Below are positions 1-39,178 of a stretch of DNA of 39,178 nucleotides, one piece after another (position 1 is the stretch's first letter; every line of letters begins with the position of its first letter). The DNA is from a virus. A program made the translations under genes and the position numbers. The stretch is from the IMG/VR virus record IMGVR_UViG_3300023063_000060, positions 1 to 39,178 of that record; one strand, given 5' to 3'. The notes below the pieces were generated by a model. The model saw nothing but the letters and a program-made list of their open reading frames with translations. It searched no databases and had not been told where the DNA came from.

Positions 1-78
1 GCCGCCCACCGGGAGCGTGTATGCTTGGATCGCGGTGTCGACAGAGACCGCAAATGGCGCAGTAATGAAATCAGCCAC
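1..78 (-). CDS. Unidentified phage protein, N-terminal fragment
   Basis: A reading frame starts at GTG (76-78) and leaves the window after 26 codons. It begins V-A-D-F-I-T-A-P-F and is open to the edge. A Shine-Dalgarno-like GAGGG lies 7 nt before the GTG, which supports the start. It is the next late gene after the 134-aa protein and is transcribed the same way. The fragment is too short to identify. By position it could be another tail, fibre or lysis-region protein. Confidence 0.6.
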   Translation of the reverse strand, partial: MADFITAPFAVSVDTAIQAYTLPVGG

Positions 79-134
79 GGTCTATCCCTCGCTATAAAGC
101 GATAGAGCGGGCGCTAATCTGCCCGCCCAGCTCA

Positions 135-539
135 TCAACCCAGCGTCAGCAGGCCGGTCGCGAACGACGCGCCGCCGCTGTTGGTCGCCGTGATGATGAC
201 TTCGGCGCCGTAGTCGTACCAGCCGACGAGGTTGTTCGTGGTCGCGTTATAAATGACCGCATAGCGCCATGTGGCGATCGATCCGCCTGAGGCTGTGAAT
301 GTGACTGGCCCGGCACTGGCCGTCGTCACGCCGGCGGCGTCGGCAAGGCTCACCGCGCTGACGCCGCCACCAGCCGTATAGCCATTGCCCGCCGCGATTT
401 CGGTGATGTTCGACTTGATCGTGTTGGTACGAACCGGAGCGACGTCGGTGAGCATCACCTTGTAGCTATGGGCGGTGAAATTCTCGAGCGCGCTGAGCAC
501 GTTCAGCGAGAAAACGTCGAATTTGTTGAATGCGGACAT
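135..539 (-). CDS. Small phage structural-type protein, tail-fibre region
   Basis: This 134-aa protein has a pattern seen in many phage hypothetical proteins: an N-terminal F-N-K-F-D-V-F, then a stretch meaning roughly 'fixed to transport or move', H-S-Y-K-V-M-L-T-D, an E-I-A-A-G-N-G-Y-T-A-G-G-G block, and a beta-rich end with W-R-Y-A-V-I-Y-N and G-W-Y-D-Y-G. Such proteins usually sit beside tail-fibre genes, as here, and are thought to be virion or fibre-associated. No enzymatic motif is visible. TAGGAGCG precedes the ATG. Its exact role is unknown. Confidence 0.7.
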   Translation of the reverse strand: MSAFNKFDVFSLNVLSALENFTAHSYKVMLTDVAPVRTNTIKSNITEIAAGNGYTAGGGVSAVSLADAAGVTTASAGPVTFTASGGSIATWRYAVIYNATTNNLVGWYDYGAEVIITATNSGGASFATGLLTLG

Positions 540-612
540 AGGTACGCTCCTATTACAAAATGATAGAGGGAAGTGGGGTCCGGGACGGCGCGACGATGGC
601 CATCGGCGCCGA

Positions 613-2997
613 TCAGCCGATGAAGTTGGCTCGAAGGTCGTCCAGATAGATTTCCATCTCGGGCACGCTTTGAAGCCCGAACAGGATCAGCAAGTGCGAT
701 GCCCAAGCCGGTGATCGGTCGCCAGCTTGCAGTGTCTCGTCAGTTTGAGGCGGGTCAAAACTAGTGTTGAAACCGCGCTCTATCCAATCCGTGCTGCCGG
801 CGGGCGGGACAATGATGTCGACCTCGCCCTTAAAGACCTGAGAGGTGCTGTAGATCGGGCGCCCGTAGGCATCGTTGCCGATCTTTCTCACCCAAAATGT
901 ACGGTAGTAAAGCGGCGGCCCACTGGTCTCGGTCCACCCGGCGATAGGGTTCGGAAACAAAAGGAACTGGCGGCCGAGCAAGCTTCCGATGCCCGACAGC
1001 GGAGCAAGTATGTGCAGCTCCGCATCCAATGTGTTGTCAGCTGGTCCAAGCTTGCGGATACGCAAAGACCGGGTGCCGATTTTGGCGTAGTTGGTCGAGA
1101 TATCGACTGCCAAATCTTGGCTGGTCCACTGGTCGGTTACGGTCCGATCGCCGCGACAGAACACCCCGCCTTCCAGGCCAATCCCGCTCTTGTCGACCGA
1201 GAGGGCAGAGGGAAATCCCTGCGGGGAAAATAGGCCTGCGCCGCCGAAGATGTCTTGATTTGGCGCTTCGGTGATGAGCGACAGGCCATTGTTTGGGGAG
1301 CCGGAGTTGACGTGCCCCATAAAGACAACGCGACCCGCACCAGTGGCCACCACGCCCGCGGCCGAAGAAGCATTGTAGACAGCGGTCGCATGAAATTCGA
1401 GACTGGTAGTCGACCCGTCGAGGAGTGCGGGCGGGGTATCCGCAGTGCCCACATTGCCAGCCAACAGCACAAAGCTGGCGGAATAGATCACCCGACCGCC
1501 ATTGACGCAGTGCCAGATGGGCACCCCGGGGTTATGATTTTGCTCGTGGCGAAGCCCTATGCAGCGGATAGTCCCCGCATTGTTTTTGCAGAATGCGCCG
1601 CCGTAATCGGGCGGCGTACCGAAGAGAGTGATCTCAGCGCCACCAAGATTATCGAAACCATATGTGTTGCCCGAGAGCGACCCGGCATAAAAACGAATGT
1701 TCTCACCGGCATTTTGCGCGCCCGTCCCGAAATAAGCAGCGGTGGCGTTGAATAGTATCCGGCAGGAATAATAGTTGAGCAAATAGGCGCCGTCCGACCA
1801 CTCAACGCCACGCGCAAAGTTGCGGACGTCTACCTCTTCCCAATCCTGACAATCTCCGTCGAGGTTCTCGAACGATTTCCAGACCGCGCCGTGAAAATTG
1901 GACGCTGTGCCGGGCCCGGCCAAATAGGCGTGCTTGAAACGCTGCGGGATCAGATAGTGGTCCGGCGCACCATCGCGCGTGTTGAGAATTGCATAGTCGT
2001 CAGGCCAGGGGATCAGGTCAAACGACAGAAAGCGGTAGGTCGCCCACCCGCCGGCGTGGATCCGAATTTGCGAGGCCGTTTCGGCCGAAACCGAGAAATC
2101 GAATTGTCCCCCGAACGGCACCCATGTCGTCTTCGGGTTCGTCAAATCTGGCCTGGGGTTGGCTGAAGACGTCGTTGATATGCCGCCGCCCGTCATATGT
2201 ACAAAGCAGTACGGGGTACTGCCATTGCCGTGGTCGTAGCTCTCGCCCTGCACCATTTCGGCCGTCCATATCACCCGCCAGCGCCCAGCCGGGATCGTGA
2301 CTGGATGGTAAAACTCGTAATAGGGACCCTGCTGCAGGGGGTTACTGCCGTCGATATTGTCGACGCAAGATGCGTACCCTTCGCCGAATGTCGCCAGCAC
2401 GATCTGGTTAGCGTTGTAGCCGTCCGCATTTGCCCAGCCGTCCGCATTCTGAAACGAATAATTTGGGATCAAGTGCGTCGCGTTCACCTTCGCGCGGCTC
2501 TCGCTCCAGTCGAATAGGGAATAGCCGGCATCATAGGTGCACAGCCCGGCGATCCACGTGAGCGGCGTATGGCTCGCCGCGTCCGCGTTGCTCATCTTGT
2601 ATGTGCGACGATCGCTCTGAAAATACTTGCCGAAGATGTTGATCATCTTCTGGTGCCCGAGCCAGTCTATCTCTTGCGCAAGGCTGACAGCGAAGGGGTA
2701 GACAAGCTGACAGTCTGCGAGCGTCGCAAAGACCGTCGAGGCAGGATGAGACAGGCCGTCGCCGATCGCGCCGAAGTGCAGCGGACCAACGGCAGCAACA
2801 TCGGCCGCAATTTTCTCCGGGCATGGGTGAAGCGTGATATTCCCCGCGCTGTCCTGCCGCGGGTAGAGACCATCGCCGTTCGGCCCGCCGGTTGGCGTGC
2901 CAGACCACCAGTTCTGCTCCTGCGTGATGATCAGGCCGCGCCGGCCGACCAGCGCTTGGATATCGTCAGCCAGGTCGGCAAGCGTTGGATCGCTCAT
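613..2997 (-). CDS. Tail fibre / tailspike-like receptor-binding protein
   Basis: A 794-aa protein that follows the tip protein genes, the usual place for the receptor-binding fibre. The N-terminus (about 1-60) holds L-A-D-D-I-Q-A-L-V-G-R-R-G-L-I and probably anchors it to the tip. The middle (about 90-560) is rich in G, N, Y and short beta-strand segments such as I-R-F-Y-A-G-S-L-S-G-N, compatible with a beta-helix. The last 200 residues look like a carbohydrate-binding jelly roll. The start was set at the ATG at 2997, because its ATGA overlaps the stop of the upstream 59-aa gene by 4 nt. Enzymatic depolymerase activity cannot be judged from sequence alone. Confidence 0.75.
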   Translation of the reverse strand: MSDPTLADLADDIQALVGRRGLIITQEQNWWSGTPTGGPNGDGLYPRQDSAGNITLHPCPEKIAADVAAVGPLHFGAIGDGLSHPASTVFATLADCQLVYPFAVSLAQEIDWLGHQKMINIFGKYFQSDRRTYKMSNADAASHTPLTWIAGLCTYDAGYSLFDWSESRAKVNATHLIPNYSFQNADGWANADGYNANQIVLATFGEGYASCVDNIDGSNPLQQGPYYEFYHPVTIPAGRWRVIWTAEMVQGESYDHGNGSTPYCFVHMTGGGISTTSSANPRPDLTNPKTTWVPFGGQFDFSVSAETASQIRIHAGGWATYRFLSFDLIPWPDDYAILNTRDGAPDHYLIPQRFKHAYLAGPGTASNFHGAVWKSFENLDGDCQDWEEVDVRNFARGVEWSDGAYLLNYYSCRILFNATAAYFGTGAQNAGENIRFYAGSLSGNTYGFDNLGGAEITLFGTPPDYGGAFCKNNAGTIRCIGLRHEQNHNPGVPIWHCVNGGRVIYSASFVLLAGNVGTADTPPALLDGSTTSLEFHATAVYNASSAAGVVATGAGRVVFMGHVNSGSPNNGLSLITEAPNQDIFGGAGLFSPQGFPSALSVDKSGIGLEGGVFCRGDRTVTDQWTSQDLAVDISTNYAKIGTRSLRIRKLGPADNTLDAELHILAPLSGIGSLLGRQFLLFPNPIAGWTETSGPPLYYRTFWVRKIGNDAYGRPIYSTSQVFKGEVDIIVPPAGSTDWIERGFNTSFDPPQTDETLQAGDRSPAWASHLLILFGLQSVPEMEIYLDDLRANFIG

Positions 2998-3173
2998 GCT
3001 GCGCCCTCGATCGCGACGACCGCACCACCGACGACCCGATGCGTGACATCGTAATCGGCAGCCCATGCGGTCACGACGATGTGCGGCCGCGGATCTGCGG
3101 CGATCGTCGCCGGCGCTCCTTGGACTGTTTGGACGATCCGGCCATCGGCAGGGTCGTATATTACTGCGATCAT
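2994..3173 (-). CDS. Small conserved-type phage protein (59 aa)
   Basis: Starts M-I-A-V-I-Y-D-P-A-D-G-R-I and is mostly beta-strand with no motif recognised. It overlaps the fibre gene start by 4 nt (ATGA) and lies 10 nt after the J-like gene. The tight packing implies translational coupling between tip and fibre genes. The ATG at 3173 was chosen because a longer reading would run back into the J-like gene. A short protein here could be a fibre adaptor or chaperone, but that is only position-based. Confidence 0.7.
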   Translation of the reverse strand: MIAVIYDPADGRIVQTVQGAPATIAADPRPHIVVTAWAADYDVTHRVVGGAVVAIEGAA

Positions 3174-3183
3174 GCGAGAATCC

Positions 3184-5874
3184 TTACTGAGTGTTGGTGA
3201 GGCCCTTGAGGGACAAGAATCGCGCGCCAAGCTGCATTCCGTTTGCGCCTGCCCACTGGATTTGGGCTGTGACGACGCCTGCATCGCAATAAGCGGTCCC
3301 GACGATCGGCACGGAGTCCCCGGGGTAGGAGCCGTTGGGAGCCCAGGCGACGGTGCCGTTAATTACCAGCCTGAAACCCCACGAAAGCGGCACGCTCGTG
3401 AAGCCCTGGTTGGCAGCGCCAATCGCCTCGACCCAACCGGCGGCAGGAAGTGTAAGTGTCGCCGACAGGACTGTGGTCCAATTGCCCGCCCCCGAGCCGC
3501 CAACAGCTGCCGAGGCGCTGGCAAGAACCGGCACCACTGCCGTGTTCACCTTCAGCAGGTCGACCTCTACGTTATGCATCCGCACCAGGCCGCCGGTGAT
3601 ATCGAAAACGGTATATTGGGTCGTGCCGTCAGTCGGATCGACAACTGAGAAATGGTTCGCAAGGATGTTGAAGCTGCTGCCCTCGCCGGTGATCGTGTTC
3701 TCGAACCCGGTGATCTTCCCGTTCAAGTCTAGGCTCAGGGCATATTTGACCTTGGCCGTCCCATCGGCATTCAGGACAGCGGACTTCACCTCGGTCAGGG
3801 ATGCATTCACCGCGGCGGTCGCGGCGCCCAACTGGGTCAGGTTCTCCGCCAGCGTTATGCCGCCACCGACCTGCACGCTGGCCAGATTGAACTCGAAGGC
3901 GCTGCCATCCGCCGTCTTCGCGCCGATCAGCGCGACGGTTGTCTGGAGCGCGGTGTTGTAGCTCGTCTGCGCGTTGACGAAGTTCGTAAACTGGACGCTG
4001 ACGGGCTGGCCGGCGACATAGGCAGCAGCCTCCAGGATCGTCTGTGCCTGATCCTGCCGAAGTGCTTGCGAGATGAGGCCGAGCGCGTTCGAGCTGATAT
4101 CGGACACAACCTGGGCGGCATTACTGTCCCCGACTGGGGAGGTGCCGGGCGCGCCGACGGTGGCGCCGTCCTCCGGCCGCGGATGTCCCACCGGATCGTT
4201 GTCGACGACGTTGGTCCATAGCGCGCTGGTGGCGGCCTCGCCGATCGCCAGGATCAGCGGGTTGTTGGCGCTGTCGTACTTGATCACCTCGGCCGCCAGC
4301 ACCGGCGCGGAATCGTCGGCGTCCCAAGCGTAGATCTGGGCGTTCTCCTCCTGCAGCGTCATGTTGCAGAGGCCGGTCTCTCCGCCGGGCTCCTGCTCGG
4401 AGACTCGAAACAGGCGGCGCTGGAAGCCGAGCGCGGCGAAGGTGAACGGCACCAGACGCCCGACTGGGTATTTCCAAGCCCGGATATCGAAGGGCGCGGT
4501 GAAGCTGCGGTCATACTGCTTGCGCTGGAGCGCCTGCTTGACGACCCGCTGCCCCTGACTCGGGCTCTCGATCGCGGCTACGTCCATTTTCAGAATCCGG
4601 TCGATGCCGTCGAGGCTGTCGATCTTGACGTCCGGATAGGGGATCAGCTGATAGAGCGAGGCATCCGACGGGTCGGTATAGCTGCCCATCGCGAGGTTTG
4701 GCGTCTGCTCGAGCGACGGATCCGGGTTCCACGTAAACGCACCCATCACGTCGTCATCGTTCAGGCCATCGTCGGTCGCAGCGTCCGCCAGGTCGTTGTG
4801 CATGATCACGAAGGCGAGCTTACCGCCCGTGTCACGGAAACGGCCGCTGCAGGCGGCGCACAGCATATCCAGGGTGGTCTTTGGCTCGTCAGCCTCCGAC
4901 ACGACCGCGAAGGTCTCGTACCGCGGCTCAGTCCCGCCTGCCGACCGGTTGACGAGCTCGTCGCACAGGTTAGCGGCGACGATGAAGGACTGCAGGTCGA
5001 TGCGGCGCGCCGGGACGCCGGAGCCGGTCGCCAGCTTCCATGTTCCGGTCACCGGGTTCCGGATCTTCCAGCCGATCAGGATCCGAAGGATGTGCAAGGC
5101 GGTGTTACGGCCGATCACCGCGCCGTCGTCGGCGACATAGCGCCAGGTCGACTGATCATCGATCCGCATCGGGCCGGAGCCGCCGGGCACGGTGCTGTCC
5201 CGCCGCGGATCGTACAGCATCGCGCCCTTGCCGATGATCGTCATCCGGCTTGGGATGCCGCTTGAAAACGGACTGCTCGCCTTGCTGTTCACGCCAGTGA
5301 CGCGGAACTGGATCTGCACATAGGCGCAGCCGGTCAGGCGGTGGCTGGTGTTCCAGATCCCGGCGTTCGGCGTCGAGATGATCGTCGTGTTGTCCGGCGT
5401 GCCCTCAAGGCAAATATACTGAACGTAGAAATAGCCGACGTAATCCGGCTGAATCCCGCTGTTCGCGGCCCAGGCCAGTTTGTCGTTGATCCAGATGGAA
5501 TCGACGCTCTGCACCTTGTGGCTCGCGACGGCGATGATCACGCCGCAATATTCTTGCTCGTTCCCAAACCATTCCTGGTACCGGATGTCGGTCGCCATCG
5601 CGGTCTCGCTGAGCACGGTGGTGCGCGGTGCGCGCGGCACAATGCTGGCAGTCAGTCGGTCGATTTGCGACGACGGGACGCTTGGCGATTTGGTCAGCGC
5701 TGAACTCGCCGCGGTGATCAGCGCCCCTGCGGCCAACAACGTACTTGCAGAGACTGCGCCAGCGAGTGTCGTCGACAGCGCACCGGCGATCCCGAAGGTT
5801 GCCACGCCCGCAGTTGCCACGATCAGGCCGACACCGATGACGACGGCACCGACGATTTTTAGGGCCTTGGCCAT
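3184..5874 (-). CDS. Tail tip / host specificity protein (J-like)
   Basis: An 896-aa protein at the place of lambda gpJ. It opens with a hydrophobic, Ala/Gly-rich segment (about 6-58, two possible membrane-active stretches), as in many tip proteins. It continues with a region typical of phage tip proteins (about 95-330), including M-L-Y-D-P-R-R-D and D-D-Q-S-T-W-R-Y. After residue 560 comes a long helical and beta part with repeated Ala-rich segments (S-N-A-L-G-L-I-S-Q-A-L), resembling the gpJ central fibre region (DUF1983). It would form the tail tip that contacts the cell and opens a path for DNA. The overall family call is firm; domain borders are estimates. Confidence 0.85.
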   Translation of the reverse strand: MAKALKIVGAVVIGVGLIVATAGVATFGIAGALSTTLAGAVSASTLLAAGALITAASSALTKSPSVPSSQIDRLTASIVPRAPRTTVLSETAMATDIRYQEWFGNEQEYCGVIIAVASHKVQSVDSIWINDKLAWAANSGIQPDYVGYFYVQYICLEGTPDNTTIISTPNAGIWNTSHRLTGCAYVQIQFRVTGVNSKASSPFSSGIPSRMTIIGKGAMLYDPRRDSTVPGGSGPMRIDDQSTWRYVADDGAVIGRNTALHILRILIGWKIRNPVTGTWKLATGSGVPARRIDLQSFIVAANLCDELVNRSAGGTEPRYETFAVVSEADEPKTTLDMLCAACSGRFRDTGGKLAFVIMHNDLADAATDDGLNDDDVMGAFTWNPDPSLEQTPNLAMGSYTDPSDASLYQLIPYPDVKIDSLDGIDRILKMDVAAIESPSQGQRVVKQALQRKQYDRSFTAPFDIRAWKYPVGRLVPFTFAALGFQRRLFRVSEQEPGGETGLCNMTLQEENAQIYAWDADDSAPVLAAEVIKYDSANNPLILAIGEAATSALWTNVVDNDPVGHPRPEDGATVGAPGTSPVGDSNAAQVVSDISSNALGLISQALRQDQAQTILEAAAYVAGQPVSVQFTNFVNAQTSYNTALQTTVALIGAKTADGSAFEFNLASVQVGGGITLAENLTQLGAATAAVNASLTEVKSAVLNADGTAKVKYALSLDLNGKITGFENTITGEGSSFNILANHFSVVDPTDGTTQYTVFDITGGLVRMHNVEVDLLKVNTAVVPVLASASAAVGGSGAGNWTTVLSATLTLPAAGWVEAIGAANQGFTSVPLSWGFRLVINGTVAWAPNGSYPGDSVPIVGTAYCDAGVVTAQIQWAGANGMQLGARFLSLKGLTNTQ

Positions 5875-5877
5875 CCG

Positions 5878-6315
5878 CTACGCCTCGTAGGGTACGCGCC
5901 AGGCGATGGGATCGACCCAGCGCGCGCGCTCGATGCGGATCAAACCCTCCCGGGTGGTGACACCAGCCGCGACCTCGGCGCCAACGGCGATCAGATAGCT
6001 GCCGAAGCAGATGCCGAGGAGGCCGCTCGACATGACCAGGTCGCCGCGGTGCGCCAGCGGGAAGGCCACCCGGGCGAACTTCGTGCCGAGCGTATCCTCG
6101 AGCGTACCCGCGCCGATCTTCTTCAGCGCGCGGGCAGAGCCGAGAGCGGTGCTGTACCGGCCGCGGAACTCGCCCATCACATCGACGCCGGTCATTGCCT
6201 CAACCGCACCGGCGCAGAACAAGCAACAGTCGTGGTCGCCCCATTCGAAAGGGCGCAGCCGGAGTGGTTCGAGATACGCGGCAAGCCGCATATCCCAATC
6301 GGGAAATCTCTGCAT
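5878..6315 (-). CDS. DUF6950-like, NlpC/P60-type tail protein
   Basis: A 145-aa protein with the pattern F-E-W-G-D-H-D-C-C-L-F-C near residue 24, then D-V-M-G-E-F-R-G-R-Y, which matches DUF6950 proteins encoded beside J in many phages. The Cys of D-H-D-C and a later His (A-H-R-G-D-L-V) fit the C-H arrangement of NlpC/P60 peptidases, the tail enzymes that cut peptidoglycan during DNA entry. Whether this short version is active is uncertain. The ATG at 6315 is used; a GTG six bases upstream (6321) is an alternative. It ends 4 nt before the J-like gene. Confidence 0.75.
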   Translation of the reverse strand: MQRFPDWDMRLAAYLEPLRLRPFEWGDHDCCLFCAGAVEAMTGVDVMGEFRGRYSTALGSARALKKIGAGTLEDTLGTKFARVAFPLAHRGDLVMSSGLLGICFGSYLIAVGAEVAAGVTTREGLIRIERARWVDPIAWRVPYEA

Positions 6316-6325
6316 GGTCACCCGA

Positions 6326-6916
6326 TCAGGAAGAGGGTTGGCCGGCGCCGTTGGCGATCGCGATCGCGAGCTGGGCTGAGAGGTCGCCCGGGTCGTAGCT
6401 CTGCTGATCGAGATAGCTGCGGTTCGAAGCAGCCGTGAAAAAGCCGAGATAGCTTTCAATATCGAGGCTGATGAACTGCGTATTCCGGTCGCCGGTGATC
6501 CGCGGCACGGACATGTATCCGGTGTAGAACGTCCAGACCGCCCCGATCCGGTAGAAGTCCTGCGGATCCAGCATCGCCTTCCAAAGCCGGGCGTCGCGGC
6601 CCATCCAGTTCGCCTTGTTGCCGATCTGGGTCATCAGCTCGTCATCGATGCCGGCGAGGCCGGACAATTGGACGGTCACCGTGTCGGTGCCGCCTTCCTT
6701 GGCTTTTACCGCACTCACCGACACAAAGGTCGGATCGATCGCGTCGAAGGTGAATCCGTCGAGATCCTCGTCACCGGTATCGACGAAGGTGATCGAATAG
6801 GGCGCGGTGGTGACGCGGATCGGCTCACCAAGGATATCGAGCCAGGCGAATGTCGCCGGGCGGCGGACCTGAGCAGCGAGCGCGGCCTGCGCATCGATGT
6901 CGGGAAATGAATCCAT
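6326..6916 (-). CDS. Tail tip / hub protein (gpL or DUF2163 position)
   Basis: A 196-aa protein containing F-A-W-L-D-I-L-G-E-P-I-R, a beta-rich middle (V-T-V-Q-L-S-G-L-A-G-I-D) and W-T-F-Y-T-G-Y-M-S. The gene order tape measure, two about 200-aa proteins, NlpC-like protein, J-like protein matches lambda (M, L, K, J) and the Rhodobacter gene transfer agent. It would be the hub protein that joins the tube to the J-like protein. Its ATG shares one base with the upstream stop (TGATG). Assignment rests on position and fold-like pattern, not on a diagnostic motif. Confidence 0.65.
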   Translation of the reverse strand: MDSFPDIDAQAALAAQVRRPATFAWLDILGEPIRVTTAPYSITFVDTGDEDLDGFTFDAIDPTFVSVSAVKAKEGGTDTVTVQLSGLAGIDDELMTQIGNKANWMGRDARLWKAMLDPQDFYRIGAVWTFYTGYMSVPRITGDRNTQFISLDIESYLGFFTAASNRSYLDQQSYDPGDLSAQLAIAIANGAGQPSS

Positions 6917-7506
6917 CAGAAGGACTCCTCGACGTCGAAGGTGAAGGCGTATTTTTGCCCGATGCCGACCGTCCAACCGGCCTTGGAATCGGTCATCGAT
7001 ACCAGCGCGTAAGGCTCGTTTGCCTCGATCTGGAGCCCGTCGACCGGCGAGACCCGGATATAGGCCTTGAAGCTGATCGTAGCGTTCCCGGCGCCATCGG
7101 CGATGATGTCGGCGGTAAGCATCAGCGGCTGGTCGTTGATCGTGACGAACTGCCCGCGCTTGAGTTTCGGGCCCGCCGCGCCCCATCCACCCGTAGCGAG
7201 GGAGTGCCCGAACTGCCCGCCGCCGACGACGTGGGGTGTGATGCCGGGCAACTGCGGCCCCTCGACGATAACGAGCCTGAAGCTGTTCGCGACACCGTCG
7301 AGATCGACGGCGAAGGCGCGCCACGTGAGGGCGGCAGCTTCGCCCAGGATCGGTGGCATCGTGACTTTAGCCGACCAGCGCGGCGCGGCGGCAAGGATAG
7401 TGACCTTGCGCCGACCGGTGAACTCGCTCCGGTTGACCTGGCCCGGCTGATCAAGCGTCCATTCGATGTTCGCGGCGATCGGCGCCGCGGGCATAGGGAT
7501 GAGCAT
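6916..7506 (-). CDS. Distal tail-type protein (gpM position)
   Basis: A 196-aa, beta-rich protein with W-T-L-D-Q-P-G-Q-V-N-R-S-E-F-T-G near the N-terminus and a repeated style of short strands to the end. It directly follows the tape measure gene, with the ATG overlapping the tape measure stop. That is the place of distal tail protein (gpM or Dit type), which forms the ring between tail tube and tip. The family is common in sphingomonad phages as a hypothetical tail protein. Function is inferred from order. Confidence 0.65.
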   Translation of the reverse strand: MLIPMPAAPIAANIEWTLDQPGQVNRSEFTGRRKVTILAAAPRWSAKVTMPPILGEAAALTWRAFAVDLDGVANSFRLVIVEGPQLPGITPHVVGGGQFGHSLATGGWGAAGPKLKRGQFVTINDQPLMLTADIIADGAGNATISFKAYIRVSPVDGLQIEANEPYALVSMTDSKAGWTVGIGQKYAFTFDVEESF

Positions 7507-10250
7507 CAGCCGTAGCCTCCGGGGAGCGATGGACGGTTGATCTTGCGGATGGTGCGCTCCTGGGCGCCGGCCATGATTGGCTCAGCCATCGCACCCACCG
7601 TCCGCACCGTGTTTTGCTGGATCTCAGTGACGAACAGCGGCGATGGCTTCACATTCACGTCAGCGGTGACGTGCACGCGATCTTGGCGACTCATCGCCCC
7701 AAAACTCGGCATCCGCGGTATCTGGGGAGACTGGAGCGACATCGAGGGCGAAACCAGTCCGCCGTCGGCAAATCGCGGGAGACGACGATGGTTGATCGCT
7801 TCGACGAGTTCCGGATGCTCCGCATAGGCCGCTGCGTTGATGACGTATTCGCCATTCGACAGCATCGCGGGGATCTTGTCCTCCCGCGGTCCACCGGCGC
7901 CGTAGATCGGGCCGCCTCCGGCCTTATGCTGAACCGCCTGACCACCATCGGCGAAGTGAATGCCAAAGATGCTCCCGCCACTGATCGCTGAAAGGATCGT
8001 TTTCTCGATCAGGATCTTCGCGAGGTCAGCGACAATGCTCGACGCCATATCCTTAAAGGCCGCGCCAACGCTCTTGGTGCCGCTGATGACGCCTGCAAAG
8101 CCATCCTCCAAGCTTTTGAACGCATCGACGCCGACACCTTGCAGCGCGTCATTCGTATCGCCGACGGCGCTTTTCAGCTGGTCTCGATAGGAGGCGAGGG
8201 GCGTTTCGTTCTTGCGCTCGACCAGCGCGACATTGGCGGGATGCTGGGCGTTGATCTGATCAATCGTGGTATGCGCGTTCTTCGCGGCTTCCGAATTGGG
8301 CTGCGATTTGGCGATGATGTCGTTCTGCGCGGCGATCGCCTGCTTCTCCTGATAGTCCAGCAGTTGTAGCTCGAGCTTCAGGCGCTCTTTCCTAGTCAGC
8401 GCGAGCTGATCATCCAAACTCGCGAGGTTGATCTTGCCCTGCAGGCTGAGATTTTCGCGGGCCAGGGCTTCATCAGCCAAGCGGGCAACCTCCTTCCGTT
8501 TGGCCAGAATCTCCTCGTCGGTTTCGGTTTCGCGATAGGTTGTTTCCAGCTGGGCGCGCTGCGCGCCCGTGCGTTTGCCAGCAGCAACCTGCAGGTCGAG
8601 CTGCACCTCACGGGTTTTCTCAGCATCTCGCAGCGACTGGATATCGATAGCGAGTTGACCCTCAGCGGTATCGGACAGAGCCTCCTTCGCTTTCGCGAGT
8701 GCTGCGTCGGCGGTACGGATTTCGCCTTGAAAGGCCGCGTCCTCGGTGAGCTTCTTGAGGCGCTCAGCTTCAGCTTTCGCTGCGGCAGCGCGTGCCTCGC
8801 TTTCAGATTTCCGCTGTGCGGCGCCCTCCTTGCCAGCCAGGGCGGTCGCCATCTCAGCAGTGGCACCCTGCTTGATGAAGGAAATCTGGCGTTTCTTGTT
8901 GGCGATCTCGTCGTTGTACGCGGCGAGCACAGCACCAGAGGCGCCGACCTTCTGCTTTTCGAGGTCAGCGACTTCGGTCTGAAGGTTTTTGAGGCCATCG
9001 CCATTATCGTTGGTGCTGCCGACACCTCCGCTTCCAAGTCCGTGACCCTCGGAACTATGCGGTGCGGCCAGCGCGGCTTGCGTAAGCCCTATCTGACGCT
9101 GCATCTCCGCAATTGCGGCAGGGATGTCCGTCTGACTTCCCTGTGTATTCCCATCTCGGAGAGTTACAGCTCGACCAGTATAAACGGGTGCAGATTTGTC
9201 GCGGTCGTATCGCTTGCGAGCCTCAAGAAGTTTCTGCTTCCGAAAAGCCGGGTCGGTATTAGAGTCTTCCTCCTGCTGACCGAGTTGCTCGCCGTAAACG
9301 TAGCCCGCGACGCCCCCGACAAGTGCGCCCACATAGCCCAGGCGTGAACCGGCCATGGCGCCAAGGATGCCAAGCGCCCGCTCCGGGTGCCCCGACAGAA
9401 ATTTAGCAACTGCGCCCGACGCAGCCACCATAGAGGTCGCAAGACTCTCGATAGCGGTCGCATTTTGCGCAATGGCGGATGCCATCTGAGCGTCGACGAC
9501 CTGCTTGAGCGCCGCCAGTTTATGATTCACCTGTTCGCTGTGTTCGATCAGCTCTGGACTGAGAACGATACCCAACTGCTCGGCCGCCGACGCAAGGGCG
9601 TTAAATCCGTCGGATCCTGCACTAAGGAGCGGGACGAGGCCGAGCGACTGCTTGCCGAGCAGCGCCATGGTGTCAGCCGCTTTCTGGGCGGGGTTGTCGA
9701 GCTTCTTAATCGCGTCAGCCGTGTCGAGATAAACGCCCTCGACGGACCGTACTTTGCTGTTGGAATCAAGAACCTTGACCCCGAGCCTATCAAACAACTC
9801 GATCAACGACTTGTTACCGTTTCCGGCCTGCCCAACACTCCGCGCGAATTTGCCAAGCCCTTCGTCAGCCGCCGCAGTGGCTACGCCGAACTGGCCAGCG
9901 GCGTAGCGATATTTCTGGAGGAAGTCGGTCGATGTCCCGACCTGCTCAGACACGAACTGGACGTTACCGGCAAACTCGAGCGCCTTCTTTCCAGTCTCAA
10001 TCAAGCTTTCGCCGAGAAGGAGGCCGATAGCGCTCTCGCCGAGACCCTTTAGTCGCTCAAGCGGTGCCTCCAGCTTCTCTACACTCTTGCCGAGCAGGTC
10101 GAAGCGTTCATCGACCTTGCCGAGATGACCCTCGACGCCGGCCTGAAAATCGGCCGTCGCTTTTTCTGCCGCGGAAAGCTCGCTGCGGAGAAGCTCGGTC
10201 GTGGCATTGATTTGGAGCAGGAGCGCGCGGGTTTCGCTGCTATCGGCCAT
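7506..10250 (-). CDS. Tape measure protein
   Basis: A 914-aa, strongly helical protein that sets tail length and is ejected with the DNA. Residues 1-60 are coiled coil. Residues 280-320 hold a hydrophobic stretch with G-A-M-A-G-S and V-G-A-L-V-G-G-V, as in many tape measures. Residues 440-690 are a long charged Ala/Lys/Glu coiled coil. Near the C-terminus lies the recurring phage motif F-A-D-G-G, with P-A-M-L-S-N-G-E-Y-V-I-N in between and a second F-A-D-G-G. At about 0.15 nm per residue, a general rule, the tail would be roughly 135 nm. A 7-kb tail-tip block follows directly. Confidence 0.92.
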   Translation of the reverse strand: MADSSETRALLLQINATTELLRSELSAAEKATADFQAGVEGHLGKVDERFDLLGKSVEKLEAPLERLKGLGESAIGLLLGESLIETGKKALEFAGNVQFVSEQVGTSTDFLQKYRYAAGQFGVATAAADEGLGKFARSVGQAGNGNKSLIELFDRLGVKVLDSNSKVRSVEGVYLDTADAIKKLDNPAQKAADTMALLGKQSLGLVPLLSAGSDGFNALASAAEQLGIVLSPELIEHSEQVNHKLAALKQVVDAQMASAIAQNATAIESLATSMVAASGAVAKFLSGHPERALGILGAMAGSRLGYVGALVGGVAGYVYGEQLGQQEEDSNTDPAFRKQKLLEARKRYDRDKSAPVYTGRAVTLRDGNTQGSQTDIPAAIAEMQRQIGLTQAALAAPHSSEGHGLGSGGVGSTNDNGDGLKNLQTEVADLEKQKVGASGAVLAAYNDEIANKKRQISFIKQGATAEMATALAGKEGAAQRKSESEARAAAAKAEAERLKKLTEDAAFQGEIRTADAALAKAKEALSDTAEGQLAIDIQSLRDAEKTREVQLDLQVAAGKRTGAQRAQLETTYRETETDEEILAKRKEVARLADEALARENLSLQGKINLASLDDQLALTRKERLKLELQLLDYQEKQAIAAQNDIIAKSQPNSEAAKNAHTTIDQINAQHPANVALVERKNETPLASYRDQLKSAVGDTNDALQGVGVDAFKSLEDGFAGVISGTKSVGAAFKDMASSIVADLAKILIEKTILSAISGGSIFGIHFADGGQAVQHKAGGGPIYGAGGPREDKIPAMLSNGEYVINAAAYAEHPELVEAINHRRLPRFADGGLVSPSMSLQSPQIPRMPSFGAMSRQDRVHVTADVNVKPSPLFVTEIQQNTVRTVGAMAEPIMAGAQERTIRKINRPSLPGGYG

Positions 10251-10268
10251 ACGGCATCTCCCATAGTT

Positions 10269-10294
10269 AAAGGGCGCCCGCGAGGACGCCCTTT
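10269..10294. terminator. Inverted repeat, 8-bp stem, before the tape measure gene
   Basis: AAAGGGCG (10269-10276) and CGCCCTTT (10287-10294) form an 8-bp perfect inverted repeat with a 10-nt loop. It lies 18 nt upstream of the tape measure start. On the minus strand the stem ends in CCCTTTAA, a short U run only, so termination would be partial. It could equally be an mRNA hairpin that protects or moderates the tape measure message. Confidence 0.5.
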
Positions 10295-10343
10295 GTTCTA
10301 GAATTTCGGTTGCTCAGTGGCCGATCATGTTCGGCAGGAGGTG

Positions 10344-10367
10344 AGGGCACCCCAATAGGGGCGCCCT
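10344..10367. terminator. Hairpin just after the 93-aa gene
   Basis: AGGGC-A-CCCC-AATA-GGGG-C-GCCCT is a stem of 4 plus 5 bp with one A-C mismatch. It starts 5 nt after the stop of the 93-aa gene and is followed on the minus strand by CACC rather than a U run. It may be a weak or factor-dependent terminator closing the accessory cassette. A second hairpin lies 50 nt further on. Confidence 0.5.
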
Positions 10368-10371
10368 TCGC

Positions 10372-10653
10372 TCATTCGAGATCTATACCCGGAAACCACG
10401 CCGTCCCGTCGTAGACCAGTTCTTCGACCTTCCACAGGAGAAGGCTGAGCGCTGCTCGCGATACCGTAACGGTCTTCGCGGAAGGGTCATCGCAACCAGC
10501 TACTTTGAGGTGCCCCATCGCGGAAAAAAGCCATTCATCGGCCGACCCAAGATCGGCCGACAGTTCGTCTAACTCAAGGCGGTCAACATGCAGCGCCTGA
10601 AGACGATCAGATTCCCTGCGGTCATAGTTTTCAAATATGCTGACGACGTTCAC
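10372..10653 (-). CDS. Small acidic protein of unknown function (93 aa)
   Basis: Starts at GTG (10651-10653), whose GTGA overlaps the stop of the Rha/KilAC gene by 4 nt, a typical coupled start. The protein is acidic and helical, with I-F-E-N-Y-D-R-R-E-S-D-R and L-L-L-W-K-V-E-E-L-V-Y-D. No known domain was recognised. Coupling to the antirepressor gene suggests it acts with it or is a phage accessory factor, but nothing in the sequence shows this. A longer upstream reading is possible, but overlaps the antirepressor by 73 nt. Confidence 0.65.
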   Translation of the reverse strand: MNVVSIFENYDRRESDRLQALHVDRLELDELSADLGSADEWLFSAMGHLKVAGCDDPSAKTVTVSRAALSLLLWKVEELVYDGTAWFPGIDLE

Positions 10654-11387
10654 GCCGCTTTGTCCAAAGGAACGCCGAATACCAGCGCCAGTTTCGTCAA
10701 GCCCTTCGGCGTGATATGGCAATATGGCCGACGGGCCGCCATGCCTGTTTTCTGGTCGGTGTAATTCGCCTCTTTATATTCCAGGCGTCCATTTTCAATG
10801 TGTTGCTTGTACGCGACCCAGCTGCCGTTCTGTCGATAAACCCAGCCGTTGGAATTCATCCAAGACGTCATGTCCGCCTGCTTCACACTGAGAAGCTTTG
10901 CGGCTTGGGTAAAGGTCACGCTGCCCGTACTCGCGGAAAGTAAGTCCAGCGCGGCAGCCTTGGGCGCCGCGAGCGTGAGCGCCGCTTCGGCCTTACCTGC
11001 TCTCTCGGCGCTATCAGCAGCTAGGCGTAAAGCTTCCGGGAGTGACGAGGGGATTCGGAACGCTTGGCCGGCGGCTGCCTCCAGATCCTGCCACCGAACA
11101 ACGATCTTGTGGCGGGTTTTCACGTCGTACCCTGAGATCAATGTGATCGTCAGGTCCTTGGGGAGCATGAGCTCGCGGTAGGTCTGACCGTTCTGGGGGT
11201 GTGTCCAGAACTGGACATACCCCTCGACGTTCAGGTCGAGGGCGCCGAGCATGGCCTCCGCATCCCGTAGGACGTGGCGATGATCCTTGCCGGTCAAGTC
11301 GGCGATCTCGCGGGTCGACATAGTCGGCGCCGCATCGGACGAAAGTTGGAGGTTCGAGAAATTCGCGGTATCGTCTGAATCGGGCAT
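10650..11387 (-). CDS. Rha/KilAC-type phage antirepressor
   Basis: A 245-aa protein with two known phage regulator domains. Residues about 22-105 match Rha (pRha): T-G-K-D-H-R-H-V-L-R-D, then W-T-H-P-Q-N-G-Q-T-Y and L-I-S-G-Y-D-V. Residues about 130-240 match the KilAC/ANT DNA-binding domain, ending in I-T-P-K-G-L-T-K-L-A. Proteins of this type inactivate repressors or regulate lytic growth. The ATG at 11387 was chosen; a GTG at 11408 has no ribosome binding site. The gene lies in an accessory cassette between tail genes, not near the repressor. Confidence 0.85.
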   Translation of the reverse strand: MPDSDDTANFSNLQLSSDAAPTMSTREIADLTGKDHRHVLRDAEAMLGALDLNVEGYVQFWTHPQNGQTYRELMLPKDLTITLISGYDVKTRHKIVVRWQDLEAAAGQAFRIPSSLPEALRLAADSAERAGKAEAALTLAAPKAAALDLLSASTGSVTFTQAAKLLSVKQADMTSWMNSNGWVYRQNGSWVAYKQHIENGRLEYKEANYTDQKTGMAARRPYCHITPKGLTKLALVFGVPLDKAA

Positions 11388-11898
11388 GATTGAAGCATGT
11401 CCTTCCACAGTGGTTATGAGCGGTCGTCACAGCCTCCGCTCAACGCTGAGGGAGAGCGACCGGAAGGGTTCTGCTTCCAAGGGCTATTGCCCTTCCGGTC
11501 GTCCACGGCGCTGGAGATCCCTGCACCGAATTTCCATGACCATTGGCCACGGCGGAAGTCGGATCGCAGCATCCATCACTTTTGCATGAAAATGAACCGG
11601 ACCGATCAACGGCGGCGATTCCAGCACGCAGCGGGGACGCTGTCGAAATTCTCTGCGGCCCTACGCCGATCACGGCGGAGCCATCCCTTCGCGGGAAGCA
11701 GATCAGCACTGGAATTGAGATTGACTGCTGGGGAACTGTGATCCCCCACACCCAGCAGCCGAAACCCAATCCTACACAAACTCTTTTCGGCCGCAAGGGC
11801 CTCGATGGGGGCGGAAGCAAGCTTTCGTCGCCGGGGACCATTCTAGGGAACAAAAGGGGCCGGTAAACCACTCCCGAAATTATTCCGGGCTTGGGCAC
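11388..11898. other. 511-bp gene-free region with two strong inverted repeats
   Basis: No convincing gene was found here; readable frames on either strand look like random composition. It contains a 12-bp perfect inverted repeat, CGACCGGAAGGG (11457-11468) and CCCTTCCGGTCG (11490-11501), and, inside it, a competing hairpin AAGGGC-TATT-GCCCTT (11479-11494). A second repeat is CTGCTGGG (11725-11732) with CCCAGCAG (11751-11758). These lie upstream of the minus-strand antirepressor gene. They could be a regulatory leader, a small RNA or an operator region. No U run identifies a normal terminator. Confidence 0.45.
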
Positions 11899-12237
11899 TC
11901 AAAGCCCCTCTTGCCGATCCATCAATTCAAGCTCCCACCAAGCCTTGAACTGCAGATGGGCGCGGTAAAGCTGATCCTCATGGTGCGTCATGCCGACCCG
12001 GAAGACGTCCTTTGCCTTCTGCGTGTGCCCGGCCAATTCGAACTCAGCTTCTGCAATGAAATCCGCCTGCGTCCAGCGCTCGACCGGCTTCGAGCGCCAA
12101 TCCATGGGTGCAGGTGCACTGGCGATCGCGAGGCCGCCAGCCGTAGCAGCCACACTCGCAGCGGCGAAAAAGCCAAGAAATCCACGACGCGAGGGTACTT
12201 GCACGCCCAAAGGCATGATATCGGCAGCGGTAGCCAT
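11899..12237 (-). CDS. Tat-signal-bearing exported protein of unknown function
   Basis: A 112-aa protein with a twin-arginine signal at residues 16-21 (S-R-R-G-F-L) followed by a hydrophobic Ala-rich stretch to about residue 38, which is the classic Tat export arrangement. The mature part is about 70 residues, helical and acidic, ending with W-E-L-E-L-M-D-R-Q-E-G-L. GGAG precedes the ATG at the right distance. No function is recognised. An exported protein in a phage accessory cassette suggests a change in the surface or periplasm of the lysogen, but this is speculation. Confidence 0.65.
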   Translation of the reverse strand: MATAADIMPLGVQVPSRRGFLGFFAAASVAATAGGLAIASAPAPMDWRSKPVERWTQADFIAEAEFELAGHTQKAKDVFRVGMTHHEDQLYRAHLQFKAWWELELMDRQEGL

Positions 12238-12304
12238 GATCGATCTCCGGTCGATTGCGGTTAGGAGCGGCGCAGGGTCTGATCACCCTGCGCCGTTCTG
12301 CATT

Positions 12305-12314
12305 TGTAATTACA
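12305..12314. promoter_or_regulatory. Palindrome TGTAATTACA
   Basis: A perfect 10-bp palindrome in the divergent spacer between the Tat-signal gene and the ribbon-helix-helix gene. Its half-site TGTAA partly resembles the neighbouring 25-bp repeat (TGTAT, TTACA). It is a plausible second operator for the regulator. Evidence is the symmetry and position only. Confidence 0.4.
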
Positions 12315-12335
12315 TGCACTATTGCACTCGGTCAA

Positions 12336-12360
12336 GCATGTATTTACAAAGCATACATGC
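12336..12360. promoter_or_regulatory. Operator-like inverted repeat over the RHH start codon
   Basis: GCATGTAT (12336-12343) and ATACATGC (12353-12360) are perfect 8-bp arms separated by 9 nt. The ATG of the ribbon-helix-helix gene (12357-12359) is inside the right arm. Binding there would block its transcription or translation, so autoregulation is likely. The same spacer is the likely promoter region for the minus-strand Tat-signal gene. Confidence 0.55.
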
Positions 12361-12527
12361 CCGATGAGAAAAGCAAGCCTTTCCAAATGCGAGTTTCGCC
12401 CGAGTGGTTGATGGTGCTCGATGATTGGCGTCGATGCGAAAGCGACATTCCATCACGCGCTGAAGCGATTCGGCGGCTCGTGGAAATCGGTCTCAGAACT
12501 TCGTTTGCGGCGAAGGGAAGCCCTTGA
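12357..12527 (+). CDS. Ribbon-helix-helix (CopG-like) DNA-binding protein
   Basis: A 56-aa protein: F-Q-M-R-V-S-P-E-W at residues 8-16 looks like the beta strand, and W-R-R-C-E-S-D-I-P-S-R-A-E-A-I-R-R-L-V-E-I is the helix-turn-helix portion with the typical S-R-A-E-A-I-R-R-L-V. Such dimers bind operators as autoregulators, often of toxin-antitoxin or plasmid partition genes. It is the only plus-strand gene in the late region apart from the 269-aa protein. It overlaps the end of the minus-strand exported protein gene by 35 nt. Confidence 0.75.
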   Translation: MPDEKSKPFQMRVSPEWLMVLDDWRRCESDIPSRAEAIRRLVEIGLRTSFAAKGSP

Positions 12528-12906
12528 ACGGCGCGACTTCGCAGGAGCCCTTCCAGTCAGAAGATAGTCCGCCGCCGGCCGGGAAGTTATAAGTCGAGTA
12601 TTCGCCGGTCACTCGGCTGACTCTGTGCCCCTTAGTCCCGTATACCGGGTCGTTCTCATAACTTTCTTCGAACTCGATGTTCTGTCCGTCGGCATTAAAA
12701 ATCGGAATCACCGATGGGCAGGTTTCGTAGCAGTATTGCTTTGCCTTTAGGTCCACCCGCAATTCCATAGAAAAAACGTCGTTTTTCTCGAATTTGTCGC
12801 GCGCGGCAAGGTAGTGAATTTTACCGGAGCATACTAAGTCGAACTGGTCTGCGGCGCTGGCCGGCACGGAGATGGAGAGCGCGACGATGGTTCCGAGGTA
12901 TCTCAT
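12493..12906 (-). CDS. Sec-exported protein with four cysteines
   Basis: A 137-aa protein with a Sec signal peptide: M-R-Y-L, hydrophobic 5-14, and probable cleavage after A-S-A near residue 18-19. The mature protein has Cys at 26, 59, 63 and 122, which could make two disulfides in the periplasm, and mostly beta pattern with Y-N-F-P-A-G-G-G. Family is not recognised. It overlaps the end of the RHH gene, tail to tail. It may alter the host envelope, for example to block other phages, though that is not shown. Confidence 0.7.
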   Translation of the reverse strand: MRYLGTIVALSISVPASAADQFDLVCSGKIHYLAARDKFEKNDVFSMELRVDLKAKQYCYETCPSVIPIFNADGQNIEFEESYENDPVYGTKGHRVSRVTGEYSTYNFPAGGGLSSDWKGSCEVAPFKGFPSPQTKF

Positions 12907-12961
12907 CCCGAAACCGTAGCACCTTCACGATCCGCTTCAACTGCGTTTGCTGAAGCTGCCA

Positions 12962-13485
12962 TCAATCGGGACAATTGACCTTCCGCCACGCTTCAAAGGC
13001 GTGCCAGAACTCTACCGGCGTCGCTTGACCCCACCGGTCGGTTGACCACCCGAGGGTGGCGTCGGCGATGCCAGCGAGTTTTCGGGCTCCGCTGATGCCG
13101 CCAGCGTCTTCGTCTTCGGCGGAGCCTTCATTTCCCCCGAGGGGGTGAGCCCGCCGGTCACCGCGAGGTAAAGCATCAGCTCCAGCCGCTTGAGCAGGAC
13201 GAGTGTATTCTCGGCTGCCAGCAACTCCTGAACTCGAGGTGCCTTAAACAACGGCGCTTCGTCATGGCCGACGGCACGACCCCATGCACGGATGCACTCC
13301 GTGACGATAATCGCGGTCTCCCACGACTTAAGCGAGGCCCGGCCGGCGGCATCGGCGGCCTCTACCTTCGACATGTTGATGCCGCGCTCGAACGCCTCGA
13401 TCGCCTCATGGGAGGGGCGCATCCCGTAAGTTTCGCCGCCAAGCTCGATATCGAACTCGCCCCGGGCCTCGCTAGTCGCCCGCAT
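12962..13485 (-). CDS. Tail assembly chaperone, -1 frameshifted long form (174 aa)
   Basis: The 157-aa frame contains G-GGG-GAA at 13132-13138. After a -1 slip there, the frame stays open for 56 codons to TGA at 12962-12964. The added part ends in L-G-W-S-T-D-R-W and T-P-V-E-F-W-H-A-F-E-A-W-R, the aromatic pattern found in the second half of phage tail assembly chaperones (Phage_TAC_6 / former DUF2376 type). No start codon is found in this frame near the motif. This is the arrangement of lambda G/GT. It would give a short and a long chaperone that coat the tape measure. The slip itself is predicted. Confidence 0.75.
13012..13485 (-). CDS. Tail assembly chaperone, short form (GTA-gp10 / TAC_11 type)
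   Basis: A 157-aa protein starting M-R-A-T-S-E-A-R-G, with L-G-G-E-T-Y-G-M-R-P-S-H-E-A-I-E at 16-31, an E-A-F-E-R-G motif, and a helical segment W-E-T-A-I-I-V-T-E-C-I-R. This matches chaperone proteins of gene transfer agents and related phages. The last 40 residues are Pro/Ser/Gly rich and end in K-R-R-R. The ATG at 13485 shares a base with the TAA of the tail tube gene. The gene sits between tail tube and tape measure, with the accessory cassette following. Confidence 0.85.
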   Translation of the reverse strand: MRATSEARGEFDIELGGETYGMRPSHEAIEAFERGINMSKVEAADAAGRASLKSWETAIIVTECIRAWGRAVGHDEAPLFKAPRVQELLAAENTLVLLKRLELMLYLAVTGGLTPSGEMKAPPKTKTLAASAEPENSLASPTPPSGGQPTGGVKRRR

Positions 13486-13907
13486 TAGATCAGATCCACG
13501 GTCGGCGCAGCGGCGGCGTTGAGAGTGACGGACGTGCCGACCACACCCTTCTGCGCCGCATCGGTGTTGCCGAAATCGGTGTACATGTCGCACGCGAACA
13601 GCGTCGCGGCGACGGGGTCGGTAACGGTGATGTCGCGAACCTCGTAGTTCGTGATCACGCTGGTCGAATCCGCCAGCTTCATGGCCGTATAAGCCGCATC
13701 GGGAAGGTTGGGCTGGATCGCCTGCGTGATTGTCAGCGTCTTCTGCCCTGGAGCGGAGGTGCCATAGCGACCCGTGTTTTTGTCCGAGGTGTCGATCGAG
13801 CTACCGCTGCGGTTGATCGTCAGGTTGCCCTGGCCGAGCGGCTGCACGTAGGTGGCATCCCCCGTCTTGATAAACAGGCGCATGTTGTCGCCGAGCATCT
13901 TTGCCAT
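13485..13907 (-). CDS. Major tail tube protein
   Basis: A 140-aa beta-rich protein: M-R-L-F-I-K-T-G at 9-16, T-I-N-R-S-G-S-S-I-D-T-S-D-K near 30, T-L-T-I-T-Q-A-I-Q-P and V-T-D-P-V-A-A-T-L-F. This is the standard pattern of phage major tail proteins (TP901-1/Phage_tail_2 type), which stack as hexamer rings to form the tube. It lies between the tail terminator and the chaperone genes, as in many siphophages. One-base overlap with the chaperone start. Confidence 0.9.
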   Translation of the reverse strand: MAKMLGDNMRLFIKTGDATYVQPLGQGNLTINRSGSSIDTSDKNTGRYGTSAPGQKTLTITQAIQPNLPDAAYTAMKLADSTSVITNYEVRDITVTDPVAATLFACDMYTDFGNTDAAQKGVVGTSVTLNAAAAPTVDLI

Positions 13908-13943
13908 TTCACGTTCTCCATGAGCGGCCCGCAGGCCGGTTGA

Positions 13944-14351
13944 TCAACTCGCCGGCTGAGCGATGATGAAAAATATTTGGGTGCCGACATAGGTCGCGCC
14001 GTCTTCGAGTAGCGGCGCGCTGGCGCTCGTCAGCTCCGGCCGAGAAAATATGGCCCGGTCGTCAGCGATCAGCGCGCCGTCGACCAAGCGAGCGCGCACC
14101 ATCTCCTGCATCACCTTCACAACGATCTTCGTTGTCGACTGCATGCAAATATGAACCGCAAAGTCGTGCTGCTCGATCTGCTCGCCTTTAGCGCCGAGGG
14201 GTGTCACTTGATCCTCGCCGAGGAGCGTAAACGGATAGGTAGCCTGTCCATCATTGTTGACGGGGACCTCGCTGACCACCGGAGGGAGGCCAACAACACT
14301 GCTGAGCGCTTGAAAGATCGCCTTCTGTGTCGCGCCCGTCAAATCAGTCAT
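13944..14351 (-). CDS. Tail terminator / completion protein (DUF3168 type)
   Basis: A 135-aa protein beginning M-T-D-L-T-G-A-T-Q-K-A-I-F and containing L-P-P-V-V-S-E-V-P-V-N and Y-P-F-T-L-L-G-E, typical of DUF3168, and a strand with H-D-F-A-V-H-I-C-M-Q. It ends the tail tube and joins it to the neck. The ATG at 14351 overlaps the HK97-gp10-like stop by 8 nt and has GGAG in front; an ATG at 14363 is a possible longer start. It ends shortly before the tube gene. Confidence 0.85.
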   Translation of the reverse strand: MTDLTGATQKAIFQALSSVVGLPPVVSEVPVNNDGQATYPFTLLGEDQVTPLGAKGEQIEQHDFAVHICMQSTTKIVVKVMQEMVRARLVDGALIADDRAIFSRPELTSASAPLLEDGATYVGTQIFFIIAQPAS

Positions 14352-14823
14352 CACCCGCTCCATTCGCTGCGTCGGTGAGTATGCTGGTCAGCAGGGTGCG
14401 GTAGGCCGGAAGGGTCTCGATCCGGAACTGCGCTTTGGTCTGCCGGACGATATAGAGCGGCCGGAGAGCACGAATATGCATCGCGTGGCCGGCGCGCGGC
14501 CCGCGCTTGATCCGAACGTCCTTCGACCCTCGACCCACGTCGAGGATATGGGCGTAGAAGACGAAATCGCGCCTGGTGAGCTGGCCAACCTTCAGGTTGA
14601 GGGACTTCGGCGTCACCTTCCAAGAAATCGAGTTGCGCGCCGCGCCGGGTGTCCGGTCAGGCCTTGGTGTCGCGAGAACGGGGACCAGCGACCGCATCGT
14701 GTTCGCGGCCGGCGGCCCGGCGGTGTAGAGCAGAGCAATAACCCGCTTATTCGCGCTGTCGGGCAACCGCTTCAGCAACCGCTTGAAGCTGGCGACACCC
14801 TTAACGCTGGATCGCCGTCTCAT
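14344..14823 (-). CDS. HK97 gp10-like head-tail protein
   Basis: A 159-aa basic protein with F-K-R-L-L-K-R-L-P-D-S-A-N-K-R-V near residue 12 and a later R-D-F-V-F-Y-A-H-I-L-D-V-G-R-G-S, which are the marks of the HK97-gp10 family. These proteins take part in neck or tail joining. It overlaps the joining protein stop and the tail terminator start. The 14344 stop is inside the next gene's beginning. Confidence 0.85.
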   Translation of the reverse strand: MRRRSSVKGVASFKRLLKRLPDSANKRVIALLYTAGPPAANTMRSLVPVLATPRPDRTPGAARNSISWKVTPKSLNLKVGQLTRRDFVFYAHILDVGRGSKDVRIKRGPRAGHAMHIRALRPLYIVRQTKAQFRIETLPAYRTLLTSILTDAANGAGDD

Positions 14824-15149
14824 AGCTCCGGCGCGCCGCTCTCTGCCGTCATCACCAAATCATCCCTCCTATTGTTGAGATCACCGCAGGTACGGATGTT
14901 TAGCGGGGTGCCTTTCCACATCAGGCGATGGCGCGGCGTGACCCAATCTCGAAAGCTGATCGTGACCCGATAGAACTGGGTGGCATTGAGCATGCCCTGC
15001 TTGAAGGCTTCGCCGCCGTTGAGTGGGATGACGGACGCCCATACCAGCGCACCACAATCCTCCCATGTAAGCGGCGAGCCGCCGGCGCCGTCGCTTCCCT
15101 TGACCGGTTGCTGGATCGTGACGCGCTCGCGCTTCTTGCGCGGGTTCAT
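14820..15149 (-). CDS. Head-tail joining / head closure protein
   Basis: A 109-aa protein starting M-N-P-R-K-K-R-E-R-V-T-I-Q and containing W-E-D-C-G-A-L-V-W-A-S-V-I-P and Y-R-V-T-I-S-F-R, the pattern of Phage_H_T_join (SPP1 gp16 type) stoppers. It would close the portal channel. The ATG at 15149 overlaps the connector stop (ATGA) by 4 nt. Its own end overlaps the gp10-like start by 4 nt, so four connector genes are coupled in sequence. Confidence 0.82.
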   Translation of the reverse strand: MNPRKKRERVTIQQPVKGSDGAGGSPLTWEDCGALVWASVIPLNGGEAFKQGMLNATQFYRVTISFRDWVTPRHRLMWKGTPLNIRTCGDLNNRRDDLVMTAESGAPEL

Positions 15150-15430
15150 GCCAGCGCCGGGTCGCGATAGCGAAATAGGATCCTGATAACAGCATCGCTC
15201 AGCGGATCCGCCTCGTCGTCGTTGAACAAGGAGCGCAGCACCAAGATTGTCGCCGCCTTGATCAGTGCCGGTGCTGTGGAGTCCGTCCAATCAGCAGTTG
15301 GTCGCTTGATGTAATCCAGCACAATTTCAGAGGCGGCCTCCACCTTCATCTGAATATCGAGGTCCTGCTCGTCGCCGTCGATCCTGAGGTCGGCTTTTGC
15401 CTGCAGAAGTGAGATGAAGGCGACCATCAA
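15146..15430 (-). CDS. Head-tail connector (HK97 gp6-like adaptor)
   Basis: A 94-aa, mostly helical protein: L-L-Q-A-K-A-D-L-R-I-D-G-D-E-Q-D-L-D-I-Q, A-A-S-E-I-V-L-D-Y-I-K-R, then A-T-I-L-V-L-R-S-L-F-N. This is the gp6-like adaptor that binds under the portal ring. The ATG at 15430 overlaps the preceding stop by 4 nt (ATGA). The Y-I-K-R segment and the acidic middle are characteristic of the family. Confidence 0.85.
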   Translation of the reverse strand: MMVAFISLLQAKADLRIDGDEQDLDIQMKVEAASEIVLDYIKRPTADWTDSTAPALIKAATILVLRSLFNDDEADPLSDAVIRILFRYRDPALA

Positions 15431-16404
15431 GCCTTGTCCTTCCCATCACGACCACGTTTGACGGCCAATCGCCAACCGCTATCCGGTCCATCTGGCTTGG
15501 TTTCGGTCGAGCGCTGCGCAATCCAGTAACTGCCGGCCCAGGTGACACCGTCGCCAGCCTGATAGGTCGCACTGTCCTTGTAGACGCCGCGATCGATTAC
15601 GACGGGCACGTCGAAGGAAAACTCCTTGGTCCGTTCGCCCTGAGTGAAGCGCAAAACAAAGCTGCGCTCCCCATTCTGCTCGACCGAGAGATCGTCGAAT
15701 CCAAATCCGTTAACGCCGTCCACGGGCGGCGGAAGCGCCGCGACCTTATCGTCGATCGCGCGCAAGATGACGGGCATATCAGCATCATTGCCGACCACAC
15801 CGCCGAGATTCCGGGTCGTGCCGTCGGTCAGCGTAACGATGAGCGCGCCGTGGCGGTCTATGAGCGCACCGGCCAGGCCGACGCCGTCTTTCGCCACGGG
15901 GAGGGACCGGATGGCGCGCTCGACTGCCGCATTGATCGTTGGGGTTACGTCTTCAACGCTGACGCTTACGCCGTCACGCGGGACAGGCAGATCACCTACA
16001 GCGCGCGCGACAGCAGCCTTGATCTCCACAGGGTCCGCATCGCGACCGTCACGCGGCACGGGCAGGTCGGAAACAGCTTCCGCCACCGCATGATCTACGA
16101 GCCGACGAACTTCATCGATTGTTACGCTTTTGCCGTCCTGCGGCACAGGGATCTGGGCGATCGCAGACTCTACCGCAGCGCTGATATCGAGGGCAAGCTG
16201 ATCACGATCAACATCGACGCCGTCGCGGGCGGGAGGCAGCTTTGCTATTGCCGCTGCAACCGCGCGCTCGACGAGAGCAGGGTCGACCTGGGTAGGACGA
16301 GCCTCGAGTGCGGCGATACGCTCGATCAACGGCGCCGTCGCCCGCGCGACGTGATCGCGCACAATGAGCGCAGTCGCTTCGGCTAGAGCCTTCGTGTCAA
16401 GCAT
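15427..16404 (-). CDS. Repeat-containing fibre-like protein with carbohydrate-binding-like end
   Basis: A 325-aa protein. After a helical start it has five copies of A-x-x-x-L-P-x-x-x-D-G. Their D-G pairs are at 61-62, 90-91, 119-120, 144-145 and 173-174, giving spacings of 29, 29, 25 and 29 residues; a related P-P-P-V-D-G follows. The last about 55 residues, with Y-Q-A-G-D-G-V-T-W-A-G-S-Y-W-I and D-S-G-W-R, resemble a CBM5/12-type chitin or cellulose binding module. A trimeric fibre on the capsid or neck is the likeliest reading. It sits between portal and connector, which is an unusual place. Confidence 0.65.
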   Translation of the reverse strand: MLDTKALAEATALIVRDHVARATAPLIERIAALEARPTQVDPALVERAVAAAIAKLPPARDGVDVDRDQLALDISAAVESAIAQIPVPQDGKSVTIDEVRRLVDHAVAEAVSDLPVPRDGRDADPVEIKAAVARAVGDLPVPRDGVSVSVEDVTPTINAAVERAIRSLPVAKDGVGLAGALIDRHGALIVTLTDGTTRNLGGVVGNDADMPVILRAIDDKVAALPPPVDGVNGFGFDDLSVEQNGERSFVLRFTQGERTKEFSFDVPVVIDRGVYKDSATYQAGDGVTWAGSYWIAQRSTETKPDGPDSGWRLAVKRGRDGKDKA

Positions 16405-17761
16405 TCAGGGCCTCCCGAAGGTCTTTCTCAAACAGTGCCACCACAGCCCGAGCTTGCTGCGCCTGCTCGTCGGCGTTGTCATTCGCCGGAGCCGGATCTG
16501 CCGCCGGCTTAGTGGTCGCGAAAGGATTATCGGTCGCATCCCGCTTGGCGAGCGCTGCAAGGCTGAAGTCCTGCTGCTGGCGATAAACGGCATTGCCGCC
16601 AGTGACGGGCCCTAGCCCAATCTTCGCGCGCGCCTCATCCGGCGTCATGAGATTCTTGCCGGCGTCGAGGACCTCCATCTGCGTCACGCTGTCCATGCGG
16701 AGCAGATTGTCGACGTCGAACTCGGTGCCGAGTGTGTCACCGGTGCCAAGCCCCTCGTCGAGGCAGACCTCAATCGATTCGATCAATACCTGAAGGCATT
16801 GGCTGTAATATTCGATGTTGAGCGCCTGCACGTTCGTGATTGCGACGGGAGCCTGGCCGATGCCGATCTTGTACGGTGGGACGTGGTAGGTCGAGCAAAC
16901 CACCTCCGCGGTCCATTTCAGCTGCTCGATCAGCTGCGCGTCTACGGCTTTGACAGCCATTGCCTCATATTTCAGACCATCGCCGAGCACAGCCACGCGG
17001 CCGACATTCTTACCGCTGAAATTCTCTTCCCAGCTCGACTTCAGACGGCCTGCCGTCTCGTCAGATATAGCTCCGGGAGCGGTGAGGATGCCACCAGGCT
17101 GAGAATTGTTTCCGAAGAACCGAGCTGAGTTGTTCTGGATCGATAGGCCCTGCGTCGCCGCGAGGCCGTTGGCAAAAACGGGCGACAGACCGACGAGCGG
17201 GTGAAAAAAGCAGTTGAACCGGTCGTGGATGATTTCGCTGGCCGGTACGACAACCTCGGTCGGAAGTTCGGATAGATGGTCCGTCTTCAATTCATAGAAG
17301 ACACTTCCATCAGGCGCGACCAACGGCTTTACCCGGCCCGGGTCGAGCACATAGAGCTTCTTCGACACACTGCGGCCGACGCGTTGCTTGAGCACGTAGG
17401 TGTTGCCGGACTGAAGCTTACTGAGCACCCAGGATTCGAAGAACTGGATGCGGTTCTGAAAACCGTTCGGCTTGCGCAGCACCGGCGAATATGCGGGATT
17501 TTTCACCTCGCTCCAGATGCCGTTCGCGTCCTGTGCGACCAGTTTGACGCGAAGCTTGGCGATGTCGGATGCGATAAGGCTCTGGCATGCAAAGACGGCA
17601 TGAAAGCTCAACACACAATCAAGCTTCACTTCGACGTTCTGTTGCCATGCGCCCGTGAACGCTTCTCGGATGATCGGCCACCAACCGCCGCGACCGGACG
17701 GAGGGGATAGTTGCCCCTGAGCCGCTTTTTCGCGGGTGATGGTGAGGCCGAACGCGCGCAT
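16397..17761 (-). CDS. Portal protein (HK97 family)
   Basis: A 454-aa protein that forms the ring through which DNA enters the head. Family marks: W-Q-Q-N-V-E-V-K near residue 40, V-F-A-C-Q-S-L-I-A-S-D-I-A-K at about 55-70, L-S-G-N-T-Y-V-L, and Y-H-V-P-P-Y-K-I-G, where portals have a conserved V-P-P. Length is normal. The ATG at 17761 shares bases with the preceding TGA (TGATG). Its end overlaps the fibre-like gene start by 8 nt. Confidence 0.93.
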   Translation of the reverse strand: MRAFGLTITREKAAQGQLSPPSGRGGWWPIIREAFTGAWQQNVEVKLDCVLSFHAVFACQSLIASDIAKLRVKLVAQDANGIWSEVKNPAYSPVLRKPNGFQNRIQFFESWVLSKLQSGNTYVLKQRVGRSVSKKLYVLDPGRVKPLVAPDGSVFYELKTDHLSELPTEVVVPASEIIHDRFNCFFHPLVGLSPVFANGLAATQGLSIQNNSARFFGNNSQPGGILTAPGAISDETAGRLKSSWEENFSGKNVGRVAVLGDGLKYEAMAVKAVDAQLIEQLKWTAEVVCSTYHVPPYKIGIGQAPVAITNVQALNIEYYSQCLQVLIESIEVCLDEGLGTGDTLGTEFDVDNLLRMDSVTQMEVLDAGKNLMTPDEARAKIGLGPVTGGNAVYRQQQDFSLAALAKRDATDNPFATTKPAADPAPANDNADEQAQQARAVVALFEKDLREALNA

Positions 17762-17991
17762 CAGCCTTCCGCGCGCTTCTCTGCGATCTTCGCGTTGAGG
17801 GTGGCGGCGTCCCATCCGTTGAAGGGCTTTTTGCCCAAGGCCTGCTCGTAGAGATCGCGGAGCGCCTGGATGTCAGTCGTGCCGCCTTCTGCGACTAGGT
17901 TGGCGGTGCTGTAACCCAGCTTTTCGAAAATGCGGGCGTAGCGCGGATCGCGCGAGGTTAGCGCCCGATTATAATAGGCTTGGTGCTTCAT
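17761..17991 (-). CDS. Small head-region protein (76 aa), HeH/SAP-like end
   Basis: Starts M-K-H-Q-A-Y-Y-N-R-A-L and ends with L-G-K-K-P-F-N-G-W-D-A-A-T-L-N-A-K-I, a pattern like the short HeH or SAP-type helix-turn-helix tail seen in many phage proteins. It lies between the capsid and portal genes. It could be a minor head or DNA-contact protein. Its ATG is 55 nt after the capsid stop, with a hairpin between. The function is not established. Confidence 0.7.
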   Translation of the reverse strand: MKHQAYYNRALTSRDPRYARIFEKLGYSTANLVAEGGTTDIQALRDLYEQALGKKPFNGWDAATLNAKIAEKRAEG

Positions 17992-18011
17992 TTTCCATCT
18001 CCCATGAGAGG

Positions 18012-18037
18012 AAAAGGGGCGGCCAAAAGGTCGCCCC
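18012..18037 (-). terminator. Terminator-like hairpin after the capsid gene
   Basis: Read on the minus strand: GGGGCGACC-TTTT-GGCCGCCCC followed by TTTTCC. The stem is 9 bp with one G-T pair, and the four Ts follow directly. It starts 9 nt after the capsid stop. In phages a leaky terminator here keeps capsid mRNA high relative to the portal and connector genes that follow. Confidence 0.65.
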
Positions 18038-18046
18038 GATCTTCGC

Positions 18047-19429
18047 TTACTTGTAAGCGGTGCCGGTGATGAACTGGACGGCGCCAGCGCGGCGCTTGCC
18101 CCAGTTGATGTACCGCTCGGCACGGATGCCCACCATGTTCATCTGCCAGAGGGAGACCATCACAGTCGTCGCGGTCGCCGGCGCATCGGGCGCGCTGTCC
18201 ATCTGCAACGAAGCTTCGGTGCTGACGTCGAGCATCGTCTCGCCATCGTCGGCGAGCAGGATCTCGCTGGCCTTGGCAAGGATGATGCGCGAGCCGGCGG
18301 TAATCGCCGGAGGGCCGGTGACTGCCGCCTGCACCGGGATATTCTCGGAGGTGATGACTGGCAGGCCCAGCAGCGTTCCGCCACCGACCGCGTTCATGCC
18401 GGGGAATTCAGCCTGACCGAGCGGATTGAGCAGCAGCGAGAGGCCGAGCGCCTGCGTCTCAGTCATGATCCAGACCGCACCGGCAAGTGACATGTTCGCG
18501 GCGATGAACTTCGCCATCAGCGCCTGAGCATCGGCACGGAACGAGTCCGCATCGGTGCCGCTGGCAATAACCGGGGTTACGCCGTTAGTGATCGATGCCG
18601 GCGAGACGCCAGCGACAGCGGCGGCCGCAGGATCAACGAACGACAGATCCAGGAACTGCGCAGTCTGGTCCACGAGATCCTGACGCACAACCTCTTCAGC
18701 TGCGGGCGAAGACGAGCGGGCCAGTTCGTCGGTGATGACGATGATGCCCGCAGTCTTGGCCATCCCAAGCGAGATCTGGTCGAAGGCGAGGGCGCCGACA
18801 GGCTTAGGCTTGCCTTCGCCGACCCAACCAACAGTCGACCCGCCGGTCTGACGCGGGATTTTGATGTTGAAAGGCACCTTACGAAGGCCGGGGATACGGC
18901 CAAGGATCGTTGCCGGGCGGAGCAGTTCGGCGAACTCAGAGGTCATGTTCTGGTATTCGACCAGTGGTTTTGCCCACGCAGTGTCGGTCGTGGTGCCTGC
19001 AGCAACGGCAGCCTTGAAGATCGTTGCGAGTTCCGGGCTGTCGTTCCAGCTCTTCGAGATCTCCGCTGCCTGCATCAGGTTGCCCTTGGAACGTGCGAGA
19101 GCCATCGCATACCGCGCGAAAGTCGTGCCCTTCGGGAGGTTGGCGCCCTTCACCTCGATGCGGGTGCCACCGCGAGCGGCGGTGCCTTCACCGCTCGAGC
19201 CGCCGGCGGCGGGGACGGCGGCCACGATCAGCGACTTCTGCAAGGTCTTGAGGCGCTTGATGTGCCCATCGATCTGCTCGATGTCAGCCTCAAGGCCGTC
19301 ATATTCCTCCTGCTCAGCCTGGTCGAGGGTGGTTCCGTCGGTAGCGGCCTTGGTCATGATCTCATTCATGCGCCCGAACGAAGAGGCGCGCTTCGCCTCA
19401 AAGGCGGCGATCTGTGCAGCGATATCCAT
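18047..19429 (-). CDS. Major capsid protein (HK97 fold)
   Basis: A 460-aa protein. Residues 1-100 are a coiled coil (A-Q-I-A-A-F-E-A-K-R-A-S-S-F, and E-E-Y-D-G-L-E-A-D-I-E-Q), the delta domain that acts as a scaffold and is removed by the protease. Residues about 140-455 form the capsid domain, with V-P-F-N-I-K-I-P-R-Q-T-G-G and a G-W-V-G-E-G-K-P motif, as in phage_cap_E/HK97 capsids. The ATG at 19429 begins M-D-I-A-A-Q with AGGA in front. It follows the prohead protease gene, as expected. Confidence 0.93.
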   Translation of the reverse strand: MDIAAQIAAFEAKRASSFGRMNEIMTKAATDGTTLDQAEQEEYDGLEADIEQIDGHIKRLKTLQKSLIVAAVPAAGGSSGEGTAARGGTRIEVKGANLPKGTTFARYAMALARSKGNLMQAAEISKSWNDSPELATIFKAAVAAGTTTDTAWAKPLVEYQNMTSEFAELLRPATILGRIPGLRKVPFNIKIPRQTGGSTVGWVGEGKPKPVGALAFDQISLGMAKTAGIIVITDELARSSSPAAEEVVRQDLVDQTAQFLDLSFVDPAAAAVAGVSPASITNGVTPVIASGTDADSFRADAQALMAKFIAANMSLAGAVWIMTETQALGLSLLLNPLGQAEFPGMNAVGGGTLLGLPVITSENIPVQAAVTGPPAITAGSRIILAKASEILLADDGETMLDVSTEASLQMDSAPDAPATATTVMVSLWQMNMVGIRAERYINWGKRRAGAVQFITGTAYK

Positions 19430-19480
19430 TTTTGATGTCCTGATCGGGCGGCACGCGCTGGGCGCGGCGGCCAAGAGAAA

Positions 19481-20119
19481 TTACTTCGCCGACATGATCC
19501 GTTTGATCGAGTTGATGACGAAGGGTGGAGCCCGATCGCGGGCAGGGTCCGCCAGCTTCACGACACGGACACCCTTGCCTGACGCGGCGGTGACAGTGGG
19601 GTTGGCTGGAATTTCGGGTTCGCTCACGCCGGCGGCTTTGCGAAGCGCGGCATCGATCGACTTGATTTCGTTGATGACCGCGTCGCTGTTTGCCGGGATC
19701 GTCACCGCGGAAAGCTCGAAGCACTCGCTCTCGATAAAGCGAACGCCGCCCTCCTCCATGTAGGAGTATTCGATCGGACGAAATCCGACGCTGACGGCGC
19801 GGACCAAGCCCAATTTCATCGAGTCCCAGGCTTCGCGCAGCCGGTCTTTCAGAGTTTCGGACTCCACCGTCTCGGGATCCGCGATGGTAGCCTCGAAGCC
19901 GATGCCCGTGGCGGTTGGGGTGTCGAACTTGACGGTCCCAATCGGCTTGTCCGCCATGTGCTGCCAAAGAAACGGCATAGGGTTGGTGAACTTCATGCCG
20001 AGCGGCTCGATGATGTCGCCAACCCGATCGACGGTCGGGGTCGTGGCGATGCCGCGGATGACACGCGTGGCGTCGTCGATCGCTTTGATCGACAGCACGG
20101 AATAGGCCCTGTTCTGCAT
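19481..20119 (-). CDS. Prohead protease (HK97, peptidase family S78)
   Basis: A 212-aa protein with the signs of the S78 (U35) maturation protease: L-W-Q-H around His54, and A-V-S-V-G-F around Ser110, followed by E-C-F-E-L-S-A-V-T-I-P-A-N at about 132-144, with an acidic residue that could complete the triad. It trims capsid and scaffold proteins in the prohead. After residue 150 there is a basic tail likely removed by self-cleavage. It lies between the terminase and capsid genes. Confidence 0.92.
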   Translation of the reverse strand: MQNRAYSVLSIKAIDDATRVIRGIATTPTVDRVGDIIEPLGMKFTNPMPFLWQHMADKPIGTVKFDTPTATGIGFEATIADPETVESETLKDRLREAWDSMKLGLVRAVSVGFRPIEYSYMEEGGVRFIESECFELSAVTIPANSDAVINEIKSIDAALRKAAGVSEPEIPANPTVTAASGKGVRVVKLADPARDRAPPFVINSIKRIMSAK

Positions 20120-20131
20120 CGAACGGACTCC

Positions 20132-22006
20132 TCAGAGAATGAGCATTTGGAATTTTTCGCGCCGCTGTGTCGGCATCGACATCAGCACCCCGACAGCCAT
20201 GCACAGCGCGATGGCGGCATCGATCTTGTTCGCGGCCCTCTCTTTCGAGAGCCAGTAATTGCCCCACGGGTCGGTCTCGACGACTGCGGACATCATCGCC
20301 GAAACCAGCACCGGGTTATTCAGCAGCCGGAGGCGACCCTCGAGCAGCATCTGCTCAACCAGCTTGACCGAGGCGGGCATCCACAGCCCTTCGGGTTCGC
20401 GCTTCGCATCCTTGGCCGCATCGATCATGGCCTGCGTTGGCTTGCCCTTGCGCTTGCCGCCTTGGGGATGCTCGACCTGTTCGATCGTGCAGCCGAGATC
20501 CGCCAGTTCCGGCGCCAACGTGGCTTGGTAGGCGTATCTGTCGTAGCCAAGGGCAACGACATTCAGTGGAGCTGCCTGCCTGACGATCGACGCGGCGATA
20601 TGGCTGTAACTGATGACCTTGCCACGCGGCGCCTGCAGGTGGCCCGCCTGGATCCAGGTCTCGTAAGGTGCCTTGTCCAACATCTGGCGGGATTGCACCG
20701 TGTCTCCAGGCGTCCAAGCCTCGATCCAAGCGTCGAAGGTCGGCTTCCGAACGACTACGATTTCGCCGTTCTGCTCTTCCTCAATGTCGACTTCGCCCGT
20801 GTGCACCGCGACCGCGAGTGCGCTGAGATCCTGCGTCATCGACAGATCGACGCCCATCCCGGCGCGCTTGCCCGCGTGCTCCTTTGGGTCGAATATGGCG
20901 AGGGCGGGTTCGAGCAGCTTGCGGCTGATCCAGGCCGTCTCGGCGTCAGTCCAAACGCAGAAGTGTAACCGCAGGATGCCGTTCAGCTTGCCCGGCATGT
21001 CCTTCGCTTGCTTCACGACACCGGCGAGGTAGTCCTCCTTGATCGTGACGCCGAGTAGCGGGTTTGCCTTCGGCCAGCAGGATGGATCGGTGAGAGGGTC
21101 ATCCTCAGGATCCAAGCCACAAACATACGAGAACGTCGTGTCGTCGATCGGCTCGCCGATGTAGAAAGCGTCGTCGTCCTTCGCCTCGCGATTGCCGGCC
21201 GCGACCTTCACCGCGTGCTCATGCTCTTCCCAGGCGATCGAATTTCGGTTCGAGCCGCTGTTCGTGATCATGAACAGCAAGGGCTGCAGCCGGAATTTGA
21301 AGCCGCGCTCGAGCATTTCCATGACGCCGCGGTCCGGGTGTTCGTGAACCTCATCGCAAAGCGCGATGTGAGGGCGTGGGCCCGAGCCAGTCTTCTTCGC
21401 TTCCCGGCTAATTGGTCGGAAGAACGATCCGGACCGAAGGTGCGCGAGGTTGTACTCGCGCCCTGGTCCGCCGCTCCGTTTTAGTCGCCGGTTCAGATCC
21501 GGTGACTTGTCGACCATGTTGATGGCGTCGCGAAACAGGATCCCGGCTTGGTCCTTTGTGGCGCCCGCCGCATAGATCTGCGCGCCGGACTCCCCGTCGG
21601 CGGTCATGCCGTAGAGTCCGATCCCGCCTGCTACCGGGCTTTTCCCGTTACCCTTGCCCTCTTCGATGTAGGCTCGGCGGAAGCGGCGGTAACCGTCGGC
21701 CTTTTTCCAGCCGAATATCGAGCCGATCTTGAAGGCCTGGCTGGGCGCCAGCAGGAAAGGGCGACCTTCGAATTGCCCCTCGCTGAGTTTCAGCTTCTCT
21801 TCGAAGAAGCGGATCGCGCGGCTCGCGGCGTCACGGTCGAAGTTCAATCCGCGCGCAGCGCCGACCTTGAGGTCGTCGAGATGGCGGCGACAGGCGTTCC
21901 GAACATGCGGACCAGCAACCATGCGGCCGCTGGTGACATCCATTGCGTAAAGGGTGGCACGGTCAGTCTCCGAAGAACTCGTCTTTCGTTTCCTGCTCGC
22001 CACCAT
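20132..22006 (-). CDS. terL: Large terminase subunit (TerL)
   Basis: A 624-aa packaging motor. ATPase: the phosphate loop is E-E-G-K-G-N-G-K-S (115-123) and the Walker B is H-I-A-L-C-D-E-V-H (213-221). Nuclease: G-M-G-V-D-L-S-M-T-Q-D-L in the C-terminal half carries its first acidic residues. It resembles the Terminase_1 group of phage HK97 and its relatives. The start at 22006 overlaps the small subunit gene by 44 nt; a later ATG at 21943 is an alternative but has no good ribosome site. Confidence 0.93.
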   Translation of the reverse strand: MVASRKRKTSSSETDRATLYAMDVTSGRMVAGPHVRNACRRHLDDLKVGAARGLNFDRDAASRAIRFFEEKLKLSEGQFEGRPFLLAPSQAFKIGSIFGWKKADGYRRFRRAYIEEGKGNGKSPVAGGIGLYGMTADGESGAQIYAAGATKDQAGILFRDAINMVDKSPDLNRRLKRSGGPGREYNLAHLRSGSFFRPISREAKKTGSGPRPHIALCDEVHEHPDRGVMEMLERGFKFRLQPLLFMITNSGSNRNSIAWEEHEHAVKVAAGNREAKDDDAFYIGEPIDDTTFSYVCGLDPEDDPLTDPSCWPKANPLLGVTIKEDYLAGVVKQAKDMPGKLNGILRLHFCVWTDAETAWISRKLLEPALAIFDPKEHAGKRAGMGVDLSMTQDLSALAVAVHTGEVDIEEEQNGEIVVVRKPTFDAWIEAWTPGDTVQSRQMLDKAPYETWIQAGHLQAPRGKVISYSHIAASIVRQAAPLNVVALGYDRYAYQATLAPELADLGCTIEQVEHPQGGKRKGKPTQAMIDAAKDAKREPEGLWMPASVKLVEQMLLEGRLRLLNNPVLVSAMMSAVVETDPWGNYWLSKERAANKIDAAIALCMAVGVLMSMPTQRREKFQMLIL

Positions 22007-22361
22007 CGCCGCGATTCCGTTCGTCGGTCAGGCCGAGCTCGCTCATGTAGGCGCGCATCTGACCGTGCTTTGCGGAGGGGAACCGGGCAGGCGACTCCCG
22101 AAACTCCTTCCAGAGTTCGCAGAATGCGATCGCCGCCGGCTCGCGCGATGCATCGAGCCAAGCGGCCGGTTCGATATATTGCTTCCACGCAACAGCGGCG
22201 ATGCCGCGCACCCAGGATGGCTTGACCAGTTTCCCGAAGGCGGTCGTCGCTTCCTCGACAGCCTTCTCGGCTTTCGCTGTTTTGCCGTGCCGGGTTACGT
22301 TGTGGGTGCCGTCCACCAGCCGCAGTTTGGCCGGCTTAGGCTTCGCGCCGCGCGTCGCCAT
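21963..22361 (-). CDS. terS: Small terminase subunit (P27 type)
   Basis: A 132-aa protein starting M-A-T-R-G-A-K-P-K-P-A-K-L-R-L-V-D-G-T, the signature of P27-family small terminases. Middle and end are helical, with W-K-Q-Y-I-E-P-A-A-W and F-C-E-L-W-K-E-F. It recognises the packaging site and delivers DNA to the large subunit. The ATG at 22361 was chosen over a longer reading because the conserved start is there. The HNH nuclease gene lies upstream. Confidence 0.88.
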   Translation of the reverse strand: MATRGAKPKPAKLRLVDGTHNVTRHGKTAKAEKAVEEATTAFGKLVKPSWVRGIAAVAWKQYIEPAAWLDASREPAAIAFCELWKEFRESPARFPSAKHGQMRAYMSELGLTDERNRGDGGEQETKDEFFGD

Positions 22362-22491
22362 ATCGACCTGCCTCGCGCCCAGCGCCTCTTGCACATTGGC
22401 AACATCGGAATGTTAATCTGCAAATGTGCGAATTTTCGGACCATGCGGTGTCCCGGGATCAGCTCGCCCCGATTGTGGACGCCCCCCCCGG
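22362..22491. other. 130-bp spacer, candidate packaging (cos) region
   Basis: The gap between the HNH and small terminase genes has no gene. It includes a run of eight C on the plus strand (about 22482-22489, G8 on the other), next to the HNH stop. In cos phages with an HNH nuclease the cleavage site commonly lies close to these genes. The exact cut site cannot be told from sequence. Confidence concerns the region, not a particular nick. Confidence 0.35.
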
Positions 22492-22764
22492 TCAGGCGGG
22501 CAGAGGCCACCCGTCGGCATCGACCGCGCCGACCTTGCGCTGGTCGAACTGCTCCGCAGTGACCTCGACATGGCACGGCTTGCACAGGCACCGGATGTTG
22601 CTGTCGTCGTCTGTGCCGCCATGTGCGAGCGGCTTGATATGGTCGGGCACGTTGGACGCTGTCACCAGCCCGCGCTCAGCGCAGCGCCTGCACAGAGGCT
22701 CATCGGCGAGGCGTCGCTTGCGCTGAACCTGGCCAGCGCGACCGCGTAGCCGCTCAATCACCAT
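22492..22764 (-). CDS. HNH endonuclease
   Basis: A 90-aa protein with a compact HNH motif: C-R-R-C-A-E-R-G near residue 25, D-H-I-K-P-L-A-H-G-G-T at about 41-51, and C-K-P-C-H-V near 61-66. The Cys pairs hold zinc. Small HNH proteins beside terminase genes work with the large terminase in cos cleavage of HK97-like phages. This is one of the standard genome-end arrangements. A homing role is less likely given its place and length. Confidence 0.88.
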   Translation of the reverse strand: MVIERLRGRAGQVQRKRRLADEPLCRRCAERGLVTASNVPDHIKPLAHGGTDDDSNIRCLCKPCHVEVTAEQFDQRKVGAVDADGWPLPA

Positions 22765-22808
22765 GGAAGATGCGCCACATCGTCGTCGTGACCCTCTGGT
22801 CTTGGCAA

Positions 22809-23042
22809 TCAGATGGCGATCTCGACGCCAAGGCCGCGAAGCTCACCGTCGATAGCCCCCAAGGTACGCTCGCATGCCTCTGCTAGCGCCTTCCGTGCTT
22901 CTTGCTGCAGCTTACCGATGCCCAAATCGATGCCGTTTAGCGCGATCTTCGTGCTTGGCATCTGCACGACCGATAAGCGCTGGTGGACGGCAAGCCGCTC
23001 TAGACGCAACACTTCGATGGCGAGCGAATCGGACAACTTCAT
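22809..23042 (-). CDS. Small helical protein of unknown function (77 aa)
   Basis: Begins M-K-L-S-D-S-L-A-I-E-V-L-R-L-E-R-L and continues helical, ending E-L-R-G-L-G-V-E-I-A-I. AAAGGTG precedes the ATG at a proper distance. No family is recognised. It is divergent from the 269-aa plus-strand gene with only 15 bp between starts, so each promoter must lie partly in the other gene. Confidence 0.6.
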   Translation of the reverse strand: MKLSDSLAIEVLRLERLAVHQRLSVVQMPSTKIALNGIDLGIGKLQQEARKALAEACERTLGAIDGELRGLGVEIAI

Positions 23043-23057
23043 AAGGCACCTTTAATA

Positions 23058-23867
23058 ATGGCGACTCTCACCGATCCAGCTGAGGAGCTGGTTGACGCTT
23101 GCGAGCGGCTCATCCGCGCCAACTCAAACCACTCCGGTGAACATGCTCTAGCCAATGCGTTCGGCGTCGAAGCCTGGTCCAAGGAGTATTTTCAGATCAT
23201 CTTCTGCTTGGTTGAGCAGGCGGAACGGGTGCTAGACGCCTTGAAAGCCGAGCGTCCTAGCGAAGCGATGATTGAGCGTGCCCAAATTCATACGAATGGC
23301 GTTAGACAAGCCCTAAGCGGCCCAATTCTGAGCACCCCTTGGAACAATGCCGGGAGCACCCGTCAACTACTACGAGAGCATACGCCACCGATTGCAATGC
23401 TTTCGCCGACCGTGGCGCGGGTAAGTTCATATCCCAAGCTTTCCTCGGAAGAAATTGCTGATCTGGTTGCAGACATTGATCAGTTGATCAGTTGGCTGAC
23501 GGATCATCAACTTGAAGAGCAGGACATTCTTCGCCGCGCCTTGATAGACGGCTTGGTCGTATATCGCCTCAGGTTGGCACGGGTTGGTTGGCTTGGCTGG
23601 AATTACAGCGCTGACGCACTTCGTTCGACTATCGGCGCCTACCTCGCGCTGGATCGAGGCCAACATACCGCCGACACAACCCCAATCACAGAGGCTGCCC
23701 TTAAGCTGGTCGGCGGCCTGTTCTCAAAATTATGGGGCGTCGCGGGCGTGGTTCACGACGCCACCGACCGCGTCGGGACGGCTATCAAGCTATACGGCAT
23801 GGTCACGATGGTGAGAGATGGAACTCCGATCGTCGCTGCACTTACTCACCAGCTTGGCAGTTCCTGA
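23058..23867 (+). CDS. 269-aa protein of unknown function, reads against the late genes
   Basis: Starts M-A-T-L-T-D-P-A-E-E-L-V-D-A-C-E-R-L and is almost wholly helical. It has no cysteine-rich or catalytic motif. W-L-G-W-N-Y-S-A-D-A-L sits near residue 175. The last 60 residues are less charged, with L-V-G-G-L-F-S-K-L-W-G-V-A-G-V-V, and could touch a membrane or pack as an amphipathic helix. It lies on the opposite strand from the flanking genes, as accessory genes expressed in lysogens often do. Function unknown; a role in exclusion of other phages is only a possibility. Confidence 0.7.
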   Translation: MATLTDPAEELVDACERLIRANSNHSGEHALANAFGVEAWSKEYFQIIFCLVEQAERVLDALKAERPSEAMIERAQIHTNGVRQALSGPILSTPWNNAGSTRQLLREHTPPIAMLSPTVARVSSYPKLSSEEIADLVADIDQLISWLTDHQLEEQDILRRALIDGLVVYRLRLARVGWLGWNYSADALRSTIGAYLALDRGQHTADTTPITEAALKLVGGLFSKLWGVAGVVHDATDRVGTAIKLYGMVTMVRDGTPIVAALTHQLGSS

Positions 23868-23891
23868 CCGACGCAACCTCCAGCTCGGCTA

Positions 23892-24086
23892 TCAACCACC
23901 ACGGAAGACACGCCATATAGCCTTGGCGATGCGCTCAGCCTCAGCGATGAGCATGTTCGAACGTGTGATGCTGCGTGATGGCTGATCGACCGCATCAGCA
24001 AGAGTGAGGAGTTCGTAGGCGAGAGCGCGGAGATAGTCGCCGCGTGATGCTGGGGCAGGGCGGGAGCGAGGATTAGGCGCGGTCAC
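23892..24086 (-). CDS. Small protein of unknown function (64 aa)
   Basis: A GTG start (24084-24086) is supported by a strong GGGAGG about 8 nt upstream. The protein opens V-T-A-P-N-P-R-S-R-P, then A-L-A-Y-E-L-L-T-L-A-D-A-V and A-E-R-I-A-K-A-I-W-R-V-F. It is basic at the start and helical after. No domain was recognised. It lies after the early operon's terminator hairpin. Confidence 0.55.
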   Translation of the reverse strand: MTAPNPRSRPAPASRGDYLRALAYELLTLADAVDQPSRSITRSNMLIAEAERIAKAIWRVFRGG

Positions 24087-24115
24087 ATGACGGCCTCCCT
24101 GGTCCAGATACAGCA

Positions 24116-24144
24116 AGAGCCGCTACCCTTGCGGGCGCGGCTCT
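24116..24144 (-). terminator. Hairpin at the end of the leftward early operon
   Basis: AGAGCCGC (24116-24123) and GCGGCTCT (24137-24144) form an 8-bp perfect stem with a 13-nt loop. It starts 40 nt after the last early gene. On the minus strand it ends in TGCTG, so the U run is poor and an accessory factor may be needed. It marks the border between early genes and the accessory and late region. Confidence 0.55.
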
Positions 24145-24183
24145 AACAACTGACGTTCCTGATACGTTGCGGGGTGGCAAGCG

Positions 24184-24786
24184 TCAAGCGTTCGTGAGAC
24201 GCTCCTTCATGGCGATGATGTCAGCGACGAACTGCACGGTGGTGCGCGCCGCTGCCACCTGATCGTTGCGGTAGGCCGTGAGCGATGATCCTGCCGAACC
24301 TGCGGGCTCATCGAAGCGGCAGACATTCTCAAACACGCACCACCATTTGGCAGGCACATACCCCTTGATGCGGCGCAGGTCGTCGAGCGCTTCCTGCTCG
24401 GACCAACCATCGCCACTGCCCGCACCGGGGATCTTCGCCAGATCCATCACCATCGCCTTGCCGCCCAGCATCGACCACAGGCGTTCGCAGTGATCGATCG
24501 CCGCGACCTGGCTCTCGCTCAACAGCTTGGCCGCCTTCCAGCGCGCCACAGGCGTGCCGCCGCGGTTGATAAGGGTTGCCTGGGTAACGACGCGCGCACC
24601 GACCTCGCGGAGTGGAACGTCCGTCAATTCGAAATTGCCGCGCGCCAACTGGTGAGCGGGCAGGCCGATTGCCAGAGCCTTGGCCGCAACAAGCTCTTCC
24701 GCCGTTGGCGGCCTTCGCCTGATCTTCGTGCTCCGCTTCGCTGCTGTCCGCCCCATCATCCAACCCCTCAACCGATCCCAGAACAT
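24184..24786 (-). CDS. Last gene of the early operon, possible late regulator
   Basis: A 200-aa basic-start protein, with M-M-G-R-T-A-A-K-R-S-T-K near the start, L-L-S-E-S-Q-V-A-A-I-D-H-C in the middle, and a conserved-looking V-C-R-F-D-E-P-A-G. No firm family is recognised. It stands just before the terminator hairpin and the late genes, which is the place of lambda Q; that role is inferred from order only. The ATG at 24786 has AGGAAAGG in front. A GTG at 24810 overlaps the preceding stop by 4 nt and is an alternative. Confidence 0.65.
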   Translation of the reverse strand: MFWDRLRGWMMGRTAAKRSTKIRRRPPTAEELVAAKALAIGLPAHQLARGNFELTDVPLREVGARVVTQATLINRGGTPVARWKAAKLLSESQVAAIDHCERLWSMLGGKAMVMDLAKIPGAGSGDGWSEQEALDDLRRIKGYVPAKWWCVFENVCRFDEPAGSAGSSLTAYRNDQVAAARTTVQFVADIIAMKERLTNA

Positions 24787-24806
24787 AATAGAAACCTTTC
24801 CTCGCG

Positions 24807-25442
24807 TCACGCGGCCTCGCGCTGTCCCGGCATGATCAGGTCGGCCATCCGCTTCGACAGCTTGGCCTTGGCGATAATCGCCTGCGTTTCCTCGTGGGTC
24901 ACAGGCCCTTCAGCGAGGCGCTCGCGCTCGACATCGGCGCGATCGGCTTCGTCAGCCAGCTTGCGGAGGTGGAGCACACGTGACTGCCGCTGGTAGAGTG
25001 CTACCTGCGTAAACTCGCGCAGTTCGCCGGCTGACCGTGGGAAGAACCGCTTGCCCGGTGCGTTGCAATAAGCCCGGATTGCTTCCTTGAGGATATCGAT
25101 CGGCACATCCTCGAGGTGAACACGTAACATCTTCAGCGTCGCGTCAGCCTCGTCGACGTGCTCGTTGCGGATGATCGTCGCGGAGCGCAGCGCCATCAGT
25201 ATAGCTTGCCGTTCTTCGCCGGTGCTGGCCGCCAGCGCGACCTGGTGCGCGGCAGCTGATTCCCGAAGTGCTGCGCCCCAGCCTGCGGGGATGGGTAGGC
25301 CGTAACCGTGGCGGACGATCGCTGACAGCAAGCCCAGGTCAACCCAATCCGGAATGGTCGCCGCGAGCGTAACGCTCAAGGAGCGGGTCGCGATATTGGT
25401 CGGTCGATCGCTGTTGTCGGTCGTGGTGAGGTCGTTTGCCAT
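24807..25442 (-). CDS. Replication-module protein (211 aa), initiator partner
   Basis: Starts M-A-N-D-L-T-T-T-D-N-S and is helical throughout, with A-Y-C-N-A-P-G-K-R-F-F-P-R-S-A-G-E-L-R at about 135-153 and E-A-D-R-A-D-V-E-R-E-R-L-A-E. P-R-S-A-G-E-L-R appears in many phage replication proteins encoded after an initiator. It might load helicase or bind the origin. It overlaps the end of the preceding gene by 104 nt in another frame, which is unusually much. Confidence 0.65.
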   Translation of the reverse strand: MANDLTTTDNSDRPTNIATRSLSVTLAATIPDWVDLGLLSAIVRHGYGLPIPAGWGAALRESAAAHQVALAASTGEERQAILMALRSATIIRNEHVDEADATLKMLRVHLEDVPIDILKEAIRAYCNAPGKRFFPRSAGELREFTQVALYQRQSRVLHLRKLADEADRADVERERLAEGPVTHEETQAIIAKAKLSKRMADLIMPGQREAA

Positions 25443-26121
25443 TGCGTTGATTTCCGGATTCACGAGGATCGTTGATTGAGCCCCAGCCTTTGCCAGCAGC
25501 GAGATGGACCAACCGGCCTGGCGGCCACTCGTCGTCCGAGAGTTTGGACAACGCTTCCAGCTGGCCCTCGTACGCTGTGAGCGTGCTCGCCAGACCTTTG
25601 CGCTTCCGGTTGGCGAGGAAGTCTGCCCAGTGCTGTGGATCGACACCCTCAGGGCAAACGAAGATCGCCGCCCGCTTCCGCGTTTGTGTATTAGAACCGT
25701 TAGGTTCTTTCTTAAGTTCTTTATCTTCTTGTTCTGTGTCTTGCGTCTGTCTTGCCGGCGTCTCAATTGGTGTCTGGGGCGCTGTCTCACCGATTTCTGT
25801 CTCGGCCTGATATTCCGCGTAGTTACAGATAGTTATAACCGTCACGCCTGTCTCAACATGTGTCTCAATCATTGTCTCGGATCGGAGGCGTTTGAAGAGG
25901 CGTTCGATCCACGCCTTGTCCCGATCCATGGCGTCGGCGAGGTCGCGAACAGAGGTTGCGAGCTGGCCACGTGTAAGCGTGATCGCCTTTCCTTTGTAGC
26001 GGACGCGCGCCGGCTTCCATGACGCGCGCAGGATCATCCACGCGAATGTCATGGCCTCCGCATCGTTGCGGAATGCAGGGTGGCCGAGCAGACTACGGTG
26101 CAGGCGCGCATATCCACTCAC
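25339..26121 (-). CDS. Replication initiator-like winged-helix protein
   Basis: A 260-aa protein beginning M-S-G-Y-A-R-L-H-R-S-L-L-G-H-P-A-F-R-N, with a helix-turn-helix region (L-T-R-G-Q-L-A-T-S-V-R-D-L-A, 49-62; then W-I-E-R-L-F-K-R-L) typical of phage replication proteins. Residues 120-150 are a charged linker (Q-T-P-I-E-T-P and E-Q-E-D-K-E-L-K-K). The end contains G-K-G-W-G-S-I-N-D-P-R. Its ATG overlaps the 72-aa gene stop (ATGA). It probably starts phage DNA synthesis by binding an origin, which may lie in its own gene. Confidence 0.75.
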   Translation of the reverse strand: MSGYARLHRSLLGHPAFRNDAEAMTFAWMILRASWKPARVRYKGKAITLTRGQLATSVRDLADAMDRDKAWIERLFKRLRSETMIETHVETGVTVITICNYAEYQAETEIGETAPQTPIETPARQTQDTEQEDKELKKEPNGSNTQTRKRAAIFVCPEGVDPQHWADFLANRKRKGLASTLTAYEGQLEALSKLSDDEWPPGRLVHLAAGKGWGSINDPRESGNQRNGKRPHHDRQQRSTDQYRDPLLERYARGDHSGLG

Positions 26122-26336
26122 GCGCGGCCACGCTCCAACACCAGCGGATCACGCTCGACGTATGCCCGCCGTTTGGTCGCTGCACCTTCAATGGCGCGGG
26201 CATGGCGATCGGGTCGGCCAGCACGGCGTTCTGCCAACGCGCTCTCTCTTTCCTCCCACCAAGTGGTGAGAGGGTCGACAGGATCGAGGGCGACCCGCTG
26301 CTTTGGGCGGAGCCCGAGGATATGGGTGAGCCACAT
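26118..26336 (-). CDS. Small basic protein of unknown function (72 aa)
   Basis: Starts [14 protein letters not shown] and is highly charged and helical, with R-R-A-G-R-P-D-R-H-A-R-A. Start and stop overlap the ATPase stop (TAATG) and the initiator start (ATGA), so it is translated in line with both. This tight packing suggests a role with the replication module, for example as an adaptor. No family was recognised. Confidence 0.65.
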   Translation of the reverse strand: MWLTHILGLRPKQRVALDPVDPLTTWWEERESALAERRAGRPDRHARAIEGAATKRRAYVERDPLVLERGRA

Positions 26337-27283
26337 TATGCTTTCCTTTTCGGAGGCCAAGGCGCTGCGCCGAGGTGCTCCATGTGAGGGATTGGATCGT
26401 CCCAGAGGGATGGGATCGGCATGCCTTCCGCAGCCGCAGCACTGGCGGCAAAGCGGCTCATGATCGCGGGCAGGTCGACCGGCAGGCTAAGTTTGGGGCC
26501 AAGCACCAAAGACCGTTTTATGCTTTCGCATCCCTCTCGGATCAGCGCTGGCGAGGCGCCACTGAATGCGTCTGAGATCGCGGTTACGGTTTCGTCATCC
26601 GCCAAGAAAGGAGCGAGGTACATCTTCACGATGGCGAACCGCTCCATCTCGCCGGGGAAGCCGATCTCAATCTGCATTTGGAACCGACGCCAGATCGCAG
26701 GGTCGATCTCTTTCGCCTGATTAGTCGCCGCGAAAAGCATGCCGTCGAACCGGTCAATTTCCTGAAGCAGCGCGATCACGATGTTGTTCTGCTCAGTAGA
26801 AGCGCTCGTATCGCCGCCCTTCCGCTTGTGAGCCATTGAGTCGAATTCATCGAAAAAGATGGCGACACCACCCTTGTCGCGGCGCGCCTCTCGGAAGAGC
26901 TTTCCGATCTGCTCCCCGGTCTGCGCCACCCATTTGCTGATGATGTCCGACGATTGGACGACCAGCATCGGAAGACCTACTCGCGCCGCGACGTGATGGG
27001 CGAGGGTCGTCTTTCCGCAGCCAGGCGGCCCGCTCAACAGAGCGCGGGACCGCGGCTTGAGACCGACCGACTTCAGTTCGTCGGCGGAGCTCATCTCAAG
27101 CATCCACTGTTGAAGCGCGCCGCGCACCGGACGGGTAAGGATTGGCGCGGTCGCATCAGCAGGAAAGACTAGCTCACCGTATTTGCCGTAGCGCTCGAGC
27201 ATTTCCTTCTTCGCCGCGCGCGCCCGCTCCTCCGGCGACATCTCGCCCTCAGCCTCCTCGATGGCGAAAGGGTCGCCCTTCAT
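26336..27283 (-). CDS. AAA+ ATPase
   Basis: A 315-aa protein with the AAA+ core: Walker A G-P-P-G-C-G-K-T (85-92), Walker B A-I-F-F-D-E-F-D (141-148), sensor 1 A-A-T-N (185-188) and arginines W-R-R-F (198-201). The residues D-I-I-S-K-W-V-A and A-I-W-R-R-F match the classical FtsH/Cdc48-type clade, not the DnaC helicase-loader type. The C-terminal segment, D-P-I-P-H-M-E-H-L, is specific. It sits before the initiator genes, so it may remodel replication complexes or unfold a protein substrate. Confidence 0.85.
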
Positions 27284-27858
27284 TCCCCATCACCCTTTTT
27301 AGGCTTTGGCGTCGGGCGCAGCGCATCGGGGATGTCCATCCCGTCACTGCCGAGCTCAGCGCACCAAGCCTCGTCCCATGCAGCACGGCGCGAATCGAAG
27401 GCTGGGAACGGATTCGCGGTCACCGGCTTGCCGGCGCGAGCGGCGATCTGGCCGGCAGCGCGGGCTTCATTCACCGTAACTTCTGGCGGCGCAGGTTCGG
27501 CGGCCACTTCTTCCGCGGGATCAATCTGCGGGGCATCGCCTTCTTCGACACTAGGTGCTTCGGGTGCCGGCTTCTTCGGCTTCAGGCGCTCAAGTGCCCA
27601 GTGGCCGAGCGGCGTACCGTCGAGCATGCCGAGTGCAGCCTTGTAGGTATCAAGCAAGGCATCGGCTTCGCGACGACTCTCAAGTGTCATTTTCCGAAGT
27701 TTGATGACCGACTTTATCGTTTTGGTGTCGAACCCGGTGCCCTTGGCCTCAAGGTAGACATCCTTGATATCGTCGGAGAGCGCCTTCTTCTCCTCTTCCA
27801 GGCGTTCAATCCGCTCGATCAAAAGGCGTAATTGATCCGCGGCGATGATGTCACTCAT
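27280..27858 (-). CDS. GapR/DUF2312 protein fused to an RMF-like domain
   Basis: A 192-aa protein. Residues 1-80 are the GapR fold (DUF2312): [14 protein letters not shown], then [18 protein letters not shown], which in Caulobacter GapR binds overtwisted DNA during replication. Residues about 95-128 are a Pro/Ala/Glu linker. Residues about 129-180 resemble ribosome modulation factor ([15 protein letters not shown], then [15 protein letters not shown]). GGAGCAAGAGC precedes the ATG. Its end overlaps the ATPase start by 4 nt. Confidence 0.85.
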
Positions 27859-27886
27859 GCTCTTGCTCCTTCCTTGGTGGTTGTGA

Positions 27887-28168
27887 TCAGCGTGGCGCGC
27901 GGGCGTCGCCGCTGCGACCCGGGGGCGACGAAGCGCCATCGGTGCGGTCGGGCGTGCGGTTCGCGACGACGCCAGCGGCGACCAAGTCGACATACGGCTC
28001 GTCGAAATAGCTGCTTCCGAAGGTGTCGCCCTTGTCGGTGAGCCCCTGCGGCTGAAGGCAAAGCTGATTGCAGCCCGTCAGGTATTCGACGCGTGCGACG
28101 ACGATGCCGGTGAAGCCGGTGATCGCGTGAACTGCGCGGTCGCCCAGCTGAATTTTCGTATTGGTCAT
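27887..28168 (-). CDS. Small conserved-type phage protein, SH3/KOW-like start
   Basis: A 93-aa protein with [21 protein letters not shown] at 6-26, a short beta-barrel pattern, and [10 protein letters not shown]. The last 20 residues are disordered and rich in Arg, Asp and Pro. Many phage early regions have such a protein of unknown role. Its ATG overlaps the upstream stop (ATGA) and is preceded by GGAGCAAGAGC, a copy of the site before the GapR-like gene. Confidence 0.7.
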
Positions 28169-28920
28169 GCTCTTGCTCCTTCAGTGGTGGTGGTGGGAAT
28201 CGGTGCGGAGAGCGCCTTCCACGCATGCGGATTCCATCCGCGGTCCTCGGCGCGCTCAATCAGGTCTGCGTCGGTCAGGGTCGCACTGCCGCGCCGCCAG
28301 AATTTGCCGTTCGTCTTTGCTCGCCCGTTGGCATCGCAGCGGAACACCGACGAGAGACGGCGGAGGTAATCGGCGGCCTGGCCGGCCCGGGTCATGTCGC
28401 GCTGAGTGCGGTCGACCGCGCCTTTCGGTCCCATGATCGTCTTGGCAAGGCGTGGCGTGCGGAAGCAGATGTCCGCTTCGATCGCCCACCGGTTCAGCGT
28501 GGTCTCGCCGCGATTGTACCGCTCCTTGGCCTGTTTCATGGTCAGACCGGGCGCATCGAGTGCGAAGCCAGCGGGCAGGGTAGGGTGTTGGCGCGGCGGC
28601 GGTGGAACGCGGACGGCAAAGACGCCGGTCAGCTTGCGCCAGAGCGTGATGTTCTCTTTGCGCGTGCGATAGTGAGCGGCCAACTCATCGTTGGTCATGT
28701 TTGTCGCGAGCTGCGCGAAGTCGTCGGGCAACTGCCTTTCCACCCTCGGTTTCCCGCCATGCGCTTGCCAGCATCCAAGATCGTTTCTGATGGCGACGTC
28801 CATGATCGCCTTGCGCGAGCGTCCAAGGACCTCAGATGCGTCGATCGTGGTCTTTCCCGATGCGATGAACTGGCGGACCTGCTCGATTTCCTCGGCAGTC
28901 CAGGGGGTGCGGGAGATCAT
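28165..28920 (-). CDS. Multi-HTH DNA-binding protein
   Basis: A 251-aa protein with several helix-turn-helix-like segments. Near 6-48 is a SANT/Myb-like region (T-A-E-E-I-E-Q-V-R-Q-F-I, then L-G-R-S-R-K-A-I-M-D). Another is at M-T-N-D-E-L-A-A-H-Y-R-T-R, and a third at M-K-Q-A-K-E-R-Y-N-R-G-E-T-T-L. A protein of this kind may control early genes or help with replication. The stop overlaps the 93-aa gene start by 4 nt. The exact targets are unknown. Confidence 0.7.
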   Translation of the reverse strand: MISRTPWTAEEIEQVRQFIASGKTTIDASEVLGRSRKAIMDVAIRNDLGCWQAHGGKPRVERQLPDDFAQLATNMTNDELAAHYRTRKENITLWRKLTGVFAVRVPPPPRQHPTLPAGFALDAPGLTMKQAKERYNRGETTLNRWAIEADICFRTPRLAKTIMGPKGAVDRTQRDMTRAGQAADYLRRLSSVFRCDANGRAKTNGKFWRRGSATLTDADLIERAEDRGWNPHAWKALSAPIPTTTTEGARA

Positions 28921-29441
28921 GCTGCGGTCCTTCCGTAGAACTCAGCCGCGGGGACCGAGGGCATATTGAAAAGGTGCCAGGCGCAATTGTCCTTCCCAGA
29001 CATCTTCGAGTCCGGGATCCACTTCACGCGGCCGACCGAGACGATGCGGTGCAGGAGTGGGAGGAAGGGCCGCGACTGACGGGTGTGAATCCAGTCGGCA
29101 TCAAACAACAGCCATGTCGGGTGTTGGCTGGAAAGGTGCGGGATCAACCGGTGAAGGATTTCCCTGTCCCAAGGCGGATTGGTGATGAAGCAATCGATGT
29201 TTCCGACCAGTCGCGTCAGCGCGTCGCGCCGATCGATGTCCGAGCGCTGCGGTTCGAGATCCCAAGCCCGCGCGCAGACGTGGCCTTCAGCGGTGAGGAT
29301 ATCGATCAGCGCGCCATTGCCAGCACACGGCTCGACGAAGCGCGTGGCCGGCGCGAGGTGGCGCAGCAACGGAACGACAGCTTCGCGCGGCGTCGGGTAG
29401 AAGTCGCGCTCCACCCTCACAAAGTTGCTACGCTTGCCCAC
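28917..29441 (-). CDS. Class I DNA methyltransferase, N6-adenine type
   Basis: A 174-aa protein. F-V-E-P-C-A-G-N-G-A-L at 36-46 is the SAM-binding motif I, and I-T-N-P-P-W at about 86-91 is motif IV, typical of N6-adenine or N4-cytosine methyltransferases. A clear target-recognition domain is absent, which is common in phage solitary enzymes. The protein opens with Y-P-T-P-R-E-A-V, as in phage enzymes of the family. It starts at GTG (29439-29441), sharing a base with the previous TAG. It could protect phage DNA from restriction. Confidence 0.8.
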   Translation of the reverse strand: MGKRSNFVRVERDFYPTPREAVVPLLRHLAPATRFVEPCAGNGALIDILTAEGHVCARAWDLEPQRSDIDRRDALTRLVGNIDCFITNPPWDREILHRLIPHLSSQHPTWLLFDADWIHTRQSRPFLPLLHRIVSVGRVKWIPDSKMSGKDNCAWHLFNMPSVPAAEFYGRTAA

Positions 29442-29587
29442 TATGCTGCCTGCACCACAGGCAGGAACACGTACCGACGGTTCCGAAACAACAGGAAGTC
29501 GCCGACCGGATGACCGATCTTCGCGGCGCGCAAATCTTCGATCGGGGAAACGGCCTCAACCGCTCCACCGCCCTTACGGACTATCAT
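29441..29587 (-). CDS. Tiny protein before the methyltransferase (48 aa)
   Basis: Starts M-I-V-R-K-G-G-G-A-V-E-A-V and ends V-F-L-P-V-V-Q-A-A. AGGAGA lies at the right distance before the ATG. Its TAG shares a base with the GTG start of the methyltransferase, which makes the pair translationally coupled. The middle carries F-L-L-F-R-N-R-R-Y-V, a short beta pattern. No family is recognised. It may be a partner of the methyltransferase or simply a leader gene. Confidence 0.6.
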   Translation of the reverse strand: MIVRKGGGAVEAVSPIEDLRAAKIGHPVGDFLLFRNRRYVFLPVVQAA

Positions 29588-29601
29588 GGTTACTTCTCCT
29601 G

Positions 29602-29615
29602 ACCGGCTAGCCGGT
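29602..29615. promoter_or_regulatory. Perfect 14-bp palindrome before the 48-aa gene
   Basis: ACCGGCTAGCCGGT lies 15 nt upstream of the 48-aa gene start, between it and the 155-aa gene. Without a loop it is a poor hairpin, so a dimer binding site is more likely. The same sequence was not seen elsewhere in the window. Confidence 0.35.
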
Positions 29616-29629
29616 GTTAGAACCTCATC

Positions 29630-30097
29630 CTAAGCGACCGCGCGGACCCGCAGACGTTCGCGTAATCTGTCGACGTGCTGGCCGGCGGCTTCGATCACTC
29701 GGCCCATTCCCGCTAGTTCCCTGTCATCAACGATGCCGTCATCCTCCAGTGCGGAGGCGAGCTCAGCGAGAAGGGCGGCGATTGCCGTGAAGCTTGCCCG
29801 GTCGCTGCCGGCGCCCGCGTCGAGCGGAACGGCCTTCATGCCGACCAGCGCCATCACGCCATTGACGAAGCGGCCGTCCCATTCGCGCATGCCACGGAGG
29901 AAGGAGACGACACCCATGTCGCTGGCGCCGGCGCGGTAGGCTGCAGCGCGATCGTCGCTCTTGCCGAGCACTGCACCCAGGTCGCAATCGGTCGCGCCGT
30001 CCTCAGCTTTGATGGTTGAGAGACTATTACCGAGCGTTTCCAGCATCAAAGACGCGGGAACAGTCTTGTAGCGGCCGTGGAACTGCGGGGCGCTCAT
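29630..30097 (-). CDS. Phage regulator candidate, CII-like position
   Basis: A 155-aa protein. Residues 20-75 are helical with a helix-turn-helix look (T-D-C-D-L-G-A-V-L-G-K-S-D-D-R-A-A-A-Y-R), then M-G-V-V-S-F-L-R-G-M-R-E-W-D-G-R-F-V-N-G-V. This layout recurs in alphaproteobacterial phages. The second half is helical and acidic. The position after the Cro-like gene is that of lambda cII. That role is inferred from order; no experiment-like evidence can be read here. Its ATG overlaps the preceding stop by 4 nt. Confidence 0.65.
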   Translation of the reverse strand: MSAPQFHGRYKTVPASLMLETLGNSLSTIKAEDGATDCDLGAVLGKSDDRAAAYRAGASDMGVVSFLRGMREWDGRFVNGVMALVGMKAVPLDAGAGSDRASFTAIAALLAELASALEDDGIVDDRELAGMGRVIEAAGQHVDRLRERLRVRAVA

Positions 30098-30225
30098 GGG
30101 ACAGATACACCATCATGATCAGCATCAAGCACAGCGGCCGAATCAGGCGGCCCTACGGAGAACCAGGCCATCCCCAGCGCGCCGAATGCCGTGCCGATCG
30201 CGACGCTAATGAGAAAATTGATCAT
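30094..30225 (-). CDS. Small membrane protein (43 aa)
   Basis: Starts M-I-N-F-L-I-S-V-A-I-G-T-A-F-G-A-L-G-M-A-W-F, one hydrophobic helix, followed by a short polar end with D-A-D-H-D-G. A coupled start (ATGA) links it to the gene downstream, and its start overlaps the 71-aa gene. It is too small to name. Its place in the early operon and single helix could make it a membrane effector or an inhibitor of a host membrane protein. Confidence 0.6.
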   Translation of the reverse strand: MINFLISVAIGTAFGALGMAWFSVGPPDSAAVLDADHDGVSVP

Positions 30226-30437
30226 GCGGCTTCCCTTGCGGACAATGGGCAATCGGAACGGGTGCAGCTGGAAACCTGCGGCGCTTCGGCGCGGAGATCG
30301 CAGCGGGCGCAAACTACAGGGTGGAAGAAGCTGCGCACGATTTCGCGGATGCGATTTTCCTGCGCTGGGGTGAACACGTCGCCGGGCTCCATGAATCGGA
30401 GCGGCGGCGTGGTGAGGCGGGAGCCGTGACCGGGCAT
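30222..30437 (-). CDS. Small cysteine-containing protein (71 aa)
   Basis: Starts M-P-G-H-G-S-R-L-T-T-P-P and contains E-N-R-I-R-E-I-V-R-S-F-F-H-P-V-V-C-A-R-C. The Cys pair C-x-x-C and two later Cys (C-T-R-S-D-C) can bind zinc. It overlaps neighbours at both ends. The remainder is a helix. A zinc-dependent regulator or nuclease inhibitor is possible, but no family is recognised. Confidence 0.6.
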   Translation of the reverse strand: MPGHGSRLTTPPLRFMEPGDVFTPAQENRIREIVRSFFHPVVCARCDLRAEAPQVSSCTRSDCPLSAREAA

Positions 30438-30556
30438 CAGAGCGCTCCTGTCGAACAGGTGGTGGGGCGAAGCGTGAGCGCGGCGATCTGGCTATTCAGC
30501 GAGCGAATTTCCGCGACGATGACAATGAGCGCGACGATGGGAAGGAGGAGGCGCAT
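30437..30556 (-). CDS. Tiny membrane protein (39 aa)
   Basis: M-R-L-L-L-P-I-V-A-L-I-V-I-V-A-E-I-R-S-L is one hydrophobic helix followed by a short polar tail. Its TGA shares a base with the ATG of the 71-aa gene, and its ATG is directly after the Cro-like stop. AGGAGG-like bases are lacking; translation probably depends on coupling. It resembles no named family. Confidence 0.5.
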   Translation of the reverse strand: MRLLLPIVALIVIVAEIRSLNSQIAALTLRPTTCSTGAL

Positions 30557-30778
30557 CTATGCTGCCTCCTGCTGTGCGGACGGAGTAGGAAGCAGCCAGG
30601 AGCGGATAGGCACGACGCCAGACGTTGCCCGCTCGATCGCGTCAGCCAAATCCAACGTCGGGCGCAACCGGCCATGACGAAGTTTGCTGACCATGGATCG
30701 GTCACGTCCGATCAGCGGAGCGAACTCGCTGTCCGGAATGTTTCGGGCCTTGAGATAGGCGTCTAGCTCGGTGCTCAT
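30557..30778 (-). CDS. Cro-like HTH repressor
   Basis: A 73-aa protein: M-S-T-E-L-D-A-Y-L-K-A-R-N-I-P-D-S-E-F-A-P-L-I-G-R-D-R-S-M-V-S-K-L is a complete XRE-type helix-turn-helix, and the remainder is a short helical end with R-S-W-L-L-P. It is the first gene of the leftward operon, divergent from the CI-like gene with three shared operators between, so it is the Cro of this phage. It should bind the same TGTGCA-type sites. Confidence 0.85.
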   Translation of the reverse strand: MSTELDAYLKARNIPDSEFAPLIGRDRSMVSKLRHGRLRPTLDLADAIERATSGVVPIRSWLLPTPSAQQEAA

Positions 30779-30784
30779 AGATCC

Positions 30785-30813
30785 ATATTGTGCAATAGAT
30801 GCACAAACGTCAA
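30785..30813 (-). promoter_or_regulatory. Leftward early promoter (PR-like) over operator 1
   Basis: Read on the minus strand, TTGACG (30808-30813) and CAATAT (30785-30790) are spaced by 17 nt. The operator 30789-30805 fills the spacer, so repressor binding would block polymerase. The Cro-like gene starts 7 nt after the -10. The -10 is a weak match, the -35 a good one. Confidence 0.6.
30789..30805. promoter_or_regulatory. Repressor operator 1: TGTGCA-ATAGA-TGCACA
   Basis: A perfect dyad of 6-bp arms with a 5-bp spacer (17 bp). The exact same 17 bp recur at 33365-33381. It is placed in the leftward promoter, and centred 33 bp from operator 2. Confidence 0.8.
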
Positions 30814-30821
30814 CAGGAATA

Positions 30822-30838
30822 TGTGCATCCTTTGCGCA
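30822..30838. promoter_or_regulatory. Repressor operator 2: TGTGCA-TCCTT-TGCGCA
   Basis: The same layout as operator 1, with one changed base in the right arm. It lies between the promoters. The dyad centre is 26 bp from that of operator 3. Confidence 0.7.
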
Positions 30839-30847
30839 CGACATTCC

Positions 30848-30864
30848 TGTGCGTCGCGTGCACA
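30848..30864. promoter_or_regulatory. Repressor operator 3: TGTGCG-TCGCG-TGCACA
   Basis: One base of the left arm differs from the consensus. It ends 8 nt before the CI-like gene, so filling this site would switch off repressor synthesis. Confidence 0.7.
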
Positions 30865-30872
30865 CCTTCCCG

Positions 30873-31550
30873 ATGGATTATCAGTGGTTCCGTGACCGAA
30901 AGGCTGAGCTCAAGCTCAAGGATGCGCAAATCGCTGAGGCGGCCGCGAAAGACCGCTCGGTGATTAACAAGGTGATCAACGGCGCGGGTAGTTTTTCGCT
31001 CGACCGTGCCGACCAGCTGGCGGCGCTGTTCAAGGTCACGCGGATCGATATGCTCTTCCGGATTGGTGTGCTTCGAGCTGATGATCTCGAAAGCCTAGAC
31101 CCCACGCGGCGCCAACTGCCTGCCCCGGCTAACGATGACGATGTCGTCGAGATAACGTCGTTAGACCTTTCGCTGTCGATGGGGCCCGGGACATTGATCG
31201 AGGACTTCGTTGAGACGACGCCAATCAAAATGGGTCTGGGGCTGATCCAGGCGATCACCCGCACCCCGTCCGATCGCCTTCGCCTGGTCAAGGGTATCGG
31301 CGACAGCATGGAGCCCACGCTCAGGACCGGCGATACAGTGATGGTGGATATTAACGAGCGAGCGCTAACCCGGATCAGCGGGATTTATTGGATCGATTAT
31401 GCGGGATCGCACGGCATTAAACGGCTCCGGCCAGCCGGGAAGGATCGGGTGCTGATCATCTCCGACAATACCGGTGAAGATAATTTCGAGGTGCCTGCCG
31501 AGGATCTGCGGATCGAGGGCAGGGTCATCTGGTTTGCGAGGGATTTGTGA
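30873..31550 (+). CDS. CI-like repressor with S24 (LexA-type) domain
   Basis: A 225-aa protein. Residues 1-65 are an HTH domain (L-K-L-K-D-A-Q-I-A-E-A-A-A-K-D-R-S-V-I-N-K). Residues about 140-225 are the S24 peptidase-like domain, with Ser145 in G-D-S-M and Lys183 in G-I-K-R, the catalytic pair. No Ala-Gly or Cys-Gly cleavage site is seen in the linker. There is no clear ribosome site before the ATG, and the operator is close, so the message may be leaderless as for lambda cI. It directly precedes the protease gene; stop and next start touch. Confidence 0.88.
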   Translation: MDYQWFRDRKAELKLKDAQIAEAAAKDRSVINKVINGAGSFSLDRADQLAALFKVTRIDMLFRIGVLRADDLESLDPTRRQLPAPANDDDVVEITSLDLSLSMGPGTLIEDFVETTPIKMGLGLIQAITRTPSDRLRLVKGIGDSMEPTLRTGDTVMVDINERALTRISGIYWIDYAGSHGIKRLRPAGKDRVLIISDNTGEDNFEVPAEDLRIEGRVIWFARDL

Positions 31551-32702
31551 ATGCAAGATAACGGCGCATTGTCTCAAGATCGACTTCCTTTGCTTGATGC
31601 AAACCCAGTTGCATCTGCAAGTGCACATGATTCTGCCGTATCTTTCCTTGTTTGGGCAAAGCAAAATCGCCTCTTATCCAAAGGGCCGATTGATGACACG
31701 GTTGAAGAGGACCTGCAATTAGATCTTCAACCGCAGCAGATGTTCGAATCGCAATCTGTGAAAGCCGTCCTGCGTAAGCGCGCGGTCAATCTTGTTGCGT
31801 ATAATGAAGCAGAGAAGAAAGTTATCGTTTTTACTCATGCTAGGCTTACCAACGCCGAGCGTAAAATGATGCCCTTCCAATTTACCGCTGGCGTGAGAGT
31901 AGAATATTCAGTTGGCGGGACCGCTCAAGTGCGTGGAAACGCGCCGCCACCTGATGCTTTTTCGCCATACACGCTTCATGATGGTCGTATTTGTTGTGGA
32001 TCATCAATTCATCCCGTCAATTGCATGGGGGCGGGAACGCTCGGTGCTATCGTTCGTGGGCCGGACGGCAAGCTGTACGGACTGACCAACAATCATGTGT
32101 CGGGGGCGTGCAACCTCGCAGCTCCCGGCCTACCAATCTTATGCCCTGGGCCATTGGATGCGACCGAAGAAAATATTTCACCTTTCACGATCGGGCGCCA
32201 TGCCCGCCTCTTGCCAATTTCCGAAGGTATCCCCGAGAATATTGACGTCGGGAACAATGTGGATGCCGCGATATTTGACCTCGAGTCGGCCGAACAGGTG
32301 TCGTCAATGCAGGGTGACAGCTTCGACACGCCCACAAGTGTCGTAGAGGCTCAAGGCGGATGGCGTGTTGAAAAGGTCGGACGAACGACTGGGTTCACGA
32401 CCGGAAAAATCGTCGGTGTCGTCGCGGCTCCCATGGGCGTTGGCTACAACATCAAGGAATACGGTGTCTCAAAAACGGTATTTTTCAACGACATAATCAT
32501 GGTGGAGGGTGAGAACGGACAACCCTTTTCTAAAGCGGGCGACAGCGGGTCTCTCGTGGTGGCTTACGACGATGCCGGGGTGCGGCATGCCGTAGGTCTG
32601 ATTTTCGCCGGGAACGAAGTGCGTGGCCATTCTTACGTCGTTCCGTTACAGGTTGTGTTGGAAAAGCTAGGTGTCGAGCTGGTATCCGGGCTGAATGTGT
32701 GA
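31551..32702 (+). CDS. Trypsin-like serine protease, lysogenic operon
   Basis: A 383-aa protein. The triad is His182 (L-T-N-N-H-V), Asp238 (N-V-D-A-A-I) and Ser332 (K-A-G-D-S-G-S-L-V). Before the protease domain, residues about 70-118 form a small beta-alpha-beta domain (V-N-L-V-A-Y, V-I-V-F-T-H-A-R, P-F-Q-F-T-A-G-V-R-V-E-Y). No signal peptide, so it is cytoplasmic. The DNA is AT-richer than its neighbours (56 G+C in 120 bases at 31561-31680), suggesting later acquisition. ATG follows the CI stop with no gap. It resembles the Nal1-like/trypsin group of intracellular proteases; substrate unknown. Confidence 0.85.
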   Translation: MQDNGALSQDRLPLLDANPVASASAHDSAVSFLVWAKQNRLLSKGPIDDTVEEDLQLDLQPQQMFESQSVKAVLRKRAVNLVAYNEAEKKVIVFTHARLTNAERKMMPFQFTAGVRVEYSVGGTAQVRGNAPPPDAFSPYTLHDGRICCGSSIHPVNCMGAGTLGAIVRGPDGKLYGLTNNHVSGACNLAAPGLPILCPGPLDATEENISPFTIGRHARLLPISEGIPENIDVGNNVDAAIFDLESAEQVSSMQGDSFDTPTSVVEAQGGWRVEKVGRTTGFTTGKIVGVVAAPMGVGYNIKEYGVSKTVFFNDIIMVEGENGQPFSKAGDSGSLVVAYDDAGVRHAVGLIFAGNEVRGHSYVVPLQVVLEKLGVELVSGLNV

Positions 32703-32917
32703 TGACGAATGTGCCGCCGAAATCTGCCGCGCGTAGGCTTGCCTCGGAGCTGTCACTCCCGAGTTGGAAGGGTACTGTCCTCGTTGCCCATCGGAAGAAT
32801 GAGGACGTACTGGTCGTTGCCGCGGAGCGCCGATGGCTATCGCACCATTCGATCCCAGGGCGGTACTGCGGTTATGCTGTTGAAACAGACGAGCCTCTCA
32901 ACGCTGTAGCTCAGTAG
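32702..32917 (+). CDS. Small protein similar to the protease N-terminal domain
   Basis: A 71-aa protein. W-K-G-T-V-L-V-A-H, then D-V-L-V-V-A-A-E-R-R-W-L, then I-P-G-R-Y-C-G-Y-A-V-E run in the same order as V-N-L-V-A-Y, K-V-I-V-F-T-H-A-R-L and P-F-Q-F-T-A-G-V-R-V-E of the protease. This looks like a free copy of that domain. The ATG shares a base with the protease stop; GTG three bases earlier is an alternative. It could act as a pseudo-propeptide, an inhibitor or a sensor. Similarity is read by eye, and not proved. Confidence 0.7.
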   Translation: MTNVPPKSAARRLASELSLPSWKGTVLVAHRKNEDVLVVAAERRWLSHHSIPGRYCGYAVETDEPLNAVAQ

Positions 32918-32928
32918 GCTGGCGTATC

Positions 32929-33330
32929 TTGCGCCACCTCACACTCGCCGTCGTCGGCGCGCAATTCCCAAACGCCAAAGGCCCGACGCGTCGCTTCGGC
33001 ATTAGCCTATGCCGCCCAGGCACGCCGATCGAGCTGCGCCTCGAACCCAAAAACCTCAAGGATGAAAACGCCGTCGCTGTGTACGGCCCGAGCGATATCC
33101 AGCTCGGGTACCTGACGGCGGAACGTGCGCCGTGGATCGGTAGCATGATCCGCGACAGGCGCGAGGTGAGGGTGGTTTTCCAAGTCGATACGGAGTTCGG
33201 GGCCTATGTCCGCGCCGCGTTCGATGGTGCCGATCCGGTGTTGCCGGAGCTTCGGGAAGCTGTCGAACGCCGATCAACGGCGAATCAAGAGCAGGATTTC
33301 TGGCCAGATCCGGAATACCCTGACGATTAA
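32929..33330 (+). CDS. HIRAN-domain protein
   Basis: A 133-aa protein starting (TTG) L-R-H-L-T-L-A-V-V-G-A-Q-F-P-N-A-K-G. The marks of HIRAN are A-Q-F-P-N, R-R-F-G-I-S-L, P-G-T-P-I-E-L-R-L-E-P-K-N, D-E-N-A-V-A-V-Y and I-Q-L-G-Y-L-T-A-E. HIRAN domains bind the 3' ends of single-stranded DNA in helicases such as HLTF; here the domain is alone, with an acidic tail (E-Q-D-F-W-P-D-P-E-Y). It ends the lysogenic operon, one base before operator 4. A role in sensing DNA ends is inferred. Confidence 0.8.
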   Translation: MRHLTLAVVGAQFPNAKGPTRRFGISLCRPGTPIELRLEPKNLKDENAVAVYGPSDIQLGYLTAERAPWIGSMIRDRREVRVVFQVDTEFGAYVRAAFDGADPVLPELREAVERRSTANQEQDFWPDPEYPDD

Positions 33331-33347
33331 AGTGCAGGGTATGCACA
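33331..33347. promoter_or_regulatory. Repressor operator 4: AGTGCA-GGGTA-TGCACA
   Basis: The dyad layout of operators 1-3 with one changed base (A for T). It lies directly after the HIRAN stop and just upstream of the rightward promoter. Confidence 0.65.
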
Positions 33348-33354
33348 TTGCCGC

Positions 33355-33383
33355 TTGACCTAACTGTGCAATAGATGCACATT
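33355..33383 (+). promoter_or_regulatory. Rightward early promoter (PL-like), weak -10
   Basis: TTGACC (33355-33360) is a good -35. At 17 nt spacing the -10 is CACATT (33378-33383), which matches only three of six consensus bases. Operator 5 covers the spacer. The repressor would silence the operon that ends in the integrase gene. Confidence 0.5.
33365..33381. promoter_or_regulatory. Repressor operator 5, identical to operator 1
   Basis: TGTGCAATAGATGCACA, all 17 bases as at 30789-30805. Both copies lie in promoter spacers. The repeat 2.6 kb apart, with the same orientation, indicates one repressor controls both early operons. Confidence 0.8.
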
Positions 33384-33422
33384 CTTTCCATCGAAGGGCA
33401 CCCGCCCTGATGGAGACGAAAA

Positions 33423-33614
33423 GTGGCGAAGGCAGCATCAGATTGGATCGAGTGGACTGGCGGTAAAATGCCGGTTTCCAAGATGGCGATTGTCCAGGTC
33501 CGGTATCATAGCGGGCATGAGACCGGCCCGTCGGAGGCTTGGAACTTCGAGTGGATCGCTGAGGGTCTCGGTGACTTCGACACTGTCGCTTACCGTCCTG
33601 TCGGTCGTTCGTGA
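33423..33614 (+). CDS. Small protein, first gene of the rightward operon (63 aa)
   Basis: Starts at GTG (33423) with GGAGA in front and reads V-A-K-A-A-S-D-W-I-E-W-T-G-G-K-M-P-V. The end has W-N-F-E-W-I-A-E-G-L-G-D and a short basic tail. Its pattern is a small beta sheet such as those of phage early proteins with unknown function. The next gene starts within its stop. No family is recognised. Confidence 0.65.
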   Translation: MAKAASDWIEWTGGKMPVSKMAIVQVRYHSGHETGPSEAWNFEWIAEGLGDFDTVAYRPVGRS

Positions 33615-33859
33615 TGACGATCACCGCTTCTCACTATCGCGATGCGCGCGAGGCGTCTGACGCGATCGGCGTGGCATCTCAGCACATCAATACGGCTGCG
33701 AAGCTGCTCGACAGCATCCCGAGCCGGTATATGCCGCAGCTGGACGCGCTGCCGGATGCCCAGTGCGTCGGGCTGCCGCTCGCCGCCGCGCTGACCAAGC
33801 TTGCCGCTGAGATCGCCGCCGAGTCCGATGATGCCGTAGACCGGTCGGAAGACGCATGA
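33614..33859 (+). CDS. Small helical protein of unknown function (81 aa)
   Basis: Starts M-T-I-T-A-S-H-Y-R-D-A-R-E-A-S-D-A-I-G and is helical and acidic, ending S-D-D-A-V-D-R-S-E-D-A. The ATG shares a base with the previous TGA. A GTG at 33611 is an alternative. No motif points to a function. Confidence 0.6.
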   Translation: MTITASHYRDAREASDAIGVASQHINTAAKLLDSIPSRYMPQLDALPDAQCVGLPLAAALTKLAAEIAAESDDAVDRSEDA

Positions 33860-34050
33860 CCGCCTCGGAGCGGGCCGACGATATCGGCGCAGCAATCAAC
33901 GCCTACCACGACACGCGGCGGTTTGAGATCAACGGCGACCGTCACGCGGTCGAGATGCTGATCGCTGACCTCATTCAGTTTTGTGAGTCCGAGGCGATCT
34001 CCTTTGACCGCGTGCTGACCGACGCTCGCAACCTGGCGGCAGAAATATGA
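33856..34050 (+). CDS. Small helical protein of unknown function (64 aa)
   Basis: Begins M-T-A-S-E-R-A-D-D-I-G-A-A-I-N-A-Y-H-D-T-R-R and contains E-M-L-I-A-D-L-I-Q-F-C-E-S. The start overlaps the previous stop (ATGA). It appears to be a compact helical bundle. No family is recognised. The series of short, coupled genes is typical of a phage's host-takeover region. Confidence 0.6.
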   Translation: MTASERADDIGAAINAYHDTRRFEINGDRHAVEMLIADLIQFCESEAISFDRVLTDARNLAAEI

Positions 34051-34403
34051 TGCACATCGACACGCGCCCTCGCGCGAAGAACAGCCGCCGCGCCGCTAAG
34101 ACACGGGAATTTCCGCAGCACCGTCAATGGGTCCGCACGCGCCCCTGTCTGCTGCAGGGCAAGCTGGCGCACGTCTGTATCGGCCAGATGGAGGCGGCGC
34201 ACGCTGACGCTGCAGCCGATGGCGGCATAGGCTTAAAGTGCCATGACAAGCACGTCGTACCGCTCTGCAGTGGTGCGCATCGGCAGCTGCACAGCCTCGG
34301 CACCGCGACTTGGGAGGCAACGTACAAGGTCAACCTGGTCGAGGCGGCTAAGGTGTACGCCGCCAAAAGCCCGCACCGTAACCTGTGGGCAGATCCAGCA
34401 TGA
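34047..34403 (+). CDS. HNH-type nuclease (DUF968-like)
   Basis: A 118-aa protein. The pattern P-C-L-L-Q-G, C-I-G-Q-M-E-A-A-H-A-D (39-56), then V-P-L-C-S-G-A-H-R-Q-L-H-S-L-G (70-86), is close to DUF968/HNH proteins of phage recombination regions. The second Cys of the usual first C-x-x-C pair is replaced by Gln, so zinc binding may differ. The basic N-terminus could bind DNA. It probably cuts DNA in recombination or replication. ATGA overlap at the start. Confidence 0.7.
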   Translation: MMHIDTRPRAKNSRRAAKTREFPQHRQWVRTRPCLLQGKLAHVCIGQMEAAHADAAADGGIGLKCHDKHVVPLCSGAHRQLHSLGTATWEATYKVNLVEAAKVYAAKSPHRNLWADPA

Positions 34404-34783
34404 CCGCGGCACCCGTCCATGCCGCCCCGGCCTACGACATCATCGGTCGTCAGCCCAAGGTGCTGCATATCAGCCCGTCGAAGTCCTACCCTTGGTACGG
34501 CAAAATCATCGAGGGCCGGCGCTTCACGGTCGAGCAGGAACTCGGCTTGGCCCACCTCGGAATCAAGCCCGACGATGTCGAGGCGATGAAGGTGCGGCGC
34601 ACGTCGAACGACAACGAGTTCTGGACCCCGCTCTACACCTATCCGCCTGTTTTCGAGTTCGAATGCCCAATCCTCGGCCACCGTGCCGACGGCAAGGTCA
34701 AGGTTCTGTCGCCCTGCGGCGATGCCAAGCTCATTTTCTCCAATGGCTGGATCGGCAAGCACCCCAAAAAGAGGATGTATTGA
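34400..34783 (+). CDS. Phage protein of unknown function (127 aa)
   Basis: Starts M-T-A-A-P-V-H-A-A-P-A-Y-D-I-I-G and contains Y-P-W-Y-G-K-I-I-E-G-R-R-F-T-V and P-P-V-F-E-F-E-C-P-I-L-G-H. The end is basic (K-H-P-K-K-R-M-Y). The ATG overlaps the nuclease stop (ATGA). It is a small soluble protein with mixed strands and helices. No domain was recognised. Confidence 0.65.
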   Translation: MTAAPVHAAPAYDIIGRQPKVLHISPSKSYPWYGKIIEGRRFTVEQELGLAHLGIKPDDVEAMKVRRTSNDNEFWTPLYTYPPVFEFECPILGHRADGKVKVLSPCGDAKLIFSNGWIGKHPKKRMY

Positions 34784-34785
34784 CC

Positions 34786-35103
34786 ATGTGGCAATATCTC
34801 ATTTTTGCCGCCGCCGGTTGCTCGGCCGTCGCTGCGATCGCACTGACCGCGCTTCCTCAGCGCTCGCGGATCGCTTCGGTCCTACGCGGCGAAGAGGTCG
34901 CCCAATGGCGTTTCTCGCGCGGCCACTGGCGCCGCATCCACCTCGATGCCGACGGGCGTCGACCCTTTCCCGCTGCCTCGGTCACTAATCCCCTGGTGAC
35001 ATGCTCCCCAGCTGCCGTTGTCGAGGCCGACGACCAGCTGACCAATTCTGAGCGGAGGTCGATGGCGGCCGTTGGTCGCTCCCTCAAAAGGATGAACCCC
35101 TAA
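34786..35103 (+). CDS. Small membrane-anchored protein (105 aa)
   Basis: M-W-Q-Y-L-I-F-A-A-A-G-C-S-A-V-A-A-I-A-L-T-A at 1-22 is a single N-terminal membrane helix, followed by basic residues and a polar body. It begins 2 nt after the previous stop. Such a protein may sit in the inner membrane facing the cytoplasm. It shares a base with the next ATG at 35103. Function unknown. Confidence 0.6.
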   Translation: MWQYLIFAAAGCSAVAAIALTALPQRSRIASVLRGEEVAQWRFSRGHWRRIHLDADGRRPFPAASVTNPLVTCSPAAVVEADDQLTNSERRSMAAVGRSLKRMNP

Positions 35104-35765
35104 TGGAACTGGGCAACCTCATTAGTGCGGCGGTGACCGCTAAGATGAAACCGGAATTCATAGAGAAAGAGGTCAATTCTCGCGTCGAGAAGCTGATCGT
35201 CGAAAGCGTCGACCGCGCACTTCGATCGTATAGCGACACCGGCAAGCTGATCGAAAAAGCTGTCGAGGACGCCCTCAAGGTCGAGCGCCTCGACTTGCCG
35301 TCATACGGGTCGATGGTCACCCAAATGCTAAAGGCGCAGATCGAGGCGACAGTCGCCCCGCTAATCGCTGGTCGCCTTGCAGAAGACATGGAAGAGCTGC
35401 TGAAGCTTGCGCCGAAAGAGGTGAAGCTGTCGGAGATCGCCGACTTGATGCGTCAGGAGCATAGCGAGGAGGCGTACGGCCCCGTCATCACGGTGATAGT
35501 GGAGCATACCGAATACCGTTCAACTTGGATCTACCTCGACGAGGACGAGCACCGGGAGCGGCGCGATAAGTACAAGTGCAAGCACAGCATTCTCGTCAGC
35601 GAGGATGGCAAAATCTCATCGGCGCGGACCAGCGAGCGCGAGACCGGCAAAAATTGGATCGGTCGCGCCCACGGGCTGGAACAGAAGCTGCGCGCCTATG
35701 TCGCATGCGGCACGAAGATCATCATCGACGAGGACGCCGTCGTCACCTCGGTTGGTGATTACTGA
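35103..35765 (+). CDS. Phage protein of unknown function (220 aa)
   Basis: Residues 1-60 are helical (L-I-S-A-A-V-T-A-K-M, then V-N-S-R-V-E-K-L-I-V-E-S-V). Residues 70-130 hold V-T-Q-M-L-K-A-Q-I-E-A-T-V. The C-terminal half is beta-rich, with Y-R-S-T-W-I-Y-L-D-E-D-E-H. Such proteins occur in early regions of temperate phages. It appears to be a single-domain protein with a long helical neck. The ATG follows immediately after the upstream gene. Confidence 0.65.
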   Translation: MELGNLISAAVTAKMKPEFIEKEVNSRVEKLIVESVDRALRSYSDTGKLIEKAVEDALKVERLDLPSYGSMVTQMLKAQIEATVAPLIAGRLAEDMEELLKLAPKEVKLSEIADLMRQEHSEEAYGPVITVIVEHTEYRSTWIYLDEDEHRERRDKYKCKHSILVSEDGKISSARTSERETGKNWIGRAHGLEQKLRAYVACGTKIIIDEDAVVTSVGDY

Positions 35766-36049
35766 TGACGCAACCGACCGAACAACGCGCCCGCGAAATC
35801 CTCAACCAGCATGGCAACTGGGACGAAGGCGACTGCGCGCCGATCATCCGCGCCATGCTCGCCCTCGCCCAGCAGCCTTCTAGCGGGGGTAAGGAGGGGC
35901 GGGAAATAGCGTCACCGGCTGACGATGAAGTGACGCGTGCGTTCATCGACGGCTGGAATGCGCGCCTAGGCCACACCGACTTCGATATGGCGCTGCACCA
36001 CTGGATGCTCGGACAGGTCACGCAAATCGGCGCGGGAGACGTAGCATGA
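35765..36049 (+). CDS. Small protein of unknown function (94 aa)
   Basis: Starts M-T-Q-P-T-E-Q-R-A-R-E-I-L-N-Q-H-G-N-W and has an Ala/Leu-rich helix, then D-E-V-T-R-A-F-I-D-G-W-N-A. The ATG shares a base with the previous TGA. No family is recognised. The phrase F-I-D-G-W-N-A-R is also seen in related early phage proteins. Confidence 0.6.
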   Translation: MTQPTEQRAREILNQHGNWDEGDCAPIIRAMLALAQQPSSGGKEGREIASPADDEVTRAFIDGWNARLGHTDFDMALHHWMLGQVTQIGAGDVA

Positions 36050-37074
36050 AGGGCACCATTCTCCCGAACCCATTTACGCCCGTCCCAATCCTGCCGGTTG
36101 ATCGCGAGGCGCTATATGGCGGCCTGATCTCGGCAGCGCACCCGGTCGAATATGCGCGGCACCAAGCCGACACCCTGCCGGATACTGACGGCTCTCTGCA
36201 GATGCTCGCTCGCCACCGTATTCAGTTCGCCACCCCTTCGCCTTCCGCTGCGGGTGACCGGCTAGAGGCTTTGAAAGGCGATGACGCGGACCCGTTCAGC
36301 TTTCACAGCGAAGGCGATCCGGACGGCACCACAATAACGCAGCATCGGTTTTACCAGTGGGGCGGCACCATAATCGCGATCGGCGAATTGAACTATCCCA
36401 ACCAATGGGATTGCGATGCTTTCAACGCGAAGTGCGCGGCACTTGAAGCAGCCCTCTCCACCCCAATCGTGCCGGAGCGATCCGGGATGCGGGATGCGGA
36501 CGACTGTCCACAATGCCAGCGCCCGTTCCCAGATGAGCGAGCGCCAGATTTCGTCATTTCTTGCGGAATATGCGGGCGCGAGGGTGAACTACCGCGAAAT
36601 ATGCGGGAGTTGCAATCCACGACTCCGGACCCTGAAATAGGTCAGGTCGTGTGGTGCAGCAGCGAAGAAGACGGGGGTGCCGATGTCGGCATTCTCGTCG
36701 GACTAGGATCCGGCAAGACGCTTTGGCTTGGCGAACTGCTGAACGCGGAAGGCGGTGGCATGGGTTTTGCCATCTATGGACCCGCAGGCAAGAAGGAGGT
36801 CGCCCCGCTGTCAGACTGGGAGACTGTCCGCGACGTGATCGAGTTCCATGTTGCGCCGGCTCTATCCGCTACAAAGTCGGAAGTGCCGGCGGACCATTTT
36901 CCTGACGCCAGGAATATGGTGCTGGTGCCGTGCGAGCCGACCGAGGCGATGTACGCCGCCGCCGAGAAGGTCGACTTCGGTAGCGAGGATGAGCGGGCCA
37001 TGGCTTCCAACGTGTGGAACGCGATGCTTTCCGCCACCCCCGAAAAGCCCGCCGATGGTGAGGTGCAATCGTGA
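36046..37074 (+). CDS. Zinc-ribbon-containing phage protein, mosaic (342 aa)
   Basis: Residues 1-150 are mixed, with Y-Q-W-G-G-T-I-I-A-I near 105. Residues about 153-178 hold C-P-Q-C-Q-R and C-G-I-C-G-R, a zinc ribbon of two C-x-x-C pairs. Later, V-G-L-G-S-G-K-T-L-W (219-228) looks like a phosphate-loop, but the usual second acidic site is not clear, so ATPase activity is doubtful. The end has C-E-P-T-E-A-M-Y-A-A-A-E-K, common in phage early proteins. The parts look like several known short phage segments joined together. Confidence 0.6.
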   Translation: MKGTILPNPFTPVPILPVDREALYGGLISAAHPVEYARHQADTLPDTDGSLQMLARHRIQFATPSPSAAGDRLEALKGDDADPFSFHSEGDPDGTTITQHRFYQWGGTIIAIGELNYPNQWDCDAFNAKCAALEAALSTPIVPERSGMRDADDCPQCQRPFPDERAPDFVISCGICGREGELPRNMRELQSTTPDPEIGQVVWCSSEEDGGADVGILVGLGSGKTLWLGELLNAEGGGMGFAIYGPAGKKEVAPLSDWETVRDVIEFHVAPALSATKSEVPADHFPDARNMVLVPCEPTEAMYAAAEKVDFGSEDERAMASNVWNAMLSATPEKPADGEVQS

Positions 37075-37328
37075 GCGACGCCCGTTTCCTGCAAGATGGC
37101 TTCGACAAGCAGTTATCCCACGCGATCGAAGAATGCGGCGAGTTTCTCGCGGCTGCTGGTAAAACGCAACGCTGGGGTTTGCAGAGCGTCAATCCGCTTC
37201 TGCTGCCCCACCAGCAAGAGACCAATGACGCGTGGCTCCGTCGCGAGATGGTCGACCTCTACGGGGCCTTGGAGCGCCTTCTGGCGACGATGAACGCCGA
37301 TGGTGTGGGCGGGGAGGGTGCGAAGTGA
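37071..37328 (+). CDS. MazG-like nucleotide pyrophosphohydrolase
   Basis: An 85-aa protein, with I-E-E-C-G-E-F-L-A-A-A-G-K near 18-30 and L-R-R-E-M-V-D-L-Y-G-A-L-E near 57-69. These E-E-x-x-E and E-M-x-D helices are the metal-binding core of MazG-type enzymes, which remove pyrophosphate from nucleotides or (p)ppGpp-like compounds. The GTG start (37071) overlaps the previous stop. Phage MazG proteins are thought to blunt host starvation responses. Confidence 0.7.
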   Translation: MSDARFLQDGFDKQLSHAIEECGEFLAAAGKTQRWGLQSVNPLLLPHQQETNDAWLRREMVDLYGALERLLATMNADGVGGEGAK

Positions 37329-37747
37329 GCAGGGCAGGGTATAGCGACGACGGGGATTTCGATCAGTGGTCGTTAATCCGTTGGCGGGGGCAGGTGGCGA
37401 GCGCGATCCGCGGCAGCCGAGGGCAGGCGTTCCTGATCGAGCTAGTCGAAGCGCTCGATGCCATGCCGGAGAAGCGCCTCGTGGCCGATGTGCTGGAAGA
37501 CGGCGGCAATGTTTGCGCGATCGGTAGCGTCGGCGTGCGTCGGGGCGTCGATATGAGCCGGCTTGATCCTGAAGACCCCGAGCAGATTGCGGCTACCTTC
37601 GGGATTGCTCATCAGCTCGTCCGCGAGATCGAGTGGATGAACGACGAAGGTTCGTGGAACGACACCCCGGAAAAGCGCTGGCAGCGCATGCGTAATTGGG
37701 CGGAGAGCAACCTCCGCCGCGCCGCCACCGGAAAGGCGGAATCATGA
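37325..37747 (+). CDS. Conserved-type phage early protein (140 aa)
   Basis: Starts at GTG (37325) overlapping the previous stop. The protein has W-R-G-Q-V-A-S-A-I-R-G-S-R-G-Q-A-F-L near residue 20, L-D-A-M-P-E-K-R-L-V-A near 45, C-A-I-G-S-V-G-V-R-R-G near 66, and N-D-E-G-S-W-N. This family is widespread in phage early regions, but without a known role. It appears soluble and mixed alpha-beta. Confidence 0.7.
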   Translation: MSRAGYSDDGDFDQWSLIRWRGQVASAIRGSRGQAFLIELVEALDAMPEKRLVADVLEDGGNVCAIGSVGVRRGVDMSRLDPEDPEQIAATFGIAHQLVREIEWMNDEGSWNDTPEKRWQRMRNWAESNLRRAATGKAES

Positions 37748-37917
37748 CCAACCAAACCGCCGAACTGCGGGAGACCTGCCCGCCGGCGATGCGGGCGGTC
37801 GATCAGTACCGCAAGGATATCCAGGAGGCGGAGCGCAAGCGGCACCAGCAGGCTGTCGTCAAGCGCGAAGAGGAGCGCGAGGCGGCCGCCATCAAAGCAT
37901 TGGAGAAGGGCGAATGA
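37744..37917 (+). CDS. Small charged protein (57 aa)
   Basis: Starts M-T-N-Q-T-A-E-L-R-E-T-C-P-P-A-M-R-A and then forms one long charged helix (A-V-V-K-R-E-E-E-R-E-A-A-A-I-K). Its ATG overlaps the previous stop. A coiled coil is probable. No function can be given. Confidence 0.55.
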   Translation: MTNQTAELRETCPPAMRAVDQYRKDIQEAERKRHQQAVVKREEEREAAAIKALEKGE

Positions 37918-38090
37918 CGCACGCAGCGCGCTTCAAACAGGTCGACCTAACGCGCGCGGTCCGTGGTGCCCAGGCGGCCGGCATGCGAATCGGCCGAATT
38001 GAGATCGACCCCAATGGCAAGATCGTCATCCTGAGCGAGCGCACCGCGCCGGCGCGGGGCCCGAACGAGTGGGACGAGGTGCTGCGTTGA
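37914..38090 (+). CDS. Small protein before the integrase, Xis candidate (58 aa)
   Basis: Starts M-T-H-A-A-R-F-K-Q-V-D-L-T-R-A-V-R-G-A-Q-A-A-G, a basic helix with D-L-T-R-A-V-R-G-A, then a strand pair (R-I-E-I-D-P-N-G-K-I-V-I-L). The stop overlaps the TTG start of the integrase (TTGA). Directly upstream of integrase is the usual place for excisionase. A winged-helix is not obvious, so the role is inferred from place and basic charge. Confidence 0.6.
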   Translation: MTHAARFKQVDLTRAVRGAQAAGMRIGRIEIDPNGKIVILSERTAPARGPNEWDEVLR

Positions 38091-39178
38091 CACGTCGTCG
38101 CCGTCGCCTCCTTCCTAAATGGGTGACCGAGTTCAAGGACCGGCACGGCAAATACCATCTGCGGTTCCGGCGGCAGGGCTTCGAGTCGCGCTATATCCAT
38201 GCTGAGTTCGGCACCGAAGAGTTTCGCATCGAGTACCGGGACTGCCTTGAGAAGCGGGTATCAGTCGCTGTGGACCGGACCGCACCCGGCTCGATCGATG
38301 ACCTGATCGTCCGCTATTACAAAGGGCAGGAGTACACAGGCGGCGCGCTGACCACCCGTAAGAAGAACTACGGCATCCTCGAGGCCTTCCGCGAGACGCA
38401 CGGCAAGAAGTCCGTCGATAGGATCCAGTTCGAGCACATCGACGCGATCATCGCCAAGAAATCCGCGACTCACCCGGCCGCCGCGCGCAACCTCCGTAAG
38501 CAGCTCAAGCGCCTGTTCGCATTTGCCGTGAAGTGTCGGATGCGGAGCGACAACCCGGTTGACCACACCACGCCGGTCAAAGTGCGCAAGGATGCCGGCT
38601 GGAAGGCGTGGAGCGAATCGGACGTCACCAAGTACCAGGCGCACCACGGCCTCGGCTCCATGGCCCGCCTGGCGCTCGAAATCATGCTCTGGACCGGCAA
38701 CCGCCGCGGCGATGCGCTGACCCTCGGGCCCAGGCATATCCAAGGTGATGCGTTCAAGCTCCTGAACGAGAAGACCGGCAAGACGCTGGTGATCCCGATC
38801 GCGCCGGCGCTGGCCAAGGCTATCGCTGCCATGCCTGCGAACGATCACGAGACGCTGATCACCACCAGTTACGGCAAAGCCTTCAGCAAGGATGGCTTTG
38901 GCAACCGGATGCGCAAATGGTGCGACGAGGCCGGTTTGCCTGAGCGGACCGCGCACGGTCTGCGCAAGACGATCTCGGAGCGCATGGCGCTGTCGGGTGC
39001 GGGCAACCAGGGGATCAAGTCGGTCACCGGCCACAGCGCCGATTCGGAGGTGTCCCTGTACACCAAGGGTGTCGACCAAGAGCGCCTCGCGCGAGACACG
39101 ATGGCGGTCCTGGTGGCTTGGGAATTGTCTAACCACAAATGTCTAACCGGGGCGGAAGCGCCAGAAAGCGACGGATAA
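38087..39178 (+). CDS. int: Tyrosine integrase
   Basis: A 363-aa protein from a TTG start (38087) that overlaps the previous stop by 4 nt. The N-terminal part (about 15-70) is an arm-binding domain with H-G-K-Y-H-L-R-F. Residues about 78-165 are the core-binding domain. Catalytic residues are Arg206 (T-G-N-R), His290 and Arg293 (H-G-L-R), His316 (T-G-H-S) and Tyr325 (L-Y-T-K). All are present. The window ends at its TAA, so the attachment site probably lies to the right of the window. Confidence 0.93.
   Translation: MTRRRRRLLPKWVTEFKDRHGKYHLRFRRQGFESRYIHAEFGTEEFRIEYRDCLEKRVSVAVDRTAPGSIDDLIVRYYKGQEYTGGALTTRKKNYGILEAFRETHGKKSVDRIQFEHIDAIIAKKSATHPAAARNLRKQLKRLFAFAVKCRMRSDNPVDHTTPVKVRKDAGWKAWSESDVTKYQAHHGLGSMARLALEIMLWTGNRRGDALTLGPRHIQGDAFKLLNEKTGKTLVIPIAPALAKAIAAMPANDHETLITTSYGKAFSKDGFGNRMRKWCDEAGLPERTAHGLRKTISERMALSGAGNQGIKSVTGHSADSEVSLYTKGVDQERLARDTMAVLVAWELSNHKCLTGAEAPESDG

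Follow-up and report, generated by a model that had tools for sequence, protein, structure and literature searches.

Frameshifting in tail-chaperone genes is textbook knowledge (PMC5009743). Lambda G/GT slips on the heptamer GGGAAAG (PMC7618472), and two tail-chaperone genes measured elsewhere shift at 6-7% (PMC3711429). PRFect reports GGGGGAA at all of the approximately thousand "fivetwo" sites in the SEA-PHAGES data, with a discussion of re-pairing by way of G:U (PMC10885494). The Caulobacter phiCbK-like chaperones have a predicted -1 frameshift on AAAAAAC, with GGGAAAC in Colossus (PMC3556154), and most of the R. capsulatus phages of one study frameshift the tail chaperone, RcZahn being the exception (PMC8601537). 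For the gene transfer agent RcGTA, g10 is assigned to PF11836, and g10 and a small further gene are named tail chaperones 1 and 2; the word "frameshift" is absent from the accessible text of that paper (PMC11409702). Outside tail genes, the heptamer of E. coli dnaX is followed by a stimulatory stem-loop (PMC3711429), and stimulators of this kind are known from several viruses as well as from dnaX (PMC3711429, PMC7618472). In the accessible open-licence PMC literature, we found no description of a frameshift or a stem-loop in the TAC_11/TAC_6 family treated below. Frameshifting of the lambda G/GT kind is known, and a covarying stem-loop in this TAC_11/TAC_6 family is new.

The window is a stretch of 39,178 nucleotides, positions 1 to 39,178 of IMG/VR virus record IMGVR_UViG_3300023063_000060. 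It very probably carries a prophage tail assembly chaperone gene, with relatives in Sphingomonadaceae, whose expression involves a programmed -1 shift of the ribosome (Table 1). A preliminary description made from the letters of the window had proposed such a frameshift at G-GGG-GAA, read in the zero frame as TCG GGG GAA, and that site is present exactly, on the minus strand, where the zero-frame codons are ACC CCC TCG GGG GAA ATG AAG. The 118 residues up to the slip are the N half, and a 39-codon zero-frame tail follows. The long form is predicted to have about 174 residues and a junction that spans TPSGE-NEGSAEDEDAGG, and after the slip the extension reads NEGSAEDEDAGGISGARKLAGIADATLGWSTDRWGQATPVEFWHAFEAWRKVNCPD, an acidic linker and then a TAC_6-like three-helix domain. 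The 56 open codons of the description, with its motifs LGWSTDRW and TPVEFW, are confirmed, as is its remark that a start codon is absent: the complete stop-to-stop ORF of the -1 frame (13243-12962, 93 codons) contains zero ATG, GTG or TTG codons. Because the DNA is GC-rich and many spurious ORFs are listed from it, the open -1 frame alone is weak evidence. What goes beyond chance is the single copy of the heptamer, its recurrence in relatives, its restriction to the junction, and the covarying stem-loop. The slip site is the only copy of GGGGGAA on either strand of the 39,178 bases, while shuffled sequence leads one to expect 5.0 (SD 2.1). As a separate observation, this rarity (1 against 5.0) would fit an avoidance of slippery copies in the rest of the window.

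The likeness to lambda G/GT lies in a gene between tail tube and tape measure, a -1 shift late in the first ORF, and a short second domain. The lambda heptamer GGGAAAG is also used by two of the relatives (L006 and L018), whereas the window has GGGGGAA. Unlike lambda, the halves of the family here fall to Pfam TAC_11 and TAC_6, and a stem-loop follows the heptamer; we know of no stem-loop behind the heptamer of lambda G/GT. With the actinobacteriophage "fivetwo" tail chaperones of PRFect, the window shares GGGGGAA and the -1 direction, a likeness at the level of the site. The phiCbK-like chaperones, compared by slip site, offer a predicted -1 frameshift in an alphaproteobacterial phage, and the GGGAAAC of Colossus is also found in 10 of the lineages here. 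A stem a few nucleotides past the heptamer is common to dnaX and the window, but the heptamer and the gene differ. The RcGTA pair g10/g10.1 (tail chaperones 1 and 2) belongs to the same protein families as the window's relatives, g10.1 presumably being TAC_6. GTA-like loci differ from the window in that the junction heptamer is missing and there are two ORFs, the second with a start that overlaps or adjoins the first.

Table 1. Features of the chaperone locus and its surroundings in the window.
Feature	Positions	Strand	Remarks
Zero-frame ORF (short product, gpG-like)	13012..13485	-	ATG 13485 to stop 13012; 157 aa
Slip heptamer G_GGG_GAA	13132..13138	-	single copy in window
-1 frame extension	12962..13132	-	56 codons 13132-12965 + stop 12964-12962
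5' arm GGCUCCGC of putative stimulatory stem	13119..13126	-	5 nt past heptamer; covariation in relatives
3' arm GCGGAGCC of putative stem	13085..13092	-	26-nt loop separates arms
Major tail tube protein, upstream neighbour	13485..13907	-	PF06199 E = 3.7e-4, just under cut-off; phrog_1407 E = 1.1e-7
Tail completion protein, upstream	13944-14363	-	
Portal, upstream	16397-17815	-	
DUF6950 protein, downstream of chaperone gene		-	
Secreted-looking protein	12493-12906	-	in 2.7-kb insert
Small protein with Tat-like signal	11899-12237	-	in 2.7-kb insert
Antirepressor, Rha + KilAC domains	10650-11408	-	in 2.7-kb insert
Unknown protein	10372-10722	-	in 2.7-kb insert
Tape measure protein, expected chaperone client	7506..10250	-	PF09718 E = 2.9e-5; several tape-measure phrogs
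Integrase-like ORF	38069-39178		read by eye

The chaperone gene sits between the tail tube gene, just upstream, and the tape measure gene, downstream. Additional ORFs of about 2.7 kb in all (10372-12906, minus strand) separate it from the tape measure; they are absent in L002, L004 and L007, where the tape measure comes directly after the chaperone. The integrase-like ORF suggests a temperate phage. Two other ORFs were noticed by eye. One (31551-32702, plus strand) has a GDSGS serine-protease-like motif and lies directly behind a LexA/S24-like repressor ORF (30771-31550), and the other (15427-16404, minus strand), adjoining the portal, contains repeated P-x-x-DG-like units and has the repetitive look of a fibre- or neck-type protein.

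A tblastn search with the fused protein found one phage record with both halves, MT835603 (E = 3e-18), and when 4 fused family proteins were used as queries against the phage collection, only MT835603 and, weakly, MT840053 were found, both of them unannotated records. A plasmid search gave no match. Searches of viral contigs with single proteins also gave no matches, and the relatives were reached with a 2-row and then a 16-row alignment. With the 2-row alignment, four genomes of Sphingomonadaceae and a single viral contig were reached; the profile searches that followed had matches in 15 of 397 genomes of the family, 12 of 385 of the class (G001 being counted in both tallies), and 50 viral contigs. 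Sphingomonas and Novosphingobium are the named hosts. In total, 82 sources spanning isolate genomes, metagenome-assembled genomes (MAGs) and viral contigs were scanned, each half by a profile of its own, repeat places having been removed; the window excerpt L001 and the repeat loci L008-L015, L030-L039 and L051-L053 were dropped before counting. Because the window and 15 of the relatives went into the profiles, their E-values are not independent; the frame relation was taken from the DNA. Both halves are present in 79 of the 82 sources: 75 place the second half in the -1 frame, 2 keep it in the frame of the first half but past a stop, and 2 have it in +1. The remaining three (L003, L044 and L045) have no second half by profile, and L003 stops shortly past its GGGGGAA. 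In the overlap from slip to stop, close relatives (18 non-independent pairs) differ by 11, 23 and 29 changes at -1-frame codon positions 1, 2 and 3, which are 23, 29 and 11 at the zero-frame positions.

Clustering at 70% identity gave 64 clusters, and 57 of these have the -1 arrangement. A junction heptamer of GGG type is found in the zero frame in 49 of the 57 lineages: GGGGGAA in 30, GGGGGAG in 3, and GGGAAAN in 16, the last group dividing into GGGAAAC (10), GGGAAAT (2), GGGAAAG (2) and GGGAAAA (2). Without GGGGGAG the count is 46 of 57. Over the rest of the N halves, by comparison, a single one of 6,212 codon positions has GGGGGAA or GGGAAAN in frame. Upstream glycine codons are GGG in 120 of 631 cases, and therefore the junction is not explained by codon preference. 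The zero-frame residue after the glycine varies between Glu, Asn and Lys with the type of heptamer, which argues that slipperiness is conserved and not the peptide. Conservation of the heptamer and of the open -1 frame in homologues, which the preliminary description had put forward as the check on its proposal, is what the alignments give, and heptamers and frames in the homologues strongly support the frameshift interpretation.

The lineages at the margins of this pattern deserve a description. The GGGGGAG variants (L041, L057 and L092) keep the frame, with a strong stem in L057 and L092 and a weak stem of 5 bp in L041; they are a possible natural test of the choice of Glu codon at the slip site. 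Eight of the 57 lineages have no GGG-type heptamer (L016, L029, L047, L048, L050, L066, L099 and L100), and at the L047 and L066 junctions there is AAAAAAG instead. The L016 and L099 junctions read GGTGAA, which leads to an immediate stop in the -1 frame, and the second ORF of L016 has a later ATG; to judge from these sequences, frameshifting seems to have been lost in both.

Behind the heptamer of the window, there is a candidate stem of 8 bp, GGCUCCGC/GCGGAGCC, with a spacer of 5 nt. Stems were scored by base pairs, with G:U counted as half, at a threshold of at least 7, with starts searched from 3 to 9 nt past the heptamer. A stem is found in 45 of the 49 lineages, starting 3-8 and usually 4-6 nt past the heptamer. 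With 100 dinucleotide shuffles, the mean was 7 lineages and the maximum 13, and when the first 20 nt were exchanged between lineages, a null that retains codon and amino-acid make-up, the mean of 100 trials was 16 and the maximum 24. Placing the 5' arm 10-16 or 17-23 nt downstream gave 8 and 5 lineages. The 3' arm lies on conserved Arg codons, in 2 registers, in 36 of the 49 lineages. With the registers fixed by the protein alignment, 36 of 49 lineages reached the score of 7, where 5,000 swaps gave 7.4 on average and 17 at most. At one position, the compensatory changes are GC 11, TA 3, AT 3, CG 2, and two G:U, for 21 of 21 paired. These nulls contain no model of ancestry; the swap null should be conservative, since swaps between near relatives keep the pairing. 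The 3' arm of the window is in a different register from most relatives, and the window stem is no stabler than its shuffles (-19.8 kcal/mol, z = -0.33; z = -0.32 for a 70-nt stretch), so the support for it is comparative. For an upstream Shine-Dalgarno-like stimulator, nothing conserved was seen by eye in the 24 nt upstream in 8 of the 49 lineages.

The protein families were assigned with Pfam models on 34 of the 49 slip-site cluster representatives, those from the window and the related-locus search. PF11836 (Phage_TAC_11, GTA-gp10) matches 34 of 34 N halves at E ≤ 0.1, the best at 3.8e-20, and PF09550 (Phage_TAC_6) matches 33 of 34 -1 halves at the same threshold, the best at 9.7e-12. In the window itself, the N half matches TAC_11 weakly (E = 0.018, 15.6 bits against a curated cut-off of 27.8), and the -1 half, the sole miss for PF09550 among the 34, matched no Pfam model. 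The earlier identification of a TAC_11-type half joined to a TAC_6-like half therefore stands for the family, while the halves of the window lie below or outside the Pfam models. The AlphaFold2 model of the N half has a strand pair and five helices with pLDDT 91.7, and that of the -1 half has three helices with pLDDT 85.7. Foldseek with the N half found nothing in the PDB at E ≤ 0.001. Against viral models the best score was E = 2.1e-3, several entries were named tail assembly chaperone, and the matches also included an uncharacterised protein of Rhodobacter phage RcapNL (TM by query 0.64) and, at E = 0.15, N15 GT. We regard these matches between models as suggestive only.

Some homologues do have a second half with its own start, an arrangement that the preliminary description had set against its proposal. 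They are a GTA-like clade and a few singletons, and because they also lack the heptamer, we read them as a contrast and not as a refutation. The clade has six rows without junction heptamer (L026, L029, L049, L050, L100 and L126) and a support of 100/100. In L029, L049, L050, L100 and L126, there is a GTG or ATG at, or a few bases from, the stop of the first ORF, and in L026 an ATG lies just past the TAA in the same frame. The surroundings were examined for 1 of the six rows, the L050 locus (L135), which encodes tail proteins of RcGTA-like type (Rcc01698_C, DUF2460 and Phage_phiJL001_Gp84_N) together with TAC_11. In the tree, the own-start clade is one branch among heptamer-bearing rows; because the root is a midpoint root and many forks are weak, it can do no more than suggest that the GTA lineage lost its frameshift. 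A census with PF09550 had matches in 34 of 289 genomes, and of its loci (30 and 2 extra regions, some already seen), 20 have both halves by profile, with a start at the junction in 8, a heptamer-like site in 7, and neither in 5. Since the arrangements in the census are mixed, few of the GTA-like loci bear the own-start reading. To the preliminary description we add the strand, the GGGGGAG variant, the stem-loop with its covariation, the wide spread of the family, and the difference from loci of GTA type.

The main question for the window is whether its second half could likewise be a separate gene, with a start of its own, perhaps at a rare codon, coupled to the zero-frame stop like GTA g10/g10.1. 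The GTA-like clade is a precedent, having starts that overlap or adjoin the zero-frame stop, and so are the heptamer-bearing relatives themselves in part. For the 46 GGG-type lineages remaining when the GGGGGAG ones are left out, starts were scanned from the slip to the sixth residue before the conserved Trp, and 25 have a -1-frame ATG at least 6 codons before that Trp, mostly the Met of RRLMG. In 16 lineages, 19 such ATGs overlap the zero-frame stop, but 17 of these lack, at the usual place, any match of at least 3 nt to the Shine-Dalgarno-like TAAGGAGGTGA, whereas 902 of 1,280 random N-half stretches do match it. In the other 21 of the 46, the window among them, the stretch from slip to TAC_6 core is free of ATG, GTG and TTG. 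In the window, moreover, the TAC_6 core has already begun where the zero-frame stop falls, so a start coupled to this stop cannot yield the whole domain, and a separate gene would leave the conserved heptamer and stem unexplained. On the sequences, some relatives may have another route of initiation, though this is not favoured, and for the window, which lacks any ordinary start codon, we consider a separate gene very improbable.

The position of the junction inside a homopolymer run raises two further doubts. Indel errors are common in such runs, and a base lost from the G run, by sequencing error or by decay, could have split one continuous gene. The identical frame break is nevertheless present at the same place in 75 of the 79 sources, isolates, MAGs and viral contigs alike, and it is shared by heptamers that contain no G5, GGGAAAC for example, which makes this the least credible of the explanations considered. 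The five-G run of the GGGGGAA members might alternatively be a place for transcriptional slippage, with the frame changed in the message and not on the ribosome. G5 is short for RNA polymerase slippage, however, the GGGAAAN members have no long homopolymer, and the covarying stem is conserved at a spacing typical of ribosomal frameshifting. Slippage in transcription is even less probable than a separate gene, if not quite so far-fetched as a sequencing error.

With ribosomal frameshifting as the preferred reading, most ribosomes would continue to the zero-frame stop and make the short TAC_11-type chaperone. A minority would pause at the stem-loop 5 nt downstream and slip one base back on G_GGG_GAA, where tRNA-Gly could re-pair fully and tRNA-Glu would re-pair on GGA by way of G:U in the middle position. 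The slipped ribosomes would then read the 56 codons for the acidic linker and the TAC_6-type domain. If the two forms divide their work as lambda gpG and gpGT do, the short one would coat the tape measure, and the long one, scarcer than the other, would recruit the tail tube protein.

A wider reading, which we put forward tentatively and think somewhat less likely to be right than wrong, is that a mainly alphaproteobacterial prophage superfamily sets the ratio of TAC_11 to TAC_6 by a cassette of heptamer, spacer and covarying stem, and that the split genes of GTAs descend from a frameshifted gene, a second start codon having taken the place of the frameshift during domestication. The findings tie GTA chaperones to the lambda G/GT scheme, and the 49 lineages make a comparative set for following the joint evolution of slip site, spacer and stem in two overlapping frames. 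Where the TAC_6 half is start-less, ordinary gene calling would omit it, and the long chaperone would go unannotated.

Follow-up and report, generated by a model that had tools for sequence, protein, structure and literature searches.

The CI operon and its nearest described counterparts

Phage lambda carries RexAB as cargo behind cI, and these genes are made in lysogens. Lit, a zinc metalloprotease, has no partner gene. POIA1/I9 and CTLA-2 are free inhibitors which resemble the enzyme's own N-terminal domain. The Rex genes are lambda exclusion genes (PMC11436027), and Lit is an intracellular, prophage-type protease that becomes active only upon infection (PMC12926258). There is experimental support for trypsin-like peptidases as effectors in bacterial immunity (PMC12799240, PMC13236601), and adaptor domains making homotypic contacts have been proposed to recruit them (PMC10907252).

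The window (the whole 39,178-nucleotide stretch analysed here) encodes a trypsin-fold protease and a small partner protein directly behind a CI-type repressor. It is a whole virus contig and represents a tailed, temperate phage, with genes for the tail, tape measure, portal, major head, large terminase and integrase. No near DNA match was found among GenBank phages (13000-22000 tested). Portal matches extend over two overlapping minus-strand ORFs (15427-16404 and 16397-17815; phrog_2271 positions 21-431 and 512-642), the downstream one also matching the portal family phrog_1289; this may be a split gene, a frameshift or two natural genes. A DNA methyltransferase-like gene (phrog_799; 28917-29441, minus strand) is located slightly upstream of the immunity region. 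The features of this region are as follows.

30789-30864, no strand: three CI operator-like palindromes before CI (TGTGCAnnnnnTGCACA at 30789, 30822 and 30848; motif count)
30873-31550, plus strand: CI-type repressor with HTH and S24 peptidase-like domain, 225 aa (PF00717, E-value: 7e-10; phrog_4)
31551-32702, plus strand: NAL1-like trypsin-fold serine protease P0001, 383 aa (Pfam, PHROGs, PDB, model), with N-terminal extension (1-65), alpha-beta-beta-alpha-beta N-domain (68-121), catalytic domain (approximately 145-380) and triad H182/D238/S332
32702-32917, plus strand: free-standing N-domain-like partner P0002, 71 aa (model, profiles, recurrence)
32929-33330, plus strand: HIRAN-domain protein, 133 aa (PF08797, phrog_27141), with a TTG start and an 11-nt gap after the partner
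33331-33381, no strand: two CI operator-like palindromes immediately behind HIRAN (at 33331 and 33365)

The four genes lie on the plus strand and the first three are tightly packed, as an earlier sequence-only reading had described: there is no gap between CI and protease (0 nt), and the partner start overlaps the protease stop by 1 nt (TGATG). The window contains six palindromes like TGTGCAnnnnnTGCACA (up to 2 mismatches), where 1.18 would be expected. Five flank the operon and none lies inside it; these are putative CI operators. The copy at 33365, identical to that at 30789, is additionally picked up as a terminator-like hairpin. In the phage contigs L007, L012 and L013, too, shared motifs lie on either side of the CI-HIRAN unit. 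In the Pseudomonas-type loci and L020, described below, an inverted-repeat terminator lies no more than about 50 bases behind the partner gene, which suggests that the unit is cI-protease-partner. These three genes are thus likely to form a single transcription unit that is made in lysogens.

The protease and its small partner

The protease is a member of the known NAL1-type family; the arrangement with a partner appears to be new. P0001 has the conserved domain PF25819 (Nal1_C; E-value: 2e-13, 50.5 bits against a cut-off of 26.1), and rice NAL1 chains are its match in a PDB sequence search (E-value: 1e-9). Its full-length family is represented by phrog_25502 (function not assigned; near-full-length match, E-value: 8e-124) and phrog_20754 ("protease"). 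The AlphaFold2 model (pLDDT 80, pTM 0.82) matches NAL1 structures in Foldseek over approximately 400 columns (8pmm; E-value: 3e-18, TM 0.5-0.55), followed by chymotrypsin-fold bacterial proteases such as alpha-lytic protease. The N-terminal family domain NAL1_N (PF25608) has no sequence match in P0001 and a below-cut-off match in the relative L024; the P0001 model spans full-length NAL1. The full triad noted in the sequence-only reading is borne out by an alignment of 17 relatives, in which the His182, Asp238 and Ser332 columns are invariant. The same reading placed the protease inside the cell, and a cytoplasmic location is also predicted here, no signal-peptide-like hydrophobic segment being visible by eye at the N-terminus. 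A search of GenBank phages for protease relatives gave zero matches.

The protease gene has a G+C content of 0.528 compared to a window mean of 0.611. The AT-rich segment pointed out earlier was reproduced (31561-31680; 56/120, or 0.467), and only 10 of 1953 segments of 120 bases are as low. G+C at third codon positions is 0.53 in the protease gene and 0.71 in CI and HIRAN, which fits a recent arrival. Both genes of the pair are under purifying selection (w 0.03-0.04 for the protease, 0.01-0.17 for the partner).

From sequence alone, the 71-aa protein had been said to repeat the strand order of protease residues 70-118, and structure prediction gives the same element order in both. The AlphaFold2 model of P0002 (pLDDT 81.5, pTM 0.68) is helix-strand-strand-helix-strand (H6-17, E24-31, E34-41, H43-48, E58-63), and the P0001 N-domain repeats this order of elements at similar intervals (H68-77, E79-85, E90-95, H101-106, E116-121); the input alignments for these models were shallow (11-13 sequences). 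When all partners are compared with all N-domains, the pooled profiles align in register over 62 columns with a score of 17.6, compared to 8.0 +/- 1.7 in column shuffles (0/60 reach it). Because such shuffles also wipe out strand patterning, this score is better evidence for a same fold than for common descent. In L002, a relative on a Rubrobacter plasmid, direct alignment shows the gene that follows the protease to be a copy of the N-domain (z 7.5), and a Rhizobium plasmid (L006) has a small gene that is similar by eye. The pooled profiles, the models and the Rubrobacter pair therefore uphold the earlier claim, which plain sequence from the window did not prove: P0002 is not significantly similar to residues 70-118 in pairwise comparison (BLAST E-value: 0.43; shuffle p 0.69), the Pseudomonas-type partners taken by themselves (S3) are not distinguished from shuffles in the comparison with the N-domains (7/60 as high), and hhalign of the first, small partner and N-domain alignments gave no support. 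The shared fold of partner and N-domain is thus supported at the level of predicted structure.

Searches for other relatives of the partner were negative. Pfam and PHROGs contain no match, the one weak match listed being far under the cut-off, and a Foldseek search with the partner model gave no significant relative; the alpha-lytic protease pro region was rejected as a candidate (E-value: 0.8). A BFVD search returned only two near-full-length viral matches, both without known function.

Recurrence of the pair and its bacterial relatives

The order CI (S24), protease, partner is found in all 14 phage contigs with this protease type. These comprise the window, L019, L020, L026, L028-L032 and L043-L046 (from a search with the protease alignment) and L087 (from a search with the partner alignment), and exclude L021-L024, more distant viral-contig relatives of the bacterial type. 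Allowing for near-identical contigs (L044/L045/L046 and L028/L029), approximately 11 distinct versions remain. The partner is 71-85 aa long (76-85 aa outside the window), and the two genes overlap by 8 nt in most phage relatives and abut within 1 nt in the others. A search of viral contigs with the partner only gave 12 matches, all of which adjoin the protease. The flanks of L031 match Pseudomonas phages, and the rest of its group, being similar to it, probably infects Pseudomonas as well. Genome scans by peptide pattern returned one distant locus only, and chromosomal prophages of Sphingomonas and Pseudomonas lie outside the count.

Protease and partner identities are strongly correlated across these loci (r 0.95, Mantel p 0.0005; r 0.83 within the Pseudomonas-type group). 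CI identity tracks the pair weakly (r 0.49; 0.26, not significant, within that group). For example, L026 and L032 have proteases that are 80% identical and partners that are 66% identical, but CIs that are only 26% identical. Going by these alignments, the pair has met at least two unrelated repressor types (L026 and L032), with two more in the window and L020. The recurrence beside different repressors that the sequence-only reading had called for is therefore found. Constant pairing, co-divergence and the presence of the same pair behind unrelated repressors all point to a mobile module, so that the pair appears to be a lysogen-expressed, two-gene unit carried as exchangeable cargo of CI operons. 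No PADLOC family matches the pair, and its contextual link appears to be to CI only and not to defence islands. A search of openly licensed papers found no description of the two proteins together; the module is real and recurring, and apparently undescribed.

Related proteases are also encoded by bacterial chromosomes. Nal1_C is found in 54 of 399 Bacillota genomes (about 13%) at an E-value of 0.001 or less, nine of them above the curated cut-off. The 30 extracted loci (L047-L076) are NAL1-like in architecture, and a clear N-domain is present in nearly all. None has a free N-domain gene within about 1.5 kb; an ORF in L066 (E-value: 0.06) reads like a LuxR-type HTH protein and was discarded as a false match. 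The difference between 14/14 phage contigs and 0/30 Bacillota loci has a p value of 9e-12, uncorrected for relatedness and obtained with a search model that is less sensitive for phage-type partners. As the chromosomal relatives have an N-domain but no free copy of it, the free partner looks like a specialisation of phages and plasmids.

The surroundings of these relatives vary. Some Bacillota proteases have glnA-like, patatin-like or homocitrate-synthase-like neighbours. On two Rhizobium plasmids (L003:1016-4597 and L004:1129-4678), the neighbours of a NAL1-like protease are a HEXXH peptide-modification protein and a radical SAM protein, an arrangement like that of a modified-peptide cluster. 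On a Paenibacillus plasmid (L005:3695-7998), the protease gene, which is NAL1-like, overlaps another gene whose 1107-aa product has no Pfam match; the two possibly form a conflict system. In the viral contig L024 (3686-8509), a NAL1_N-protease makes up the beginning of a long ORF (over 1600 aa).

Possible functions and comparison with known systems

A protease that is made in every lysogen must be mostly harmless, and a translationally coupled protein resembling its N-domain is the obvious restraint. The partner may therefore restrain the protease. The model put forward here is that a lysogen would make the cytoplasmic NAL1-like protease together with its coupled partner, which would silence the protease in the manner of a prodomain-like inhibitor or an antitoxin, by binding it where the built-in N-domain sits or on top of that domain. 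It could do so by taking the N-domain site in an oligomer or by covering the active site as a prodomain does. Displacement or loss of the partner, through a protein of a superinfecting phage, loss of the prophage or another stress, would free the protease to cleave a host or phage target, leading to superinfection exclusion or cell arrest. This account of the pair as restrained-protease cargo is tentatively preferred, as possible though not quite probable. Its narrower form, an infection-activated prophage defence or exclusion system in which a NAL1-type protease is held by a free copy of its N-domain and moves as a cassette between the CI operons of unrelated temperate phages, is more doubtful. 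It is nevertheless reasonable to regard defence as the single most likely use, well short of shown. If lysogens are protected in this way, the pair would join Rex among the CI-operon exclusion genes, as a kind that acts by proteolysis and is kept in check by a partner.

An unlikely alternative is lysogenic conversion, in which regulated proteolysis would remodel the host (stress responses, regulators) and have no anti-phage role. CI-operon cargo often consists of conversion genes, and the frequency of NAL1-like proteases in Bacillota chromosomes, some beside housekeeping genes, indicates that the family is not specific to defence. Against this, the chromosomal relatives do without the free partner, and no particular host pathway is indicated.

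Two further readings have a small probability each. The main alternative to inhibition is a positive role, in which the partner would be an obligatory folding helper, an oligomer subunit or a substrate adaptor. NAL1 is an oligomer, which favours this role, as do the common topology of partner and N-domain and the homotypic adaptor domains proposed for trypsin-like effectors (PMC10907252); however, the protease already has an N-domain of its own, and 30/30 Bacillota relatives manage without a nearby free copy. The other reading is control of lysogeny by an ImmA-like logic, with the protease cleaving CI, Cro or another switch protein and the partner tuning it. The protease gene immediately follows CI in every case and seems to share its transcript, and the presumed Ala-Gly self-cleavage position of CI is Met-Gly or Leu-Gly in the window, L019, L020, L026 and L028. 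Met-Gly is equally present in CIs of the protease-free phages L008, L012, L013 and L015, however, and Ala-Gly accompanies the protease in L030, L031 and L032; a lost self-cleavage site was accordingly rejected as a marker of protease dependence. In addition, unrelated CIs share the same pair, and the S24 Ser and Lys are kept in CI (by eye). ImmA/ImmR systems have an ImmA-type HExxH metalloprotease (COG2856) beside the repressor, whereas the window protease is of the serine type.

A four-gene system with HIRAN as DNA-end sensor is very improbable: a single bracketed operon does hold all four genes in the window, but HIRAN relatives occur in twelve viral contigs without the protease, directly behind CI in L007, L008, L009 and L015, and none was found in the flanking sequence fetched for the remaining protease loci that were examined. 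HIRAN is thus not part of the protease module. In L013 (4156-5004), two small membrane-type ORFs fill the CI-HIRAN slot that holds the pair in the window, a further point against the four-gene system, and the slot looks like a cargo site. From gene order, HIRAN is a resident of the immunity region of the window's phage group, conserved with CI, and the pair is the insert. The lysogenic protease system proposed in the sequence-only reading accordingly stands as a protease and free N-domain in an apparent CI transcription unit; the triple that included HIRAN does not recur, and infection or DNA damage, the triggers suggested there, are putative.

Each of the described systems resembles the pair in part. 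RexAB has the same position in a CI operon, but the window has a protease where lambda has RexA and the membrane protein RexB, and the CI-operon genes of the window have no Pfam or PHROG match indicating RexA or RexB homology. Lit of the e14 element is likewise an intracellular protease of prophage type, with activation by infection proposed for the window protease. Type II toxin-antitoxin systems also have a small coupled gene (compare TGATG and the 8-nt overlap), toxicity of the protease being hypothetical. POIA1/I9 and CTLA-2 have other folds and act on other proteases, and inhibition by the window partner is putative. The nuclease-protease pairs of Hachiman and AVAST (HamM and relatives, PMC12799240) similarly combine a trypsin-like protease with a co-acquired partner gene; in the window, the neighbours are CI, the 71-aa partner and HIRAN, with no MBL-fold nuclease and no fusion to a sensor. 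Closest is the NAL1 family (PF25819/PF25608), known mainly from a rice yield gene and now tied to phage lysogeny, which shares the catalytic fold, the triad, the structural match of approximately 400 columns and, as predicted from the model, an N-domain ahead of the catalytic domain. Assembly into a hexamer and a response to ATP, further traits of the family, would be hypothetical for P0001. Because the N-domain is supplied by nature as a separate protein, its role in NAL1 becomes testable in a simple system of two genes and one active-site residue to change. The window protease differs from NAL1, for which plant substrates are irrelevant here, in being phage-borne in a CI operon, in its N-terminal extension and in having a free N-domain protein encoded separately.
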